From Oceanidesulfovibrio marinus (GTDB taxonomy: Bacteria; Desulfobacterota; Desulfovibrionia; Desulfovibrionales; Desulfovibrionaceae): a DNA stretch of 64,000 bases. The stretch is from assembly GCF_013085545.1 (NCBI RefSeq), contig NZ_CP039543.1, positions 4,309,322 to 4,373,321 of the forward strand, in the 5' to 3' direction. The notes beneath the pieces are model-generated. The model made no database searches and was not told the DNA's origin. It saw only the letters and a program-made list of their open reading frames with translations. This document shows, in pieces, positions 1-64,000 of the stretch. The stretch's first letter is position 1. Every line of letters begins with the position of its first letter. Made by a program: the position numbers and the translations under genes.

Positions 1-512
1 ATTCCTACCCCACGCTGGAGGCGGATACGGACGACGTGTTCCAGGAGATTTGCTTCCGGCTGGTACGCAGCGAGTACCGGCTGCTGAAAACCTACGACCC
101 CAAGCGTAGCGCCTTTTCCACATGGCTCTGCGTCGTGGCGCGCAGCGCGGCGCTGGACCATCTGCGCAACCGCCGGGACATGGTGCAGATGTCGCCGGAC
201 GAGGTGGACCAGCTCGTGGCGGTCCAGGACGGGGAGGGCGGCATGCTGGCCCTGCCGCGGGGCGTTCTCTCCGCCCGGCAGGCTTATGTGCTCCACCTGG
301 CCTTTGAAAAGGACGCCAGCACCGGCGAGATCGCCTCGCTGATGGATGTGCATCCCCAAACAGTGCGCAGCATGCGCAACAGCGCGCTGGCCCGTCTGCG
401 CTGGCACTACACCAACAATGATGGACGTCAAGAAAACATTAAGGATAGCTCAAGAAATCGTAAGCAAGTGCAAAGTAGTGTAAGATTGCTGCAACATATC
501 GGAATATCTTAA
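1..512 (+). CDS. ECF-like RNA polymerase sigma factor, 5' end outside window
   Basis: The frame is open from the first bases, so the gene begins before the window; the first start codon visible (GTG at 36) is already inside region 2. The visible part has a sigma region 2 (DDVFQEICFRL, then FSTWLCVVARSAALDHLRNR), a linker, and a region-4 helix-turn-helix (GVLSARQAYVLHLAFEKD, then TGEIASLMDVHPQTVRSMRN). It has no long sigma-70 N-terminus or region 3, so it resembles the ECF group. It lies directly upstream of flagellin on the same strand. A zinc-finger protein of the kind that often restrains ECF factors sits at the far end of the flagellar block (9257-9529). That pairing is inference; the sigma-factor call is firm. 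Confidence 0.82.
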   Translation, partial: SYPTLEADTDDVFQEICFRLVRSEYRLLKTYDPKRSAFSTWLCVVARSAALDHLRNRRDMVQMSPDEVDQLVAVQDGEGGMLALPRGVLSARQAYVLHLAFEKDASTGEIASLMDVHPQTVRSMRNSALARLRWHYTNNDGRQENIKDSSRNRKQVQSSVRLLQHIGIS

Positions 513-628
513 AAACTGAGGTGGGCGAAAATTGCCGACTTCTCCGCGAATGTTCGAAGTGAACACTGGAGGCCACTTGGACGGCATCCACGTTTGTTCA
601 ACATGTCATACATTCAAGGAGGAGTGTT

Positions 629-1504
629 ATGAGCCTGGTTATCAACCACAACCTGATGGCGGCGAACGTTCAACGCAACCTGAGCAGCGCGTACGCAAAC
701 CTGTCCACTTCCACGGAGCGTCTTTCTTCCGGACTGCGCATCAACAGCGCGGCTGACGATGCAGCCGGTCTGGCCATCCGCGAGCTTATGCGCTCGGACA
801 TTGCAGCGCTCAACCAGGGCGTGCGCAACGCCAACGACGCCATCAGCCTGATCCAGACGGCGGACGGCGCACTGGGCGTCATCGACGAAAAGCTGATCCG
901 CATGAAGGAGCTGGCCGAGCAGGCCGCCACCGGCACCTACAACTCGGACCAGCGGCTGATCATCGACTCCGAGTATCAGGCCATGGCCTCGGAGATCACC
1001 CGTATCGCCAACGCCACGGACTTCAACGGGGTCTACCTGCTCAACGGCAACCTGTCTTCGAGCAGCCACGACGGCTCCGGCATGCAGGCCTCCGGCAAGA
1101 TGAAGATCCACTTCGGCACGGCCAACGACTCGGCGGAAGACTACTACTACATCCAGATCAATACGGCCACGGCCGAGGCGCTGGGCCTGGGCTCGGCCGC
1201 CGGCAACTCCATCTCCACGCAGGAGGCCGCCCAGAAGGCCCTGGACATGATCGACAATGCCATCATCTCCAAGGACAACATCCGCGCGAACCTGGGCGCG
1301 CTGCAGAACAGGCTGGAGAACACCATCTCCAACCTGGAGATCCAGTCCGAAAACCTGCAGGCCGCGGAGTCGCGCATCTCGGACGTGGACGTATCCCTGG
1401 AGATGACTCAGTTCGTGCGCAACCAGGTGCTTACGCAATCAGCCGTGGCCATGCTTTCCCAGGCAAACTCCCTGCCCCAGATGGCCATGCAGCTTCTTGG
1501 CTAG
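629..1504 (+). CDS. fliC: Flagellin
   Basis: A 291-aa flagellin, the subunit polymerised outside the cell into the flagellar filament. The N-terminal D0/D1 helices are typical (SLVINHNLMAANVQRNL, then RLSSGLRINSAADDAAGLAI), and the C-terminal D1/D0 region is conserved (ISDVDVSLEMTQFVRNQVL and AMLSQANSLPQMAMQLL). The variable middle is short, which explains the small size. The start is fixed by a strong AAGGAGGAG Shine-Dalgarno about 6 nt upstream. The gene is transcribed alone and is followed by a clear terminator. It faces the minus-strand hook/filament-cap operon beginning with fliD's 3' end at 1657. High translation from a strong ribosome site fits an abundant structural protein. Confidence 0.97.
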   Translation: MSLVINHNLMAANVQRNLSSAYANLSTSTERLSSGLRINSAADDAAGLAIRELMRSDIAALNQGVRNANDAISLIQTADGALGVIDEKLIRMKELAEQAATGTYNSDQRLIIDSEYQAMASEITRIANATDFNGVYLLNGNLSSSSHDGSGMQASGKMKIHFGTANDSAEDYYYIQINTATAEALGLGSAAGNSISTQEAAQKALDMIDNAIISKDNIRANLGALQNRLENTISNLEIQSENLQAAESRISDVDVSLEMTQFVRNQVLTQSAVAMLSQANSLPQMAMQLLG

Positions 1505-1540
1505 GCGCTTCAGTCCCCCCTGGCTGCCTGCCCAAGACAA

Positions 1541-1575
1541 GACGGCCCTCGAACGCATTCGGGGGCCGTCGTTTT
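1541..1575 (+). terminator. Rho-independent terminator after fliC
   Basis: A 13-bp stem with one G-U pair (1541-1553 with 1558-1570) and a 4-nt loop CGCA is followed by GTTTT. It lies 37 nt after the flagellin stop. Confidence 0.85.
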
Positions 1576-1610
1576 CTGGAGACAGAGAACCCTTAACAAA
1601 ACCGGTCGTT

Positions 1611-1647
1611 GCACCGGGCGCGAACGGGTTCGGTTCGCGCCCGGTGC
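1611..1647 (-). terminator. Hairpin after fliD
   Basis: A perfect 15-bp stem (1611-1625 with 1633-1647) lies 9 nt beyond the fliD stop when read on the minus strand. The run after it on that strand is only moderately U-rich (GGTTTTGTT, several nt later), so it may act as a terminator or as a 3' stabilising hairpin. Confidence 0.6.
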
Positions 1648-1656
1648 AGCCGGTGG

Positions 1657-3360
1657 TTACTCCAGGTCGGCGATAAGGGACTCCAGCGAGGAGTTGACAT
1701 CCTCGTACTCGCCCAGCAGCGCCTCCAGGGCCGCATACTTCTCCACCAGGTTCTGGTGCTTGAGCTCAAGCCGCGCCTCCTCCTTCTCCATGGCGGTCTT
1801 GTTGTTCTTGATGATGTCCTTGTAGCTGTCTTCGATGATATTCAAGGTGCCTCCTTCCGCCGAGGTGAACGAATCCAGCGCGTCGAGGGTCTGGTTGATC
1901 TTGCCCTGGCGCAGGTAGATGGTGCCGCTGTATGTGCCGTCGGCATGCATGTTGGCCGTCACTGCCAGGCCGGAGCTGTCGCCGGTGACGCTGGTGATGG
2001 ACCAGCCGTCCACGTTGGCCTCCTCCCCGCCGATGGTGGCGGAGACGATGGCGCCGTTCTCCACCGTGTACTCCACCTCGTACTCGCCGGGCTTGGTCAT
2101 GTTGCTGATGGAGGAGTCGAAGGAGACCTCGCTGTCGTAGGAGACGCCGTCGTTGTCCGCGGCAAAGAGCCTGGCCACGGCGTCCGGGTCCTTGGTGAGC
2201 GCTTCTTCCAGCTCCTCGTAATCGATAATCAGGTGGCCGAAGGTGGTGGAATTCTCGTCCGCGTCCGTGGAGATACCGATGGAGGCCAGGCTGGCGTAGC
2301 GGTCGCCGGTGTTATCATCGGCGTCGTAGTACTCGAAGCCCAGGCCGGCCGAGGCCAGGATGTTCTGCAGGCTCTGCTCGATGATATCCATGCCGTAGTT
2401 GCCGCGGACCTCGTAGCCCGTGGTGTCCACCTCCTCGCCGTCCTCGTTGGTCAGTTCCATGTCCTCGTCCAGGGCGGCGATGGCGTCCCGGATGGCGTTG
2501 GTCCGCTCCAGGAAGCTCTCGATGTTGGCGATGACGGCTTCGGTGTCCGTGGCCACGGTCAGGTCCACGGTCTCGCCGTAGCTGGAACCGTGAATGGTGA
2601 TGGTCAGTCCGTCGATGACGTCGCTGAAGGTGTTGCTGTCGCGCTCGATCCATTCGTCCTCACCTTCCGGGTAGCCGTCTATCTTGAACTTGGCGTTCTG
2701 GGCCTGCTGGCTGTTCCGGAAGTCAGCGGGCGAGAGGCCGTCAATGGAGTCGCTGCCCTTGTCCACGATGGTCACGGCGTTGTCCGCGCCCAGGTCCAGG
2801 CCGCGAAGCTGCAGGTGCAGCTCATTGCCGTCGTCGATGATGTTGGCACGCACGGCGTCGCCCATGTCCGCATCGTTGTTGATGAGCCGCACAAACCCTT
2901 CGAGCGTGGTGCCGGCCGACACGTCGATGGTGTACTCGTCGTCGCCGTACTGCACGGAGAAGGTGGTGTCGGTCTCGGTGATGACGCTGCTGGATTTGTC
3001 CCAGCCGGAGCTGGTGCTCCAGATGTCGTTCTGAGCCTTCTGCTTCACCTCCAGGGCGTGGGTGCCGACCTCGACGCCGGAACCGGCCGTGACCGAGGCC
3101 ACGGCGCTGCTGGAGCTGGAGGCGGACTTGGCCAGGAACTCGTTGGTGGAGTCCATGCTCTGGAGCTTTGTCTTGTAGAGTGCGAGCTCCGAGCTGATCT
3201 CCTCCACCTGATCCAGCTTGGAGCTCCACTGATCGCCCCAAATCTTCATGCGGTTGAGGCGGTAGCTCTCCACGTTCATGGTGGCTTCGATGACGCTGTC
3301 GAAGTCCGTGCCGCTGCCAAGACCGGTGAAGGTGATGGCGCCGGACCAGTATTCAGTCAT
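1657..3360 (-). CDS. fliD: Flagellar filament cap protein FliD (HAP2)
   Basis: A 567-aa FliD, the cap at the filament tip under which flagellin folds. The N-terminus carries the family hallmark (TFTGLGSGTDFDSVIEATM) followed by long amphipathic helices. The C-terminus is a long coiled coil (KNNKTAMEKEEARLELKH onward) ending in SLESLIADLE, as in other FliD proteins. The middle is acidic beta-rich sequence matching the variable D2/D3 domains. A GAGGAGG ribosome site precedes the ATG. It is the last gene of a tightly spaced minus-strand operon, 11 nt after flgL. It has neither the fliS nor the csrA/fliW neighbours seen in many related genomes. Confidence 0.95.
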   Translation of the reverse strand: MTEYWSGAITFTGLGSGTDFDSVIEATMNVESYRLNRMKIWGDQWSSKLDQVEEISSELALYKTKLQSMDSTNEFLAKSASSSSSAVASVTAGSGVEVGTHALEVKQKAQNDIWSTSSGWDKSSSVITETDTTFSVQYGDDEYTIDVSAGTTLEGFVRLINNDADMGDAVRANIIDDGNELHLQLRGLDLGADNAVTIVDKGSDSIDGLSPADFRNSQQAQNAKFKIDGYPEGEDEWIERDSNTFSDVIDGLTITIHGSSYGETVDLTVATDTEAVIANIESFLERTNAIRDAIAALDEDMELTNEDGEEVDTTGYEVRGNYGMDIIEQSLQNILASAGLGFEYYDADDNTGDRYASLASIGISTDADENSTTFGHLIIDYEELEEALTKDPDAVARLFAADNDGVSYDSEVSFDSSISNMTKPGEYEVEYTVENGAIVSATIGGEEANVDGWSITSVTGDSSGLAVTANMHADGTYSGTIYLRQGKINQTLDALDSFTSAEGGTLNIIEDSYKDIIKNNKTAMEKEEARLELKHQNLVEKYAALEALLGEYEDVNSSLESLIADLE

Positions 3361-3371
3361 GGCGTTCCTCC

Positions 3372-4865
3372 TCAGATGTAGTTGAGCAGGCTGAGGTTCA
3401 TGATCTGGGCGCTGCTCCTGAGCACGGCCTGGTAGGCGGTCTCGGCCTTGGCCAGATCGGAGGTGAGCTGGGTAATGTCCGCATCCTCAAGGTGGGAAAT
3501 ATTTGCCTTCGCCGTGGACTGGACGGTCTCTACGCTGTTGCGCGAGAACACCAGACGCGTCTCCTTGCCGCCCACGTCGCCCGCGGCCACGGTGAGCCGC
3601 TCGTGGGCTCGGGTGAGCTTGTCCAGGCAGTCGGCCGCGCCGTCCTGGTTGTTGGTCTCCAGGTATCCGACCAGCTCGCCCACGGCCTCGAAGAGGTTCT
3701 CCTCCAGGGGCTCCGCGGCAATGGCGGTGTCGCCGCCCGCCGGGGTGTAGAGCCCGCCGAAGATGTCCTTGCCCACGTTGTTGATCTGGACTGAGCTGGC
3801 CGGCCCGGTCTCCACCACGATGGCCGCGTTCTGCGGCTGGACCAGGAACTGGTCGCCGTCGGCCACTGTCGAACCCCCATCGGGCGTCAGCTCCACGTGG
3901 CCGCCGGGGATATCGAAGGTGGCGTCCGAGGTAGTGTGGCCGGTGCTCCAGCTGCTGCCGCCGTTGGTGCTGTAGGAGTACTCGAAAGGTCCGGGCAGGG
4001 TGCCGCCGGAGTCCACGCGCACGAGCACGCCGGAGGAGAAGGAGCCTTCGGCCCGGGCCGAGACCGGGGACGCGCCGTAGTGCACCACAGCGGCCTCGTC
4101 CTGCACATTGCCCAGATACTCGGCCGCCGGCCGGAGCCAGAGCACAGTGCCGTCGCCCTCGCCCGCCTCGGCGGTGGCCGTGACGGTGGAGCCGGAGACG
4201 AGCTCGGCCTGCACGCCGCCGCAGTCCAGGGTGGTGTCGCCCGCGGCCAGGGTTCCTTCCTGCCAGGTATCGCCGCCGTCCGTGGAATAGCGGTAGCCCA
4301 GGGCGTCCGTGCCCACCTCGCCGGAGTCTGTGAACTCCACGTACACGGTGTAGTCAGAGGCGCCGGTCACCTCCGCAACCTCCAGGGACGAGCCGTCCGC
4401 ATCGCGGACCGTGGAGCTCATGACCATGGTGTAGGCGTTGGTGTCTGTCCTGGAGCCGGCAAAGATGGAGTCGCCGGCGTACTCGCTGTTGGCGATGCCC
4501 ATGAGCTCTTCCATGAGCTCCCGCGCTTCGGCGGCGATCATCTGGCGCTGCTCGTCGGAGTACGTGCCGGTGGAGGCTTGCTCGGCGATCTCCTCCAGCC
4601 GGGTGAGCACGTCGCTGGCCAGGTTCAGCTCGTCGTCGGCCTGGGAGAGCCAAGCCTCGGCCGTGTCGATGTTCTCCAGGTACTGGTCCATGCTGCTCAG
4701 GGTGGAGCGCAGGTCCAGGCTGCGGCACATACCGGAGGGATCGTCCGAGGGGCGGTTGATTTTCTTCTGCGAGGCGCTCTGTTCGTTGAGCCGCATCATC
4801 TCGGAGAGCCGGCTGTTCATGCCCGAGACGGACTGGTTGTAGATCATATTGAAGGAAACTCGCAT
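3372..4865 (-). CDS. flgL: Hook-filament junction protein FlgL (HAP3)
   Basis: A 497-aa FlgL, longer than the roughly 300 aa of enterobacterial FlgL. The conserved ends flank the insert: the N-terminus (RVSFNMIYNQSVSGMNSRL, then KKINRPSDDPSGM) and the C-terminal helices (DITQLTSDLAKAETAYQAVL and SLLNYI). The extra length is a central beta-rich region, about residues 150-350, with two copies of a module carrying Asp-box-like motifs: STDGGDTW at 194-201 and STNGGSSW at 299-306. A related module is in FlgK. The gene lies 7 nt after flgK with a GTGAGG ribosome site and is co-transcribed with flgDEK and fliD. Confidence 0.95.
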   Translation of the reverse strand: MRVSFNMIYNQSVSGMNSRLSEMMRLNEQSASQKKINRPSDDPSGMCRSLDLRSTLSSMDQYLENIDTAEAWLSQADDELNLASDVLTRLEEIAEQASTGTYSDEQRQMIAAEARELMEELMGIANSEYAGDSIFAGSRTDTNAYTMVMSSTVRDADGSSLEVAEVTGASDYTVYVEFTDSGEVGTDALGYRYSTDGGDTWQEGTLAAGDTTLDCGGVQAELVSGSTVTATAEAGEGDGTVLWLRPAAEYLGNVQDEAAVVHYGASPVSARAEGSFSSGVLVRVDSGGTLPGPFEYSYSTNGGSSWSTGHTTSDATFDIPGGHVELTPDGGSTVADGDQFLVQPQNAAIVVETGPASSVQINNVGKDIFGGLYTPAGGDTAIAAEPLEENLFEAVGELVGYLETNNQDGAADCLDKLTRAHERLTVAAGDVGGKETRLVFSRNSVETVQSTAKANISHLEDADITQLTSDLAKAETAYQAVLRSSAQIMNLSLLNYI

Positions 4866-4872
4866 GGCGGCC

Positions 4873-6963
4873 TCACGATTTCAGGGACATGAGCGTGTCG
4901 AACAGCTCGTTGGTGGTCTGGATAAGGGTGCTGGCCGCCTGGTAGGCCTGCTGGTAGCGCATCAGGTTGGTCAGCTCCTCGTCCATGTTGACGCCGGCCA
5001 CTTCCTGCTGCCTGGCGTCCAGCTCCGCGGCCAGGGCGTTGGACTGGGTGTAGTTGCGCGCCGCGGCGTCCGTGTCCGCCCCCACCTTGCCCGTCAGGGC
5101 GTGGAGGTGGCTGGACAATGACTGCGAGGTGCCGGAGTGCACGCTGTCCAGGCGGACCTCCTTGTCGGCCATGGCGGCCAGGGCCACTGCGTTGGAGCTG
5201 TCGCCGGAGGCGACCTCGCCGGCACCGTCCACCGTGGCGGCGTTGATCCTGTCCGTGTCCGCGGCCACCCTGGGGTCCACGGCCATGTCCGAGGCATTGC
5301 TGCCGGTAAAGAAGGTGTTCAGGCCCACGGCGGCGAGCAGGCCGCTGCTGTCCCCGGCGAACTCGAACTCCACGCCGCTGGCGGCTGTGAGCTGGAGCTG
5401 TCCATCCTGGATGTCCGCCTGGAGCTGGCCGGGATAGCTGGCGTTGATCGCGTCGGCCACATCCTGGAGGGAGTGGACCTCTGGATCGAAGTTGGCCGTA
5501 CCTGGTGTGATGGAGGAGAAGTCCAACGCCTCCACGCCCAGGGCTTCGCCCGTGTCCTTGTCGTAGAAGGCGAAGGCCAGACCGCCGGCCTGGAGATGGT
5601 CGGCATAGGGCAGGGAGCTCTCGGCCAGGGGAATGGTCTCGTCGTCCACCTCGTAGCTGCCCGACGCGCCGGTGTAGTGCTCCAGTCCGGCGCCCTGGCT
5701 GTGCTGGTAGTTGACCTCCCAGATCAGCTCCCTGGCCAGGGCGTCCAGCTCTTCCTGATAGGCCAGGAGGCCCTCGTCGCGGGCCATGACAATGCCGGCC
5801 AGCTCGCCGCCGGAGAGGCGGTTGTTGGTGCCTTCGCCCTGCAGCGGCGTGATGTTGACCTTGCCGCCGGTGGTAGCGTGCCAGTACAGGCCGGACTTGG
5901 GCATGACGTCGAAGGTGTCGCCCGCGGCAAGGTTGGTGGTCGTGGGAGCGCCGGAGTCGCCGCTCTGGCCGAACCAGATCTCCACGCCGGCCACCTCCAC
6001 CTTGTCCTCGTACCCGCCGGCCGTGAACTGCATGACCGCGCCGTCCTCATCCGTGAGCCAGGTGTCGCCGCCGTCCAGGGAGACGCGGAAGGTGGCGGCC
6101 GAGGCCGAGCCGTCTGCCGGGCCGTTGGACGTGACCTCCACGAGTAGCTCGTCCGAGCTGGCGCCGTTGAAGTAGAGCGCGCCGTCAAAGGATGATGACG
6201 CGCTCAGGTCCGTCTCTACCTGCGGGTTCTCCCAGGAGAGCTCGTAGGCGTAATCGCCCTCCACCAGGGTCTGGCCGCCGGCGGTGAGCACGGTGACGCT
6301 GCTCCCGTCGCTCAGCACCTGCACGTCCACCAGGCTGGAGAGCTCGCGGATGGCCGTGGCGCGCTGGTCCTGCAGCTCCAGGCTGTCAGGATGGCTGGTG
6401 ATGCTCGCGTTGAGCGCGGCGATTTCCTTCATCAGGGAGTTGGCCTGGTCCACGCTCTCGGCGGCGTCCTTTTCCAGCGTGTTCAGGGCGTCGTCCAGGG
6501 AGGAGTCGAGCATGGACAGGCTGTCCACCAGGGTCTCGGCGTAGCTCAAGAGCTCCTGCCGGACAGCCTCGCTGTTGTCATCCGAAGAACCCTCCAGGGC
6601 GGCGAGGCTGTCCATGAAAGTGTCCAGGGCTGTGGCCACGCCGTAGTCGTTGGTCTGGCCAAAGAGCTTCTCCACATTGTAGAGGGCCTCGGCCATGGCG
6701 GCCCAGGCTGAGGTCTCGCTGTTGGCCGACAGGTAGTTGGACTCCAGCAGGGTGTTGTAGTTGCGGCGAACTTCCTCGACCTCGGCGCCGGTGCCCACGC
6801 TCAGCCCGCCGCCGATGGAGACGGAGTAACTGGTAGCGTAGCCCACGGTGCGGCGTGCATAGCCTGCCGTATCGATGTTGGCGATGTTGTCGCCTGTTAC
6901 GGAGATGCCCACCTGGGCGTTCATCAGCGCCCGTTCTCCCAGGCTCAGCAGCGAGTTGATCAT
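4873..6963 (-). CDS. flgK: Hook-filament junction protein FlgK (HAP1)
   Basis: A 696-aa FlgK joining hook to filament together with FlgL. The N-terminus has the rod/hook signature (NAQVGISVTGDNIANIDTAG) and the FlgK extension (EVEEVRRNYNTLLESNYL). The C-terminus has the matching motif (GVNMDEELTNLMRYQQAYQ, then ELFDTLMSL). The middle is expanded and acidic. Residues about 272-345 form a module with an exact Asp-box (SLDGGDTW, 295-302) ending in AAGDTFDVMP, resembling the two FlgL modules. An AGGAG ribosome site precedes the ATG, and flgE ends 10 nt upstream. Confidence 0.96.
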   Translation of the reverse strand: MINSLLSLGERALMNAQVGISVTGDNIANIDTAGYARRTVGYATSYSVSIGGGLSVGTGAEVEEVRRNYNTLLESNYLSANSETSAWAAMAEALYNVEKLFGQTNDYGVATALDTFMDSLAALEGSSDDNSEAVRQELLSYAETLVDSLSMLDSSLDDALNTLEKDAAESVDQANSLMKEIAALNASITSHPDSLELQDQRATAIRELSSLVDVQVLSDGSSVTVLTAGGQTLVEGDYAYELSWENPQVETDLSASSSFDGALYFNGASSDELLVEVTSNGPADGSASAATFRVSLDGGDTWLTDEDGAVMQFTAGGYEDKVEVAGVEIWFGQSGDSGAPTTTNLAAGDTFDVMPKSGLYWHATTGGKVNITPLQGEGTNNRLSGGELAGIVMARDEGLLAYQEELDALARELIWEVNYQHSQGAGLEHYTGASGSYEVDDETIPLAESSLPYADHLQAGGLAFAFYDKDTGEALGVEALDFSSITPGTANFDPEVHSLQDVADAINASYPGQLQADIQDGQLQLTAASGVEFEFAGDSSGLLAAVGLNTFFTGSNASDMAVDPRVAADTDRINAATVDGAGEVASGDSSNAVALAAMADKEVRLDSVHSGTSQSLSSHLHALTGKVGADTDAAARNYTQSNALAAELDARQQEVAGVNMDEELTNLMRYQQAYQAASTLIQTTNELFDTLMSLKS

Positions 6964-6973
6964 GGTCGTGCTC

Positions 6974-8566
6974 CTAGCGCTTCAGGTTGATGGCTTCCTG
7001 AAGCAGCGTGTCCACGGTGGTGATGACCTTGGAGTTGGACTGGTAGCCGCGCTGGTAGCGGATCAGGTCGACCATCTCGCCGGAGTAGTCCACGTTGGAG
7101 AGCTCCAACTTGTTGGAGGCCACGGAGCCGAACTGGTTGGTGCCGGCCACGCCGGTGATGGGCAGGCCGGAGTCTCCGCTGGCTGAGTAGAGGTTGCCCC
7201 CTTCGTTGATCAGGCCCTGGTAGTTGGCGAAGTCCGCCAGGCCGAGCACGTAGAGTTCCATGGACTGGTCGTTGGAGAAGATGCCCGTGATCACGCCGTT
7301 GTCGTCGATCTCCACATCTTCCAGGAAACCGGGGGGATAACCGTCCTGCGACCGGCTCAAGGTCGAGGAGGAGCGGCCGTACGCCGTGGTGGCGTTGGAG
7401 CTGATGACCGGCTCCTCGAAGTTGAAGAGGTTGGCGATGTCCGAGCCTATGAGTGAGGCATCGGCCACGGCGCTGTCCCAGCCGGTGGCCGAGGGCGTGT
7501 TGTCGTGGATGCCGAAATCGATGCCGATGTTCAAAGCCTCGGCGTCGCCGGTGTAGCTGGCGTTGTCCGAGCCCGAGAAGTTGGCCGTGAACATGGGGTT
7601 GCCGTCGTCGCCGATATCGGCCGGGGTCCAGTTGGTCAGGTCGTGCAGATCGCCGGTGGCCGCGCCGTTCAGGGTAAAGGCGGTCATGCCCGTGAGCTGG
7701 CTGGAGGAATCGAAGGTCAGGGTGCCGGTCATGAGCAGGCCGGCGCTGGAGGTGCTGGAGAGCTCCTGGCCGTCGATGGTGCGGCCGTCCTCGGAAGGAT
7801 CGCAGGTGATGATGTACTCCCAGACCTGGCCGCCGCCGGCGTCGCTGACCACGCTGTCATCCTGCACGGGGTCGAAGTAGATCGTGACCTCGTGGGAGCC
7901 GCCGGCCTCGTCGTAGACCACCATGGAGCTTTGGTAGGTGTAGCTGTTCTCGCCCATGGGCGGGTCGGCCGTGCCGTCCCACTCCTGCTGCAGGGAGAAG
8001 AAGGGGTCTGTGGGGTTGGCCGAGCGTTCCTCGCTGTCCTTGTCGAGGTTCACCAGCAGGGTCATGAACGAGGTGGCCTCGGGCGGGGACTGCAGATCGT
8101 CGAAGCGGATGTCGCCCAGCGCGCCCTTGGTGCTGACGCCGTTGCCTTTGTGCGCTGGGTCCGCTTCCCATCCCTGGACGCGGTAGCCCTGCGCGTTGAT
8201 GAGGTATCCGTCCTCGTTGAAGGAGAAGTGGCCGGCGCGGGTGTAGTAGTTTCTGCCGGTGGTGGGATCGGTGACGACGAAAAAGCCCTTGCCGGTGCAG
8301 GCCACATCAGTCGGGGACGCTGTGTCCTCGTAGGAGCCGGCGGAAAAATCGCTGTACAGGGTGGAGACCGAGGAGCCGTGGCCTATCTGGTCCGGGCCGT
8401 TGGCCGTGTGCAGAGAGGAGTAGAACATGTCCTCGAACTGGATGGAGGTGGACTTGTAGCCGACGGTGCTGGAGTTGGCCAGGTTGTTGCCCACCACGGA
8501 GATGCCCTTGCTGTGGGTGGAGAGACCGGCGATGCCGGTATACATGGCGCCTGTCAGGGTGCTCAT
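6974..8566 (-). CDS. flgE: Flagellar hook protein FlgE
   Basis: A 530-aa hook subunit. The N-terminal flagellar rod/hook motif is clear (MYTGIAGLSTHSKGISVVGN followed by NLANSSTVGYKS), as is the hook-specific stretch (GKGFFVVTDPTTGRNYYTRA, then GYLINAQGYRVQGW). The C-terminus closes with the basal-body/hook motif (SNVDYSGEMVDLIRYQRGYQ, then KVITTVDTLLQEAINL). The length is normal for the longer deltaproteobacterial FlgE. GAGGAG precedes the ATG. It follows flgD by 20 nt in the same operon, matching the order of assembly: FlgD scaffold, FlgE hook, FlgK/FlgL junction, FliD cap. Confidence 0.97.
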   Translation of the reverse strand: MSTLTGAMYTGIAGLSTHSKGISVVGNNLANSSTVGYKSTSIQFEDMFYSSLHTANGPDQIGHGSSVSTLYSDFSAGSYEDTASPTDVACTGKGFFVVTDPTTGRNYYTRAGHFSFNEDGYLINAQGYRVQGWEADPAHKGNGVSTKGALGDIRFDDLQSPPEATSFMTLLVNLDKDSEERSANPTDPFFSLQQEWDGTADPPMGENSYTYQSSMVVYDEAGGSHEVTIYFDPVQDDSVVSDAGGGQVWEYIITCDPSEDGRTIDGQELSSTSSAGLLMTGTLTFDSSSQLTGMTAFTLNGAATGDLHDLTNWTPADIGDDGNPMFTANFSGSDNASYTGDAEALNIGIDFGIHDNTPSATGWDSAVADASLIGSDIANLFNFEEPVISSNATTAYGRSSSTLSRSQDGYPPGFLEDVEIDDNGVITGIFSNDQSMELYVLGLADFANYQGLINEGGNLYSASGDSGLPITGVAGTNQFGSVASNKLELSNVDYSGEMVDLIRYQRGYQSNSKVITTVDTLLQEAINLKR

Positions 8567-8586
8567 GGAAGTGCTCCTCGCGTCCG

Positions 8587-9267
8587 CTAAGAGGCGGAGT
8601 TGGTGTAAACGTCCGTGACGGACATCATGTTTACGGTGCGGCCGTCAGAGAGCTCGAAGACGGTGGTGCCGTTCTGGGCGCTCATGCCCACCACGGTGCC
8701 CTGGCAGAGAGTGGAGACGGAGATGAAATCGCCCTGGTCGTCGAGGGCGATGATGCCGACGGAGTAGTTGCCTTTGGCGACCTGCTCGTCGTCGGAGTTC
8801 AGGCCGTTCCACTGGAAGGTGTGCTCGCCTTCCGTCAGGTCGGTGAGGGCCACGGTGTCGACCAGGGAGCCGTCCTCGTCGTAGATGTAGGCCATGGCCT
8901 CGGTGGCGTCGTCGGAAAGCGTGTAGTAGAGGGGGCTTACGCCGTCGTCGCCCACGCTGACCTGGTCGCCTTCGGCCACCACATCCAGGCCGATGTAGCT
9001 CACGGCGCTGTTGATGACCTGGGCGTTGGATTGGTCCAGCATGCTCGCGATGTTCTCGTTCATGGAGGAGAGCTGCTCCACGGTGGTGAACTGCGCGAGC
9101 TGTGCGAGCATGTCCGTGTTGTCCATGGGATTCAGCGGGTCCTGGTTCTCCAGCTGGGCGATGAACAGGGTCATGAAGGCGTCATCGTCCAGCTCGTTGG
9201 AAGGGGTCGCCGTGTCGGTCGACGTTGTCGTATATGCACTCGACTGAAGGATAGATTCAGTTTCCAT
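8587..9267 (-). CDS. flgD: Hook assembly scaffold protein FlgD
   Basis: A 226-aa FlgD, the transient cap needed to polymerise the hook. The conserved N-terminal region is present (DDDAFMTLFIAQLENQDPLN, then MLAQLAQFTTVEQL), followed by the C-terminal tudor/Ig-like part (EGEHTFQWNGLNSDDEQV, KGNYSVGI). I chose the ATG at 9267 because GGAGG lies 4-9 nt upstream; an ATG seven codons earlier has no ribosome site and lies inside the preceding gene. The start overlaps the end of the zinc-finger gene by 11 nt (ATGGAAACTGA), so translation is probably coupled. Confidence 0.93.
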   Translation of the reverse strand: METESILQSSAYTTTSTDTATPSNELDDDAFMTLFIAQLENQDPLNPMDNTDMLAQLAQFTTVEQLSSMNENIASMLDQSNAQVINSAVSYIGLDVVAEGDQVSVGDDGVSPLYYTLSDDATEAMAYIYDEDGSLVDTVALTDLTEGEHTFQWNGLNSDDEQVAKGNYSVGIIALDDQGDFISVSTLCQGTVVGMSAQNGTTVFELSDGRTVNMMSVTDVYTNSAS

Positions 9268-9529
9268 ACATCTCCTCCGTTTCCTCATACATATCTGTTT
9301 GTGCTATGATCTTGCGAAGCTCGAATATCTCCAGCCTGCATTCCTTGCAGGACGCCATGTGATCTTCAACAGCCTTCCGCGCTTTCGCCGGAAGGCGTTT
9401 ATCCAGGTACGCTGCAATGGTGTTGTGTCCTGGGCACAGTAGAGAGCTTTTTGAAAGTCCCTCTACAATATCGCCGCCCCAGATTCGAACGCCTGTGTCA
9501 TGGATGTACTTATCGATGCATACCCTCAT
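9257..9529 (-). CDS. Small zinc-finger (zf-HC2 / anti-sigma-like) protein at head of the hook operon
   Basis: A 90-aa soluble protein with no signal or membrane segment. Residues about 29-70 fit the zf-HC2 anti-sigma zinc-finger fold: CPGHNTIAAYLDKRLP, then the HxxxCxxC triad in EDHMASCKECR, followed by an amphipathic helix. This fold usually binds and silences an ECF sigma factor. The start at 9529 has AAGGAG 8 nt upstream; longer frames lack one. It is the first gene of the flgDEKL-fliD operon and overlaps flgD by 11 nt. A partial ECF-like sigma gene lies at the other end of the cluster. A regulatory role in flagellar expression is an inference; a non-regulatory zinc-binding protein is the alternative. 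Confidence 0.7.
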   Translation of the reverse strand: MRVCIDKYIHDTGVRIWGGDIVEGLSKSSLLCPGHNTIAAYLDKRLPAKARKAVEDHMASCKECRLEIFELRKIIAQTDMYEETEEMYGN

Positions 9530-10053
9530 GCGCTTTCTCCTTTGTAGACATATACGGAGGAAGGGCAGCGAAACATCCATTAACGGAGGCAAAGAAGTCT
9601 GTGGAAAAGACAAGAGACGTTGAGATACAGTGAAGGAGGCTTGAGGTTTCTAAAGAAACGGGAAAAATGCGGCGGAAAGAGGGACGGCGAGAGGGGGAGC
9701 GTGATGGAGCGCGGCGCATCACAAGGCGACGCACTGCTGGACAGCGCGCCGCGCATGACGTGCGCGTCAACAAAGAATGGCACCGGTCCCGAAAGAGCCG
9801 ATGCCGTCGCTTGTCGCGTGCGTCTATTATAAGGATGGCGGGGCGGGCGCCTGGGGCGTGCGCAGGAATGCGCCCGCGCCGGAGCGTTGCCCTGGATCAG
9901 GGGGAAAATGCGCCAGAAACAGGCGGGAGCGGCGTAATTGTGTACGGAAATGCGCTTCAGGCGTGGAAGAAGCCTTTGTTACGGTTGCCAACCGCGTCAT
10001 TTCCTTTTATTCACGAATCCTTCCCGACAGAACAATACACCAGGAGACCCGTC
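9530..10053. other. Intergenic region between divergent flagellar and TRAP operons
   Basis: About 520 bp of GC-rich sequence with no convincing gene on either strand; frames here are open only because of base composition. It must hold promoters for the minus-strand flagellar operon and the plus-strand dctPQM operon. I see one fair sigma70-type candidate for dctP (annotated separately) and none that I trust for the flagellar side. Confidence 0.6.
9985..10013 (+). promoter_or_regulatory. Candidate sigma70-type promoter for dctPQM
   Basis: TTGCCA (9985-9990) and TATTCA (10008-10013) are separated by 17 nt. The dctP ATG is 41 nt further on, giving a short leader. Both hexamers match at 4 or 5 of 6 positions. 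This is a pattern match only. Confidence 0.4.
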
Positions 10054-11037
10054 ATGCGCCGCGTCATCAGAGCCGTGAGCCTCGCGCTTCTTGCCGTCTG
10101 TCTTACCGCATCCGCTGCATTCGCCATGGAAATCAAGCTCGGCATCGTCACCACGCCGGGTTCGGCCCAGTACATCGTGGCCGAGAAGTTCAAGGAGCTC
10201 GTGGAGGAGCGCTCCAAGGGCGACATCACCGTCTCCATCTTCCATAGCGCCTCCTTGGGCAACGAGACCGAGATCCTGCAGCAGATCCAGATGAACGCCG
10301 TGAACATGGGCGTCATCACCCTGGGCCCCTTCGACGCCTTTGTGCCCGAGGTCAAGGTGGTCAACTTCCCGTTCCTGTTCAAAAGCTACGACCACGTGAG
10401 CAAGATTCTGGACGGCCCCCTGGGCAAGGAAGTGCTTAAGGATATTGAGAAAGCCGGCTTCAAGGGCCTGGCCTTTTCCGAGAACGGCTTCCGCAACCTG
10501 AGCAACAACGTGCGGCCCGTGCACAGCGTGGAAGACGTGGATGGCCTCAAGATCCGCGTCATGGAAAGCGCGCTGCACAAGGAGCTCTGGCGCGTGCTGG
10601 GCGCCAACCCCACCCCCATGGGCTGGCCCATCTACTCCGAGCTGGAGCAGGGCGTTATCGACGGCCAGGAGAACCCGGTGAGCGTGATCAAGGTTTTCAA
10701 GCTCTACGAGGTTCAGAAGTACCTGAGCCTGACCGGCCATGTGTACTCCGCGCACATCGACGTGGCCAACCTGGGCTGGTTCAACGGCCTGGACCCCGAA
10801 GTCCAGAAGATGCTGAGCGACTCCATGTACGAGGCGGCCGTGAACGAGCGCAACTGGAACCGCGAGAACGAGGCGGGCTTCCTGGCCGAGCTGGAGAAGG
10901 AAGGGATGATCATCGACAAGAATCCCGACAAGGCATCCTTCCGCGCCAAGGCCGTGGAGCTGAAGAACATGGAGCTGTTCACCAAGGACCCGTCCACAGC
11001 CGCGCTGCTGGACAAGTTCCTGGAAGCCACCAAGTAG
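10054..11037 (+). CDS. dctP: TRAP transporter periplasmic binding protein (DctP family)
   Basis: A 327-aa extracytoplasmic solute receptor of a TRAP transporter. A signal peptide of about 23 residues (basic MRR start, hydrophobic core, ASAAFA before the mature end) precedes the DctP fold. Recognisable segments are IFHSASLGNETEILQQIQMN, DVDGLKIRVMESALHKELWR and ELEQGVIDGQENP. The arginine in KIRV is the usual carboxylate-binding residue, so the ligand is probably an organic acid, but the exact substrate cannot be read. The start at 10054 has CAGGAG 8 nt upstream and gives a proper signal peptide; longer frames do not. dctQ and dctM follow. Confidence 0.93.
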   Translation: MRRVIRAVSLALLAVCLTASAAFAMEIKLGIVTTPGSAQYIVAEKFKELVEERSKGDITVSIFHSASLGNETEILQQIQMNAVNMGVITLGPFDAFVPEVKVVNFPFLFKSYDHVSKILDGPLGKEVLKDIEKAGFKGLAFSENGFRNLSNNVRPVHSVEDVDGLKIRVMESALHKELWRVLGANPTPMGWPIYSELEQGVIDGQENPVSVIKVFKLYEVQKYLSLTGHVYSAHIDVANLGWFNGLDPEVQKMLSDSMYEAAVNERNWNRENEAGFLAELEKEGMIIDKNPDKASFRAKAVELKNMELFTKDPSTAALLDKFLEATK

Positions 11038-11049
11038 CGTCATGACAAG

Positions 11050-11076
11050 CGGGGGAGGGCGGATCGCTCTCCCCCG
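11050..11076 (+). promoter_or_regulatory. Intercistronic hairpin between dctP and dctQ
   Basis: A perfect 8-bp stem (11050-11057 with 11069-11076, CGGGGGAG/CTCCCCCG) lies 12 nt after dctP with no U-run. It may protect the dctP message and let the binding protein be made in excess over the membrane subunits. Confidence 0.5.
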
Positions 11077-11138
11077 AATCGTATAGAGAACCGGAATCCG
11101 GACGGCGTCGCCATGGTCCGTCCACCGAGCAATGTCCC

Positions 11139-11690
11139 ATGTTGGTTGTCCGCATCATCCTTCGCTTTAGCGACGCAGTAAACACCGTGGCCGAATGGGC
11201 GCTGGGCCTGCTCGGCTTCTCCATGGCCGCGGTCATCGGCATGCAGGTCTTCTTCCGCTACGCATTGAACGACTCCCTGTTCTGGAGCGAGGAGCTGGGC
11301 CGGCTGATCCTGGTCTGGCTGACCTTCCTGGGCGCAAGCGTGGCCTACAAACGCGGCGCGCACATCGGCGTGGACGCGCTGTTCAACGCGCTGCCTTCCG
11401 CCGGCAAGCGGCTGGCCAGCATCGGTGCGACCTGCGCCGGGCTGTTCCTCTTCACCATCCTGGCCTGGAAGGGGTTCGAGTTCCTCGACTTCATCAAGTT
11501 CCAGCAGACCACCTCCCTGGGCGTGACCAAGCAGGTGCCCTTTGTGATGGTGCCGGTGGGCGGCGCGCTCATGCTGATCCACGGCATCGCCTTCCTGGTT
11601 CGTGACATCTTCGACTGGCAGGAGCCCGATATGTCCTGCCCGGCCCCCCAGGTAGAGAATGACACGGACGGGCAGGGGGCGACTTCATGA
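11139..11690 (+). CDS. dctQ: TRAP transporter small permease (DctQ family)
   Basis: A 183-aa inner-membrane protein with four predicted membrane segments (about 15-37, 50-70, 90-112 and 130-152). It carries the DctQ signature around FFRYALNDSLFWSEELGRL and the RGAHIGVD motif. It is the small membrane subunit of a sodium-driven TRAP importer, pairing with DctM. The ribosome site is weak. The gene ends in a 4-nt ATGA overlap with dctM, implying coupled translation in fixed proportion. The C-terminal tail after the last helix is polar and variable. Confidence 0.9.
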   Translation: MLVVRIILRFSDAVNTVAEWALGLLGFSMAAVIGMQVFFRYALNDSLFWSEELGRLILVWLTFLGASVAYKRGAHIGVDALFNALPSAGKRLASIGATCAGLFLFTILAWKGFEFLDFIKFQQTTSLGVTKQVPFVMVPVGGALMLIHGIAFLVRDIFDWQEPDMSCPAPQVENDTDGQGATS

Positions 11691-12961
11691 CCGCCATCCT
11701 CTTCTTCCTGCTGGCGCTGCTCTTCCTGCTGAATACGCCCATTGCCGTGGCCATCGGCGCGTCCACGGCTGCGGCATTCCTCATCAAGGGCGACGCGAAC
11801 ATGATGCTGGTGGCCCAGCGCATGTACGGCGGGGCCGACTCTTTCCCGCTCATGGCCGTGCCCCTGTTCATGACCGCCGGCGTGCTCATGGAGACCGGCG
11901 GCATCTCGCGCAGACTGGTGGCCTTTGCCGAAAGCCTGGTGGGCTGGCTGCCGGGCGGTCTGGCCGCGGTGTCCATCGTCTCGGCCATGTTCTTTGCCGG
12001 CATCTCCGGCTCTGCCGCCGCGGACACGGCCGCCGTGGGCGCGATCCTGATCCCGGCCATGGTCAAGAACGGCTACAGCCGGCGCTACTCCGGCGCGGTG
12101 CAGGCCGCTGCCGGCTCCATCGGCGTGATCATCCCGCCGTCCATACCCATGATCATCTTCGGCGTGCTCACGGGCGCGTCCATCGGCAAGCTCTTTGCGG
12201 CCGGCATCCTGCCCGGCCTGCTCATGGGCGTCACGCTGATCATCGTGGCGCTGTACATCGCCAAGCGCCAGGGCTTCACCAACCGCACGCCGTTCGCCTG
12301 GGCCACGGTATGGCGCACAGGCAAGGGCGCGTTCCTCGCCCTGGGCGCGCCGCTGCTCATCCTGGGCGGCATCCTGGGCGGCATCTTCACGGCAACGGAG
12401 TCCGCTGCCGTGGCTGTGATCTACGCCATGGTGGTGGGTCTGGGCGTGTACCGCGAGCTGAAGCTGAAGGCGCTGCCACAGCTGTTCATCAACGCCGCGA
12501 TCACGGCCAGCGTGATCATGTTCATCATCACCCAGGCCACGGTGTTTTCGTGGTTCCTGACTATCGAGCAGATTCCCCAGGCCATTGCCGGCACGGTGCT
12601 GGGCCTGACGGACAACCCGCTGCTGCTGCTCCTGCTGGTCAACTGCGTGCTGCTGGTGGCCGGCACCTTCCTGGAAACCACGGCCGCGCTTATCCTGCTG
12701 GTGCCTGTGATAACGCCCATGCTGCCCTCCCTGGGCATCGACATTGTCCAGCTCGGCGCCATAGTGGTGACCAACCTGGCCATCGGCATGCTCACCCCGC
12801 CCATGGGCGTGTGCCTCATCGTGAGCTGCGGCTTGTCTGAAAGCTCGCTGACCCGAATCAGCCGGAGCGTGCTGCCGTTCCTGGCCGCGCTGCTCATCGA
12901 CCTCCTGCTCATCACCTTCTGGTCGCCGCTGACCATGTGGATTCCCTCCATGGTCAACTGA
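11687..12961 (+). CDS. dctM: TRAP transporter large permease (DctM family)
   Basis: A 424-aa, 11-12-segment membrane protein forming the transport channel of the TRAP system. Typical DctM stretches are visible: PLFMTAGVLMETGGISRRLV, FFAGISGSAAADTAAVGAIL, AAAGSIGVIIPPSIPMIIFG and NLAIGMLTPPMGVCL. The length matches the family. It overlaps dctQ by 4 nt and is followed 31 nt later by a terminator, so dctPQM is one operon. Confidence 0.95.
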   Translation: MTAILFFLLALLFLLNTPIAVAIGASTAAAFLIKGDANMMLVAQRMYGGADSFPLMAVPLFMTAGVLMETGGISRRLVAFAESLVGWLPGGLAAVSIVSAMFFAGISGSAAADTAAVGAILIPAMVKNGYSRRYSGAVQAAAGSIGVIIPPSIPMIIFGVLTGASIGKLFAAGILPGLLMGVTLIIVALYIAKRQGFTNRTPFAWATVWRTGKGAFLALGAPLLILGGILGGIFTATESAAVAVIYAMVVGLGVYRELKLKALPQLFINAAITASVIMFIITQATVFSWFLTIEQIPQAIAGTVLGLTDNPLLLLLLVNCVLLVAGTFLETTAALILLVPVITPMLPSLGIDIVQLGAIVVTNLAIGMLTPPMGVCLIVSCGLSESSLTRISRSVLPFLAALLIDLLLITFWSPLTMWIPSMVN

Positions 12962-12991
12962 CCGCGGCTCCAACAATAGATCGGTATCCAG

Positions 12992-13025
12992 CGCCCGGCG
13001 TTTTTCCGCGTCGGGCGTTTTTCTT
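12992..13025 (+). terminator. Rho-independent terminator after dctM
   Basis: CGCCCGGCG (12992-13000) pairs with CGTCGGGCG (13009-13017) with one G-U pair, followed by TTTTTC. Confidence 0.8.
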
Positions 13026-13325
13026 TGTTGCGAGCATCCGGCCTGGACATTTTCGCTTTTTACGGCATCATTTGAGTCGGGAAACTTTGTGCGGCGGCGG
13101 TTTTTTGCTGCCGGTATGCAGACAACCCATGCGGGGTCTGCGCTTTCTGTATAGTTTTCATACAGATGTACACGGCACGCTGTTCAATATGTGTACAATA
13201 CAGTGAGCAGAAAGGAAGGGCGACGCAGAGTGGAACGCCGTTTCAGGAGGGGTATGGTTTATGCTTATAGCTGACCATGATGGTATGACTTAATATACAC
13301 GACATTGCCGATATGGAGGCACCTC
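13026..13325. other. Promoter-type intergenic region upstream of the kinase-like gene
   Basis: About 300 bp with no gene. It is richer in A/T than its surroundings and contains an inverted repeat CTGTAT-N7-ATACAG (13147-13165) followed closely by two TGTACA hexamers (13168-13173 and 13192-13197). These could be operator half-sites for the downstream gene, but no known regulator motif is recognised. Confidence 0.45.
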
Positions 13326-14321
13326 ATGCAGACCAACCCGCATAGCCGGCTCAAGGCTTTTTGTGTGCTCGCCCTTGTGGTGGGGCTCACCGCCGTCCAC
13401 TACACCTTTGGCGGCCACAACATGGACGTCCATCTCTTCCACAGGGAGCTCTTCTTCATCCCCATACTCCTGGGCGCATTCTGGTTCGGCATGTCCGGCG
13501 GCATTGCCACGGCCGTGGCCAGTGTCCTTCTCTACATCCCCCGCCTGATATTTATGCAGGGCCACCTGACATGGACGACCCTCGGGTTCCAGGCCGTGGT
13601 CTTCCTGATGGTCGGCGCGTTGCTGGGTTGGCTGTCGGATCGTGCAAAGCGGCAGCGCCAGGCCGCGCTGGATGCGGAACGCCAGGCCGTGGTGGGTCGG
13701 GCAGCCACGGCTGTGGCCGGAGAGATGGCGGAGATTCTGGGTGCGTTACGGCGCATGACTGCGGAGAAGCCGGAGAACCTGGGTCTGGACCCGGACTATC
13801 AGGCCGAGCTGGACCGGTTGCAGAACATGGTGGAAGCGCTGTCGAACTACGCCCCAACCCCGAAGAAACGGCTCAGCACAGACATCAACACGGTCATCAA
13901 GGAACAGGTGGCGCGTTTTCAGGAGACCGCGGAGCAGGCTTCGGTTCGTCTCGTAACGTCTCTGGACTCCAAGGGCTGCCCCATCCATGTGAATGACGAG
14001 CAGCTCGGCGACGTCATCGCGGCGCTCATTCGCAACGCCATCGAGGCATCCCCAAACGGCGCGACCGTGGAGGTCTCCTCGCTGCGGTCCGGCGCGTGCT
14101 GCGAGCTGTCCGTGAAGGACCAGGGCCCGGGCATCAAGCCGGAGCACCAGGCCAGGGTCTTCACGCCGTTCTTCACCACCAAGCCGGGCGGCAGCGGGCT
14201 GGCTCTGGCTGCCGGACGCAAGGTGGTGTCCACCATGGGGGGTGAGCTGACCCTGCAAAGCACGCCGGGCGAGGGCGCCCGGTTCATCATCACCATCCCG
14301 CGGGAGAACCCGGAGACGTAG
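13326..14321 (+). CDS. Membrane histidine-kinase-like protein without the phospho-acceptor histidine
   Basis: A 331-aa protein with three or four N-terminal membrane segments (about 10-27, 43-72 and 85-103), a helical linker, a DHp-like segment and a HATPase_c domain. The ATP lid is intact: N-box LIRNAIEAS (234-242), G1 DQGPGI (265-270), F-box FTPFFTT and G2 GGSGLALA (288-295). In the DHp segment the sequence reads AVAGEMAEILGALRRM, with Gly132 where the H-box histidine is expected. It therefore cannot autophosphorylate in the usual way. No response regulator lies nearby. The ATG at 13326 has GGAGG 6 nt upstream. It could be a pseudokinase or bind ATP for another purpose. Confidence 0.8.
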   Translation: MQTNPHSRLKAFCVLALVVGLTAVHYTFGGHNMDVHLFHRELFFIPILLGAFWFGMSGGIATAVASVLLYIPRLIFMQGHLTWTTLGFQAVVFLMVGALLGWLSDRAKRQRQAALDAERQAVVGRAATAVAGEMAEILGALRRMTAEKPENLGLDPDYQAELDRLQNMVEALSNYAPTPKKRLSTDINTVIKEQVARFQETAEQASVRLVTSLDSKGCPIHVNDEQLGDVIAALIRNAIEASPNGATVEVSSLRSGACCELSVKDQGPGIKPEHQARVFTPFFTTKPGGSGLALAAGRKVVSTMGGELTLQSTPGEGARFIITIPRENPET

Positions 14322-14390
14322 ACGGCCGCGTCATGGCGGCCGCAGGACAGAGCGTGTCGCCAGAGGGGATCGCAGGTTCGGTACGATACG

Positions 14391-14423
14391 GAAAAAAGAA
14401 GGCGCCCGATTGTGAGCGCCTTC
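14391..14423 (-). terminator. Terminator of the Spy/CpxP-like gene
   Basis: On the minus strand GAAGGCGC (14423-14416) pairs with GCGCCTTC (14405-14398) and is followed by TTTTTTCC. It lies 36 nt past the stop of the gene at 14459. Confidence 0.8.
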
Positions 14424-14458
14424 CGTTCAATTCCTTGCAGGGGCGTTGCCCGCGGCGA

Positions 14459-15136
14459 TTATTCCGCCTCGAACTGCTTGAGTTGCTCCGGGGTGAGGAT
14501 GGCCTTCACGCCCTTGATGTAGTCCATGCCGGCCAGGAACATTTCGGCCTGGGCTTCGGCCTTTTTCTGGAACAGCTCCTTCACCTGCTTGGGGTCCACG
14601 TCCTTGTCCCAGCGCAGGCCGGCCAGATCGATGCGGACCTTCATGCGCTGGGCCCAGAGGTCGGCCATTGTGTCCAGCTGCTGCTTTGCCAGGGTGCGGA
14701 CCTTGTCCCACTGCTCGTCCGTCAGGTTGAGGTTGTCCAGCATCCGAACCATGCCGGGCAGGCCCTTGATGCCGCATGCCGGGCCGCCCATTCTGCCCAT
14801 CATGCGGCCCATGCCGCCTTTGCCGCCCTGCATGTGGGACATCATCATGGGCATCATGCCCTTGTCCATCATGTGCATCATGTCGGGCCCCATGCCGCCG
14901 GAGCCCATCATTCCCTGACCACCGGCCTGGCCCGGTTGTGAAGCGGCCTGCTGTCCTGTGGCCTGATCCACGATGCCCATCATCCCGGACGGCGGCATGT
15001 TTTTCATCATGCCCTTGCCGCCCGCGCCCTGGCTCTGCTGTGCGGCCTGGTTCTTTTGGGCAATGGCTGTGCCGGTCACGGCCGGAACGAGCATCAGCGC
15101 AAGTATGATGAACAGCGTTGGTGTGAGTTTTTTCAT
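14459..15136 (-). CDS. Periplasmic Met-rich Spy/CpxP/ZraP-like metal-stress protein
   Basis: A 225-aa secreted protein. A signal peptide of about 26 residues (KK start, hydrophobic core, AIAQ end) is followed by a Gly/Met-rich stretch (about residues 40-120, with runs such as MMHMMDKGMMPMMMSHM and GRMMGRMGG). The C-terminus is an all-helical Spy/CpxP-type domain (NLTDEQWDKVRTLAKQQLD, AILTPEQLKQFEAE). The LTxxQ-type motifs support the family. The methionine-histidine run suggests soft-metal (Cu/Ag) or zinc binding, as in ZraP; this is inference. The ATG at 15136 has AGGAGG just upstream; longer frames lack a signal peptide. Confidence 0.78.
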   Translation of the reverse strand: MKKLTPTLFIILALMLVPAVTGTAIAQKNQAAQQSQGAGGKGMMKNMPPSGMMGIVDQATGQQAASQPGQAGGQGMMGSGGMGPDMMHMMDKGMMPMMMSHMQGGKGGMGRMMGRMGGPACGIKGLPGMVRMLDNLNLTDEQWDKVRTLAKQQLDTMADLWAQRMKVRIDLAGLRWDKDVDPKQVKELFQKKAEAQAEMFLAGMDYIKGVKAILTPEQLKQFEAE

Positions 15137-15375
15137 GGTGCCTCCTCGGTCGGGGGTGTTTGGGTGCGTGCGCATGACTATACCGAGTATCAATACCACA
15201 GATGGCCGGCTGAGACACAGCAGTGCGCCAGAGTGCCTGAAAAATGGCCCCACCAGATGCGTGCCCGCCACGCGCGGGCGTAGCAGAGCAGGGCAGGGCC
15301 GTAGCCGGCGCGGGCAATCGTGCTTTACCCATGACGGAGAGTCTGTTACAGATAATCCGTAACGGAGGTTCCGTC

Positions 15376-16506
15376 ATGCCCAATCCATTTCGCAAAGAAG
15401 CTTTGGAGCCCGGCGCCGTGCTCTGCAACCGGGTGGAGGAGCTGCGCCGCCTGAAAGATGCGGCCGAGTCCGGCGAGAACGTGCTGCTCCATTCGCCCCG
15501 CCGCTACGGCAAGACATCGCTCTGCAGAAGGCTGCAGTACGACCTGCAGGATGATGGATACGCCTGCGTGTCCACGGACTTTTTCGGCGTGGACAGCGTG
15601 GAGGAGATCGCCCGCCGCCTGGCGCGGTCCGTGGCCATGGCCATCCACAGCCGCCAGTCACTGTGGGACAAGGGCCGGCGCTGGCTCTCGGCCTGGAAGA
15701 GCTTCCGGATCATCCTCAGCCCCAAGAGCGACGGCTCGTTCGACATCAGCGTGGAGAAGGTGCGGCTCTCCATCGATCCGCGCACGCTGCTGGACGACAT
15801 GCTCCAGGACCTGGCCGAGTTCGTGCGCGGCGGCCACTTCCCGTGCCACGTGGTCTTCGACGAGTTCCAGGAGATCACCCGGCTCAGGGAGGCGGCCGTG
15901 GTGGAAGGGCTCATACGCGGCGCCATCCAGGGGCTGCCGTGCTCCTTCATCTTTGCGGGCAGCCGCCGTGGCATCCTCAAGGCCATGTTCCAGGACAAGA
16001 CCCGGCCGTTCTTCCAGTCCGCCACGCCCATGCAGCTTCCGTCACTGCCCACGGCCGAGGCCGTTGCCTACCTCACGGACCAGTTCGGCCGCGGTGGTCG
16101 CGAAATATCGCCGGAAGCGGCAGAGCTGCTCATCCAGAAGGCCAGCAACCATCCCTATTATATTCAGCACATCGCCAGCGACGCCTATGCCGTGAGCGAG
16201 AGCACCGTGGGCGTGGACGAGGTGGACAAAGCCTATGCGCTGACCGTGCAGGCCTGTGTGCCGCTGTTCGAGGCCACGCTCACGGGCCTGACGCCGCAGC
16301 AGATAGGCGTGCTGCGGGCCGTGGCCCGGCACCAGCCGGACGAGATTCTGGGCCGGCAGTTCTCCCAGAGCATCGGCCTGCAACCGTCCAGCATCACCTA
16401 TGCGAAGAACAAGCTTGTGGAGGAAGACCTTGTCGAGCAGCGCGATGGCCGCTGGCGGGTCGTGGACCCCGTATTCGAGGACTGGCTGCAACGGGACGGT
16501 GGGTGA
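15376..16506 (+). CDS. AAA-type ATPase with C-terminal winged helix (archaeal-ATPase-like)
   Basis: A 376-aa cytoplasmic P-loop ATPase. Walker A is HSPRRYGKTSL (39-49), of the PRRxGKTS type found in the archaeal-ATPase/STAND-like family. Walker B is VVFDEFQEI (159-167), and a sensor/arginine segment is FAGSRRGIL. The C-terminal 80 residues look like a winged helix (GLTPQQIGVLRAV, SSITYAKNKLVEEDLVEQRD), so it may bind DNA or a partner. Its function is unknown. Such proteins are sometimes linked to mobile or defence regions, but no such partner is seen here. The ATG at 15376 has GGAGG 7 nt upstream, inside a small hairpin (15362-15374). Confidence 0.8.
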   Translation: MPNPFRKEALEPGAVLCNRVEELRRLKDAAESGENVLLHSPRRYGKTSLCRRLQYDLQDDGYACVSTDFFGVDSVEEIARRLARSVAMAIHSRQSLWDKGRRWLSAWKSFRIILSPKSDGSFDISVEKVRLSIDPRTLLDDMLQDLAEFVRGGHFPCHVVFDEFQEITRLREAAVVEGLIRGAIQGLPCSFIFAGSRRGILKAMFQDKTRPFFQSATPMQLPSLPTAEAVAYLTDQFGRGGREISPEAAELLIQKASNHPYYIQHIASDAYAVSESTVGVDEVDKAYALTVQACVPLFEATLTGLTPQQIGVLRAVARHQPDEILGRQFSQSIGLQPSSITYAKNKLVEEDLVEQRDGRWRVVDPVFEDWLQRDGG

Positions 16507-16842
16507 GCGTCCTTATGATAAAGGGAACAGGGGCGAGAGCCTGCGCGGCGGAGCAAAGCACTTTCCGTCCGCCTCCTGCGTGCGTAGCGCCCGTAGCCGC
16601 CAGAGGGTTGTAACTGCCTCGACGCATAGTGATCTTGCCTGACCCCATACCCGGCTCTGACATCACCTGCCACTGCCGCCAGAGCGCTCGCGGCGGGCGC
16701 TTTTCTGCGGCCTTTTTGCATGGAGCCGCGTCATGCATTACTACTGCGCTTTTGCGCAATGATGGGTTCGAGTCCGATGCGGTCGTTGCGCATGTTCGAA
16801 TGTTTCCACACCGTTCCGGCTCAATCGAGGGGGACTGCTCTG
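16507..16842. other. Intergenic region between the ATPase and a DMT transporter
   Basis: About 335 bp without a supportable gene. It contains a weak GC hairpin followed by TTTT (16683-16704) that could end the ATPase transcript. Confidence 0.4.
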
Positions 16843-17757
16843 ATGTCGCAACTGAGTACGCAAGGCCACCGCGTCGACAATATTCCTATGGCGGTCAGCA
16901 TCATCGTCCTGACCGTGTTGGCGCTGTCTTTGGGAGACGCGCTGATCAAGTTGACCAGTGGCGACTTCGTCATCTGGCAGATATTCGTGATCCGTTCCCT
17001 GATCGCGATCCCGGTCCTGCTGCTTGTTCTTGCGTTCGCGGCGCCCGGCAGTCTGCGCGTGCCGGACGAACCCGGGTGGGTCATTCTGCGCAGCCTGATG
17101 CTGGTGGCAATGTGGGTCTGCTACTACCTCTCATTGCCAAAGCTGACGCTTTCGGCCGCTGCAGCCGCCTACTACACGCTGCCCATCTTCATTACCCTGT
17201 TCTCGGCCCTGTTCCTCGGCGACAGGATCTCACGGAAGGGCTGGATTGCGGTCTTCGCAGGCTTCCTGGGCGTGGTGCTGATCCTGCGGCCCAAGGCGGG
17301 CGATTTCAACGCCTATGCGATCCTGCCGCTCGCCTCGGCCATGCTCTACGCCGGGGCCATGATCCTGACGCGCAGCAAGTGCCGCGCCCAGCATCCGCTG
17401 GTCCTGTCGCTGGCGCTGAACGTGGCCTTCGTGGTCACCGGAGCTTTGGCTGCAAGCCTGATCCTGCTGCTGCCCGATTCCTTGCGGCAGGGCTTTTTGT
17501 TCGCGCCTTGGGCCGCCATGGGTGGGCCCGAATGGCTTTCGATGGGACTGCTGGCGGGGGCGATACTGATCGGCAGCATCGGCGCCGCTATCGCCTATCA
17601 GAACGGCCCGCCGGCCATGATCGGCGCCTTTGACTTTGCCTATGTCGGCTTTGCCGTTGTCTGGGGAGTGATCTTGTTCGCCGAGATACCGGACATGGTC
17701 TCGGCCCTTGGCATGTTGCTGATCGTGGGGGCGGGAATCCTGTCCTTGCGGCAATGA
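16843..17757 (+). CDS. DMT superfamily exporter (EamA domains)
   Basis: A 304-aa membrane protein with about ten segments in two EamA repeats. Characteristic stretches are SLGDALIKLTSGDFVIWQIF, YYTLPIFITLFSALFLGDRI and GWIAVFAGFLGVVLILRPK. It is probably a metabolite or drug exporter; the substrate cannot be inferred. The ATG at 16843 has GAGGGGGA 9-16 nt upstream. It lies immediately outside the tRNA-Ser-derived repeat at 17844. A second, only distantly similar EamA protein faces it from inside the island (18304-19203). Confidence 0.87.
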   Translation: MSQLSTQGHRVDNIPMAVSIIVLTVLALSLGDALIKLTSGDFVIWQIFVIRSLIAIPVLLLVLAFAAPGSLRVPDEPGWVILRSLMLVAMWVCYYLSLPKLTLSAAAAAYYTLPIFITLFSALFLGDRISRKGWIAVFAGFLGVVLILRPKAGDFNAYAILPLASAMLYAGAMILTRSKCRAQHPLVLSLALNVAFVVTGALAASLILLLPDSLRQGFLFAPWAAMGGPEWLSMGLLAGAILIGSIGAAIAYQNGPPAMIGAFDFAYVGFAVVWGVILFAEIPDMVSALGMLLIVGAGILSLRQ

Positions 17758-18303
17758 CCGCGATGCCTGCACAGCATGACGCCAGCGCTGGCGTCAACAA
17801 ACGCTGGGATTCAGCTCTGAGCAGCTATAGCGTGCTGGAGTATTGGCGGAGGGAGAGGGATTCTCGTGGCCAGACATGAAATGCGTTACTTCTCAGCGTG
17901 TTGTGTCCACTGCTCAAGTCTAGGATGTAACGCGTTTCTGTAACACTTTCAAGGTGTCCGTCCTTCCTGAAAGTGCTCATCGTCCAATTCGAATCCCTCT
18001 TTATCCTCCGAACCAGCGGGCTAAGCATATTGAGGCACCTCACGGCAGAAGGCCTGGAAGCAACTTCAAGGCGGTCAAGTCCAAGCAGCGCGCGTGCTTA
18101 TCGACAAGCTTGAGGCCACTCAGAAGAAGGTGGAATAATGGACAGCCGGCGGAGAAGGTGGAATGCGTCAGAGAGCCCCGCTGGAAGCCGCAGCCCTCTT
18201 GGATTTCGGCTGGGCCGCAACCACGCTCTTATGCAGAGAATCGACCGGAAGGTTCTTGCGCCAACCCTTAAATGCAACGACAGCTGGAATCCGTGTGTTC
18301 AGC
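17758..18303. other. Degenerate junction region at the left island end
   Basis: About 545 bp with no intact gene. It contains the 20-bp tRNA-Ser 3' fragment (17844-17863). About 125 bp further, in the opposite orientation, is a partial match TTCGAATCCCTCT (17988-18000) followed by TTATCCTCCGAACCA, also reminiscent of a tRNA-Ser 3' end. Short open stretches around 18030-18290 look like decayed coding sequence without a recognisable family. This fits an old recombination junction. Confidence 0.5.
17844..17863 (-). repeat. Left att-like repeat: 20-bp copy of tRNA-Ser 3' end
   Basis: TGGCGGAGGGAGAGGGATTC here is identical to 34510-34529, the last 20 nt of tRNA-Ser including the encoded CCA, in the same orientation. 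Sequence identity stops abruptly on the inner side. A duplicated tRNA 3' end is the normal footprint of tyrosine-integrase insertion. Confidence 0.8.
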
Positions 18304-19203
18304 CTACCCTGAGAAATAGATTCCACTAAGCCCTGCAAGCGCCACGATGCAGCCAAGATAATACAATGGCGGCGGTGTATGGCCTTCCAGCCAGCGAGCG
18401 AAGGGGACGCTGACCAGTGGCGCGGTGGCCGCTATGGTCTGCACTAGGCCGGGCTGCATGGTTTGCAAGGCCCAGATCAGACAGGTCACGCCGAGGATGG
18501 GACCGAACAGGGCGTTGAGCCCGACCCACAGCCAGGCCTGTTCCGTCCGTTGCGGAGAGCTGTGCGTGGCCGCCTCCTCCGGTTCATCAGTTCCTTTGAG
18601 CAGAAGCCACAGCAGCAATGCGATAGCCATGCCGCCGAGCAGGCGCATGAACGCCGCTGTGGGCAGGTTGGGGATTTCTCCGGCCAGCTTCAGTGAAAGC
18701 AGAGCCTTGCGGCTGATCGTGATGCTCACAGCTTGGCCCAGCCCGGCCAGGACAATCCAGGCCGTGCCGGACAACACGTCGTGGCGCTTTTCGGTTCTCA
18801 GGATGTAGGGGAGAAGGCCCAGGCCGACGCCTGTCAGGACGATGAAAGCCGATATAAGTCCCTGAAACGGAATGGCGTCCTGGTACCAGGCCCAGGCCAT
18901 GACAGCTGCGTTCACGGCGGCGATACTCTCCACCAGGAGTGCGGCCAGCGGCGCGCCCAGCCGGGGCAGGGCCAGGAACATGCACATGCCGCCGAGGCCG
19001 AAACCGACGGCGCCCGCTATGATGAACCACATTGCCTGGCTGTGCAGACTTCGACCGAAAAGGAGTGTCCACAAGCCCAAGATGCTGGCGGCGACAACCA
19101 ATCGCCAGAGGTTGGCCCTGACGACGCCGAGTATACGGATGGCGCGGTTGGCGCAGACCGGTGTGATGCCGAAGAACAGGGCGGTGAGCAGGGCGCCGGG
19201 CAT
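18304..19203 (-). CDS. DMT superfamily transporter at the end of the hydrogenase maturation operon
   Basis: A 299-aa protein with about ten membrane segments in two EamA repeats (ALFFGITPVCANRAIRIL near the start, LVQTIAATAPLVSVPFARWL near the end). It begins 15 nt after the hydF stop on the same strand and is the last gene of the maturation operon. It is therefore probably co-transcribed with hydGEF, although its ribosome site is weak. Substrate unknown. Export or import of an amino acid related to cofactor synthesis is conceivable but is speculation. Confidence 0.82.
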   Translation of the reverse strand: MPGALLTALFFGITPVCANRAIRILGVVRANLWRLVVAASILGLWTLLFGRSLHSQAMWFIIAGAVGFGLGGMCMFLALPRLGAPLAALLVESIAAVNAAVMAWAWYQDAIPFQGLISAFIVLTGVGLGLLPYILRTEKRHDVLSGTAWIVLAGLGQAVSITISRKALLSLKLAGEIPNLPTAAFMRLLGGMAIALLLWLLLKGTDEPEEAATHSSPQRTEQAWLWVGLNALFGPILGVTCLIWALQTMQPGLVQTIAATAPLVSVPFARWLEGHTPPPLYYLGCIVALAGLSGIYFSG

Positions 19204-19218
19204 GCAGAGACTGGCGGC

Positions 19219-20466
19219 TCAGTCCAGAGCCAGAGCGGCCGCAGCCGGGCTCTGCTCAGACAGCCGGATGCCGAACGGACGAACCACACGCTCAAGCACG
19301 CCCTGGACCTTGGAAATGGCCACGCCGTAGTTGGTTACGGGCACGCCACGTCGTTGGCACTCGCGGATGCGGCGCAGCATGGCCGCGCGGTTGAGCATGC
19401 ATCCGCCGCAGTGCACCACCAGGGCGTACTGCTCCAGATCGTCGGGAAAGTCGTTGCCGGCCGCCATCTGGAAGTCCAGGTCCAGGCCCGTGTACTGGGT
19501 GATCCAGCGGGGGATCTTGACCCGGCCAATATCGTCGGCCACCGGGTGGTGCGAGCAGGCCTCGGACATGAGCACGCGGTCGCCTTGACGCAGAGAGTCT
19601 ATGGCATTGGCCCCGTGCACCAGCGCCGGCAGGTCGCCCTTGTAGCGGGCAAAGAGAATGGAGAACGTGGTCAGCGGTATGGGCTCGGGTACGTCGCCGT
19701 CCACTTTGAGCACTGCCTGGGAGTCCGTAACCACCAGGGCGGGCGGCCGCTTGAGGTTGGCCAGCGCCTCCTCCAGCTCACGCTCCTTGACCACCACGCC
19801 CAGCCCGTCGGCGTCCAGGATGTCGCGCAGAACCTGGACCTGGGGCAGAATCAGCCTGCCCTTGGGCGCGGCCAGGTCGATGGGCGTGACGCAGATGGTC
19901 CATTGGCCCTCGCTGATCAGATCGCCCACCAGGGGCGGCTCCTGCCGCAGCTCCGGCGGAATGGCGTCGATAATGCCGCGCTTGAGCGCGTTCATGCCCT
20001 GGCCCGTGGCGGCCGAGGCAATATGGTATGGGATGCTGCGCTCCCTGAAGAAGGCGAGATCGGCTTCGCGCGGCGGCTGGGTGTCGCTCTTGTTCAGCAC
20101 GGCCAGGCACGGCACGCCGAGCTCGCGAAGCTCCTCCAGCACGGCGCGTTCCGGATCGTCCACACCGTGCTCGCCCACCACCAGCAAGGCCATGTCCGCC
20201 CGGGTGAGCACTTTTCTGGCGGCGCGGATGCGCAGCTCGCCCAGCTTGCCCACGTCGTCCAGACCGGGAGTGTCGTAAAAGGTCACCGGGCCCAGCGGCA
20301 AGAGCTCGTAATGCTTGGCCACGGGGTCGGTGGTGGTGCCCGGCGCATCCGAGACAATGGCGATGTCCTGCCCGGCCAGGGCGTTGATGCACGAGGATTT
20401 GCCTGCGTTGCGCCGGCCCACCAGGGTGATGACCAGACGCACGCCGCGGGGAGCCTTCTCAGCCAT
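19219..20466 (-). CDS. hydF: [FeFe] hydrogenase maturation GTPase HydF
   Basis: A 415-aa HydF, the scaffold on which the 2Fe subcluster precursor is assembled before delivery to HydA. The GTPase domain has G1 GRRNAGKSS, G3 DTPGLDD and G4 NKSD. The C-terminal domain has the cluster ligands CSHH and HCGGC (CxH...HCxxC). The ATG at 20466 has AGGAGG 10 nt upstream, and the start overlaps the last 8 nt of hydE. It is downstream of hydG, the aspartase-like gene and hydE in one operon, so all three maturases are co-expressed. Confidence 0.96.
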   Translation of the reverse strand: MAEKAPRGVRLVITLVGRRNAGKSSCINALAGQDIAIVSDAPGTTTDPVAKHYELLPLGPVTFYDTPGLDDVGKLGELRIRAARKVLTRADMALLVVGEHGVDDPERAVLEELRELGVPCLAVLNKSDTQPPREADLAFFRERSIPYHIASAATGQGMNALKRGIIDAIPPELRQEPPLVGDLISEGQWTICVTPIDLAAPKGRLILPQVQVLRDILDADGLGVVVKERELEEALANLKRPPALVVTDSQAVLKVDGDVPEPIPLTTFSILFARYKGDLPALVHGANAIDSLRQGDRVLMSEACSHHPVADDIGRVKIPRWITQYTGLDLDFQMAAGNDFPDDLEQYALVVHCGGCMLNRAAMLRRIRECQRRGVPVTNYGVAISKVQGVLERVVRPFGIRLSEQSPAAAALALD

Positions 20467-21496
20467 GGTATGTCGCCTCCTGGTACTGGAACGTGCGCGG
20501 CGACGGCCCATGGTCTGTAGATGGCGTCAGCCCCGCAGTCGCGATCGTCTTCTTGACGGAGATCACCAGCTCGCGCACGTCGTCGTTCGCGGCGTTTTTG
20601 CCGGGGTAAATGGTGTAACCGGCGCGCACCCGGCCCGGCGTGATGGTGGGCATGATGACGTTGGCTCCGGCCTCCAGCCCCATGCCCCGGCCCTCGGGCA
20701 GGGCGACCTCCAGGGCGCTGGACGCCGGGATGTTGCCAAGTGGGGCGATGAGCCGCATGAGCGCCATGAACCGCAGGGTCAGGGCAATGCTTCCAGGTTC
20801 GGAACCGCCCAAGGGCGTGTCCGGGTGCGGCAGGAACGGTCCGGCCGAGAGCATGTCCAGATCGAGCTCCCGGAGCAGCCGCAGGTCGCAGGCCAGGTCC
20901 TGTACGGTCTGGCCGGGCAACCCCACGATGATGCCGGAACCCGCCTCGTATCCAAGCTCCTGCAGTGTTTGCAGACAGCCCAGCCGGGTGCACAGGGTGC
21001 CGCCTGGCCGGACATCCTGGTGCAGCACGGGGTTGGAGGTCTCGAACTTGAGCAGATAGCGGTCCGCGCCACAGTCGCGCCAGAAGGCAAGCTCGTCGCG
21101 CGTCCGCTCGCCCAGGGAGAGGGTCACGGCCAAGCCCAGCCGCTCCTTGATGTCGCGGATAATGGCGCCGATGGTCTGCTTGTCGTAGTGCGTGTCCTCG
21201 CCGGACTGCAGAACAACGGTGCCCAGGCCCAGAACGGGCGCCTGGGATGCGGCGCCCACGATCTCCTGCGGCGTCAGCCGGTAGCGCTGTGGCCTGTTGT
21301 TTTCCGCTCGTAGACCGCAGTATGTGCAGCGCCGCCTGCAGTGGTTGGAGAACTCCACTATGCCGCGCAGATAGACGTCCGAACCGAATATGCGCTCCCG
21401 TGTCTCGCGCGCGGAAGTGAACAGACCGGGATCGTCCGCGCCTTGGAGAAGCTCCATGATTTCAGTATGATTGAGATGCGAGCCGTTGATAGTCAT
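20459..21496 (-). CDS. hydE: [FeFe] hydrogenase maturation radical SAM enzyme HydE
   Basis: A 345-aa radical SAM enzyme that processes the HydG-derived iron-cysteine-carbonyl synthon during H-cluster assembly. The radical SAM motif is CRRRCTYCGLR (CxxxCxxC), preceded by the family stretch DVYLRGIVEFSNH. Further HydE-like segments are FETSNPVLHQDVRP, GLPGQTVQDLACDL and ANVIMPTITPGRVRAGYTIY. The start at 21496 forms an ATGA overlap with the lyase gene. A much longer open frame upstream is only the antisense reading of that neighbour. The 3' end overlaps hydF by 8 nt. Confidence 0.95.
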   Translation of the reverse strand: MTINGSHLNHTEIMELLQGADDPGLFTSARETRERIFGSDVYLRGIVEFSNHCRRRCTYCGLRAENNRPQRYRLTPQEIVGAASQAPVLGLGTVVLQSGEDTHYDKQTIGAIIRDIKERLGLAVTLSLGERTRDELAFWRDCGADRYLLKFETSNPVLHQDVRPGGTLCTRLGCLQTLQELGYEAGSGIIVGLPGQTVQDLACDLRLLRELDLDMLSAGPFLPHPDTPLGGSEPGSIALTLRFMALMRLIAPLGNIPASSALEVALPEGRGMGLEAGANVIMPTITPGRVRAGYTIYPGKNAANDDVRELVISVKKTIATAGLTPSTDHGPSPRTFQYQEATYHG

Positions 21497-22914
21497 GGAA
21501 TGTTGAACCCCTCGAAGTCTTCTGACGTGAAGCCCAGCTTGCGCATGCGGCCTGGAGAAATCAGCCGGCGCAGACTCTCGGGCTCGGCCAGCCCAAGCTC
21601 CAGGCAGGCCTGTTCGATGGTCAGATCCTTGGTCCGCGCGTGCTCTACGATGCGCTCCACCACGGCGTAACCGAGCAGGGGAGTGAGCGCCGTGGCCAGG
21701 GCTCTGGATGCGCCCAGGTTCGTGCGGCAGCGCTCGTTGTTTGCGGTGAGACCGCGGATACACTTGTCGTTCAGCAGCGGAATAACGTTGGTGAGCAGGG
21801 TCAGGGACTCCAGGATCTCGGAGGCGATGAGCGGCATGAACTGGTTGAGACCCAGCGTGCCGGAACCGACGGCCATGGCCAGGCACTGGTGGGCGGCCAT
21901 GACCCGGAGCGCGGCCTGTGACGCGGCCTCGGGCATAACCGGGTTGATCTTGCCCGGCATATGGCTCGATCCGGCCTGCAACGGCGGCAGGCGCAGCTCG
22001 CCCAGCCCGCCGTCCGGTCCGCTGGATAGAAGCCGCAGGTCGGTGCACATCTTGAGCAGATTGGCGGCGCAGGCCGAGAGGATGCCCGAAACCTCCACGA
22101 AACGGTCCATGTTCTGGGTCGCGTCCACCAGGTTCTCGGCGCGGGATACAGGCAGGCCCGTGACCTGCTTGAGCTCCTCCACCACACGGAAGATGTAGTC
22201 GCGCGGTGCGGCCAGACCTGTGCCCATGGCCGTGCCGCCGAGATTGACCTGCTTGAGTCGCTCGCGACACTTGAAGATTCGCCAGCGGTCGCGCGCCGCG
22301 GCTTCGGCAAATGCGCCGATGGTCATGCCCATGGTCATGGGCAGGGCGTCCTGGAGCTGAGTGCGGCCCAGGCAGAGCACGTCGGACAGCTCCTGCTCCT
22401 TGTACTGCAGGCTCTGTTGGAGATCAGCCACAGCCTCTTCCAGCTTTTTGAGCAGGGAGAGGCAGGCCACGGCCAGGGCCGTGGGAAACACGTCGTTGGT
22501 GGATTGGTGGCGGTTCACGTGCTCCAGTGGGTGGATCAGCGAGGAATCGCCGGGCGCACCGCCGCGCAGCTCGGCGGCGCGGTTTGCCAGAACCTCGTTG
22601 ACGTTCATGTTGGTGGAGGTGCCGGCCCCGCCCTGGAACGGGTCCACCAGGATGTGCTCGTGCAACTCGCCTTCGGCCATCTCCTCGCAGGCCTGGCAGA
22701 TGGCCCGACCCACATCCTGATCCAGATAGCCAAGGGCCAGATTGGCTCTGGCGCAGGCCAGCTTGACCTGCGCCAGGGCTGTTATGAACGCATCTGGCCA
22801 GCGCCGCCCGGAGATTGGGAAGTTCTCCAGGGCGCGCAGAGTGTGAATGCCGTGGTAGGCGCCCCGGGGGAGAGTGCGCTCCCCCAGGGCGTCACGCTCT
22901 GTTCGTTCATGCAT
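21493..22914 (-). CDS. aspA: Aspartate ammonia-lyase-like enzyme in the hydrogenase maturation operon
   Basis: A 473-aa member of the aspartase/fumarase superfamily, normally converting L-aspartate to fumarate and ammonia. The signature loop is present (GSSHMPGKINPVMPE), as are the TSTNMNVNEVLANRAAE and NRHQSTNDVFPTA motifs that line the active site. These match aspartase more than argininosuccinate lyase or adenylosuccinate lyase. The gene overlaps its neighbours on both sides (8 nt with the 92-aa gene, 4 nt with hydE). Aspartase genes next to hyd maturases are known in other anaerobes. Local ammonia supply for the dithiomethylamine bridge is a plausible but unproved role. Confidence 0.85.
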   Translation of the reverse strand: MHERTERDALGERTLPRGAYHGIHTLRALENFPISGRRWPDAFITALAQVKLACARANLALGYLDQDVGRAICQACEEMAEGELHEHILVDPFQGGAGTSTNMNVNEVLANRAAELRGGAPGDSSLIHPLEHVNRHQSTNDVFPTALAVACLSLLKKLEEAVADLQQSLQYKEQELSDVLCLGRTQLQDALPMTMGMTIGAFAEAAARDRWRIFKCRERLKQVNLGGTAMGTGLAAPRDYIFRVVEELKQVTGLPVSRAENLVDATQNMDRFVEVSGILSACAANLLKMCTDLRLLSSGPDGGLGELRLPPLQAGSSHMPGKINPVMPEAASQAALRVMAAHQCLAMAVGSGTLGLNQFMPLIASEILESLTLLTNVIPLLNDKCIRGLTANNERCRTNLGASRALATALTPLLGYAVVERIVEHARTKDLTIEQACLELGLAEPESLRRLISPGRMRKLGFTSEDFEGFNIP

Positions 22915-23185
22915 GGTTCGATATCGTAGCGATCTCGGACTGCATGCGGGACTGCGTGTCCATGTCCAGCTGACGCGCCTCGCTGATGCCCACCAGCAGG
23001 GTCAACCCGCCGCCCAGGGGGTACTTCAGGGCCAGGGCGCCGCATCGGCTCGAAGCGTCCGGATTCGGCGCGGCGTATACGCATTGGGTCGTCTTTCCAT
23101 CGGAAACCCAGACGCCGCCTGCATCATGGGCTTCGGCAAAGGCAGCGATCCGTTTGATGGTCGCGTTGCTCATACAGATGGCCAT
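22907..23185 (-). CDS. Uncharacterised 92-aa protein in the hydrogenase maturation operon
   Basis: A small cytoplasmic alpha/beta protein with no family I recognise. It has no signal peptide or membrane span, and its four cysteines form no CxxC pair. It reads as an N-terminal helix (NATIKRIAAFAEAHD), a beta-rich middle (GGVWVSDGKTTQCVYAAP) and a conserved-looking ALKYPLGGGLTLLVGISEAR segment. The start has AAGGAG 6 nt upstream, it begins 36 nt after hydG, and its end overlaps the aspartase-like gene by 8 nt. That strongly suggests it is a real gene co-translated with the lyase and acting in the same process. A small accessory or partner of the lyase or HydG is possible. Confidence 0.75.
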   Translation of the reverse strand: MAICMSNATIKRIAAFAEAHDAGGVWVSDGKTTQCVYAAPNPDASSRCGALALKYPLGGGLTLLVGISEARQLDMDTQSRMQSEIATISNHA

Positions 23186-23221
23186 GGGGCAGCTCCTTCA
23201 GTGCAAGATGGTGGCGCGCGA

Positions 23222-24643
23222 TCAGTAGTACAGGTCCCGTTCCCCGTGTTGGATACGGTCCAGCCGCCTGACGAGGGAGCCCTTGAACTTCGGATCGGGG
23301 AATGAGTCCACCTCCTGGTTCAGCAGGGCCATACCAGCGTCCCTGGTGCGCTCGGAGGCGTAGTCTTCCAGGTACTCCTTGAAGGTCAGCAAGCCGTTGG
23401 GCAGGCAAAACTTCTGGATGAAGCCCTGCTTGGCCAGCTCCATGAAGTGCTCGCCCGTGCGGCCCAGGCGGTAGCAGGCCGTGCACCAGGAGGGCACGTA
23501 GCCGTGCTCCGTGACGATGGAGTGGATGACCTCGTCCAGGGAGCGGCTGTCGCCTACGCAGAACTGTTGAACATCCGGGCGGTCGTAGTTGGGGTCCTGG
23601 TAGGCGCCGGGATAGGTGCGCGACCCGGCTGAGAGCTGGGAGACGCCAACCTCCAGCAGCTCCTTACGCAGCTCCGCCGTCTCCCGCGTGGTCAGGATCA
23701 GGCCGGTGTACGGCACGGCGATGCGCAGTACGGCCACGATCTTCTTGAACTGGTGGTCCGTAGTGGGGTGGGGCGGGTTGAAGGCCAGCTCGGAGCCGAG
23801 GGCCGGCTCGATGCGCGGGAAGGAGATGGTGTGCGGTCCCACGCCGAAGTCCTTTTCCAGCTGCAGGGCGTGGTAGAGCAGACCGAGGACCTCGTAGGTG
23901 GTGTCGAACAGGCCGAAGAGCACGCCCTGGGCCACATCATCGATGCCGGCTTCCTGTGCCCGGTGCAGGGCGTGGAGCCGCCAGAGGAAGTTGGTCTTCC
24001 GGCCGGCGTGGTGCACGTGGGCGTATGTCTTCTGGTGATAGCTTTCCTGAAAACACTGGTAGGTGCCGATGCCCACCTCGCCGAGAGTCCTGAACCCTTC
24101 CACGTCCAGAGGTGCGCAATTGATGTTCACCCGGCGGATCTCGCCGCTTTTTTCCGAGGTCACATCGTACACGGTGCGCACGGTATCGGCCATCCACTCC
24201 GCGCCCAGCTTGGGATGCTCGCCATAGACCAGAAGCAGCCGCTTGTGGCCGATATCCTCCAGGGCCTCCACCTCCTTGCGCAGCTCGTCCATGGTCAGGG
24301 TGCGGCGCTCCAGGTCCTCGTTCTTTGCGTTGAACCCGCAGTAGGCGCACTGGTTGCCGCACTCGTTGGTTACGTAGAGCGGAGCGAAGAGCACGAGGCG
24401 GTTGCCGTAGATGCCCTTCTTGATGGTCCTGGCCGTTTCGAAAATTTCCTCGTCCAGGTCCGCGTCCGTATTCTTCAGCAGCACGGCGGCTTCGTGCGGG
24501 GAGAGCCCTTTTTTCTCCAGGCCCTTTTCCAGAACATCCCGGACAAGGCCGGGCGCCGGGTTCTCGGCTCTGGCGATGTCGTCCCAGATGCGGCCTTCGT
24601 CGATGAAGTTGTGCAGCTCGCGACTCAGAATTTCGACAGTCAT
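23222..24643 (-). CDS. hydG: [FeFe] hydrogenase maturation radical SAM enzyme HydG
   Basis: A 473-aa HydG that cleaves tyrosine to make the CO and cyanide ligands bound to iron for the H-cluster. The radical SAM motif is ECGNQCAYCGFN (CxxxCxxC). The C-terminal auxiliary cluster motif is CTACYRLGRTGEHF continuing to IQKFC (CxxC-x22-C), which distinguishes HydG from ThiH. The length is typical. It follows the TM1266-type gene by 15 nt with a good GGAGG ribosome site. It is the first enzyme gene of the maturation operon. Confidence 0.97.
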   Translation of the reverse strand: MTVEILSRELHNFIDEGRIWDDIARAENPAPGLVRDVLEKGLEKKGLSPHEAAVLLKNTDADLDEEIFETARTIKKGIYGNRLVLFAPLYVTNECGNQCAYCGFNAKNEDLERRTLTMDELRKEVEALEDIGHKRLLLVYGEHPKLGAEWMADTVRTVYDVTSEKSGEIRRVNINCAPLDVEGFRTLGEVGIGTYQCFQESYHQKTYAHVHHAGRKTNFLWRLHALHRAQEAGIDDVAQGVLFGLFDTTYEVLGLLYHALQLEKDFGVGPHTISFPRIEPALGSELAFNPPHPTTDHQFKKIVAVLRIAVPYTGLILTTRETAELRKELLEVGVSQLSAGSRTYPGAYQDPNYDRPDVQQFCVGDSRSLDEVIHSIVTEHGYVPSWCTACYRLGRTGEHFMELAKQGFIQKFCLPNGLLTFKEYLEDYASERTRDAGMALLNQEVDSFPDPKFKGSLVRRLDRIQHGERDLYY

Positions 24644-24658
24644 GACGGTCCCTCCTGT

Positions 24659-24901
24659 TTAGACCACGAACGATTTGACGCGAACGCCTTCGAGCATGCC
24701 CAGCTTGCCGGTCAGGGCGCCGACCTCATCTGTGGAGGCCTCGATGATCAGATTGATCACGTTGATGCCCTTGTCCCGAAAGGGCAGGCCCATGCGACCC
24801 ACGATGAGGTCGCCATGCTCGCTGAGCAACTCGTTCACACGATGCGCCGTTTTTTGTCGTTCCTTGATGATGATTCCAATGATCCCGATCCGTTTCTCCA
24901 T
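24659..24901 (-). CDS. Putative iron-only hydrogenase system regulator, TM1266 family
   Basis: An 80-aa ACT-like protein (EKRIGIIGIIIKERQKTAHR, GDLIVGRMGLPFRDKGINVI, LTGKLGMLEGVRVKSF). The fold resembles the NikR C-terminal/ACT domain without a DNA-binding part. This family is consistently found with hydEFG and is annotated as a putative regulator; its mechanism is not established. I chose the ATG at 24901 (GGGGAG 8 nt upstream), which gives the family's normal length; the longer frame is unsupported. It is the first gene of the maturation operon. Confidence 0.88.
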   Translation of the reverse strand: MEKRIGIIGIIIKERQKTAHRVNELLSEHGDLIVGRMGLPFRDKGINVINLIIEASTDEVGALTGKLGMLEGVRVKSFVV

Positions 24902-25363
24902 ATCGACGATCTCCCCGCGGGTTGCGAGAACGCAGTTCAGAGGCGGATGGACCGGCGTTGGTCCGGATGGGGACGGAGGGAGAGAACCGAAAGCTGCCGT
25001 ACGGGCGGGGCAAGAGCGGAATTCAGTCCTCGCCCTGAGGTTCAGGTGACCCCTTCCCGCAGGCTGCGTTTCTCCAGGTGAGCAGTACGTGAAGTAGCAG
25101 CTACGCCTTTCAGTGTCACGTGTCAAGAATTAGTAGCACTAAAAACAAATGAAATTAAATTTCATATTCATATAATCATACAAAAAAATCGAGCTGATCT
25201 TGAGTCTGCATGCCAGGGATCGGTTTGCCTACAGGAGCTCAGCAAGTACTTGGCTGGTATCATGCCTGGGCTGAACGCCATGCTTGATTGTTTTCGGAAT
25301 TGAGCGTAATTGCGATTGTGTTACGAAATTTTAAAAAGTATGCAGAAGGGGGTATGGTTTATC
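24902..25363. promoter_or_regulatory. Divergent control region between maturation operon and the unknown ORF/hydAB
   Basis: About 460 bp without a gene, markedly A/T-rich between 25130 and 25200. It contains a perfect inverted repeat ATGAAAT-TAA-ATTTCAT (25149-25165). On the minus strand, TTGACA (25126-25121) is a good -35 box, but the hexamer at the proper distance (TAGCTG) is poor. The palindrome is well placed to be an operator for the hyd maturation operon; no known regulator site is recognised. Confidence 0.5.
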
Positions 25364-25933
25364 ATGCGGCCCAAGACAGGGTCTTTCGCACGCTGCCAGA
25401 GCGATACGCCGCCTTCGAGGACCGCATGCGTCGCCGCCTTTGGCGATATCCTCTACCATGGGAGCGCTCTAGGCCTCTACATTATCGAGGCCATGCGCCA
25501 AGAAGCGCCTACCCCTTCCATTGAGCTCGCCTATCTGGGTGACGAGTACGCAAGCCTTGCGAGCATGCTTTTTGAAAAGGACCTGGGCGTTGTCGTGCAT
25601 TGGCTCCCGGCGCGGAGGACGCCCCTGCGCGTTCGCACGATGGATACCCGGGAGTTCTTCACATTCGCCGCGTCCGGCGAAGAGTCCGCCTGCGTGCTCC
25701 GACCTTTGTCCAGGGTCGTGCAGGGTATCTGCCTGGCGGACTGCATGCCTGCCGAGCTCGTTTTTTTGCTGGTGGAAAGCGGGATGGAGGAATCGCACGC
25801 CGACGTGCGGCGCGTGGTCCGAAGCGCCGTGTGTCGCACCATGGCCGTGTTGCGCGCATCCGGCTTCCACAGCGGCCAGGGCGCGCCGTTGGCCAGGATA
25901 TACGGCATGCCCTGGTTGAAGATCGCATTGTGA
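25364..25933 (+). CDS. Uncharacterised protein upstream of hydA
   Basis: A protein of about 189 aa with no family I can name. It is soluble, mixed alpha/beta, with scattered cysteines and a repetitive hydrophobic pattern (ILYHGSALGLYIIEAMRQEA, YASLASMLFEKDLGVVVHWL, CMPAELVFLLVESGMEES). The start is uncertain: the ATG at 25364 has AAGGGGGT 11 nt upstream, and an ATG at 25340 is the alternative. The reading frame is long, has normal third-position GC bias and ends just before the hydA leader, so it is probably real. It is on the same strand as hydAB and divergent from the maturation operon. Confidence 0.6.
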   Translation: MRPKTGSFARCQSDTPPSRTACVAAFGDILYHGSALGLYIIEAMRQEAPTPSIELAYLGDEYASLASMLFEKDLGVVVHWLPARRTPLRVRTMDTREFFTFAASGEESACVLRPLSRVVQGICLADCMPAELVFLLVESGMEESHADVRRVVRSAVCRTMAVLRASGFHSGQGAPLARIYGMPWLKIAL

Positions 25934-25945
25934 AGTGACTGGCCT

Positions 25946-25978
25946 GCGCCGGGTCCGCTGATTATGTGGTCCCGGCGC
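25946..25978 (+). promoter_or_regulatory. Hairpin in the hydA leader
   Basis: An 8-bp perfect stem extended past one T-T mismatch (GCGCCGGG 25946-25953 with CCCGGCGC 25971-25978) lies 40 nt before the hydA ATG. There is no U-run, so it may separate the upstream message from hydAB by processing rather than by termination. Confidence 0.45.
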
Positions 25979-26018
25979 TGGCATTCAACCTCAGCAACTC
26001 CAAACAAGGAGGAGACCC

Positions 26019-27275
26019 ATGCGCGAGATGGAAGGAGTCTTCTATCAATCCACAGCATCCGGCGCTATCGATCCGGACAAGACGTACTTTGTCCAGGTCG
26101 ATCTGGACAAGTGCCAGGGCTGTGGAGCGTGCGAAGAGGTGTGCGGCACGGGCGCCATCCAGTCGATTAACGACGAAAACAAGCATCAGGTCGTTGATCC
26201 GGTGGCCTGCATGAACTGCGGGCAGTGTCTGACCAACTGTCCCTTCGGCGCCGTTTATGAAGGCGTGTCCTTTGTGGATGAGATCTTCGAGAAGATCAAA
26301 GACCCGAACACGGTGGTGGTGTCCATGCCCGCGCCTGCCGTGCGCTACGGCCTGGGCGAGTGTTTCGGCTACAGCACGGGCACTTACGTGGGCGGCAAGA
26401 TGCACGCGGCGCTGCGCAAGCTCGGCTTCGACCTGATCTTCGACAACGAGTGGACCGCGGACGTGACCATCATGGAAGAGGGCACCGAGTTGGTCCAGCG
26501 AGTCAAGGAGCAGGGCACGCCAGATGCGCGGCCCCTGCCGCAGTTCACATCCTGCTGTCCGGCCTGGATCAAGTTCGCCGAGACCTTCTACCCGGACCTC
26601 TTGCCGAACATGTCCAGCTGCAAGTCGCCCATTGCCATGCTGGGACCGCTGTCCAAGACCTACGGCGCCGAGGTGGGCAAGGCCGAGCCCAAGAACATCT
26701 ATACGGTCTCGATCATGCCGTGCATCGCCAAGAAGTTCGAGGGATTGCGCCATGAGATGGACGCCAGCGGCTTCCGGGACATCGACGCGACCATCAACAC
26801 CCGCGAGCTCGCATACATGATCAAGAAGGCGGGCATCGACTTCAAGTCCCTGCCGGACGAGAAGCCCGACCGCGAGCTGGGCGAGTCCACCGGCGGCGCC
26901 ACCATCTTCGGCTGCTCCGGCGGCGTTATGGAAGCAGCGCTACGCCTGGGCTACGAGGTGCTCTCGGGCGAGAAGCTCACCAACCCGTACATCAAGGCCG
27001 TGCGCGCTCAGGAAGGTGTGAAGGAAGCGGCGGTGGACATCCCCAACTTCGGTCAGGTCAAGGTCTGCGTCATCAGCGGACTGGCCAACACCATTCCGGT
27101 GCTGGAGCAGGTGCGGCAAGGCAAGTCGCCCTACGCCTTCATCGAGGTCATGGCCTGTCCGGGCGGCTGCGTTAACGGCGGCGGTCAGCCCATCGATCCG
27201 GACATCCGGGCATCCCTGTTCAGCAACACCATCGCCCGCATCAACCGGCGCTTCAGAATGCGCTCCATGGCGTAA
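26019..27275 (+). CDS. hydA: Periplasmic [FeFe] hydrogenase large subunit
   Basis: A 418-aa catalytic subunit that interconverts protons and H2. Two N-terminal [4Fe-4S] ferredoxin motifs are present (CQGCGACEEVC and CMNCGQCLTNC). All three H-cluster signatures follow: FTSCCPAW, MPCIAKKFE and EVMACPGGCVNGG. The sequence closely resembles the Desulfovibrio two-subunit enzyme. It has no signal peptide, consistent with export bound to the Tat-dependent small subunit encoded 15 nt downstream. AAGGAGGAG precedes the ATG. The maturases needed for its active site are encoded on the opposite strand just upstream. Confidence 0.97.
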   Translation: MREMEGVFYQSTASGAIDPDKTYFVQVDLDKCQGCGACEEVCGTGAIQSINDENKHQVVDPVACMNCGQCLTNCPFGAVYEGVSFVDEIFEKIKDPNTVVVSMPAPAVRYGLGECFGYSTGTYVGGKMHAALRKLGFDLIFDNEWTADVTIMEEGTELVQRVKEQGTPDARPLPQFTSCCPAWIKFAETFYPDLLPNMSSCKSPIAMLGPLSKTYGAEVGKAEPKNIYTVSIMPCIAKKFEGLRHEMDASGFRDIDATINTRELAYMIKKAGIDFKSLPDEKPDRELGESTGGATIFGCSGGVMEAALRLGYEVLSGEKLTNPYIKAVRAQEGVKEAAVDIPNFGQVKVCVISGLANTIPVLEQVRQGKSPYAFIEVMACPGGCVNGGGQPIDPDIRASLFSNTIARINRRFRMRSMA

Positions 27276-27290
27276 AGGAGGGAATGCGCG

Positions 27291-27641
27291 ATGAAAGACT
27301 TCACCAGGTGCAGCAGACGCACCATGCTCAAGTTCGCGGCCGTGGCTTGCGGCTACACCGTGCTCGGTCTGAACATCACCAAGGAGGCCGTCGCCGCGGC
27401 GGCGAACTTCGTGACCAAGCGGCAGCAGGCCGTGTACGCGGCGGACGCCAACGACAAGCTGTATGCAATCAAGAAGTCCCAGAACAACCCCATGATCGAG
27501 CTGCTGTACAACAAGGACAAAGGCTTCTTGAAAGACGGTCCCTGCAGCCACGAGTCGCACCACCTTCTGCACACCCATTACCATGACCGCAGCGAAGCCT
27601 TGAGCGCCCTCAAGTCCAAGGGCGTCAAGCTGGCGATCTAG
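27291..27641 (+). CDS. hydB: Periplasmic [FeFe] hydrogenase small subunit with Tat signal
   Basis: A 116-aa small subunit. The N-terminus has a twin-arginine motif (CSRRTMLKF) and a hydrophobic stretch ending near EAVAAA, so the HydAB complex is folded in the cytoplasm and exported by Tat. The mature part matches the Desulfovibrio small subunit that wraps the large subunit (KRQQAVYAADANDKLYAIKK, NPMIELLYNKDKGFL). It starts 15 nt after hydA with AAAGGAGG and is followed by a terminator. The histidines near the end (SHESHHLLHTHYH) are conspicuous. Confidence 0.95.
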   Translation: MKDFTRCSRRTMLKFAAVACGYTVLGLNITKEAVAAAANFVTKRQQAVYAADANDKLYAIKKSQNNPMIELLYNKDKGFLKDGPCSHESHHLLHTHYHDRSEALSALKSKGVKLAI

Positions 27642-27696
27642 GACCGCAGACGGCATCAGCGATTCCAACGCGCTGGACCGTGATCCTCGCCTGAGC

Positions 27697-27736
27697 GACC
27701 TGAGAGAAGGAACTCTTCTGACTCAAGGGTCTTTTT
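27697..27736 (+). terminator. Terminator after hydAB
   Basis: A bulged stem (GACC-TGAG-AGAAG with CTTCT-CTCA-GGTC) with loop GAACT is followed by TTTTT. Confidence 0.65.
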
Positions 27737-27907
27737 CCTCCTGAAATTACTCTGTCGTTCCTGAGCCCATCCAGGCGCCCATTGCTAATAGTCCGCCGAG
27801 CATTGCTCCGTCCGTAATAGACCGGCATCACAAGCTGTTCCCAGAGTGAGCGCATGGGGCTGTATCCCTGTCTAATGACATGTTTTTTTGAATTGTAAAT
27901 AATAAAT

Positions 27908-27936
27908 TTGACTGAAAAATAAATTAAGCTTAATCC
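27908..27936 (+). promoter_or_regulatory. Candidate promoter and operator of nikABCDE
   Basis: TTGACT (27908-27913) and TAATCC (27931-27936) are 17 nt apart in an A/T-rich stretch 55 nt before nikA. A perfect 12-bp palindrome ATTAAGCTTAAT (27922-27933) overlaps the -10 box, as expected for a repressor site. It does not match the E. coli NikR operator (GTATGA-N16-TCATAC). Hexamers and palindrome are seen; function is inferred. Confidence 0.5.
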
Positions 27937-27990
27937 GTAACACAAATTTCAGATTAATCAGCGTAAGAATAGATCGAACAGGAGACTCTC

Positions 27991-29622
27991 ATGACCGAAC
28001 GCCGTTTTGCTCCCTGGTTGTTCGCCGTATTTGCATTGCTGGCACTTATGCTGCCGCAGCCATTGCAGGCCGCACCTCCGGAAGGCGACGATGTGCTCGT
28101 CTACTCCTGGAACTCCAACGTTGGGCCACTCAACCCCCACACGTACTCGCCCAGCCAGATGTTTGCCCAGGCTATGGTCTACGAGCCGCTGGTGCGCTAC
28201 CAGGCCGACGGCACCATCGCGCCCTGGTTGGCTACGTCCTGGAAGATCAGCGAGGACGGCAAAGAGTACACCTTCACACTCCGTAAGGACGTGACCTTCT
28301 CCGACGGCCAGCCCTTCAACGCCGAAGCGGTCAAGAAGAACTTCGATACAATTCTCCTGAACCACAAGAACCACGACTGGCTCGAACTGGTCAATCAGCT
28401 TCATGCGGTGGAAGAGGCCGGCGGCCAGGCTGTGACCGTGATCGACGATCATACTGTGAAGCTGACTCTGAAAGCCCCATACTACCCGATCCTCCAGGAG
28501 CTCGCGTTGATCCGGCCGGATCGTTTCCTCTCCCCGGCGGCCTTCCCCGAGAGCGGCGATACGGCCCAGGGCATAAAGGCGCCCATCGGCACCGGCCCCT
28601 GGAAGCTCGTGGAGATAGTCAAGGGCGAGTACGACGTCTTCGAACGCAATGACGCGTACTGGGGCAAAAAGCCGGCCATGAAGTATCTCGTGGTCAAGGT
28701 CATTCCGGACTCCAACGCCCGCGCCGTGGCCTTTGATACCGGCGAGATCGACCTGATTTACGGCGCCGGAGGGCATGGCGGCGGCCAGCTCGGTCTGGAC
28801 ACCTTCCAGCGCTACCAGCAGATGGGCAATGTCGAGGCGTCTGTTTCGCCGCCGCTGGCCACACGGGCCATGGCTTTGAACACGAAACGCTTTCCGACCA
28901 ATGACCTTGTTGTGCGCCGGGCTATCCTCCACGCCGTGAACAAGCCCGCCATGGTCGAACATATCTTCCTGGGAGTGGAGTCGCAGGCGGACACGCTGTT
29001 CGCGCCTTCCATGCCATATTGCGACCTGGGGCTTGCGCCCTATGACTTTGATCCGGCAGAGGCCGAGGCGCTGCTTGACAAGGCGGGCTGGACCCTGGCC
29101 AAAGACGCCGAGTATCGCACCAAGGACGGCAAAGAGCTGGCTCTGGAGCTTTGCTTCGTGGGCAACGACGCTCTGCAGAAGTCCGTGGCCGAAGTCATCC
29201 AGGGCGACCTCAAAAGAATCGGAATCAAGGTGAGCCTGGTAGGCGAAGAGAGCGACTCCTTCTACACACGCCAGATGAACGGCGAGTTCGGAATTATCTT
29301 CGGCGAGACCTGGGGCCCGCCCTACGATCCCCACTCCTTCTGCAGCTCCATGCGCGTGCCATCCCATGCGGACTACCAGGCCCAGCTCGGTTTGCCCATG
29401 AAGGCCGAGATCGACGAGAAGATCGGCCAGGTGCTCGTGACAGTGGACGAGAAAGAGCGCGCGGACCTGTACAGGGACATACTGACCACGCTGCATGAGC
29501 AGGCCGTGTATCTGCCGCTGACCTACATGACCTCCATCATGGTGCACCGGCCGGAGCTCAAGGGAGCGTCCTTCGGTCCCACCCAGCAGGAAATTCCATT
29601 TGAAAGTATGGAAAAGAAGTAA
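27991..29622 (+). CDS. nikA: Nickel ABC transporter substrate-binding protein NikA
   Basis: A 543-aa periplasmic binding protein of the peptide/nickel class with a signal peptide (cleavage near LQAAPPEG). Similarity to E. coli NikA is unusually strong along the chain: SNVGPLNPHTYSPSQMFAQA, GIKAPIGTGPWKLVE, AVAFDTGEIDLIYG, ADTLFAPSMPY and SSMRVPSHADYQAQ. The ETWGPPYDPHSF segment keeps the Trp, Tyr and His region that holds the Ni-histidine complex in NikA. This supports nickel rather than peptide as ligand. CAGGAG precedes the ATG, and the whole nikABCDE set follows without gaps. Confidence 0.9.
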   Translation: MTERRFAPWLFAVFALLALMLPQPLQAAPPEGDDVLVYSWNSNVGPLNPHTYSPSQMFAQAMVYEPLVRYQADGTIAPWLATSWKISEDGKEYTFTLRKDVTFSDGQPFNAEAVKKNFDTILLNHKNHDWLELVNQLHAVEEAGGQAVTVIDDHTVKLTLKAPYYPILQELALIRPDRFLSPAAFPESGDTAQGIKAPIGTGPWKLVEIVKGEYDVFERNDAYWGKKPAMKYLVVKVIPDSNARAVAFDTGEIDLIYGAGGHGGGQLGLDTFQRYQQMGNVEASVSPPLATRAMALNTKRFPTNDLVVRRAILHAVNKPAMVEHIFLGVESQADTLFAPSMPYCDLGLAPYDFDPAEAEALLDKAGWTLAKDAEYRTKDGKELALELCFVGNDALQKSVAEVIQGDLKRIGIKVSLVGEESDSFYTRQMNGEFGIIFGETWGPPYDPHSFCSSMRVPSHADYQAQLGLPMKAEIDEKIGQVLVTVDEKERADLYRDILTTLHEQAVYLPLTYMTSIMVHRPELKGASFGPTQQEIPFESMEKK

Positions 29623-29625
29623 CGC

Positions 29626-30567
29626 ATGTTCCGCTACATCCTGAAAAGGATGGCGTTGTTGCCGCCAATACTCCTGGCCGTGTCGCTGGTGGTTTTTGCC
29701 ATTCTGCGGCTCGGCCAGGGGGACCCGGCCATGGCCTATCTGCGCTTGTCCAACATTCCGCCCTCAGAAAAAGCCCTGGCCGTGGCGCGCGAGGAACTTG
29801 GCCTGGACAAGCCCTTTGCCGTGCAGTACGCGCACTGGCTCGGCAAGGCCGTGCAGGGCGATTTCGGCCGTTCCTACGTGACCAAGAACCCGGTCCTTGA
29901 CGAGATATTCTACTACCTGCCCAATACGCTGATCCTGGCCGTCGCGTCCCTTGTACTCACCTTGTTGTTGAGCGTGCCCATGGGGATGGTATCGGCTTTG
30001 AAAAAGGACAAGTGGCCGGACAACCTGACCCGTGGGCTCAGCTTTTTCGGCGTATCCATGCCCAACTTCTGGCTGGGCTTCATCCTGGTCTGGCTCTTCG
30101 CCATCAAGATGGGTTGGCTGCCGCCCATGGGCAAGGGCGGCCTGGGCCATATGGTGATGCCGGTGGTGACCATGTCGCTTATGTCCCTGTGCATCAACAC
30201 GCGGCTTATCCGCGCCAACATGCTGGACAACATGCATTCGCGCTACGTGCTTTACGCCAGGGCCAGGGGGCTGCCCGAGTCCGTGGTCATCGGCAGGCAC
30301 GTCATGGCCAACTCGCTCATCCCGGTGATTACGGCCATCGGCATGCACGTGGGCGAGCTTTTCGGCGGAGCGGTCATCGCCGAATCCATCTTTGCCTGGC
30401 CCGGCGTGGGCCGGTATGCGGTCTCGGCCATCTACAACCGCGACTACCCAGTCATGCAGTGCTTTATCCTGATCATGACCACCATCTTCGTGAGCATGAA
30501 CCTGGTGGTGGACATCTGCTATGCGTGGCTCGATCCGCGCATACGTTTCGAGGGGAACTCCCGATGA
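29626..30567 (+). CDS. nikB: Nickel ABC transporter permease NikB
   Basis: A 313-aa inner-membrane permease with six segments and the DppB/NikB fold (ILKRMALLPPILLAVSLVVF at the N-terminus, NTRLIRANMLDNMHSRYVLY before the EAA loop). The EAA-type loop ARGLPESVVIGRHVMANSLI contacts the ATPases. It begins 3 nt after nikA and its TGA overlaps the nikC start. It forms the translocation path with NikC. Confidence 0.92.
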   Translation: MFRYILKRMALLPPILLAVSLVVFAILRLGQGDPAMAYLRLSNIPPSEKALAVAREELGLDKPFAVQYAHWLGKAVQGDFGRSYVTKNPVLDEIFYYLPNTLILAVASLVLTLLLSVPMGMVSALKKDKWPDNLTRGLSFFGVSMPNFWLGFILVWLFAIKMGWLPPMGKGGLGHMVMPVVTMSLMSLCINTRLIRANMLDNMHSRYVLYARARGLPESVVIGRHVMANSLIPVITAIGMHVGELFGGAVIAESIFAWPGVGRYAVSAIYNRDYPVMQCFILIMTTIFVSMNLVVDICYAWLDPRIRFEGNSR

Positions 30568-31463
30568 TGCCCGCAGGCCTGAAGCGGCTGGCGCAGCGGG
30601 GGCTCGTGGGCTTCGCGCTGGCCCTGGTTCTGTTTATCGGCGGAAGCGCAATCTTCGCACCGGTCCTGACTCCATATGACCCGACCGAAGTCAACCTGGC
30701 GGACAAGTTCGCCGAGCCAAGCGCCGAGCACCTGCTGGGCTGCGACCACCTGGGCAGAGACGTGGTCACGCGTCTGCTCTACGGCGCGCGGACCTCGCTG
30801 GGCTCGGTTATGGTCATCGCCGGCGTCATCCTGCTGCTCGGGTTCTCGGTAGGCGCAACGGCCGGCTACGTGGGCGGGGCCGTGGACTCCACGCTCATGC
30901 GCATCTGCGACGTATTCCTGACCTTCCCGACCTTCATCCTGGCCATGTTCATGATCGGCGTGCTGGGCACGGGCATCGTCAACGTGATCATCGCCATCGC
31001 CCTCACGCACTGGGCCTGGTATGCGCGGATCATCCGCAGCTTCGTGCTATCACTCAAAAACCGGGAGTACGTGCTCGCGGCGCGCGTGGCCGGCACCGGA
31101 CGGTTCATGACCGTGGCCCGGCATGTGCTGCCCCCTGTGTTCGCCCAGCTGGCCATTCTGGCGACCCTGGATATCGGCCACATGATGATGCACGTCTCCG
31201 GCCTCTCCTTCCTCGGCCTCGGCGTCACACCGCCCATGGCAGAGTGGGGCGTGATGATCGCCGACGCCCGGCAGTTCGTCTGGACTCATCCCGAGCTGAT
31301 CATGTACCCGGGGCTGGCCATCTTCCTCACGGTTATGGCCTTCAACCTTTTGGGCGACGCCTTGCGCGACGCGCTGGACCCCAACACCGCCGACCACCAT
31401 GTGGTGGACCATGCCGTATCCGATCCGGCGCCGGCCCACGACGGTCTTCTGGAGGCGCACTGA
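30564..31463 (+). CDS. nikC: Nickel ABC transporter permease NikC
   Basis: A 299-aa permease of the DppC/NikC type. It has an N-terminal segment, the conserved LGCDHLGRDVVTRLLYGART entry motif, and an EAA loop (AARVAGTGRFMTVARHVLPP) followed by LGLGVTPPMAEWGVMIADAR. I start it at the ATG at 30564, which overlaps the nikB stop; the longer open frame upstream is a shadow of nikB. The C-terminal tail is His/Asp-rich (NTADHHVVDHAVSDPAPAHD), longer than in E. coli NikC, and could bind metal. Confidence 0.92.
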   Translation: MMPAGLKRLAQRGLVGFALALVLFIGGSAIFAPVLTPYDPTEVNLADKFAEPSAEHLLGCDHLGRDVVTRLLYGARTSLGSVMVIAGVILLLGFSVGATAGYVGGAVDSTLMRICDVFLTFPTFILAMFMIGVLGTGIVNVIIAIALTHWAWYARIIRSFVLSLKNREYVLAARVAGTGRFMTVARHVLPPVFAQLAILATLDIGHMMMHVSGLSFLGLGVTPPMAEWGVMIADARQFVWTHPELIMYPGLAIFLTVMAFNLLGDALRDALDPNTADHHVVDHAVSDPAPAHDGLLEAH

Positions 31464-32317
31464 TGGCAGGGAACAACGAGCACGGCACGAGCCCGTATCT
31501 GGAGGTGGAGGACCTCGCCATCTCCGCTGCTGGCAAGCAGTTGGTGCGGGGAATCAGCCTTACTGCGGAGCGGGGCAAGGTCACGGGCCTCGTGGGCGAA
31601 AGCGGCAGCGGCAAGTCGTTGACCTGCCAGACCATCATGGGCCTCGTGCCCAGGGGGCTCCGTGCCTCGGGCAGCATCCGTCTGGGTGGTGAGACCATGC
31701 CCGTTTCGTCCGGAAACACCGCCAGGGCGCGCCAGACGCGGGGCAAGCGGGCGGCCATGATCCTGCAGAACCCCATGAGCTGCTTCGACCCGGTGTTCAC
31801 CATCCGGGCGCACTTCAAGGAGACGCTGGCGGCCCACGGCGCGGCGGCAGCGGAGAACGGGCCGGAGCGCTGGCGCACGTCTCTGGTGGAAGTGGGCTTC
31901 CCGGAGCCGGACTCCATCCTGCGACTCTATCCATTCCAGATGAGCGGCGGCATGCTCCAGCGCGTCATGATCGCATTGGCTCTGCTGCTGGACGTGGATT
32001 TTCTCCTGGCCGACGAGGCCACCACGGACCTGGACGCCGTGTCCCAGGCCCGGGTGCTTGATCTCATCGAAACTCTCATGCGCCATCGCAATCTGGGTGT
32101 GTTGTTGGTTACGCACGATCTTTCGGTCATCGCGCGGCTGGCCGACCAGGTGCTGGTCATGCACAACGGCGACATCGTGGAGCGGGGCGGCGTGCACGCG
32201 ATCTTCAACGCGCCGCGCCATGAGTACACAGCCTCGCTGCTGCAGGCGCATTACAGATTGTATGGCATGGAAGCCCCGCGAGCTTCGGGCCCGGGCAGCC
32301 GGCTGTCCATGAACTGA
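31463..32317 (+). CDS. nikD: Nickel ABC transporter ATPase NikD
   Basis: A 284-aa ABC ATPase. Walker A is GESGSGKS, the Q-loop is ILQNPMSCFDP, and the signature is MSGGMLQRV followed by Walker B DFLLADEATTDLD and the H-loop LVTHD. It starts on the last base of the nikC stop (TGATG), so translation is coupled. The signature is MSGGM rather than LSGGQ, a variation seen in the Nik/Opp class. It pairs with NikE as the energising heterodimer. Confidence 0.92.
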   Translation: MAGNNEHGTSPYLEVEDLAISAAGKQLVRGISLTAERGKVTGLVGESGSGKSLTCQTIMGLVPRGLRASGSIRLGGETMPVSSGNTARARQTRGKRAAMILQNPMSCFDPVFTIRAHFKETLAAHGAAAAENGPERWRTSLVEVGFPEPDSILRLYPFQMSGGMLQRVMIALALLLDVDFLLADEATTDLDAVSQARVLDLIETLMRHRNLGVLLVTHDLSVIARLADQVLVMHNGDIVERGGVHAIFNAPRHEYTASLLQAHYRLYGMEAPRASGPGSRLSMN

Positions 32318-32368
32318 GACATCCGGCCGCTCTATCGCCTACGAGCCGGCAATCCATGGAGCACAGAT

Positions 32369-33193
32369 ATGGCAATCATCGAAGCCCGCAACGTGACCAA
32401 AACCTACCGCCGGGGCGGATTCTTCAGCAGCGCCGAGATCGTGCCCGTGCTGCATGGCGCGGACTTGCGCATCGAGCAGGGGGAGTGCGTGGGGCTTGTA
32501 GGCCGTAGCGGCTCGGGCAAGTCCACTTTGGGTCGTATCCTGCTGGGCCTGGAACAACCCACAAGCGGGGAGGCGCGCATCCTGGACCGTCCCACCACCA
32601 ACGGAGGCCGGTTGCAGGTGGATCGCGAGCAACGCCGGGCCGTGCAAGTGGTGTTTCAGGACGCCATCGGCTCGGTCAATCCCAGGCTTACGGCCCGAAG
32701 CATCATTGCCGAACCCTTGCGCAACTTCGAGAAATTGCGTGGCGCAGCACTGGATGCGCGGGTCGCTGAGCTGTTGCAACATGTCGGGCTAAGTCCTGAT
32801 GACGTGGCAAAGCACCCCTCGCGCTTCAGTGGTGGCCAGCTGCAGCGCATCTCCATTGCCCGCGCTCTGGCCGCGCGGCCGCGCTGCATTATTCTGGACG
32901 AGGCCGTATCCAGCCTGGACATGCTTGTGCAGGCCCGGATTCTCGATCTGCTCGACGATCTGCGCACGAAAGACGGTGTGTCCTACCTCTTCGTAACCCA
33001 CGACCTGCGGCTGGTGCAGCGGTTCTGCGACCGCGCCGTGGCCGTGGAGCAGGGCAGGCTCGTGGACTTCGACCATACGAACTTCCGCGCCGCGGCCATG
33101 CCCGGCTCCCTGGGTGACCTTGCCGCCGCCATGCTGCCGGCCATGCCAACCCAGGACCCCGCCCAAAAAGGGACGGACGGGGCCATGAGCTGA
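32369..33193 (+). CDS. nikE: Nickel ABC transporter ATPase NikE
   Basis: A 274-aa ABC ATPase with Walker A GRSGSGKST, Q-loop VVFQDAIGSVNPRLT, signature FSGGQLQRISIARAL, Walker B CIILDEAVSSLD and H-loop FVTHD. The N-terminal EARNVTKTYRRGGFFSS resembles NikE/OppF proteins. It lies 51 nt after nikD, a wider gap than elsewhere in the operon. It completes the NikABCDE importer. Nickel would serve [NiFe] hydrogenase, CODH or related enzymes elsewhere in the genome, not the [FeFe] enzyme encoded here. Confidence 0.92.
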   Translation: MAIIEARNVTKTYRRGGFFSSAEIVPVLHGADLRIEQGECVGLVGRSGSGKSTLGRILLGLEQPTSGEARILDRPTTNGGRLQVDREQRRAVQVVFQDAIGSVNPRLTARSIIAEPLRNFEKLRGAALDARVAELLQHVGLSPDDVAKHPSRFSGGQLQRISIARALAARPRCIILDEAVSSLDMLVQARILDLLDDLRTKDGVSYLFVTHDLRLVQRFCDRAVAVEQGRLVDFDHTNFRAAAMPGSLGDLAAAMLPAMPTQDPAQKGTDGAMS

Positions 33194-33534
33194 GGCAAGC
33201 GGTCGCAACGCTAGAGGGCCAGTGCGCGACGTGAGCATCGTGCCTGGGATGTTGTTGCATGTTGTACGCCCTAGTAGGACGAACAATCTGCAACATCGTG
33301 GCCGATCATTGCCCCAGCTGCGGCACCAACGGGTGGCGTCGTCCATGATCTCACATCGCACCGCCTTCCCTCCAGGCCAGCAAGGTGGCAGAACACTCCA
33401 CGCTGTGGCCCGTGCCGGACTATCACGGTTCATTTCGGTGTCCTGGACCGATGCTGGAAGCCCCCCACGGGGGGAAATGGGCCGCACGACGTATAAAAAG
33501 AACCGCTCACATTTTTATGCCCTGAAGAATTCGG
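33194..33534. other. Non-coding or decayed stretch between nikE and the integrase remnant
   Basis: About 340 bp in which every frame is either interrupted or lacks a ribosome site. It probably represents decayed sequence at the island edge. I see no convincing terminator for nikE. Confidence 0.4.
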
Positions 33535-34420
33535 CTAGTTGTCCTTGGCTAGATGGTCCAGGTCAAGACCCCGGTATTGAAGCCTCTGCATTGCCTCGTT
33601 GAGCTTCTGGAGGAAGTAGCCACGGCCATAGCGGTCCGACATACCTTCTTCGCCATGCCCCTGGAGCGCGTCCATGATCTCCTTGGAGATGTCCGAGTCG
33701 CGGCATGCATCCTCGAAGCAGTGCTGGAAGCTATGGAAGGCGTTCTTCTTGCTCTTGACGCCAGCGTTCCGCAGGAGACGACTGAACCATTTCGAAAACG
33801 GTGACGAGTAGTAGCCGTCCTCTCCCATGAGCAGGTCCGGGAAAAGCCGCTTGTCGCCCTGCTGGCTGCCTGTAGCTCTCGTATCAGCTTCCGCCAGCTT
33901 GGGGAGGACTTGTCCAGTCGGATGTTGATGCCGTCCCAGGTAAGGATCTCTTCAGCCTCAGAGGCGAAGAAGGGGTCAATCTGACCACGGGCAAAATTGT
34001 GGCGCGTGAGGCTGTCTATGCCGTCGTTAAGTTCTGCATACTCCTCGAATATCGGGATAGGATCGTAGGAGAGCGGTCCGTCTTCGTCGTAGAAGCCTTT
34101 GAGGCGTGTTTCCTCATCCTCTTCAAGGAGGTAGGTGTAGTAGACCTCCCCGATTCGCTTAATCTCGGCGTCTGACAGCTCCTTCAGAGGCGGCTTAGCC
34201 TGCTGGGCTAGCATACGCCGGTGCTCATCAAACTGACGGTCAACCGTGGCTGCTGCTACACGGACCTTGCGTACAGCATCCTGGTAATCCTTCGTCTTCA
34301 GCGAGAAGGTTTCCTCGGTTTTTGGGTAGGTGTCCTTGATATCAACGGGGATTGCAGCGCGGTGGTAGTAGACACAGCTCCACGCCGAAAAAGTCGGGGG
34401 TGTCCGGGCATCTTTTCCAT
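33535..34420 (-). pseudogene. Broken tyrosine recombinase (phage-type integrase)
   Basis: A remnant of a site-specific integrase. The probable original start (ATG at 34420, MEKMPGHPRLFRRGAV) is followed by a frameshift into VYYHRAAIPVDI. An N-terminal DUF6538-like region (FSLKTKDYQDAVRKVRVAAA) and a middle helical domain are then readable to about 33830. After a second frame change the C-terminus reads NAFHSFQHCFEDACRDSDI and ALQGHGEEGMSDRYGRGY, the catalytic HxxR-like/H/Y end, with Q in place of the usual R of HSFRH. Most of the core-binding and catalytic domain between the two parts is missing. It abuts tRNA-Ser, the expected target site. Confidence 0.82.
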
Positions 34421-34450
34421 GGCTCCACTGTAACAGTGTACTGGAGCAGT

Positions 34451-34497
34451 GGAAAGAAAAAAGCCTTGCCTTCCAGTAAGATACTGAGAAGCAAGGC
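34451..34497 (-). terminator. Terminator of tRNA-Ser
   Basis: On the minus strand GCCTTGC (34497-34491) pairs with GCAAGGC (34469-34463), followed by TTTTTTCTTTCC. It lies just past the 3' end of the tRNA and within the island side of the junction. Confidence 0.7.
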
Positions 34498-34509
34498 ATT
34501 AAATTCCGC

Positions 34510-34529
34510 TGGCGGAGGGAGAGGGATTC
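34510..34529 (-). repeat. Right att-like repeat within tRNA-Ser 3' end
   Basis: This copy is part of the functional tRNA and is identical over 20 bp to 17844-17863. The core runs from the T-loop to CCA, the usual crossover zone for integrases that use tRNA genes. Confidence 0.75.
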
Positions 34530-34599
34530 GAACCCCCGGACCCCTTGCGAGGTCAGCGGTTTTCAAGACCGCCGCCTTCAACCACTCGGCCATCCCTCC
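34510..34599 (-). tRNA. tRNA-Ser (anticodon UGA)
   Basis: A 90-nt gene including an encoded CCA. The acceptor stem GGAGGGA (34599-34593) pairs with TCCCTCC, followed by discriminator G and CCA. It has D-arm GCCGAGTGGTTGAAGGC, anticodon loop TCTTGAAAA with anticodon TGA, a long variable arm as in serine tRNAs, and T-loop GGTTCGAATCC. Its 3' 20 nt are duplicated at 17844-17863. Confidence 0.96.
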
Positions 34600-34872
34600 G
34601 CGAAGCGCCGGTGTACCGTGTCCCCCGGCAAATGAAAAGCCCAGAATGCATGGGCGTTTCATGCGACGGTGCGCTTGCCTCCGACCATACCCTGTCTGCC
34701 CGGCAAAGCAAACGCCCCGGCGTGCCGGAACGCTCTGCATGCTGGGGGACCAGCCCCCCAGTCCTCTGAAATAGGTTCAGGGAGCCCAAGGGCAACGCCC
34801 ACGGAACCAACTCCGGAGCACCCGGCGGCCAGTCTTTTAATACGTATTGCTCTTGCGTCAAAAGAGCCGAGA
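34600..34872. other. Intergenic region beside tRNA-Ser
   Basis: No supportable gene. Around 34743-34800 there is a strongly degenerate relative of the composite palindromic element (GGGGGACCAGCCCCCC, then TAGGTTCAGGGAGCCC). Confidence 0.35.
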
Positions 34873-34914
34873 CAAAGAAAACGTCCCGGCACCGCTCGCT
34901 GCAACACCGGGACG
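34873..34914 (-). terminator. Terminator likely serving htpG
   Basis: On the minus strand CGTCCCGGT (34914-34906) pairs with GCCGGGACG (34890-34882) with one G-U pair, followed by TTTTCTTTG. It lies beyond palindromic copy C, 170 nt after the htpG stop. Confidence 0.65.
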
Positions 34915-34951
34915 CATGTCTGAAGGAACTACGGTACGTATAGTCGTTCCC

Positions 34952-35065
34952 GGGGGACGCTGTCTCTCAGGCCCACTGCCGGGGAACGCTGTTCCCCGGA
35001 CCCCAGAAATGGGTACAGGAAGCTAAGCTCCCTGGCGGGGTGCGCGAGGGGCAGAGCCCCTCGGA
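34952..35065. repeat. Composite palindromic element, copy C
   Basis: This copy has the same hairpin order as copy B. A decayed GGGGGAC-GCT-GTCTCTC comes first (34952-34968). Next is CCGGGGAAC-GCT-GTTCCCCGG (34979-34999), then an imperfect relative of CCAGGGAGCT-A-AGCTCCCTGG (35014-35034). Last is CGAGGGGC-AGA-GCCCCTCG (35044-35062). The spacer ACCCCAGAAATGGGT joins the middle hairpins. It lies just after htpG. Confidence 0.8.
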
Positions 35066-35084
35066 CCAGAAGTTCTGCCTCAGG

Positions 35085-37025
35085 CTACTCGCCTTTGACC
35101 TCCAGGTACCAGCCGCTGGATTTTTCCAGGAGCGAGTTGATGCGTTCGACCATGGCGTAGGGGTCGGTGAGGTAGCCTTCGAGCAGGAGTGAGGATTCGA
35201 AGAGCTGCTCCACGGCCGTGCTCAGGTAGGCGTCCTGGGGGTCTTTCTTGTAGACGGCGAGCAGGTTGCGCACCAGCGGGTGGTCCGGGTTGAGCTCCAT
35301 GGCCTTTTGGGGCGGCTCGGTCTCGTTCTGCAGAGTGCGCATGATCTTCTGCATGTGCGAGGAGATGGAGCCATCCGGGCTGACGAGCACGGCCGGGCTG
35401 GTGGTGAGCCGGGCGGAGACGCGGACATCGGTGACGCGCTCGCCGAGGATCTCCTTGATCCGGCCGAGCAGGGCGTCGAGGGTTGAGCGGTCGGCGTCGG
35501 AGAGCTCGGGCGCCTGTGTCTTGGCGGCCTCGTCCACATCCGGGAAGGCGTCCAGGTCCTCGGGCTTGACTTGTTCGGCGGCCTGGAGCTGTTTTTCCTT
35601 ATAGGTGCCCAGGGTTTCCAGCACGAACTCGTCGATGGGCTCGTAGAGGTAAAGGACCTCCAACCCCTTACTGCGGAACATCTCGGTGTGCGGGTTCAGG
35701 GCGATGGCTTCGCGGCTGGTGCCGGCGATGTAGTAGACGGCGTTCTGGTTTTCCTTCATCCGGCCGATGTACTCGTCCAGGGAGGTCAGGCCGCTCTTGT
35801 CCTCGTGGTGGGAGGAGTTGAAGCGCAGCAGGGGGCCGAACTTCTCGCGGTTGCCGAAGTCGGCATAACCGTGCTTGAAGACCGGGCCATGCGCCTCCCA
35901 GAATTCGGCGTACTTCTCCGGCTCCTTCTCGGCCATGGTGGTGAGATGGGAGAGGGTCTGCTTGGTCACGGTGGAGGCGATCTTGCGGATGAGGATGTTC
36001 TCCTGAAGCGTCTCGCGGGAGATGTTCAGGGGCAGATCTTCCGTATCCACCAGGCCTTCCAGGAAGCCGAGGTACTCGGGGATGAGCTCGCGGAAGTTCT
36101 TGGTGATGAGCACGCGGCGCACGTAGAGGTCCAGGCCGTACTCGCCCTGGGAGAGCTGGTAGAGGTCGCTACGGCGTTTGGGGATGAACGAGAGGCTGGT
36201 GAACTGCACGGGCGCATCCACGGAGAAGTGGATCACGTCCAGCGGGGCCTCGGTGTCCAGGGTCTGGAACGTGTAGAACTCGTTGTATTGCTCCGGCGTG
36301 ATCTGGAACTTGGGCTCGCGCCAGAGGGCCGGGGTGGTGTTCACCTTCTCGTCGTCCAGCAGGATATCGAAGGCCACGAAGTTGGAGTGGGTCTTGATGA
36401 TCTGCTCCAGACGGTTCTTGTTCAGATACTCCCTGGCGTCCTCGCGCAGGTGCAGGGTCACGCGGGTGCCGCGCTCCGGCGCGTCTGCGTCGGGCTCCAG
36501 CGCCTGTACCGAGAAGGTGCCCGCGCCGTCGGATATCCAGCTATAGGCGTGCTGGCCTGGGATGTAGGGCCGGGTGGTCACGGTGACGGTGTCCGCGACC
36601 ATGAACACGGAGTAGAAGCCCACGCCGAAGCGGCCGATGATGGAGGTGGCGTCGGCAGAGCCTTCGGCTTTGGACTCGGACGCGGCCTCGGCGAGCTTGT
36701 TGATGAAGTCCTCGGAGCCGGACTTGCCGATGGAGCCGAGGTTTTCCATGAGCTCGTCGTGGGTCATGCCCAGGCCGGTGTCGGCCACGGTGATGGTCCC
36801 GGCGTCCTCGTCCATGGTGATGGATATCTGGAGGGGCAGATCGGGGGCGGCAACCTCGGCGCCGCGGCTCTGCTCGAAGCGCAGCTTGTCCAGGGCGTCG
36901 GAAGCGTTGGAGACGAGCTCGCGCAGGAATATCTCGCGGTTGGTGTACAGGGAGTGGGTGATGATGTTCAGAAGCTTGCTGACTTCAGCCTTGAACTCGA
37001 ACTGCTCGGCGTTGGTGTTGGCCAT
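35085..37025 (-). CDS. htpG: Molecular chaperone HtpG (Hsp90)
   Basis: A 646-aa Hsp90-family chaperone. The N-terminal ATPase (Bergerat) motifs are [38 protein letters not shown] and [15 protein letters not shown]. The middle domain carries [20 protein letters not shown], and the catalytic Arg loop follows in [14 protein letters not shown]. The length matches bacterial HtpG. The ATG at 37025 has GGAGAG 7 nt upstream; the longer frame is unsupported. It is transcribed alone. Confidence 0.97.
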
Positions 37026-37187
37026 GGTCGTCTCTCCGGGGCAACGGTTCGTTGTTTGGGGTTGACGGTCGATTGACAGGGTACGGGGCACGCGTGGCGA
37101 ATGCGTCGCCGGGCGGTGCGGTTGTCGGCCGCCTGTCGGAAAAGTCCATCAGAAATAATCAATTACGGTACATCGACAATACATCCA

Positions 37188-37208
37188 AGGGCCGCGGACC
37201 GCGGCCCT
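37188..37208 (-). terminator. Hairpin after the FmdB-type gene
   Basis: A near-perfect GC palindrome, AGGGCCGCGG with CCGCGGCCCT, starts 10 nt past the stop. No good U-run follows, so termination strength is uncertain. Confidence 0.5.
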
Positions 37209-37218
37209 CTCGCTAGCC

Positions 37219-37449
37219 TCAGGAGAAGCCGCCGGACGGCGCGCAGCTACCGCCGGACATGGAGCCCAGCGAGCCGAGACCCGATCCGGAGCCGGCGCGC
37301 ACAGTGGGGGCGGACAGGATGCGCGCGGTCTTGGTGGACTTGCACTTGGGGCAGGCCGGCGCGTGGCATTTGCCGTCGGTTTTGGAGGGGCTCACGAGCT
37401 CCTCGAAGTCTGTGTTGCACTCAGTGCAGCGATATTCATACAGGGGCAT
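37219..37449 (-). CDS. FmdB-family zinc-ribbon protein
   Basis: A 76-aa protein with the FmdB/CxxC-CxxC putative regulatory domain: MPLYEYRCTECNTDFEELV with the first CxxC and CPKCKST with the second, forming a zinc ribbon. A Gly/Ser-rich tail ends in CAPSGGFS, as in many family members. GGAGG lies upstream of the ATG. The family was named from the amide/formamide regulator FmdB, but most members have no known function. Confidence 0.9.
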   Translation of the reverse strand: MPLYEYRCTECNTDFEELVSPSKTDGKCHAPACPKCKSTKTARILSAPTVRAGSGSGLGSLGSMSGGSCAPSGGFS

Positions 37450-37854
37450 TTCGGTCCTCCGGCTTTAAGTACGAGGGTGCGACAACAGCCATAGGTAAGT
37501 CCCGGACCCGGGGTGTCAAGGGCTGTGCAGGCTGGCGGCAGGGGAGTGATGGAGAGCGGCCTGGCGCAGCGTATCGCAGGGTGTTTTTCGGGGTTGGAGC
37601 AGCGTGGGGCTGAGTGGGGAGAGGTGGAAGGCTTCGGGAAGGTTGGGTGATCACAGATGAAATCCGCTGGGTTACGGGAGGTCCGGTGAGCAGTGCGGTG
37701 GTCGATCCGGGATTCGAATCTGGGGCGTCTACTGTATGAAGATGGCGCTCTGGTAGCCGTGGTCGCGCGGCACTTGCATGGCGCTGAACCGCAGCCGGCG
37801 CTCGTGTCTGATCGTGGCCGGACATCGCAGCATGTGGCCGCAGGCCATGGCCAA
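37450..37854. other. Intergenic region without recognised gene
   Basis: About 400 bp; no frame has both a ribosome site and a family match. The motif GATTCGAATC near 37711-37720 is a chance palindrome rather than a tRNA arm. Confidence 0.4.
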
Positions 37855-37888
37855 GAAAAAGCCCCGGCGGGATAGCTTTTGCCAGGGC
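37855..37888 (-). terminator. Terminator after the Pro/Gln/Met-rich membrane protein gene
   Basis: On the minus strand GCCCTGGC (37888-37881) pairs with GCCGGGGC (37868-37861) with one wobble, followed by TTTTTC. Confidence 0.75.
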
Positions 37889-37934
37889 GTTGTCATTTAT
37901 GAAGGCGCGGCCGTTGCGACCTCGGCCTGAGCCG

Positions 37935-39197
37935 CTAGTCGTCCAGCGGGTCCTTTTTGCGCGGCGGCTTGGGCGGCGCGGAAAGCAGCGGCATTTCGTC
38001 CGGCTGCGAGCCGGCTTTGCCACGGCGGCGGGGCGGCGTGTCGTCCGACGGTCCCGCAGGAATCTCGTCGCCGTCCAGGATCGGTCTGGAGGAGTCGAAG
38101 GCCAGGATGAGGCCGCAGACGAGCTGGACCAGCGGGATGAGCATCAGGATGACCCAGAGCACCAGGTTCTTGCCCAGCCGCTTGGCGATGTTGCCGAAGA
38201 CGATGGCCATGGCGATGTAGCCGATGATCCCGATGATCTGGAGCAGCGAGGCCATGGACATGGCGAACAGCGGGTTCGAGAACACCAGCGGAATCATGAG
38301 GAGGCTGAGGGCGAACTGGACAATGGTGGGCGCGGCAAACCACGGGGAGAGGCCGGCGCAGCGCGTGAGCAGGATGAGGTTGTAGAAGGGAATGAGCCAC
38401 TGCAGGAAGGTGCCGATAAAGAACTTCTTGCCGATGCGGGAGAGGACGAAGCAGAAGAGGACGTAGGAGAGGAGACCGAAGATAACGATTGGTATGAGGG
38501 CCGCGCCGAGCATGCCGAGCATCATGCCGATCATTACGCCGGGCGACATCTCCGGCTGCTGCTGGCCGAAGTTCTGCTGCATCTCGCGCATGGCCTGGTC
38601 CATCTGCTGCTGGACCTCGGGCGGCATGTCCTTTCTGGCCTCGTCCATCTGCCGTTGCAGCTCTGGCGGAATGTTCTGGCCCGGCTGCATCTGGCCTGGC
38701 CGGGGTTGCATGGGCTGGACCACGGACTGGCGCGATTCCGGCGTGGTTTGGTTACCGGGTTGCTGCTGTGCGGGAAGTGTCGCCGCCTGGGGGGCGGGCT
38801 CCGTGACCGGCTGCATAGCCGTGCCGTTTTCCGAAGCGGCAGGGGAGGCGTTGCTCGGGGCGAGGGCGGTTCCTTCTGCCGGTGCGGGCTCCTCCGCCTG
38901 CGTGGGGTCCGCCTGCATGGGTGCTGCCGTTTCGGCAGGAGCGGTGGCGTTGGCGTCGGGGTTGGGCTGGAGCAGGTCGTCGGCGAACTGCTGCTCGCGG
39001 ACCTCCTCTTCCTCCGGCTTCTGGTCCTTTATATGCACGATGCCTTCGGTATCGTGCCACATGTGCAGCTCTTTCTGCTCCTCCTGCGTTGGAGAATGCT
39101 TGCGCGGAGCGGCCAGGGAGGGCGCCGCCAGGCACAACAGAGCGATGCACGTAAGGCAGGTGCAAAGATACCGGAACAAAGACGAGAGGCAGGGCAT
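37935..39197 (-). CDS. Uncharacterised secreted/membrane protein with Pro/Gln/Met-rich linker
   Basis: A 420-aa protein not assignable to a characterised family. The N-terminus is a signal peptide (about residues 1-29, ending PSLAAP). A short DUF4124-like segment follows (MWHDTEGIVHIKDQKPEE). Next is a long low-complexity Pro/Ala/Gln/Met-rich linker (about 70-205). The C-terminal half has about six membrane segments resembling the DUF5684 region (FFIGTFLQWLIPFYNLILLT, IGYIAMAIVFGNIAKRLGKN). The tail is charged and proline-rich. It probably sits in the inner membrane with the linker outside; no function can be stated. Confidence 0.75.
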   Translation of the reverse strand: MPCLSSLFRYLCTCLTCIALLCLAAPSLAAPRKHSPTQEEQKELHMWHDTEGIVHIKDQKPEEEEVREQQFADDLLQPNPDANATAPAETAAPMQADPTQAEEPAPAEGTALAPSNASPAASENGTAMQPVTEPAPQAATLPAQQQPGNQTTPESRQSVVQPMQPRPGQMQPGQNIPPELQRQMDEARKDMPPEVQQQMDQAMREMQQNFGQQQPEMSPGVMIGMMLGMLGAALIPIVIFGLLSYVLFCFVLSRIGKKFFIGTFLQWLIPFYNLILLTRCAGLSPWFAAPTIVQFALSLLMIPLVFSNPLFAMSMASLLQIIGIIGYIAMAIVFGNIAKRLGKNLVLWVILMLIPLVQLVCGLILAFDSSRPILDGDEIPAGPSDDTPPRRRGKAGSQPDEMPLLSAPPKPPRKKDPLDD

Positions 39198-39441
39198 AAC
39201 ATACCTCGCCGGAGGTTAAAGGGCGGCAAGGAGGGAGGTCCAAAGGAGGGGAGTGAACCTGCCCAGGCCACAATTCGGATTTTGTAATTACATCGAAGGG
39301 GCTGGAAACGCAAGAAGATTTTCCCGGGGCGAGTACTACCCGGGCATGTTTTGGCCGTTTGGGGGTTGACTAGAAAACGGTCCCGGGAGCAGTTTACACA
39401 GTTTACGGCTTTGCCGCGCACCCGTTACGAGAGAAACACCA

Positions 39442-40467
39442 ATGAGATCTTTTGCAAGCGACAACAACGCCGGGGTCCATCCCCGTGTCATGGAGGCCCT
39501 GCTCGCGGCCAACAAGGACCACGCCGTGGGCTACGGCGACGACGAGCACTCCCGGCGCGCCAGGGAAACGCTGAAGCGCCACTTCGGGGACGACTCCCAA
39601 TCGTACTTCGTCTTTCTGGGCACAGCGGCCAACGTGCTAGGGCTCTCGGCCCTCGTGCGCTCGTACCAGAGCGTTATCTGCGCGCAAACGGCGCACATCA
39701 ACGTGGACGAGGGCGGTGCTCCGGAGCGCTTTCTGGGCTCCAAGCTCATCGGCGTGCCCCACACCAACGGCAAGATCACGCCGGAGGCCATCGCCCCGGC
39801 GCTGGAGAGCCGGGGGTTCGAGCACCACAGCCAGCCGGCCGCGGTCAGCATCACCCAACCCACCGAGCTGGGCGCGCTCTACTCCCTGGAGGAGCTGGCC
39901 GCCATCGGCGAGTTCTGCAAGCGCGAAGGGCTGCGCCTGCACATGGACGGCGCGCGCATTTCCAACGCGGCCGCCGCACTGGGTGTGAGCCTGGCCGAGC
40001 TGACGCGCGACGTGGGCGTGGACGTGCTCTCCCTGGGCGGCTGCAAGAACGGTCTGATGTACGGCGAGGCCGTGGTCTTCATGCGGCCCGGCCTGGATAC
40101 GGACTTTCGCTACATGCGCAAGCAGGCCATGCAGCTTGGATCCAAGATGCGCTATCTTTCCGCGCAGATACAGGCCATGTACGGTACGGATCTGTGGATC
40201 GAGAACGGCCGCCACGCTAACGCCATGGCCCAGTTGCTGGGCCAGAAGGCCGGGGCCGTGGACGGCGTGGAGATCACCAGACCCATAGAGACCAACGCCG
40301 TATTCGCCACCATGCCCCTGAAGGTTATCGAGCGTCTGCGCGAGGAGTTCTACTTCTATGTCTGGGAGCCCACCCGGCCGGAGGTGCGCTGGATGACCAG
40401 CTTCGACACCACCGAGGATGACGTGGAGACCTTTGTGGCCGCGCTGCAGCGGGCCGTGGCCGCGTAG
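39442..40467 (+). CDS. ltaE: Low-specificity L-threonine aldolase family enzyme
   Basis: A 341-aa PLP-dependent fold-type I enzyme splitting threonine or allo-threonine to glycine and acetaldehyde, or acting on related beta-hydroxy amino acids. The N-terminus SFASDNNAGVHPRVMEAL, the LHMDGARISNAAAALG aspartate region, and the PLP lysine in LSLGGCKNGLMYGEA (usually GGTKNG) are all present. The length fits. It is monocistronic, with two terminators downstream. Confidence 0.9.
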   Translation: MRSFASDNNAGVHPRVMEALLAANKDHAVGYGDDEHSRRARETLKRHFGDDSQSYFVFLGTAANVLGLSALVRSYQSVICAQTAHINVDEGGAPERFLGSKLIGVPHTNGKITPEAIAPALESRGFEHHSQPAAVSITQPTELGALYSLEELAAIGEFCKREGLRLHMDGARISNAAAALGVSLAELTRDVGVDVLSLGGCKNGLMYGEAVVFMRPGLDTDFRYMRKQAMQLGSKMRYLSAQIQAMYGTDLWIENGRHANAMAQLLGQKAGAVDGVEITRPIETNAVFATMPLKVIERLREEFYFYVWEPTRPEVRWMTSFDTTEDDVETFVAALQRAVAA

Positions 40468-40486
40468 CTCGTACTTTTGATTGCCA

Positions 40487-40535
40487 AACAGCGCCGCGCT
40501 CCGGGCATACGTATCCAGGGTGCGGCGCTGTTTTG
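40487..40535 (+). terminator. Terminator after threonine aldolase gene
   Basis: AACAGCGCCGC (40487-40497) pairs with GCGGCGCTGTT (40522-40532), an 11-bp perfect stem running into TTTTG. Confidence 0.75.
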
Positions 40536-40540
40536 TTTCG

Positions 40541-40571
40541 GGCGGCGTCCTTGCGGGCGCCGTCTTTTTTT
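40541..40571 (+). terminator. Second terminator in tandem
   Basis: GGCGGCG (40541-40547) pairs with CGCCGTC (40558-40564) and is followed by seven T. Together with the preceding hairpin it forms a tandem terminator. Confidence 0.7.
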
Positions 40572-40777
40572 GCGGCACCAGCAATTCGCCCCGCAGCTCC
40601 TCTCTTGATGGCGGCCTGACCATCCGCTGCCACAGCATGTGGTGCTCTCGCAACACGATACAGCAGCCTTCCTGACTATTGGAACACAGCGTCTCACGCC
40701 ATGCCGTGTGGCAGTGACGTCGGATTATACTGTGTAGCGGCAGTTTCTGCGATGGAATAAACGTGCCGCGCGCGTGA

Positions 40778-41440
40778 TTACGCAGCGAGGTGGTCGTAGA
40801 CAGCGTTCACGTAGCTCTCGATGCATTCGCGTACATCGTCCGTGAGCGTATCGAACTCTATGGCGACATTCGTATGATCATGCTCGCGCATCACTTTTTT
40901 GATGCGCCCCTGCACGTAGCTGTAGTCCTCGGACTCGAACTTGCGGAAGTTGAGGAAGGCTTCGGCGTTTTCGGCAAACATATAGGTGTCTTCTTCTGAC
41001 GGCGGCATGGTGACGAGGCATCCGCCTGTGGAGATGTTCAGAATGTGTCCGGAGTACTCCTGGGCCTCCACGTAGAATGTGACCGGCTGATAACAGTGTA
41101 CTCTATCGTGTCTGCGAAGGTTCAGAACCTCGAAGGTGGTCGGGTAGGAAATGAAGAGCAGACGCGGGGACTTGCGAGTGATCTGCCTGACCTCGCTCTG
41201 AAAACCGCAGATGCGCCCGCGGCTCATGATGTAACGCATGGTGAGCAGCGTTCCCGGCAGGAGCGCCTCCAGGCCGGCGCGGGTCTGCGGCGGCTTGACA
41301 ATGATGTACTGGCCGACCTCGCCACCAATGATGATGGTCTTGAAGCGACGCCCCAGCCCCTGGATCTCGATGAGCACATCGTGTCCGATCTCGAGAGCTA
41401 GCTTCTCGCCAGGTTGTCTTTCCACGGAACTCGTGACCAC
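40778..41440 (-). CDS. YcgR-like PilZ-domain protein (c-di-GMP effector)
   Basis: A 220-aa cytoplasmic protein with an N-terminal YcgR-like domain (EIGHDVLIEIQGLGRRFKTI) and a C-terminal PilZ domain. The PilZ motifs are RRHDRVHC (RxxxR type, about 108-115) and NISTGGCLV (the D/N-x-S-x-x-G motif). It should bind cyclic di-GMP and may act as a flagellar brake, fitting the motility genes in the window. It is divergent from a chemoreceptor gene at 41685, with which it may share a control region. Confidence 0.9.
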   Translation of the reverse strand: MVTSSVERQPGEKLALEIGHDVLIEIQGLGRRFKTIIIGGEVGQYIIVKPPQTRAGLEALLPGTLLTMRYIMSRGRICGFQSEVRQITRKSPRLLFISYPTTFEVLNLRRHDRVHCYQPVTFYVEAQEYSGHILNISTGGCLVTMPPSEEDTYMFAENAEAFLNFRKFESEDYSYVQGRIKKVMREHDHTNVAIEFDTLTDDVRECIESYVNAVYDHLAA

Positions 41441-41684
41441 GTGTGGGCCTCCGGCGTGTAGGGTATCGGGTGTGGCAAGGACTTATGGACAAGGCCATTT
41501 ACCATAAAACGGTATGAAGAACCACTTCGAGTATACGAATGAACTTAGACGTGCTAGAAAAGGCTTGACGATTGAATAGCGTATGGTTGATTACTGAACC
41601 AGTGTTCAGTATGTTGGTGCGTATTGCCATTCAAATACGCAATGCCATGATCGATGCAGCTCAAGTTCTCAGGGGGTTAGATCC

Positions 41685-43676
41685 ATGTTCGGAAACATGT
41701 CGCTCGCTCGGAAGCTGACGGCTGGTTTTGCAGTCGTGCTCGTACTCCTGCTGGTCATCAGCACTGTCTCTTTTTTCGCCCTGGAAACAGCGAACGAAGG
41801 ATTCACGGACTACCGAACCCTTGCGAGGGATACGAACCTCATGGGCCGCGCCCAGGCCAACATGTTGCAGACGCGGATGAAGGCCAAGGACTTCATCCTC
41901 AGCGCATCAGAGGCGGACAAGCAAGCCTTTGAGGCGGAGTTTCAGAAAGCGAAAGAGTTTATCGACCAGGCGTTTAACGAGATCACCAACCCGGAGCGGC
42001 ATCAGATGGTCGCTGCAGCCAGCGAGAACCTCGGGGAGTACAGGGCGGCGTTCGAGGAGATCGTGGTCCACCAGAACGAGCGCAACCATCTCGTCCAGGA
42101 TATTCTCAACCTGCGCGGCAAAGAGATGGAGCAGGAGCTTGCCCAGATCATGTCATCCGCCCACGACAACGGCGACGCGGAAGCGGCGTTTCGCGCCGGA
42201 TCGTCCATGCACCGCCTGCTCCTGGCCCGGCTCTATGTGGTCAAGTATATCGAATCCAACGACAAGGACGCCGCGGACCGGGTGAAACAGGAGTTCACCG
42301 CCTTGAACGGTCAGCTCAGCATACTCGGACAGGAGCTTGACAGCTATCAGCTGCGCCAAGTTCATACGGGACTGCAGGAAAAGCTCGCCATTTATACGGA
42401 ATCGTTCGCCAATCTTGTCGAGGCAATCACGGATCGGAACACCATCATCAAAAACAGGCTCGACGTGCTCGGCCCGCAGATTGCGCAGAACCTCGAAGAC
42501 GTGAAGCTGTCGGTCATGCGCGAACAGGACGAGCTCGGCCCCCGCGTACAGAAATCCAACAACCGCGCCCTTACCGTGGTGCTCGGCGTGTCCATCACCG
42601 CCGTGGTGCTCGGCGTGCTCATCGCCTGGCTCATCATCCGCCTTGTGCTGCGCCAGCTCGGCGGCGATCCATTGCTTATCCAGGAGGTTGCGCAGAGACT
42701 TTCCAAGGGCGACCTCACCATTCAGTTCACTCAGCGCACCATCCAGGGCGTGTACGCCGATATGAAGGTCATGGTGGATCGCCTCAAGTCCGTGGTCGGC
42801 GAGGTGCGGTCCGCCTCCGAAAACGTGGCCTCCGGCAGCGAGGAGTTGTCCGCCTCGTCCGAGTCCTTGTCTCAGGGGGCCACGGAGCAGGCCGCCAGCG
42901 TGGAGGAGGTATCCTCTTCCATGGAGGAGATGGGCGCGAACATCCGCCAGAACGCGGATAACGCCAGGGAAACCGAGACCATCGCGCTGAAGGCGGCGCA
43001 GGACGCCAACGAAGGCGGCGAGGCCGTCTCCGAAACCGTGTCCGCCATGCAGCAGATCGCCGAGAAGATCTCCATCATCGAGGAGATCGCGCGGCAGACC
43101 AACCTGCTGGCGCTCAACGCGGCCATCGAGGCGGCGCGCGCCGGAGAGCACGGCAAAGGCTTCGCCGTGGTCGCGGCCGAGGTTCGCAAGCTGGCGGAAC
43201 GCAGCGGCGCCGCCGCCGGCGAGATCAGCGACCTTTCCCAGAACAGCGTGGCCGTGGCCGAGAAGGCCGGCAACATGCTCGCCAAGCTCGTGCCGGATAT
43301 CCAGCGCACTGCCGAGCTCGTGCAGGAGATCGCCGCGGCCACCGTGGAGCAGGATGCCGGGGCCGACCAGATCAACAAGGCGATCCAACAGCTCGATCAG
43401 GTGATCCAGCAGAATGCCTCGGCAGCCGAGGAAATGGCATCCACATCCGAAGAGCTGGCCAGCCAGGCCGAGCAGCTCCTCAGCGCCATGGGCTTCTTCC
43501 AGCTGGACGCCATGTCTGGCGGAGGCGGTGGCAGTGGCAAGTTCTCCGCCCATGTGCACAGGCCGCAACCGCTGCCTTCCGGCGACGGCAACCAGAAAGC
43601 GAAGAAGAACAGCAAGGATAAGGGAATGATGCTGGAGATGGGGGAGTCAAGCGACGACGATTTCGAGCGGTTCTGA
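41685..43676 (+). CDS. Methyl-accepting chemotaxis protein
   Basis: A 663-aa chemoreceptor. TM1 is about 13-33, followed by a large all-helical periplasmic sensor of about 260 residues of the HBM (two helical bundles) kind. TM2 ([20 protein letters not shown]) precedes a HAMP segment. The signalling hairpin tip is the standard [20 protein letters not shown] then [18 protein letters not shown]. The C-terminal tail is Gly/Lys/Asp-rich and lacks a CheR-binding pentapeptide. The ligand is unknown; HBM domains elsewhere bind organic acids. A good GGGGG ribosome site precedes the ATG. Confidence 0.93.
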
Positions 43677-43753
43677 TACAAACCACGCCCCCAGGTTCCG
43701 ACGGCCGCGCTTGGGGGGCGTTGCCCCTCGCGTCCCCACCAGACACGGCCGCT

Positions 43754-43832
43754 TGGAGACGCTGTCTCTCAGAACCCCCTGGCAAGGGAATTGAATCTCC
43801 CTGGACTCCTCTCAAAAATGGGTTCAGGGAGT
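43754..43832. repeat. Composite palindromic element, partial copy D1
   Basis: The order is GAGAC-GCT-GTCTC, AGAACCCCCTGG, a decayed GGGAATT-G-AATCTCCC hairpin, then an ATGGGTTCAGGGAG relic. The middle matches copies B and C but the right half is lost. Confidence 0.65.
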
Positions 43833-43977
43833 TTCGATTTTTGGTGGATGCCCTTGGTCGGAACGCCTCAGCCCCGTTGTAAGAACGCACACGACAGCCT
43901 CCAGCGGGCAGGGGCTCGCCGCGTCGCGAAAGGTTCGTTGCGTTCCCGGTCCGATTCTCCTCTCCTGGAAAATTGTG

Positions 43978-44043
43978 TACCCCAGAAGTGGGTCCAGGGA
44001 GCTGACCTCCCTGGCGGATGCCCGGGGGCAGAGCCCTCGGACC
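43978..44043. repeat. Composite palindromic element, partial copy D2
   Basis: ACCCCAGAAGTGGGT comes first, then CCAGGGAG-CTGAC-CTCCCTGG (43994-44014), then CCGGGGGC-AGA-GCCCTCGG (44022-44040). This is the right half of the element; the left two hairpins are missing. Confidence 0.7.
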
Positions 44044-44103
44044 ATGGGCAGCGGTCTTCAACAGGCTGCGCCGTGAAGCGAAACCGGTCACAGAGAGGAG
44101 CGT

Positions 44104-44730
44104 ATGATCGACATTCTGGGTGTGAGCGGCACTCCGCGGAGGAACGGCAACAGCGACGCCATGGCGGAAGCCGTTCTTGCCGCGGCCGAGGCGCAGGGTA
44201 TGGCCACGCGCATGGTCCGGCTGCGCGATTACGACTTCGGCCCATGCGTGGGGTGCGAGCGATGCCGCAAGGACAAGGCCTGCACGCGGCTCATGGACGG
44301 CATGCAGCTCATCTACCCGTTGCTGCAGGAGGCGCGGGGGCTGGTTCTGGTTTCGCCCGTGCATACCTATAATATCAGCGCGCTAATGAAGGCGTTTATC
44401 GACAGGCTGTACTGCTACTACGACTTTGAGGACGGCGTGCCCCGCGCGTGGTCCAGCCGCCTTGCCGGCCAGGGCCGCAAGGCTGTTCTCGCCTGCGTGG
44501 CCGAGCAGCTGGAGCAGGAGAACCTGGGCGTGGCCATGGAGGCCATGCGCATGCCGCTTGCGTCCCACGACTACGAGATCGTGGGCGAGCTGCCTGTGCT
44601 CGGCCTGTTCCGGGCCGGCGCGGTGCGCTCGCACGAGGAGGCATTGGAGCGCTGCGCAACGCTGGGCCGGGAGCTGGCAAAGGCGCTGCACGGACCTGTG
44701 TCAGATCGCAGCACAGCGTCCCGGACTTGA
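44104..44730 (+). CDS. Iron-sulfur flavoprotein (Isf/NADPH-dependent FMN reductase fold)
   Basis: A 208-aa flavodoxin-like protein. The N-terminal FMN-binding loop is SGTPRRNGNSDAMAE. A compact cysteine motif CVGCERCRKDKAC (CxxCxxCx5C, about residues 46-58) is the [4Fe-4S] ligand set of the Isf family. SPVHTYNISALMKAFIDR is the usual flavodoxin-fold segment. It probably shuttles electrons between ferredoxin and acceptors such as oxygen or peroxide in this anaerobe. GAGAGGAG precedes the ATG. It is not obviously in an operon with the ABC genes downstream. Confidence 0.88.
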   Translation: MIDILGVSGTPRRNGNSDAMAEAVLAAAEAQGMATRMVRLRDYDFGPCVGCERCRKDKACTRLMDGMQLIYPLLQEARGLVLVSPVHTYNISALMKAFIDRLYCYYDFEDGVPRAWSSRLAGQGRKAVLACVAEQLEQENLGVAMEAMRMPLASHDYEIVGELPVLGLFRAGAVRSHEEALERCATLGRELAKALHGPVSDRSTASRT

Positions 44731-44824
44731 CTTACATTCCGACCTGAGCCAACTAGGTGTATTCAGCAACAACAGTGCATGCGCATGAGCGCATAACCGC
44801 AATCCCTTTGCTGGAGGAGCTTGT

Positions 44825-45775
44825 ATGGGAAAACTTCGGATCATCATCTGCGCCCTCGCGTTCGTGCTCGTCGCATCGGTCGCGATGGCTGAAGACTACA
44901 CGGTATCCGTCAGCCAGATCGTCGAGCACCCGGCGCTGGACGCCACCCGGCAGGGGTTCATGGATTACCTGGAAGAGCAGGGCCTGGACGTGAAGTACAA
45001 CGTCCACATCGCCCAGGGCAACATTGCCACGGCCAACCAGATCGCCAACCAGATCATGGATGAGGACCCGGACCTCGTGCTGGCCATCGCCACGCCTACG
45101 GCCCAGGCGTGTGCGCAGCGCATTCATGAGACGCCGGTTATCGCCACGGCCGTGACAGACTTTGTGGGCGCCGGCCTGGTCAAGTCCATGGACAAGCCCG
45201 GCGGCAACGTCACCGGCATGACCGACATGACCCCCATGGACAAGCACCTGGACCTGATGCTGGAGTTCGTGCCGGACGCCACGGCCGTCGGCGTGATCTA
45301 CAACGCCGGCGAGGACAACTCCGTAACTCTGGTGAAGTTCCTGCGCGATGCGTGCGAGGCAAAGGGCGTGAAGCTGGAAGAGGCCACCATCCAGAACTCC
45401 TCCGGCGTGCTGCAGGCCGCCCGTAGCCTGGTGGGCAAGGTCCAGGCCATCTACATCCCCACGGATAACACCGTGGTCACGGCCCTGGAGTCCGCCATGA
45501 AGGTGGCGCACGAGAACCACATCCCGCTCTTCTCCGGCGATACGGACTCCGTGGAGCGCGGAACCCTGGCCTCCCTGGGATTCGACTACTACAACATGGG
45601 CCGGCAAACCGGCGAGATGGCTTTCCGCATTCTGAAGGAAGGCGCCAACCCCGCCGACATGCCCGTGGAAACGCTGCAGGATCTCTCCCTGTGGGTGAAC
45701 AAGGACGCGGCCGAGAAGATGGGTGTGACCATCCCGGAAGCAGTGCTCGACCGCGCGGACACGGTCCTCGAATAA
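44825..45775 (+). CDS. ABC transporter substrate-binding protein (PF04392 / TrpX-like)
   Basis: A 316-aa periplasmic protein with a clear signal peptide (cleavage near AMAEDY). The fold is that of the ABC_sub_bind family: VSQIVEHPALDATRQGFMDY, ATANQIANQIMDEDPDLVLA, DTDSVERGTLASLGFDYYNM and GRQTGEMAFRIL. Relatives are annotated as tryptophan/tyrosine or other amino-acid transporters (trpXYZ), but no residue here fixes the ligand. The permease and ATPase follow on the same strand. Confidence 0.9.
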   Translation: MGKLRIIICALAFVLVASVAMAEDYTVSVSQIVEHPALDATRQGFMDYLEEQGLDVKYNVHIAQGNIATANQIANQIMDEDPDLVLAIATPTAQACAQRIHETPVIATAVTDFVGAGLVKSMDKPGGNVTGMTDMTPMDKHLDLMLEFVPDATAVGVIYNAGEDNSVTLVKFLRDACEAKGVKLEEATIQNSSGVLQAARSLVGKVQAIYIPTDNTVVTALESAMKVAHENHIPLFSGDTDSVERGTLASLGFDYYNMGRQTGEMAFRILKEGANPADMPVETLQDLSLWVNKDAAEKMGVTIPEAVLDRADTVLE

Positions 45776-45845
45776 ACGCCGCCGCTGGCAGCACAACGCA
45801 TACAGGGCGGGGTCCTCGTTCAGGGCTCCGCCTCGACTTTGTTTT

Positions 45846-46742
45846 ATGAGCTATTACGCATTCATCGGCGCCGTGGAATCTGGCTTTGTGTACGGGCTTA
45901 TGGTCCTCGGCGTCTACCTCACCTTCCGGGTGCTCGACTTCCCGGACCTGACTGTGGACGGCAGCCTGCCCCTGGGCGCGGCTGTAGCCTCCGTGGCCAT
46001 CACGGCCGGCGTGCCACCGTATATCGCGATTATCCTCGCCATGGGCGCAGGGTTCCTGGCCGGCATGGTCACGGGCATTTTGAACACCAAGTTCAAGATC
46101 CTCCACCTGCTGGCCTCTATCCTGACCATGATCGCCCTCTACTCGGTGAACATTCGAATCATGGGCCGGCCCAACATGACGCTGCTGGGCAAGCCCACGG
46201 TGCTGGACCCGCTGGAGGCGCTGGGCATCCCGTCGTCGTTGGCGCCGCTCACGCTCTTCGGCACCATCGCCATCATCGTGGTCTGCGGTCTCATCTGGCT
46301 GCTGCACACGGAGTGGGGCCAGGCCATGCTCGCCACCGGCGACAACCCCCAGATGATCACGAGCCAGGGCGTGGATACGAACATCGTCATCATCCTGGGC
46401 GTGGGCCTCTCCAACGCGCTGGTCGCCCTGTCCGGCGCGCTGGTCTGCCAGAGCCAGGGCGCGGCGGATGTGAACATGGGCGTGGGCACCATCGTTGCCG
46501 GCCTCGCCTCGGTCATTGTGGGAGAAACCGTCTTCGGCCACCGCGGCGTGGCGCGGCCGCTCATCGCCGCTTTGCTCGGCTCCATCGTCTACCGCCTGGC
46601 CATTGCCCTGGCCCTGGGCCTGGAGCTCGGCGCGTTCTCGGTCACGCCCTCGGATCTCAACCTAATCACCGCCATCCTGGTGGTCGTTGCGCTTGTCTCA
46701 CCGCAGATCAAGGCCAAGGTGATGTCCCGTGCTCATTCTTGA
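45846..46742 (+). CDS. ABC transporter permease (TrpY-like, BPD_transp_2)
   Basis: A 298-aa inner-membrane protein with eight or nine segments of the branched-chain/ribose permease type. Typical stretches are VYGLMVLGVYLTFRVLDFPD, DLTVDGSLPLGAAVASVAI and GLASVIVGETVFGHRGVARP. The DLTVDGS motif is characteristic of permeases paired with PF04392 binding proteins. The 3' end overlaps the ATPase gene by 14 nt. Confidence 0.9.
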   Translation: MSYYAFIGAVESGFVYGLMVLGVYLTFRVLDFPDLTVDGSLPLGAAVASVAITAGVPPYIAIILAMGAGFLAGMVTGILNTKFKILHLLASILTMIALYSVNIRIMGRPNMTLLGKPTVLDPLEALGIPSSLAPLTLFGTIAIIVVCGLIWLLHTEWGQAMLATGDNPQMITSQGVDTNIVIILGVGLSNALVALSGALVCQSQGAADVNMGVGTIVAGLASVIVGETVFGHRGVARPLIAALLGSIVYRLAIALALGLELGAFSVTPSDLNLITAILVVVALVSPQIKAKVMSRAHS

Positions 46743-47523
46743 GAAAATTACCAAGTACTTCAACAAAGGCACCATCAACGAGGTCTTCGCGCTGAAAAGC
46801 CTGGACCTCATCGTGGAGCGCGCGGACTTCGTCACGGTTATCGGCTCCAACGGCGCGGGCAAGTCCACCATGCTCAACTGCGTGGCCGGTGGCTTTTTGC
46901 CGGATTCGGGCCGCCTCGTGCTCTCCGGCCACGACATCACCAAATGGCCGGAGCACAAGCGCGCCAAGTTCCTCGGCCGCGTGTTCCAGGACCCGCTCAA
47001 GGGCACCTGCGCCTCCCTGACCATCGAGCAAAACCTCGCCCTGGCCCTGCGCCGGGGCACGCGACGGGGCCTTGCCACGGGTGTGAAGGACAAGGACCGC
47101 GAACTCTTCCGCGAGAAGCTGGCGCTCCTCGGCCTGGGGCTGGAGTTCCGGCTCAAGGACCAGGTGGGGCTGCTCTCCGGCGGCCAGCGCCAGGCGCTCA
47201 CCATGCTCATGGCCACCATGGTCAAGCCGGACGTGCTGCTCCTGGACGAGCACACCGCGGCCCTGGACCCCAAGACCGCCACACAGATCATCGAGCTCAC
47301 CGAGCAGATCGTGGAGGCCGAGAAGCTCACCACGCTTATGGTCACGCACAACATGAACCAGGCCCTGGCCATGGGCAACCGGCTCGTCATGCTCCATCAG
47401 GGCGAGATCATTCTGGATGTGGAGGGCGAGGACAAGCGCAAGCTCACGGTGGAGGACCTGTTGCAGCAGTTCTACGCCGTACGCGGGGAAAAGCTCACCT
47501 CGGACAGAATGCTCCTGGCCTGA
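46729..47523 (+). CDS. ABC transporter ATP-binding protein of the PF04392-type importer
   Basis: A 264-aa ABC ATPase starting at GTG 46729 within the permease gene. It has Walker A GSNGAGKST, Q-loop VFQDPLKGT, signature LLSGGQRQALTML, Walker B VLLLDEHTAALDP and H-loop MVTHN. It completes the three-gene importer with 44825-45775 and 45846-46742. The IEQNLALALRRGTRRGL stretch is typical of the TrpZ-like group. Confidence 0.9.
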   Translation: MLILEKITKYFNKGTINEVFALKSLDLIVERADFVTVIGSNGAGKSTMLNCVAGGFLPDSGRLVLSGHDITKWPEHKRAKFLGRVFQDPLKGTCASLTIEQNLALALRRGTRRGLATGVKDKDRELFREKLALLGLGLEFRLKDQVGLLSGGQRQALTMLMATMVKPDVLLLDEHTAALDPKTATQIIELTEQIVEAEKLTTLMVTHNMNQALAMGNRLVMLHQGEIILDVEGEDKRKLTVEDLLQQFYAVRGEKLTSDRMLLA

Positions 47524-47544
47524 TCCGCCCAATCTGGTAATTCT

Positions 47545-48417
47545 GTGCTCTGGTTCCTCCTCGCGTTCGCCACGGCATTTTTCTCGGCCAGCGAGGTCGC
47601 CGTGGCCAAGCGCACTCTGGGAGACCTCCCGCCGCTGTACATCGTGGCCTATCCCTGCGCCTACAGTCTGCCGCTGTTCGCGCTGGGCCTGGTCTTTGTG
47701 GACATACCGCCCATCGCGCCCGGCTTCTGGAGCCTGCTCGCCGTGCTCGTGCCGATCAACGCCCTGGGCATGCTGCTCACGTACGCGGCCGTCAGGATGT
47801 CGCCGCTCTCCCTGACCATGCCATTCCAGGCGTTCACGCCCATCTTCGCGGTGGTCACAGGCTTCTTCTTCCTGGATGAGGTCCCGTCCTGGCTGGGTGT
47901 GGCCGGCATCGTCACCATTGTCTTCGGCAGCTGGGTGCTCACGGCCGGCGGCCCCCGGCGGGAGAACGATCTGCTCGCCCCGCTCAAGGCCATAGTCGCC
48001 GATCCTGGATCGCGGCTCATGCTCGGCGCGGCCATTGTCTTCGCCTTTGCCGTGGTCATGGGCAAGGATCTCCTGCTCCATTCCTCGCCCCTTTTCGCCG
48101 GCATGAGCTTCTTCATCATCCACAACACGGCGATCCTGGTTGCGCTGTTTCTGACGCGCACAATCCGGCCCGCGACGCTGCTGGAGCGACCCGTTGCCGG
48201 GCTGCTCATCGGCTGCGTGCTCTTTGTGCACATCGTCTGCCACAACCTGGCCCTCTCTCTGACCTACGCCGCGTACATGGTTGCCGTAAAACGCTTGAAT
48301 GGTTTGATCTCCGTGTTGTACGGAGGTGTCATGTTCAAGGAAAGCAACATGCGGCGCCGGCTGGTCGGCGCGGGACTCATGGCCCTGGGCGCGGCCATTG
48401 TCGCCCTGGTTGGTTAG
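47545..48417 (+). CDS. DMT superfamily transporter (EamA)
   Basis: A 290-aa protein with about ten membrane segments in two EamA repeats (AFATAFFSASEVAVAKRTLG at the start, YAAYMVAVKRLNGLISVLYG near the end). It starts at GTG 47545, 21 nt after the ABC ATPase, and may be co-transcribed. Substrate unknown. The 3' flank (48416-48443) has an imperfect tandem repeat of GTCGGGTA just before the next gene. Confidence 0.82.
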   Translation: MLWFLLAFATAFFSASEVAVAKRTLGDLPPLYIVAYPCAYSLPLFALGLVFVDIPPIAPGFWSLLAVLVPINALGMLLTYAAVRMSPLSLTMPFQAFTPIFAVVTGFFFLDEVPSWLGVAGIVTIVFGSWVLTAGGPRRENDLLAPLKAIVADPGSRLMLGAAIVFAFAVVMGKDLLLHSSPLFAGMSFFIIHNTAILVALFLTRTIRPATLLERPVAGLLIGCVLFVHIVCHNLALSLTYAAYMVAVKRLNGLISVLYGGVMFKESNMRRRLVGAGLMALGAAIVALVG

Positions 48418-48444
48418 TCGGGTAGTCGGGTAGCAGGGTAAGGT

Positions 48445-50100
48445 ATGGGCTTCATTATTAAACGCACAAACGGCGCGACGCGAACCGTGGAACCTCGGCC
48501 CGGCAGGACCCTGGCCCAGGAGATCTTCGCGCACGGCTTCCTGCCCCCGCGGCCGCTGTGCTCCGGCCTGGGCCGCTGCGGCCTGTGTCGTGTCCGGTTC
48601 GAGGATGCGTCCCTGGCCCCGGCGGCCGAGCCGTCCGAGCAGGAGCTGCTTGCTCCTGAAGAGATCGCCGACGGCTGGCGGCTGGCCTGCCGCCGTCAGG
48701 CCCAGGCCGTACCGGACGGGGCGGTGATCTTCGCGCCGGACATCGAGCAGGATGGCCGGCGCATGCATGCGGATGCCACGCCAGACGCCAAACCAAGCGC
48801 GACGCGAGGTGCCGCTGGGGAAGGGCCTGTGGGACTTTGTCTGGCCGTGGACCTGGGCACCACCAGCCTGCACTGGGCCGCCATGCAGAACGAAATATGC
48901 GTGGCCCACGGCGTGGAGCTCAACCCGCAGCTCGGCGCCGGCAGCGAGGTCATGTCGCGCATCGGCTACGCCCTTGATCCGGACGGCGCACGCGAGCTTC
49001 AGGCCCTGGTGGTGGACCGGCTGGAGGCGCTGGCCGATTCATTGCCCGCAATGTTGGACGCGGATGTGCGCGTGGAGCAGGTCTGCCTGGTGGGCAACAC
49101 GGCCATGACCGCCATCGCTCAGGGACGCAGCGTGGACGGGCTGGCCCGCGCTCCGTACCGGCTCGAATATCCCGGCGACGCCGAGTCGCCCCTGTCCGAG
49201 CGTCTGCCCCGCTGCTATGTGCCGGCGCAGATCGGCCCATTCGTGGGCGCGGACGCCGCGGCCGGGCTCGTGCCCCTGCTGCGGCAGGACATCCCGCGAC
49301 CCTTCCTCTTGGCCGATCTCGGCACCAATGGCGAGTTCATCCTGGTGATGGAGCAGGGCGGAGAAGTCAGGCTCCACGCCGCCAGTGTGGCCCTGGGACC
49401 GGCGCTGGAAGGCATCGGCCTGGGCCACGGCGCCATGGCCGGACCGGGCGTGGCTACGCGGTTCGAGCTCGCTCCGGCCGGGCTCGTGGCCAAGGAGGCC
49501 GGCGGGGCAATGCTTCGGACCGCGGCCGGCATCTCCGGCACCGGCTACCTGAGCCTCGTGCATACCCTTATCCGCGCCGGAGCTCTGGATCGCGACGGCC
49601 ATTTCCTCGATCCGGACGAGGTCTCCTCGCCCCTGGCGCGCAGGCTTCTGGCCTCGGTCGAGGAGCACGCAGCACACCGCGCTCTGCGGCTGCCCCTTGT
49701 CCAGGAAAATGGACAGCCGCTGCACCTCGATCCGCGTGACGTGGAGGAGCTGCTCAAGGTCAAGGCCGCGTTCCATGTGGCTTTCGACGTGTTGCTTGCC
49801 GCGGCCGGGATCACGGCCGGCGATCTGGATTCGGTGCAGCTGGCCGGCGCCTTGGGCGAGCACGTCTCCCCGGCGGATTTGGAAGGGCTGGGCTTTGTCC
49901 CCCGCGGCATCGCGCCGCGCCTGCGCGCTGCCGGAAATCTGGCCCTGGAGGGGGCGAAGCTCCTGTGCTATGAAACTTCTTTGCGCACGCGCTTGGCGCA
50001 GCTCGCCCGGCGCGCGCAGGTACTCGACCTCGCATCCGACGGGGGCTTCCACGCGGCCTTTGCAGCCGCCATGACTTTTGACCACGCTACGCATTCATGA
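48445..50100 (+). CDS. RACo-like ASKHA protein with N-terminal [2Fe-2S] domain (DUF4445)
   Basis: A 551-aa cytoplasmic protein. The N-terminal ferredoxin-like domain has cysteine ligands CSGLGRCGLC plus a later WRLAC. This is followed by a linker and an ASKHA ATPase core (CLAVDLGTTSLHWAAM, VCLVGNTAMTAIA, PFLLADLGTNGEFIL, VQLAGALGEHVSP). The architecture is that of reductive activators of corrinoid proteins (RACo), which return inactive cob(II)amide to the active state with ATP. The partner corrinoid protein is not in this window. It overlaps the next gene by 4 nt (ATGA). Confidence 0.87.
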   Translation: MGFIIKRTNGATRTVEPRPGRTLAQEIFAHGFLPPRPLCSGLGRCGLCRVRFEDASLAPAAEPSEQELLAPEEIADGWRLACRRQAQAVPDGAVIFAPDIEQDGRRMHADATPDAKPSATRGAAGEGPVGLCLAVDLGTTSLHWAAMQNEICVAHGVELNPQLGAGSEVMSRIGYALDPDGARELQALVVDRLEALADSLPAMLDADVRVEQVCLVGNTAMTAIAQGRSVDGLARAPYRLEYPGDAESPLSERLPRCYVPAQIGPFVGADAAAGLVPLLRQDIPRPFLLADLGTNGEFILVMEQGGEVRLHAASVALGPALEGIGLGHGAMAGPGVATRFELAPAGLVAKEAGGAMLRTAAGISGTGYLSLVHTLIRAGALDRDGHFLDPDEVSSPLARRLLASVEEHAAHRALRLPLVQENGQPLHLDPRDVEELLKVKAAFHVAFDVLLAAAGITAGDLDSVQLAGALGEHVSPADLEGLGFVPRGIAPRLRAAGNLALEGAKLLCYETSLRTRLAQLARRAQVLDLASDGGFHAAFAAAMTFDHATHS

Positions 50101-51305
50101 CCAAACCCTTTGCCATAAACACGCTGCTGCCGCCGCTGCCCGACGAGGCCGCGGCGTTTCTGGAGCGTTATCCCGATCTGCTCTCGCGCGCCTATCCGCT
50201 CAAGCGCAAGCACCGCGCCGGCCTGCCGGACGCCATCCAGCGCCTCTCCCGCGCCCTCACCAGCGAACGCAGCGACCGGCCGCCGGACTACCTGCGCGAC
50301 CCGGCGCTCCTCGGCGCGTACCTCTATTACTTCCTGCCGTGGAACCTCTACCGCCTCACGCGGCTGTTCACCGGCCTGCGCGAGCCGCTGCTCTCCATGC
50401 TGCCCGAAGAGTCCACAATTGTAGACGCCGGCAGCGGTCCGCTGACCACAATCCAGGCCCTCTGGCTGGCCCTGCCGGAGCGGCGGGAAGCCCGCTGGTC
50501 CGTGAGCTGCCTGGACCTGGCCGGCAAGGCCATGAAGATCGGCCGTGAGCTGCTGGACGGGCTGGCCGGCGGCCGCGCCGCCTGGAAGGTGCGCCTGGTG
50601 CAGAAGCCTGCGCCCGGCGGCGTGCGCGATCTGCCCAAGCGCTACGATCTGCTCATTGCCGCGAACCTGCTGAACGAGCTGGCCACCTCCCGCGACGACT
50701 CACCGGGCGGGGCCGTGGCCGGCCGGATTGGCCCTCTGTTGGAGCGGGCTACATCCGGCGCGCTGATCATCGAGCCCGGCACCCGGCTTGGCGGCACCAT
50801 GGTCTCCAACGCCCGCGAGGTTGCGCAGGAGCGCGGCTTCAGCGCTATTGCGCCGTGCCCGGCGCCGTCCACACATGCCGCCTCCGGCTCGCTCTTCCCG
50901 TGCTCCGTGCTCGGGGCCCACGGCCGGGGCCAGGCGTGGTGCCACTTCAAGGCCGCAGCCACCGGCGCACCTGAGTGGCTGGAAAAGCTCACCAAGGAAG
51001 CCGGCTTTGGCCGGGAGGACGTCTCCCTGAGCTTCGCGCTGCTCGCCGCCAGGGAAGTGGCCCCGCGCGAGGCGAAGCGTCTTGAAGCGCGGGTGCTGTC
51101 CAACGCTTTTTCCCTGGGCGAATCCGGCGAGTCCGGTGACTCGGGCGCCTATGTCTGCACACCAAAGGGGCTCATGCTGCTGCGCGCGGCCAGCCGCGCC
51201 GCCTTGCCCACGCAGGGCTCCCGCGTGTTCGTACAGCCGCCCAGCGGTCCGGAGCGCGATCCCAAGTCCGGCGCGCCCATTGCGGAGCTCGGAGACGAGT
51301 CGTGA
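50097..51305 (+). CDS. Rsm22-like SAM-fold protein (small ribosomal subunit assembly)
   Basis: A 402-aa protein of the Rsm22/mS35-like family. SAM motif I is STIVDAGSGPLTTIQALWL, preceded by AYLYYFLPWNLYRLTRLF. A Cys/His-rich segment (CPAPSTHAASGSLFPC, then GRGQAWCHF) resembles the Fe-S/zinc-binding motif of the family. Relatives bind the mitochondrial ribosomal small subunit, and bacterial members are poorly characterised. It overlaps the RACo-like gene and lipB by 4 nt each, so it sits in a translationally coupled string. Confidence 0.75.
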   Translation: MTKPFAINTLLPPLPDEAAAFLERYPDLLSRAYPLKRKHRAGLPDAIQRLSRALTSERSDRPPDYLRDPALLGAYLYYFLPWNLYRLTRLFTGLREPLLSMLPEESTIVDAGSGPLTTIQALWLALPERREARWSVSCLDLAGKAMKIGRELLDGLAGGRAAWKVRLVQKPAPGGVRDLPKRYDLLIAANLLNELATSRDDSPGGAVAGRIGPLLERATSGALIIEPGTRLGGTMVSNAREVAQERGFSAIAPCPAPSTHAASGSLFPCSVLGAHGRGQAWCHFKAAATGAPEWLEKLTKEAGFGREDVSLSFALLAAREVAPREAKRLEARVLSNAFSLGESGESGDSGAYVCTPKGLMLLRAASRAALPTQGSRVFVQPPSGPERDPKSGAPIAELGDES

Positions 51306-51991
51306 TTGTCCAGGATCTTGGACTGATCGAGTATGACGCCGCGCACGATATCCAGCTGGAACGCCGTGATGCCGTGGAGGCCGGGGCCGACGAGACCCTC
51401 TTTTTGCTGGAGCACCAGCCCGTGGTGACCATCGGCCGCACCGGCCGCGCCCAGGGGCTCACGGTCCCCGAATCCGTCTTGACTGAACGCGGCATCACCG
51501 TGCGCCACACCGAGCGCGGCGGCGACGCGACCTGCCACTTCCCTGGCCAGCTCGTGGCCTACGTGGTCTTCCGGCTGGCAAAACGTCCCGGCGGAGTGCG
51601 CGCCTTTGTCCAATTTTTAGAACAATGCGCCATCGATGTCTGCGCCGAATGCGGCGTGTCAGCCCATCGCCGGGAGGGCTTTCCCGGCGTCTGGACCGAT
51701 GGCGGCAAGATCGCGTCCATCGGCCTGGGCGTGCGTCGCTGGGTCAGCTACCACGGCCTCGCCCTCAACGTGGGCGCGGACCTGGGCCCCTTCGAGTGGG
51801 TGGTGCCGTGCGGCATTGCTGGTGCGCGGGCCACGTCCATCGACCTGGAGCACCGCCGCCTTGCCGAATCCGCCGGTCGACCGTACCCTGAGCCCATACC
51901 CATGGAGCACGTCAAACATGCCTTTGTCCAAGCCTTCCGAACGCACCAAGCGGCTTCCCCCGTGGCTGCGGGTGAAGCTCCCCGACAATAA
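51302..51991 (+). CDS. lipB: Octanoyltransferase LipB
   Basis: A 229-aa enzyme moving octanoyl groups from ACP to lipoyl domains, the first step of lipoate synthesis. Conserved segments are TIGRTGRAQGL, RGGDATCHFPGQLVAYVVF and GVWTDGGKIASIGLGVRRW with the catalytic lysine. VPCGIAGARATSI carries the catalytic cysteine. It starts at a GTG overlapping the Rsm22-like gene. LipA begins inside its 3' end. Confidence 0.95.
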   Translation: MIVQDLGLIEYDAAHDIQLERRDAVEAGADETLFLLEHQPVVTIGRTGRAQGLTVPESVLTERGITVRHTERGGDATCHFPGQLVAYVVFRLAKRPGGVRAFVQFLEQCAIDVCAECGVSAHRREGFPGVWTDGGKIASIGLGVRRWVSYHGLALNVGADLGPFEWVVPCGIAGARATSIDLEHRRLAESAGRPYPEPIPMEHVKHAFVQAFRTHQAASPVAAGEAPRQ

Positions 51992-52775
51992 GGAGTTCGC
52001 CGAGACCGGGCGTCTGCTCGCCTCACGCGGCCTGCACACCGTCTGCCAAAGCGCGCGCTGCCCGAACATCTTCGAGTGCTTCTCGCGCAAGGTCGCTACC
52101 TTCATGATCCTCGGCGCGGTCTGCACCCGCAACTGCGCCTTCTGCAACATCACGCCTGGTGCACCGACTCCCGTGGACCCGGACGAGCCCCGCCGCCTGG
52201 CCGAGGCCGCCCGCGAGCTCGGCCTGCGCCATGTGGTCGTTACCTCCGTGACCCGCGACGACCTGCCCGACGGCGGGGCTGCGCACTTTGCCGCCACCAT
52301 CCGCGCCCTCAAGCAGAACACCGACGTGAGCGTGGAGGTGCTCATCCCCGACCTCGGCGGTTCCGAGTGCGATCTGTCCACAATTCTGGACGCCAGACCG
52401 GACGTGCTCAATCACAACGTGGAGACCGTGCCGCGCCTCTACCCAGCAATCCGACCCCAGGCCGACTACCAGCAGTCCCTTACCCTCCTGTCTCGCGCCG
52501 CCGCGGCCGGCGTACCGGCCAAAAGCGGGCTCATGGTCGGCCTCGGCGAGACCGATGGCGAGGTCAACGCCGTGATCCGCGACCTGGCCGCCGCCGGCTG
52601 CTCCATGGTTACCGTGGGCCAGTACCTCGCCCCTTCCCGCCTTCACCCGGAGCCCGATCGCTATGTCCCGCCGCCGCATTTCGATGAGTACGCCGCCTGC
52701 GGCCGTCACCACGGCATCCGCCACATGTTCTGCGGCCCGCACGTCCGCAGCAGCTACAAGGCTGAGAAGATTTAA
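51918..52775 (+). CDS. lipA: Lipoyl synthase LipA
   Basis: A 285-aa radical SAM enzyme inserting two sulfurs into the octanoyl chain. It has the auxiliary-cluster motif CQSARCPNIFEC (Cx4Cx5C), the radical SAM motif CTRNCAFC, GLGETDGEV and the C-terminal RSSY (HVRSSYKAEKI). The start at 51918 (GGAG 10 nt upstream) gives the usual LPPWLRVKLP N-terminus and a 74-nt overlap with lipB, a long one for such a pair. Palindromic copy A follows the stop. Confidence 0.94.
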   Translation: MPLSKPSERTKRLPPWLRVKLPDNKEFAETGRLLASRGLHTVCQSARCPNIFECFSRKVATFMILGAVCTRNCAFCNITPGAPTPVDPDEPRRLAEAARELGLRHVVVTSVTRDDLPDGGAAHFAATIRALKQNTDVSVEVLIPDLGGSECDLSTILDARPDVLNHNVETVPRLYPAIRPQADYQQSLTLLSRAAAAGVPAKSGLMVGLGETDGEVNAVIRDLAAAGCSMVTVGQYLAPSRLHPEPDRYVPPPHFDEYAACGRHHGIRHMFCGPHVRSSYKAEKI

Positions 52776-52796
52776 GAAAAATAAGCGAAGGATGGG

Positions 52797-52910
52797 CCCG
52801 AGGGCGCTGCCCTCGGGCTCCCGCCAGGGAGCTAAGCTCCCTGGACCCATTTCTGGGGTCCAGGGGAATTGAATTCCCCTGGCAGGGGGCATGGGGGACA
52901 GCGTCCCCCG
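52797..52910. repeat. Composite palindromic element, copy A (most intact)
   Basis: Four hairpins stand in order: CCCGAGGGC-GCT-GCCCTCGGG (52797-52817), CCAGGGAGCT-A-AGCTCCCTGG (52824-52844), a 23-nt palindrome CCAGGGGAATT-G-mirror (52860-52882), and GGGGGAC-AGC-GTCCCCC (52893-52909). The linker between the second and third (GACCC-ATTTCTG-GGGTC) is itself a small hairpin. It is the exact reverse order of copies B and C. It lies between convergent lipA and recJ. Confidence 0.85.
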
Positions 52911-52923
52911 CTACCATTGTTGG

Positions 52924-54669
52924 CTAATCAGCAGGTTGGATGTCTTTGATCTGGAGTTCGATCTTAGGCACGCCGTCGTAGCGGTCGATTTTGGGGGTGA
53001 AGGCCACGCGCACCATGGTGCCTTTGATGGAGTCGGGCAGGGCGTTGGCTTTGCGCCAGTACTTGCCGCGGAGCTGGGCGCGGGCTGTTTTGTCGAGCAG
53101 CTCCAGGGAGGCGTGGATACGTTCCTTGCCGAAGCGTCGGAGGCCGAGGACTTCCACGGGGTTGGAGACGAAGACAGGCTCGGGGTTGCCCATGCCGTAG
53201 GGCTGGAGCAGATCGAGCTCTTTGAGCAGGGTGAAGTCGATGTCGGAGAAGGCCAGGGGCCGGTCCACGGTGAGCGAGTGGGCCAGCGGTTCCGGGCCGA
53301 GCTGTTCGAGCACCACGGCGTGGAAGGCGTTGCGGAGCTTTTCGACGTTCTCGCTTTCCAAGGCCAGGCCGGCGGCCTGGGTGTGGCCGCCGTAGCGGGT
53401 GAGCAGGTCGGCGCAGGCCGTGAGGCCGGCGTAAAGGTCGAAGTGGTGCGCCGAGCGGCCGGAGCCTTTGAGGTGGCCGTCTTCGGCGCAGAGCACCAGG
53501 GCGGGCTTGCCGGTCTGCTCCACGATGCGCGAGGCCACGATGCCCACCACGCCGGGGTGCCAGTCTTCGCCCCAGAGCACGAGGCCGAGCCGCTCGCTCT
53601 GGGTGGCGGCCTGGGCCAGGGCTTCCTTCAGAATGCGGTCTTCTTCGGCGCGGCGTTCCTTGTTGAGTGTTTCCAGCTTTTGGGCAAAGGGCCAGGCTGC
53701 GTCGAAGTCCGGGGCCAGGAGCATTTGCAGCGCGTCTTCGGCCAGGCCCATGCGGCCGGCCGCGTTGATGCGCGGAGTGAGTCCGAAGACGACCTGCCCG
53801 GCGCCGAGGGCGGCCTTGCGCGCGAAGCCGGACGCTTCCTTGAGCGCGGCCACGCCGGGCCGGGGCGCTTCGGCCACGAGGAGCAGCCCGTTCTTGGCCA
53901 GGATGCGGTTCTGGCCCTTGAGGTCCACCACGTCGGCCAGGGTGCCGAGGGAGACGAGATCCAGGAGCTCGCGCACGTCAAAGGCACCGTTGTTGGCGTC
54001 CGGTCCGAGCAGGCTGTTGACTGCGGCGGCGAGGAAGAAGGCCACACCGGCTCCGGCAAGGTTGCCCAGAGTGGGGCAGGGGATGGGCTCCAGCCGCGGA
54101 TTGAGGATAGCGTGGGCCGGGGGCAGCTCCGGCGGCGGGAGGTGGTGGTCCGTAACCACGACCTGCAGGCCCAGCTCCCGCGCGCGGGCGATGGCCGGGC
54201 TGTCGGCGATGCCGCAGTCCACGGTGACGAGGAGCTCGGCGCCCTGGGTGGCCAGAGCCTCCACGCCTTCGGGGTTCACGCCGTAGCCTTCCTCCTGGCG
54301 CGCGGGCAGATGGTGCAGCACGGAGACGCCGCGGCGGGTGAGGAAGCTGATGAGGATGGCCGAGGCGGTAACGCCGTCCACGTCATAGTCGCCCCACACG
54401 GCGATGGTGCGGCCCTGGCGCACAGCGTTGGCCACGATCTCGGCGGCCTGGGCCAGGGCGGGCCAGTCTGCCGGGCTGACGAGATGGCGCAGGCCGGGCG
54501 AGAGGTAGGTGTCCATGTCCGGCAGGGCCTCGATGCCGCGGCGCCAGAGCAGCTCCGTGACGATGGGCGAGACGTCGAGCGCTTCGGCGCGTTCGAGGAT
54601 TTCCGAGGGGGCTTCGGTGTACGACGCGCCGCTGGGCGTGTCGGGAGGCGTACGGTATTTCCAGCGCAT
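52924..54669 (-). CDS. recJ: Single-stranded-DNA-specific exonuclease RecJ
   Basis: A 581-aa 5'-3' exonuclease of the DHH family used in recombination and repair. Motifs present are VWGDYDVDGVTASAI (motif I), VTVDCGIAD, the DHH triad in VVTDHHLPPPELP, INAAGRMG, and the DHHA1 motif GGHTQAAGLAL. The OB-fold C-terminus follows. I chose the ATG at 54669 (weak AGGA upstream, MRWKYR); the longer frame is Arg/Ser-rich and not RecJ-like. It converges on lipA. Confidence 0.93.
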   Translation of the reverse strand: MRWKYRTPPDTPSGASYTEAPSEILERAEALDVSPIVTELLWRRGIEALPDMDTYLSPGLRHLVSPADWPALAQAAEIVANAVRQGRTIAVWGDYDVDGVTASAILISFLTRRGVSVLHHLPARQEEGYGVNPEGVEALATQGAELLVTVDCGIADSPAIARARELGLQVVVTDHHLPPPELPPAHAILNPRLEPIPCPTLGNLAGAGVAFFLAAAVNSLLGPDANNGAFDVRELLDLVSLGTLADVVDLKGQNRILAKNGLLLVAEAPRPGVAALKEASGFARKAALGAGQVVFGLTPRINAAGRMGLAEDALQMLLAPDFDAAWPFAQKLETLNKERRAEEDRILKEALAQAATQSERLGLVLWGEDWHPGVVGIVASRIVEQTGKPALVLCAEDGHLKGSGRSAHHFDLYAGLTACADLLTRYGGHTQAAGLALESENVEKLRNAFHAVVLEQLGPEPLAHSLTVDRPLAFSDIDFTLLKELDLLQPYGMGNPEPVFVSNPVEVLGLRRFGKERIHASLELLDKTARAQLRGKYWRKANALPDSIKGTMVRVAFTPKIDRYDGVPKIELQIKDIQPAD

Positions 54670-54852
54670 GAAAGGCAAATCCTGATGAGACCGGCGCGTG
54701 CGCCGGATGCTTGAGCGTCTGGCAGGCTGGCTGCGTTGCCGTAAAAAGCTCAACCCGTCGCGTATCGTGTATACGCGTTGGCCGTGAACTTTTCGTGTGC
54801 GCCAGCGTGATTGTTGAACAGCCTGCCGTGAGAGTATTTTTTCAACAGCGTC

Positions 54853-55716
54853 CTAGATGAGGGCGGCCGCGAGCTGGTCGATGGAGTCGTCGTCGAGCGC
54901 GTCGCCGCACAGGGCCGTCGTCTCGTCCAGGTCCCATTCCCAGTCGGCGAGGAGCGCCTCGGCCGGCCGGAGGAGCGGGACCGACGAGTCCTCAATCCAG
55001 TGGTGCATGGCGTCGGCCACGCAGATGACCGCGGCGTCGTCCTTGAAATCCCCGGCCAGGGCCGGGCTGTGGTGCCAGTTGAGCGGTTCGGTCAGCTCCC
55101 GGGGGAGGTTCCAGGAGTTCAGCGTCATGGCGCCGATGAGCCCGTGCTCCAGGCCCCAGTACTCCTCCTCGGCCAGGTTGTGTTGCAGACTCCGGTCCGC
55201 GGCGATGTCCTGGATGGCCAGCCAGTCCACGGGCCGGTGCAGGGCAGTGAGCAGCTTGCCGAAGTCGTGCAGCAGCCCGGCCGTGAAGAGGATGTCCGGG
55301 TCGCGCACCTGGCGTTTCTCGCCAAGGGTCTTGGCGATGACGCCGACGCTGAGCTGATGCCGCCAGTAGGGGCCGAGGCGGAAGGACTCCGGCAGGGTGT
55401 GGCGCACGGTAACGGCCTGGGCGCCGAGGATGAGCACGAGGTTGCGGATCTCCTTGAGCCCGAGCAGGGTGATAGCGCGGGACACGGAGCTGACCTTGGC
55501 CTGCAAGCCATAGAAGGCGGAGTTGGCCAGGGCCAGGATCTTGGTGGTCAGGCCCTGGTCGTGGGCGATGGTCTGGGCGATTTCGTCCATGGAGGCGCGG
55601 GAGGACTCGCCCGTCATGCCGAAGAGGTCGCGCAACAGCGAAAGGGAGTAGGGCAGGTCCTGCTTGACGTTGCTCAGCTCCGCCAGAAAATCCTGTCCGT
55701 GTTGCTGGTCGGTCAT
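54853..55716 (-). CDS. HDOD-domain signalling protein
   Basis: A 287-aa protein. The HDOD region spans about residues 20-215 (PYSLSLLRDLFG, GLTTKILALANSAFYGLQAK, AITLLGLKEIRNLVLILGAQ), and LLHDFGKLL keeps an HD pair. HDOD proteins are non-enzymatic or weakly enzymatic HD-fold signalling modules linked to motility and development. It overlaps the TPR gene by 4 nt (ATGA) at the end of a five-gene string. Confidence 0.88.
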   Translation of the reverse strand: MTDQQHGQDFLAELSNVKQDLPYSLSLLRDLFGMTGESSRASMDEIAQTIAHDQGLTTKILALANSAFYGLQAKVSSVSRAITLLGLKEIRNLVLILGAQAVTVRHTLPESFRLGPYWRHQLSVGVIAKTLGEKRQVRDPDILFTAGLLHDFGKLLTALHRPVDWLAIQDIAADRSLQHNLAEEEYWGLEHGLIGAMTLNSWNLPRELTEPLNWHHSPALAGDFKDDAAVICVADAMHHWIEDSSVPLLRPAEALLADWEWDLDETTALCGDALDDDSIDQLAAALI

Positions 55717-56621
55717 TCAGGCTCTCCCTGTTCATCCGGCTGTCCGCGTTCACCTGCGTCCGGCGTTTCCGCAGGCGGGGCGCCGGCTTCGGCCAGGGTG
55801 GCGTCATCCAGCAGGTTCTTGTCCTTGAGCCACTGGAGGAACTGCGTGGCCGCCTCGTGCTCGGGATCGAGCTCCAGCGCCTTGCTCAGGTAGTGGGCGG
55901 TGTCGGCGATCTGGTGCTTCTCGAAGTAGGCTCGGGCGATGTTGTAGTAGAGGTTCTCGTCCGCCGTGGCCAGGGACTCGGCCCGGCTGTAGTACTCCAG
56001 GGCCTGGTCGTACATCTTGTTCTTGCGCAGGTTGATGCCGAAGTCGTTGAACAGATGCTTGTGCTCGGGCTCGAAGGCGGCGTCCAGCTTGACCAGGCGC
56101 TCGAAGATGTTGTCGGCCTTTTCGCTCTCCCCGCGCTCCAGGTAAGTAAGCCCCAGGCCGAAGTTGGCGCGCACGTTGTCCACGTCCACCTCCAGCGCCT
56201 TCTGGAATTTGTTTTCGGCCGAGAAGTGCTCGCCCTTTTCGCGGTGCTTTTCGCCTTCCTCGATCTTCTGGTTGAGGTTGCGGATGGCCGGGTACACGGT
56301 CTGTACGTAGTACTCGGGCTCGGGCGAGAATTTGGTGATGAGGTCGTCCTTGGCGATCTTGCGCTTGGGACCGGAGGGCACGAAGTTGACGTTGATGGGT
56401 TGGATCTCCACCACGCCGTCGTCGAGCTCCTTGGCCATCCAGAAGGTTTTCTGAATGGTCTTGCGCACGGACGTGCCCGTGCCCACCTTCTGCACGCTCT
56501 GCGAGGAGAAGATGCCGTAGATTTTTTCACGATGGTCCGCGGACGAGGGATGGCCGTGTTGCGTGCCGTGATCGCCCTGGGGATCGTGAGGCGTGTTGTT
56601 GTGGTCGCTTTCGGCCGTCAT
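55713..56621 (-). CDS. Tetratricopeptide-repeat protein
   Basis: A 302-aa soluble protein. The N-terminus is His/Asp-rich and disordered, followed by a conserved segment (REKIYGIFSSQSVQKVGTGT, VRKTIQKTFWMAKELDDG). About four TPR units follow (from HFSAENKFQKALEVDVDNVR to ADTAHYLSKALELDPEHEAA). The acidic proline-rich C-terminus is likely flexible. The ATG at 56621 has GGAG 7 nt upstream. It is probably a scaffold; its conserved position beside HDOD and gmk suggests a shared process, not identified. Confidence 0.85.
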   Translation of the reverse strand: MTAESDHNNTPHDPQGDHGTQHGHPSSADHREKIYGIFSSQSVQKVGTGTSVRKTIQKTFWMAKELDDGVVEIQPINVNFVPSGPKRKIAKDDLITKFSPEPEYYVQTVYPAIRNLNQKIEEGEKHREKGEHFSAENKFQKALEVDVDNVRANFGLGLTYLERGESEKADNIFERLVKLDAAFEPEHKHLFNDFGINLRKNKMYDQALEYYSRAESLATADENLYYNIARAYFEKHQIADTAHYLSKALELDPEHEAATQFLQWLKDKNLLDDATLAEAGAPPAETPDAGERGQPDEQGEPE

Positions 56622-56625
56622 GGGT

Positions 56626-57249
56626 CTACTCCGTCTTCCATTGTTCCAGGAGCTTGTCCACCAGCCCGACATGGGCGCCGCGGCGTTGCGCCTGGGCCAG
56701 ATACACGGCGCGCAGCTCGTCGTACGCCGTGTCGAGCGCATCATTGACCACGTAGTAGTCGAACTCTTTGGCCATGGCTATTTCCTGCTCGGCGTTGCGC
56801 ATGCGCGTGGCCACCACGTCGTCCGGGTCCTTGCCGCGGCCGGTGAGGCGTTCCAGAAGCGCCGCCCGCGAAGGAGGCAGGATGAACACGTAAGCGCCGG
56901 TGAGCCAGCGTTTGAGCGAGAGCGCGCCCTGGACGTCAATGTCGAAAAGGACGTCGCGCCCCTGCTGCAGGTTGGCCACCACGGACGCCATGGGCGTGCC
57001 GTAACAGTTGTCATGTACGCGGGCCCACTCCGCAAAGAACCCCTCGGCCACGAGCGCCTCGAAGCGCTCCATGGTGACAAAATGGTAGTCCACACCGTCT
57101 TTTTCGCCTTCGCGGGGATCGCGCGTGGTGTAGGAGATGGAGTAGGCAAAGCGGTCGAACTCGCTGGTGAGGCGTTTGACCAGGGTGGTTTTGCCGGCTC
57201 CCGAGGGGGCGGAAAGGATAAGGGCTATGCCGGGGCGGGGGGTGTTCAT
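56626..57249 (-). CDS. gmk: Guanylate kinase
   Basis: A 207-aa GMP kinase (GMP + ATP to GDP + ADP). P-loop [12 protein letters not shown] is followed by [20 protein letters not shown], with the GMP-binding Ser/Arg/Tyr, and [10 protein letters not shown]. The length is standard. It overlaps the remA-like gene by 4 nt and precedes the TPR gene by 4 nt. Confidence 0.96.
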
Positions 57250-57500
57250 TCTTCGCTTTCCTGTGCAAAACGCTGCCCCAGCGTATCGGCCTGGATGGCC
57301 GAAAGGAGCACGTGATTCGAGTCTGTAATGATGATGGATCGTGTCTTGCGGCCCTGGGTGGCGTCCACGAGCCTGCCTGCCTGGCGGGCGTCTTCCCGCA
57401 GCCGGCGCATGGGCGAGGACGTGGGCGTGACAATGGACACCACGCGGCTGGCGACAACGTAGTTGCCGAAACCGATATTCAGGAGCTTGACGGGGCGCAT
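57246..57500 (-). CDS. RemA-like protein (DUF370)
   Basis: An 84-aa protein of the RemA/DUF370 family ([58 protein letters not shown]). In Bacillus RemA is a DNA-binding activator of matrix genes. In deltaproteobacteria it is regularly beside yicC and gmk, with unknown function. The ATG at 57500 follows the yicC stop by 17 nt. Confidence 0.92.
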
Positions 57501-57517
57501 GGTGTACAACCTACATA

Positions 57518-58420
57518 TTATTCAAGATTCTGCACCTGTTCACGGCACTTTTCAAGCTCGGCCTTGAAGTCCACGGCCATGTGTGAGACCTGCGGGTCCT
57601 GGGCCTTGTTGCCGCAGGTGTTAATCTCCCGGAAACATTCCTGAAGTGTGAAGTCGAGCCGCTTGCCGCACTCGCCGCCGGCCTCCAGAAGCTCGGCCAT
57701 GAGGTTGAGGTGGGCCTTGAGCCGCGTCAGTTCCTCGCTCACGTCCAGCTTGTCGGAGAGGACGGCGACCTCCTGCAGGAGCATGTTCTCGTCCGGGGCG
57801 AGGTCGTGCTTGGCCAGAAAAGCAGTGAGGCGCTCCTCGATGGCCTTGGCCTTTTCCGGCCCCAGCTCGACCACACGCGCGGAGATATCGCCGTGCAGGC
57901 TCTTGAGCGTGGCCAGGCGCGAGGTGAGGTCGGCGTACAGGCTCTCGCCCTCCTTGGCGCGCGAGGCATTCCAGTCGTCCAGGGCGTCGGAAAGACCCTG
58001 TGACAGGCTCTCGGCCATGGTCGCGTCCACGCCGCTGGAGTCCTCCTCCCAGAGGCTGGAGATGTTGAAAAAGCGGTTGTAGTCCGGCAGGAAGTCCAGG
58101 CCGTCATTCTCGGCCAGGGCGCGGACTTCTTCGGTCATGGCGCGGACCAGCGGGCGGTTGAGTCGCACGCCCAGGAGGTCCGGCCGGTAGATGGAAAGAT
58201 GGAGATATATCTCGACCCGGCCGCGCGAGGCCTTGGTGCGGACCAGGCCTTCCCACTCCTGCTCCAGGCTGCGCACGCTGGGGGGCATGCGCCATTTTGT
58301 GTCAAGGTGGCGGCTGTTTACGCTTTTTATTTCCCATGTATAGGACCAGCCCGGGCCGGCGTTGGCGACGTCGCCGCCTGCCTGTGTGGAGGACCGTCCA
58401 TATCCTGTCATGCTGCGCAC
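57518..58420 (-). CDS. yicC: YicC-family endoribonuclease
   Basis: A 300-aa protein starting at GTG 58420 (AAGGAG 7 nt upstream), reading RSMTGYGRS, the universal N-terminus of the family. Other matches are [34 protein letters not shown] and [20 protein letters not shown] with [20 protein letters not shown] at the end. YicC proteins are RNA endonucleases acting in RNA turnover. It is the first gene of the yicC-remA-gmk-TPR-HDOD string. Confidence 0.93.
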
Positions 58421-58508
58421 GTTTCGTGCTCCTTTGCTGTCATTCAAGTGCTTTATAATAGATTTCGGGCGCCTGGACAAGCGGAAGGCGCTCCATCCAG
58501 GCGGAAGG

Positions 58509-59825
58509 TCATGGCGTGATGCGGGTGACGACCAGCGTCTCGTTGCGCACGCCCACGGGCCGTGCCGGGATCAGCCGACCCACCAGCGAAGGCTCCAACG
58601 TCTGGTCGAACACGCAGCTCAGGTACGTCTCCGAGGTACCCCTGGCTGTAGTGGCAGGGGTGGACGCGGCGTCTCCTGCGGACTCCAGCGCCACGGTCAC
58701 GGCGTCCAGCTCCGTCTCGGCGTGCAGGAACGTGCGCTTCTTCTCCGCGGCGATGCCACGCAGAACCGCGGCGCGGCGTTTTTTCTCCTGAGGCGGCACA
58801 TCATCACGCATGCCCGCTGCCACGGTGCCTTTTCTTGGCGAGAAAGGGAAGACATGCGCGTAGGTCAGTGGCAGGGCGCGGCAGAACTCCTCGCTCCTGG
58901 CGAAGTCCTCCGCGCTCTCGCCGGGGAAGCCTACGATGACGTCCACGCCCAGGCCAAAGCGCGGCCAGGTTGCGGAAAGCTCTTCCACAAAATGTTGAAT
59001 CTGCTCCGGCGTGTAGTGGCTGCGGCGCATGGCGGACAGCACGCCGGGGCTGGCGCTTTGCAGGGAGACGTGCAGGTGCGGGCAGACCAGCGAGCAGCCG
59101 GCGATGGTCTCCAGGCCGGCGTCGGTGAGCAGCGAGGGGTCCAGCGAGGAAAGGCGCAGCCGTGCGCGGCCGGTCCACTCCGGCGCAAGCGCGGCGTCCA
59201 GCGCTGCGAGGAGGCTCCAGAAATCGCTCGGTGGATCGAGGTCCGGCCCGTACTGGCGCAGGTTCACGCCGCTGAGCATGATCTCGCGCACGCCGGAGCC
59301 GAGCAGCCGTCGCGCCTCGGCAATGACGGCGTCGGCCGGGCGGCTCACCGGGCCGCCGCGGGCGCGCGGCACGATGCAGTAGGCGCAGTTGTGGGAGCAG
59401 CCGTCCTGGACCACCAGATTGCCGCGGGCGCGCTCCGCCCCGGTCACGTGGAACTCTGTGGGAACTGTGGTGTTGGGAGATGCCGCCGCGGCGGCGTAGC
59501 GTGTGAGCAGCGCCGTCTTCTGCTTCTGGGGAACAATCTCGCTGACGCCGGCCAAGTCGGACAGCTCGTCGCGGCAGGCCTCGGCCGCGCAGCCCGTGAG
59601 CACGATGCGCGCCTTCGGGTTCTCGCGCACCAGGCGGGAGACGCGCTGGCGCAGGTCGCGGATGGCGCGGGCCGTGACCGCGCAGGAGTTCACCAGCAGC
59701 ATGTGGGCCGTGGCCGGATCATCCGTCTCCTCCAGCCCGGCGGCGCGCCACGCCTCGCGCAGGGCCTGGCTCTCGTACTGATTCACCTTGCAGCCCATGG
59801 TCACGATGTGGAAGCGCTGCGTCAT
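58509..59825 (-). CDS. mtaB: tRNA t6A37 methylthiotransferase MtaB
   Basis: A 438-aa radical SAM methylthiotransferase. N-terminal UPF0004 domain cysteines are in TMGCKVNQYES, NSCAVTARA and LTGCAAEA. The radical SAM motif is CSHNCAYCIVPRARG, followed by SGVNLRQYG. The C-terminal TRAM-like domain is present. MtaB modifies t6A at position 37 of ANN-decoding tRNAs. It overlaps mnmA by 4 nt, placing two tRNA-thiolation enzymes together. Confidence 0.92.
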   Translation of the reverse strand: MTQRFHIVTMGCKVNQYESQALREAWRAAGLEETDDPATAHMLLVNSCAVTARAIRDLRQRVSRLVRENPKARIVLTGCAAEACRDELSDLAGVSEIVPQKQKTALLTRYAAAAASPNTTVPTEFHVTGAERARGNLVVQDGCSHNCAYCIVPRARGGPVSRPADAVIAEARRLLGSGVREIMLSGVNLRQYGPDLDPPSDFWSLLAALDAALAPEWTGRARLRLSSLDPSLLTDAGLETIAGCSLVCPHLHVSLQSASPGVLSAMRRSHYTPEQIQHFVEELSATWPRFGLGVDVIVGFPGESAEDFARSEEFCRALPLTYAHVFPFSPRKGTVAAGMRDDVPPQEKKRRAAVLRGIAAEKKRTFLHAETELDAVTVALESAGDAASTPATTARGTSETYLSCVFDQTLEPSLVGRLIPARPVGVRNETLVVTRITP

Positions 59826-61027
59826 GCCGGCGTCTCTGTGGTGATGATGCCGCCGGCAAGCACCCGGCCGGAAGCGTCGTACACCGCAGCCACCTGCCCG
59901 GCTGCCGGCAGGGAGCGCGGCGTATCAAAGCGGATGTCGAGCCGGTCCTGCCCATACGACACACGAGCCGGCGCTGCCTGCTGGCGATAGCGCGTCTTGA
60001 CCAGGGTCTTCTCAGGCCACTCAGTGGGCGGGACGAGCAAGTTCACCTGCCGGGCCGTGCAGCTGGCCGCCGTGGTCAGCTCCTTGGAGCCCACGATCAG
60101 TGCGTTGCGGGGCTGGTCCTTGCCGAGCACGTACAGGGGCTCCGCGTACGCCACGCCGATGCCGCGGCGCTGGCCTGGCGTGTAGCGGTGCAGCCCGCCA
60201 TGCGTGCCCAGGCGTTCTCCGCTGGGCAGCTCGATGGGGCCGGCGTCGCAGAGCTCGGGCTGCCGCGCCTCGATAAAGGCCACATAGTCGTCGTCCGGCA
60301 CAAAGCAGACCTCCTGGCTCTCGCCAGGCGCGGGCGGGGTGAGGCCGCGTTCCTGCAAGGCGGCCATGGTGTCACGCTTATAGCGCTCGCCCAGGGGAAA
60401 GATGGCGCAGGCCAGGGCGCGTTCCGGCACCAGAGACAGGAAGTAGGACTGGTCCTTGGCCGGGTCGGCACCGCAAAACAAGGCCGTGCGCTCCGGACCG
60501 TGCTCCAGCCTGGCGTAGTGGCCCGTGGCGATGTGCGACGCGCCGTGGCCGCGGGCCTCGTCCAGCAGCAGGCCGAACTTCACCTCGCGATTGCAGAGCG
60601 CACACGGATTGGGCGTGCGGCCGGCAGCGTACTCCGCCACAAACGGCCGGATGACCGCCTCTTCAAACCGGTCGCGTACGTCCGCGACCACCAGGCGCAC
60701 GCTGAGCAAGGCGCAGACACGCTCCAGGTCCGCGCACAACCGCTGGTCCGCCTCGCGGATGAAAAGCCCATGGATGGCGATGACATTGTCCGGGCCGTAC
60801 GTCTCCACCAGCAACGCCAGCGCCAGAAGACTGTCCCGACCGCCCGAGACCGCCACCGCGACCCGGCGCGGCTGGTGGGGGACGCTGTCCCCCAAGCCCC
60901 CTGCCAGGGGAACACTGTTCCCCTGGACCCCAGAAAAGGGTCCAGGGAGCCCTGCTCCCTGGCGGGTGCCCGAGGGCAGAGCCCTCGGAATATTGGGGCG
61001 AGTCAAGGCGTCCATATTCTTGGACAC
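59822..61027 (-). CDS. mnmA: tRNA 2-thiouridylase MnmA with an in-frame palindromic element at the N-terminus
   Basis: A 401-aa enzyme making s2U34 in tRNA. The PP-loop is VAVAVSGGRDSLLALAL (Arg where most have Val), and catalytic cysteines are in NPCALCNREVKFG and GESQEVCFV. The start is GTG 61027 (AGGAG 4 nt before it, overlapping the gatA stop) or ATG 61015. About residues 14-50 are encoded by palindromic copy B, so the PP-loop begins near residue 56 rather than near 5. No ATG, GTG or TTG occurs after the element except a GTG inside the PP-loop strand. Translation must therefore pass through the element. Whether the extension is cleaved or tolerated is unknown. Confidence 0.9.
   Translation of the reverse strand: MSKNMDALTRPNIPRALPSGTRQGAGLPGPFSGVQGNSVPLAGGLGDSVPHQPRRVAVAVSGGRDSLLALALLVETYGPDNVIAIHGLFIREADQRLCADLERVCALLSVRLVVADVRDRFEEAVIRPFVAEYAAGRTPNPCALCNREVKFGLLLDEARGHGASHIATGHYARLEHGPERTALFCGADPAKDQSYFLSLVPERALACAIFPLGERYKRDTMAALQERGLTPPAPGESQEVCFVPDDDYVAFIEARQPELCDAGPIELPSGERLGTHGGLHRYTPGQRRGIGVAYAEPLYVLGKDQPRNALIVGSKELTTAASCTARQVNLLVPPTEWPEKTLVKTRYRQQAAPARVSYGQDRLDIRFDTPRSLPAAGQVAAVYDASGRVLAGGIITTETPA
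60877..60989. repeat. Composite palindromic element, copy B, inside mnmA
   Basis: Four hairpins: GGGGGAC-GCT-GTCCCCC (60877-60893), CCAGGGGAAC-ACT-GTTCCCCTGG (60904-60926), CCAGGGAG-CCCTG-CTCCCTGG (60942-60962) and CCGAGGGC-AGA-GCCCTCGG (60970-60988). The spacer CCCCAGAAAAGGG is between the middle two. It has no stop codon in the mnmA frame and encodes a Gly/Pro/Ser-rich segment. Confidence 0.85.
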
Positions 61028-61034
61028 GAGACTC

Positions 61035-62507
61035 CTATCCGGGAATACCAGCCGGCTGTCCGATGGGTTCCACGGCCTGCTCCAGCAGGTGCGCGGTTTG
61101 GAAGAGGGTGGTCTCGTCAAAGGACTTGCCGATGAGTTGCAGGCCCACGGGCATGCCGGATTCGCCGCCGCGGCCCACGGGCAGCACGAGGCCGGGCAGG
61201 CCGGCGAGGTTGATGGACAGGGTGAAGATGTCCATGAGGTACATTTTGAGTGGGTCGTCCGTGAGCGCGCCGAGTGGCCAGGCCACGGTGGGCGAGGTAG
61301 CGCCGGCGAGCACGTCGCAGCCGTCCAGGGCGGCCAGGAAGTCGTCGCGGATGCGGCGGCGGACCTGCGCGGCCTTGCGGTAGTAGGCGTCGTAGTAGCC
61401 GGCGGAAAGGACGTAGGTGCCGATCATGATGCGGCGCTGGACCTCGTCGCCGAAGCCTTCGGTGCGGGAGCGCACGTAGAGGTCCATGAGGTCCTCGGGC
61501 TTTTCGGCGCGGCGGCCGTAGCGCACGCCATCGAAGCGGGCGAGGTTGGAGCTCGCCTCGGCCATGGCGATGATGTAGTAGGTGGGCACCGCGTACTTGG
61601 TCAGCGGCAGGGAGACCTCTTTGAGGGTGGCGCCGAGATCCTTGAGTGTGTCCAGACTTTTGGACAGGGTGCGCTCCACCTCGGGGTCCAGGCCTTCGCC
61701 CCAGTACTCCTTGGGCAGGCCCACGGTGAGGCCCTTCAGGTCGCCGCGCTCAGCCAGCAACCTGGCGTAGGGCTCCACGGGACAGTCTACGCTGGTGGAG
61801 TCCTTGGTGTCGTGGCCAGCCATGGTTTCCAGCATGATGGCGGCGTCCTCCACGGTGCGGCCAAAGGGGCCGGCCTGGTCCAGGGAGGAGCCGTAGGCCA
61901 CCAGGCCGTAGCGCGAGACGCGGCCGTAGGTGGGCTTGATGCCGACGCAGCCGCAGAGGGAAGCGGGCAGGCGGATGGAGCCGCCGGTGTCCGTGCCCAC
62001 GGAGGCGTAACACTGGTTGGCGCTGACCGTGGCGGCGGAGCCGCCGGAGGAGCCGCCGGGGATGCGGTCGGTATCCCAGGGGTTGCGGGTGACGCCGTAG
62101 TACGAGGTCTCTGTGGAGGAGCCCATGGCGAACTCGTCCAGGTTGGCTTTGCCGATGATGATCGCGCCGGCGTCCAGAAGTTTGGACACCAGGTGCGCGT
62201 CGTAGAAGGGCACGAAGTTTTCCAGGATGCGCGATCCGCAGGTGTTGGTAACGCCGGAGACGCAGATGAGGTCCTTGATGGCGATGGGCACGCCCCAGAG
62301 CGGCTTGTCCGGGTCAGGGCCGGCGGCGTCCAGGGCGTCGGCGCGGGCGCGGGCCTCCTCGGGCATGGGCCGGGTCAGGGCGTTGAGCGTGGCGTCGGTG
62401 GCTTCGATGCGGTCGAGGCAGGCGTCCACAACCTCGCGGGCGCTCACTTCCTTGCGCGCCAGCTTCTCACGGACGTTCTTCAGACTCAGGGTAACGAGAT
62501 CGGACAT
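61035..62507 (-). CDS. gatA: Glutamyl-tRNA(Gln)/aspartyl-tRNA(Asn) amidotransferase subunit A
   Basis: A 490-aa amidase of the GatCAB complex that converts misacylated Glu-tRNA(Gln) or Asp-tRNA(Asn). The Ser-Ser-Lys triad regions are intact: [15 protein letters not shown] (Lys), then [13 protein letters not shown] and [16 protein letters not shown] (Ser). The length is standard. It lies 45 nt after gatC. No gatB is in the window. mnmA follows within 8 nt. Confidence 0.96.
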
Positions 62508-62552
62508 TGTCGGCTCTGGAAAAGGCTTATTCGTCTGAGGTGGTGCGGCGGA

Positions 62553-62852
62553 TCAGACGATCTTGGGAACGATGTAGAACGCGCCGTCATCCTGGGGCGC
62601 GTTGGAAAGGATCTGCTCGCGGGTGGCGCGGCGTTCGGCCGTATCCTCGCGGAACACTGTTTCATGCTCCACCGGGGAGTAGAGCGGTTCCACGCCGGTC
62701 ACGTCCACCTCGGCGAGGATCTCCATGTGGCCGAGGATGTCGCCGAGCTGGCCGGCGTAGAGCGTGAGCTTCTCCGGGGAAGGCGCAAGCCGGGCCAGGC
62801 GGGCGATGCGGGCCACTTCTTCGGTGGAAAGGGACTGTTGATTCTGGCTCAT
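62553..62852 (-). CDS. gatC: Glutamyl-tRNA(Gln) amidotransferase subunit C
   Basis: A 99-aa GatC that stabilises the GatCAB complex (STEEVARIARLARLAPSPEK, LGDILGHMEILAEVDVTGVE, then DGAFYIVPKIV at the end). The ATG at 62852 overlaps the upstream gene stop by 4 nt. The longer open frame upstream is a shadow of that gene. Confidence 0.94.
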   Translation of the reverse strand: MSQNQQSLSTEEVARIARLARLAPSPEKLTLYAGQLGDILGHMEILAEVDVTGVEPLYSPVEHETVFREDTAERRATREQILSNAPQDDGAFYIVPKIV

Positions 62853-64000
62853 GGCAGATTCGGTGTGGGTTGGCGTGTTTTCGGACCATAGACCGGCTGC
62901 TCGGGCTGGGCGGGCGCGCCGGTTGTGGCATCGTCGTACAGGGTAAAGCCTTGCAGCGTGGGCCGGAAGAGGAAGAGGTCCTGCTCGGCCATGCCCTGCG
63001 GGCTCCAGGTGATGGGGGCCTCGGCCCAGTTGATGAGCTGGGCGGACTCCTGCAGGCGCTGGTTCACGTCCTGGGCGGTCCATGCCTGGGGCAGGGTGCC
63101 GAAGGCGTTGGCAAAGCGGACGAAGTCGTATCCCAGGGCGACCCAGAAATCCACCTCGATGTTTTTCTGCGCTGCCTGGGTATCCATACTCTGCGCGGCC
63201 GGGGCCGTGTTGCCGGACCACCAGGCGCCGGGGAAGGCGGTGTAGCGGAAGTCGTTCTCCACCACATAGCTCTGGCGCGAGAGGGTTTGCGCCCAGAGGG
63301 CCGGGCCCAGCACCAGCACGTCGCCGCGCTTGTGGTAGACGAAGTTGGGCACGAGCATCTTGGCGTGCTCCCAGTCGCCGGGGATGAAGACCGCGTCGAA
63401 CTGGGCGGTGGCCACGAGCTGGCCCACGATGTCGTACCAGCTGCTCTGGTCCTTGGGCGGGTAGGCGCGCATGGCAGTGATCTCCATGCCGCTCGCGCGG
63501 GCCTGCTCGGAGAAGAGCTCGCCCATTTTGCGGCCAAAGGGCTCATCCGGGTAGAGGATGGCCGCCTGGCGCACGCCATTGCGGGTAGCCGCGAAGTTGA
63601 CCAGGGCGCGGACCTGGTCCTGCGGGCTGGAGAAGAAGCGCCACGCGTCGTAGCCCTCGGTGAGCTCGCCGGTGGAATTGAGGAACGTGAAGAACGCGCG
63701 GGACTGGAGCAGGCCGGAGTCCTGGAGCTGAGAGACCTCGCTGAGCCGCAGGGGACCGCCGATGATGTGGTACTGCGCGGGCAGGTCGCGCACCTTCTGA
63801 ATCCAGTCGGCGGAGTCGGTGTTCAGGGCCTCCACGGCGACGTCGTAGCCCATGGAGGAGAGCTCGGCCTGGGCGAGGTTGGCGCCCTGCATGATCTTCC
63901 AGCCGATGGACTTGAACGGTCCGGACAGGGGCAGGGCCAGAGCCAGGCCCTCGACGCCCTCGTACTTCGGCGTTGCGGCCATGAAGACGCGGTCTGCCAG
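62849..64000 (-). CDS. Periplasmic binding-fold protein (LpoA/YraM or Leu/Ile/Val-binding type), 5' end outside window
   Basis: The frame is open through the window edge, so the N-terminus is missing; the ATG at 63982 is internal. The 383 visible residues form a type-I periplasmic binding fold: LALALPLSGPFKSIGWKIMQ, AILYPDEPFGRKMGELFSEQ, FDAVFIPGDWEHAKMLVPNF and VALGYDFVRFANAFGTLP. The best matches are the penicillin-binding-protein activator LpoA/YraM and ABC leucine-type receptors, which share this fold. No transporter genes adjoin it, favouring an LpoA-like envelope role. The C-terminal tail is Pro/Gln-rich. It overlaps gatC by 4 nt. Confidence 0.72.
   Translation of the reverse strand: MADRVFMAATPKYEGVEGLALALPLSGPFKSIGWKIMQGANLAQAELSSMGYDVAVEALNTDSADWIQKVRDLPAQYHIIGGPLRLSEVSQLQDSGLLQSRAFFTFLNSTGELTEGYDAWRFFSSPQDQVRALVNFAATRNGVRQAAILYPDEPFGRKMGELFSEQARASGMEITAMRAYPPKDQSSWYDIVGQLVATAQFDAVFIPGDWEHAKMLVPNFVYHKRGDVLVLGPALWAQTLSRQSYVVENDFRYTAFPGAWWSGNTAPAAQSMDTQAAQKNIEVDFWVALGYDFVRFANAFGTLPQAWTAQDVNQRLQESAQLINWAEAPITWSPQGMAEQDLFLFRPTLQGFTLYDDATTGAPAQPEQPVYGPKTRQPTPNLP

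Follow-up and report, generated by a model that had tools for sequence, protein, structure and literature searches.

The window analysed here is a stretch of 64,000 nt of DNA from Oceanidesulfovibrio marinus, which is related to sulfate-reducing bacteria. On its minus strand lies mnmA (59822..61027), which encodes tRNA 2-thiouridine(34) synthase and reads as 401 amino acids from a GTG at 61027. The protein scores just over the curated cut-off of NCBIfam NF001138 (284.6 bits, cut-off 284) and just over that of TIGR00420 (239.8 bits, cut-off 236.95), and it carries the Pfam domains PF03054, PF20259 and PF20258, with the first domain match beginning at residue 55. Upstream on the same strand there is an open reading frame (61035..62507) with a Pfam Amidase match (PF01425, 517 bits), which among the amidases we take to be GatA, and mnmA starts 7 nt after the gatA stop. 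The start signal of mnmA (61025..61037, minus strand) comprises the gatA stop TAG (61035-61037), an overlapping Shine-Dalgarno sequence TAGGAG, a 4-nt spacer and GTG 61027. Between this signal and the PP-loop SGGRDS (60830..60847, minus strand; residues 61-66), a covariance model delimits a copy of a palindromic repeat of about 115 nt with four hairpins (60875..60989, minus strand), which lies 45 nt behind the gatA stop and in the mnmA frame, covering residues ~14-51.

The repeat copy in the mnmA reading frame and the encoded enzyme

A chance likeness of the mnmA copy to other copies was ruled out by the E-values and the fold z-score, as a second copy elsewhere in the genome agrees with it at 90% over 115 nt (E 2.7e-38) and the predicted fold of 60870-61040 beats all of 200 dinucleotide shuffles (z -6.46). 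An Rfam search of 60700-61200 gave five weak matches, all far below the gathering scores, and hence no family match. A previous sequence-only reading of this DNA had placed a palindromic element at 60877-60989 and had described it as free of stop codons; both statements hold, with the frame open from GTG 61027 across the repeat to the stop ending at 59822. The same reading had put the addition at about 37 residues, compared with ~38 contributed by the repeat itself and a net difference from the sister species of 48 codons. The copy is in fact stop-free in all six frames. An open frame alone was nevertheless rejected as a sign of selection, since 51 of the 103 copies in the genome have no stop in the frame that mnmA uses; as a mean of the six frames, 52% of the copies are open per frame, compared with 42% in base shuffles.

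The protein that would include the repeat is neither redundant nor decayed. A genome search with the MnmA protein found mnmA as the sole full-length match, the remaining matches being short and nearly all due to the repeat peptide on the N-terminal side of the protein, which rules out a second, dispensable copy. In an alignment of 30 MnmA sequences, S61, G62, G63, D65 and S66 are invariant, and so are the whole SGGxDS motif, C142/C145 and C241, the PP-loop and cysteine motifs that presumably carry out catalysis. In an AlphaFold2 model built with 30 sequences, 312 of the 401 residues reach a pLDDT of at least 90, whereas residues 1-49 remain below 50 and are predicted to be disordered; strand 1 of the model comprises residues 56-59. 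The body of the model superimposes on 2HMA (MnmA of S. pneumoniae) with Z 41.0 and rmsd 2.1 over 344 aligned residues, the match spanning residues 52-401, and on the MnmA-tRNA complexes 2DER, 2DET and 2DEU, which we take to be of the E. coli enzyme, with Z 37.5-39.5 (39.5 for 2DET) from residue 52 or 53. The fold is thus the same as in these two enzymes over residues 52-401, and the O. marinus protein differs from both by an N-terminal addition of ~49 residues. The intact motifs and the intact predicted fold also rule out that mnmA is a pseudogene.

The repeat family and its places in the genome

A covariance model of the repeat gave 128 matches in the 4.76-Mb genome, merged by hand into 103 places, of which about 102 are distinct as L235 and L246 overlap; as 150 of 3195 candidates were scored, these counts may lack weak copies. 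In the alignment of 27 copies from which the model was built, 13 of the 40 consensus pairs have at least one copy changed on both sides with the pairing kept. Three further copies lie in the window, at 52797..52911 (plus strand), 34950..35064 (minus strand) and, as a weak match (E 1.0e-5), 43946..44041 (minus strand), all of them intergenic according to a codon-usage gene caller. The mnmA copy has the best score of the 128 matches, a rank that carries less weight because likeness to this copy guided the choice of seeds and the model is biased in its favour. Next to the last hairpin, or in its place, there is often a GCCTCCGGCGGC/GCCGCCGGAGGC motif, as in the 3' flanks of L012, L017, L022 and L026 and at the ends of L187, L192 and L197 in the sister species, which suggests that the repeat may be modular, with exchangeable ends.

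Genes around the 103 places were called with our own codon-usage score, trained on 39 ORFs of the window. This caller trims starts and calls mnmA as starting behind the repeat, and for this reason the mnmA copy is counted among the 100 copies called intergenic, in the same-direction class. Of these 100, 49 have convergent neighbours, 47 have neighbours in the same direction and only four have divergent ones, against 20, 104 and 20 among 144 other neighbouring gene pairs drawn from the same loci (convergent excess, Fisher P 3e-9; divergent deficit, P 0.015). The same-direction copies begin at a median of 21 nt behind the upstream stop, and in 37 of the 47 the distance is at most 45 nt. The family is therefore REP-like in the wide sense, being made up of many palindromic copies near gene 3' ends with few between divergent genes, and its enrichment at gene ends is as expected of an RNA element of 3' ends or of an insertion preference for gene ends. 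At 45 nt behind the gatA stop, the mnmA copy sits within the usual range of the family; what makes it odd is that mnmA begins 7 nt after that stop, so that the same spot corresponds to codon 7-8 of mnmA.

Other contacts of the repeat with coding sequence were sought in a loose coding screen of 72 copies, the 31 later copies being assessed by the gene caller only. Thirteen copies passed the screen. Besides that of mnmA, these were ten that are followed by an in-frame ATG and two, L024 and L161, that shadow a gene on the opposite strand and were therefore rejected as read-through cases. The mnmA copy was the only one of the 103 places found with a predicted read-through of the whole repeat. Three copies, L158, L165 and L250 (G000:C1 1782869, 67722 and 3784583), overlap a called gene that seems to stop 60, 57 and 27 nt inside the repeat, respectively, and these genes would gain repeat-coded C-terminal tails of about 9-20 residues. 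Judging from these calls, the family seems to reach proteins at both ends, with a whole copy read through in mnmA only; the three C-terminal overlaps have no bearing on the mnmA start. At L222 (G000:C1 3695344) the copy stops 26 nt short of an ATG, and the protein encoded from there, MTAAIPARERIIFALDVP, resembles PyrF, a name that we assume; the frame is open backwards through the repeat, where there is no start codon. Among 20 copies of the sister species no clear coding case was seen, and one frame, at L183, is weak.

The sister species and the start of mnmA

The gatA-mnmA junction was compared with that of one other species of the genus (G001; mnmA locus L032), where the repeat is absent. 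In the sister the gatA stop TAG overlaps TAGGAG and is followed by a 3-nt spacer (CTC), a GTG and MPRNVDS-VAVAVSGGRDS, and in O. marinus TAGGAG is followed by a 4-nt spacer, a GTG and MSKNMDA-LTRPN-repeat-QPRR-VAVAVSGGRDS. By blastn, window positions 61010 and 60863 align to positions 18009 and 18012 of the sister contig, with 146 nt here against 2 nt there, a net difference of 144 nt or 48 codons. This extra stretch (60864..61009, minus strand), obtained from blastn against the sister contig and a pairwise alignment, consists of the repeat with 20 nt ahead of it and 11 nt behind. An affine-gap pairwise alignment places the whole difference in one gap directly after the MSKNMD codons, and the PP-loop motif accordingly begins at residue 61 in O. 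marinus and at residue 13 in the sister. The sequence-only reading had proposed aligning the mnmA upstream regions of relatives, and the alignment yields an element-free gene with the same start signal, in support of its claim that the element lies in frame between the native start and the PP-loop. In both species, then, the start signal precedes the point of insertion, and the simplest reading places the repeat within mnmA.

A search of 58 mnmA loci with the repeat model (some genomes being included twice, L039/L061 and L035/L063) found the repeat in the front of the mnmA reading frame only at the O. marinus locus itself. Four other loci have weak matches, one in the spacer before mnmA (L033) and three ~1 kb or more away. 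No second long front of the O. marinus kind appeared in the 30-protein alignment, which is no independent proof of short fronts because the starts of the relatives were picked by a script as the nearest ATG. At L033 (1323-1423; G032, another genus) a similar repeat (E 1.5e-4) follows the gatA stop and forms the spacer between gatA and mnmA, and an ATG with MTRVAVAVSGG comes after it. The gatA-mnmA junction holds repeats in two genera of one family, one probably read through and the other not, and the ATG behind the G032 repeat indicates that repeats placed here are not necessarily coding.

Estimates for the start at GTG 61027 are mixed, with a Shine-Dalgarno duplex energy of -6.8 kcal/mol and a mean unpaired value of 0.46, but a short spacer (4 nt, and 3 nt in the sister) and a GTG codon that is itself predicted to be paired, which counts against a reading through the repeat. 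Initiation at ATG 61015 instead, a codon that likewise precedes the repeat, would leave the read-through conclusion the same. Among 17 same-direction copies with a downstream gene called within 60 nt, mnmA included, all 16 others have an in-frame ATG at or after the repeat end, and the same test found none for mnmA. The claim of the sequence-only reading that no start codon follows the element before the PP-loop does not stand, however, since there are two in frame, a TTG inside the repeat (60893..60895, minus strand) and a GTG that falls within strand 1 of the enzyme and precedes the SGG motif by three codons (60854..60856, minus strand). Both look poor as starts, although the TTG may serve as one.

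The main rival explanation is that translation begins at TTG 60895, with M-GDSVPHQPRRVAVAVSGG, in which case the repeat would be mostly untranslated leader and the protein would have a near-normal front. This start is in frame and leaves 16 residues before SGG, within the range of 6-23 left by the nearest in-frame ATGs found in 49 of 57 mnmA loci, so that a protein of normal length would result, and its duplex energy (-6.0 kcal/mol, estimated like its accessibility) is near that of GTG 61027. A published caution on REPs points the same way, namely that many N-terminal cases are possibly extragenic, with translation maybe starting downstream (PMC3733652). On the other hand, only 1 nt separates the G-rich stretch from TTG 60895, and the codon is flanked by two strong hairpins, with a mean unpaired value of 0.24 as opposed to 0.46 at GTG 61027. 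Moreover, TTG is a weak start codon, and the Shine-Dalgarno sequence and GTG upstream are kept in the sister species, which argues against a start behind them. We consider this start unlikely, and translation of mnmA through the repeat from its native upstream start, giving a MnmA with a disordered front, is the reading that we find likely.

How the two species came to differ is a separate matter, compatible with read-through in either case. Eighteen relatives hand-picked from 58 were searched with the repeat model, and eight gave matches at E <= 0.001. The sister has 36 matches on both strands, at 24 distinct places at E <= 0.001, compared with about 102 in O. marinus, a comparison in which the sister assembly is in 330 contigs. 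When the 20 stronger of these 24 places were compared, 14 lay at a junction that also holds a copy in O. marinus, and the family is therefore old and many copies are inherited. The age of the family makes it possible that the longer front is ancestral and that the sister lost the repeat by deletion, and the repeat at the gatA-mnmA junction of one more genus (G032) adds to this; we nevertheless rate a loss as quite improbable, since no mnmA front of any other locus searched has a repeat match, the G032 repeat lies in a spacer before an ATG, and the best model score of the 128 belongs to the mnmA copy, with the bias of seed choice noted above. The comparison of loci instead favours a gain in O. 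marinus, because the repeat is absent from the other mnmA loci searched. At the mnmA site neither paired terminal inverted repeats nor a duplicated target was seen on inspection by eye, where the flanking 20 and 11 nt, part of the extra stretch but outside the repeat consensus, blur the ends. Lastly, a start at GTG 60856, giving MAVSGG, is in frame but hardly credible, as it would cut strand 1 (residues 56-59) in half, keep three residues ahead of SGG where the nearest ATGs of relatives leave at least six, and depend on a weak Shine-Dalgarno sequence (-3.7 kcal/mol).

A proposed course of events and comparison with known repeats

We propose that a hairpin-rich, REP-like repeat, which is found mostly just behind stop codons, came to sit 45 nt downstream of the gatA stop, and that the 7 nt between gatA and mnmA would have put this landing spot inside mnmA, after codon 7. 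Ribosomes starting at the native Shine-Dalgarno sequence and GTG 61027 could read through the hairpins because the added DNA keeps the frame (net 48 codons) and brings no stop in frame, and they would produce a MnmA with a disordered front of ~49 residues, an addition that may be tolerated because it precedes strand 1 of an otherwise intact enzyme. We infer that GTG 61027 is used in vivo, that the extended MnmA is active, and that a gain here, not a loss in the sister, is behind the difference. A bolder idea, which we regard as very doubtful, is that the hairpins, beyond being tolerated, newly serve to brake or couple translation, with tRNA 2-thiolation following gatA translation or hairpin melting, and that a repeat of 3' ends with its fixed placement makes new protein ends wherever genes lack spacers, N-terminal in mnmA and as C-terminal tails in the three genes above.

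The closest precedents are the Rickettsia palindromic elements (RPEs) and intragenic REPs. RPEs, 105-146 bp long, are reported from 19 reading frames of Rickettsia, and for guanylate kinase, one of the RPE-bearing products, both synthesis and activity have been demonstrated (PMC2229807); R. conorii proteins with an N-terminal RPE-1 are expressed in vivo, and intragenic REPs, N-terminal ones included, are reported in several other species, according to PMC3733652. The O. marinus repeat resembles RPEs in its length (115 nt), its stable hairpins, four in number, and its in-frame position in a conserved enzyme gene, mnmA having, as read from the sequence, an open frame and an upstream start signal common to the sister; the RPE targets mentioned there include truB, also a gene for a tRNA-modifying enzyme. 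The resemblance to Rickettsia elements pointed out by the sequence-only reading thus extends to the outcome, an in-frame palindrome in a housekeeping enzyme, but less so to the habit: against the 19 frames of RPEs there is one whole read-through copy among 103 places, with three genes that seem to end inside copies. The O. marinus repeat further differs from RPEs in being GC-rich, with four hairpins, in another bacterial class and with a strong preference for gene 3' ends.

This preference is shared by the GTAG- and CGTC-tagged REPs, which according to PMC3733652 likewise lie between same-direction or convergent genes, close behind the upstream gene, and some of which are intragenic, N-terminal included, some of the genes concerned being the only modified ones in their species. 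These REPs are 20-40 bp long, in contrast to the ~115-nt unit of four hairpins described here, and the main text of PMC3733652 contains no occurrence of Desulfovibrio. The repeat does not fit REPs of the RAYT type, given that a RAYT search (Y1_Tnp, PF01797) found no match in this genome and was positive in five of 14 control genomes. Correia/NEMIS, ERIC and other MITEs are similarly short, without a transposition protein of their own, with hairpin transcripts and sometimes in-frame fusions, as summarised in PMC2229807; at the mnmA site, with its blurred repeat ends, the features of a MITE, inverted repeats at the termini and a duplicated target site, were not seen by eye.

A literature search, mostly at record level, found no report of the repeat family in Desulfovibrionaceae, the family to which the named relatives point, nor of a palindrome in mnmA. 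As intragenic palindromes outside Rickettsia are already in print, the repeat in mnmA is a new example rather than a new principle. What is added here is the repeat family in Desulfovibrionaceae, its placement habit, and a clean pair of species of one genus, with and without a palindromic repeat in a housekeeping enzyme, outside Rickettsia. The case may also offer a simple reason for such N-terminal insertions, in that a repeat found just behind stop codons will end up in the following gene wherever no spacer separates the two.
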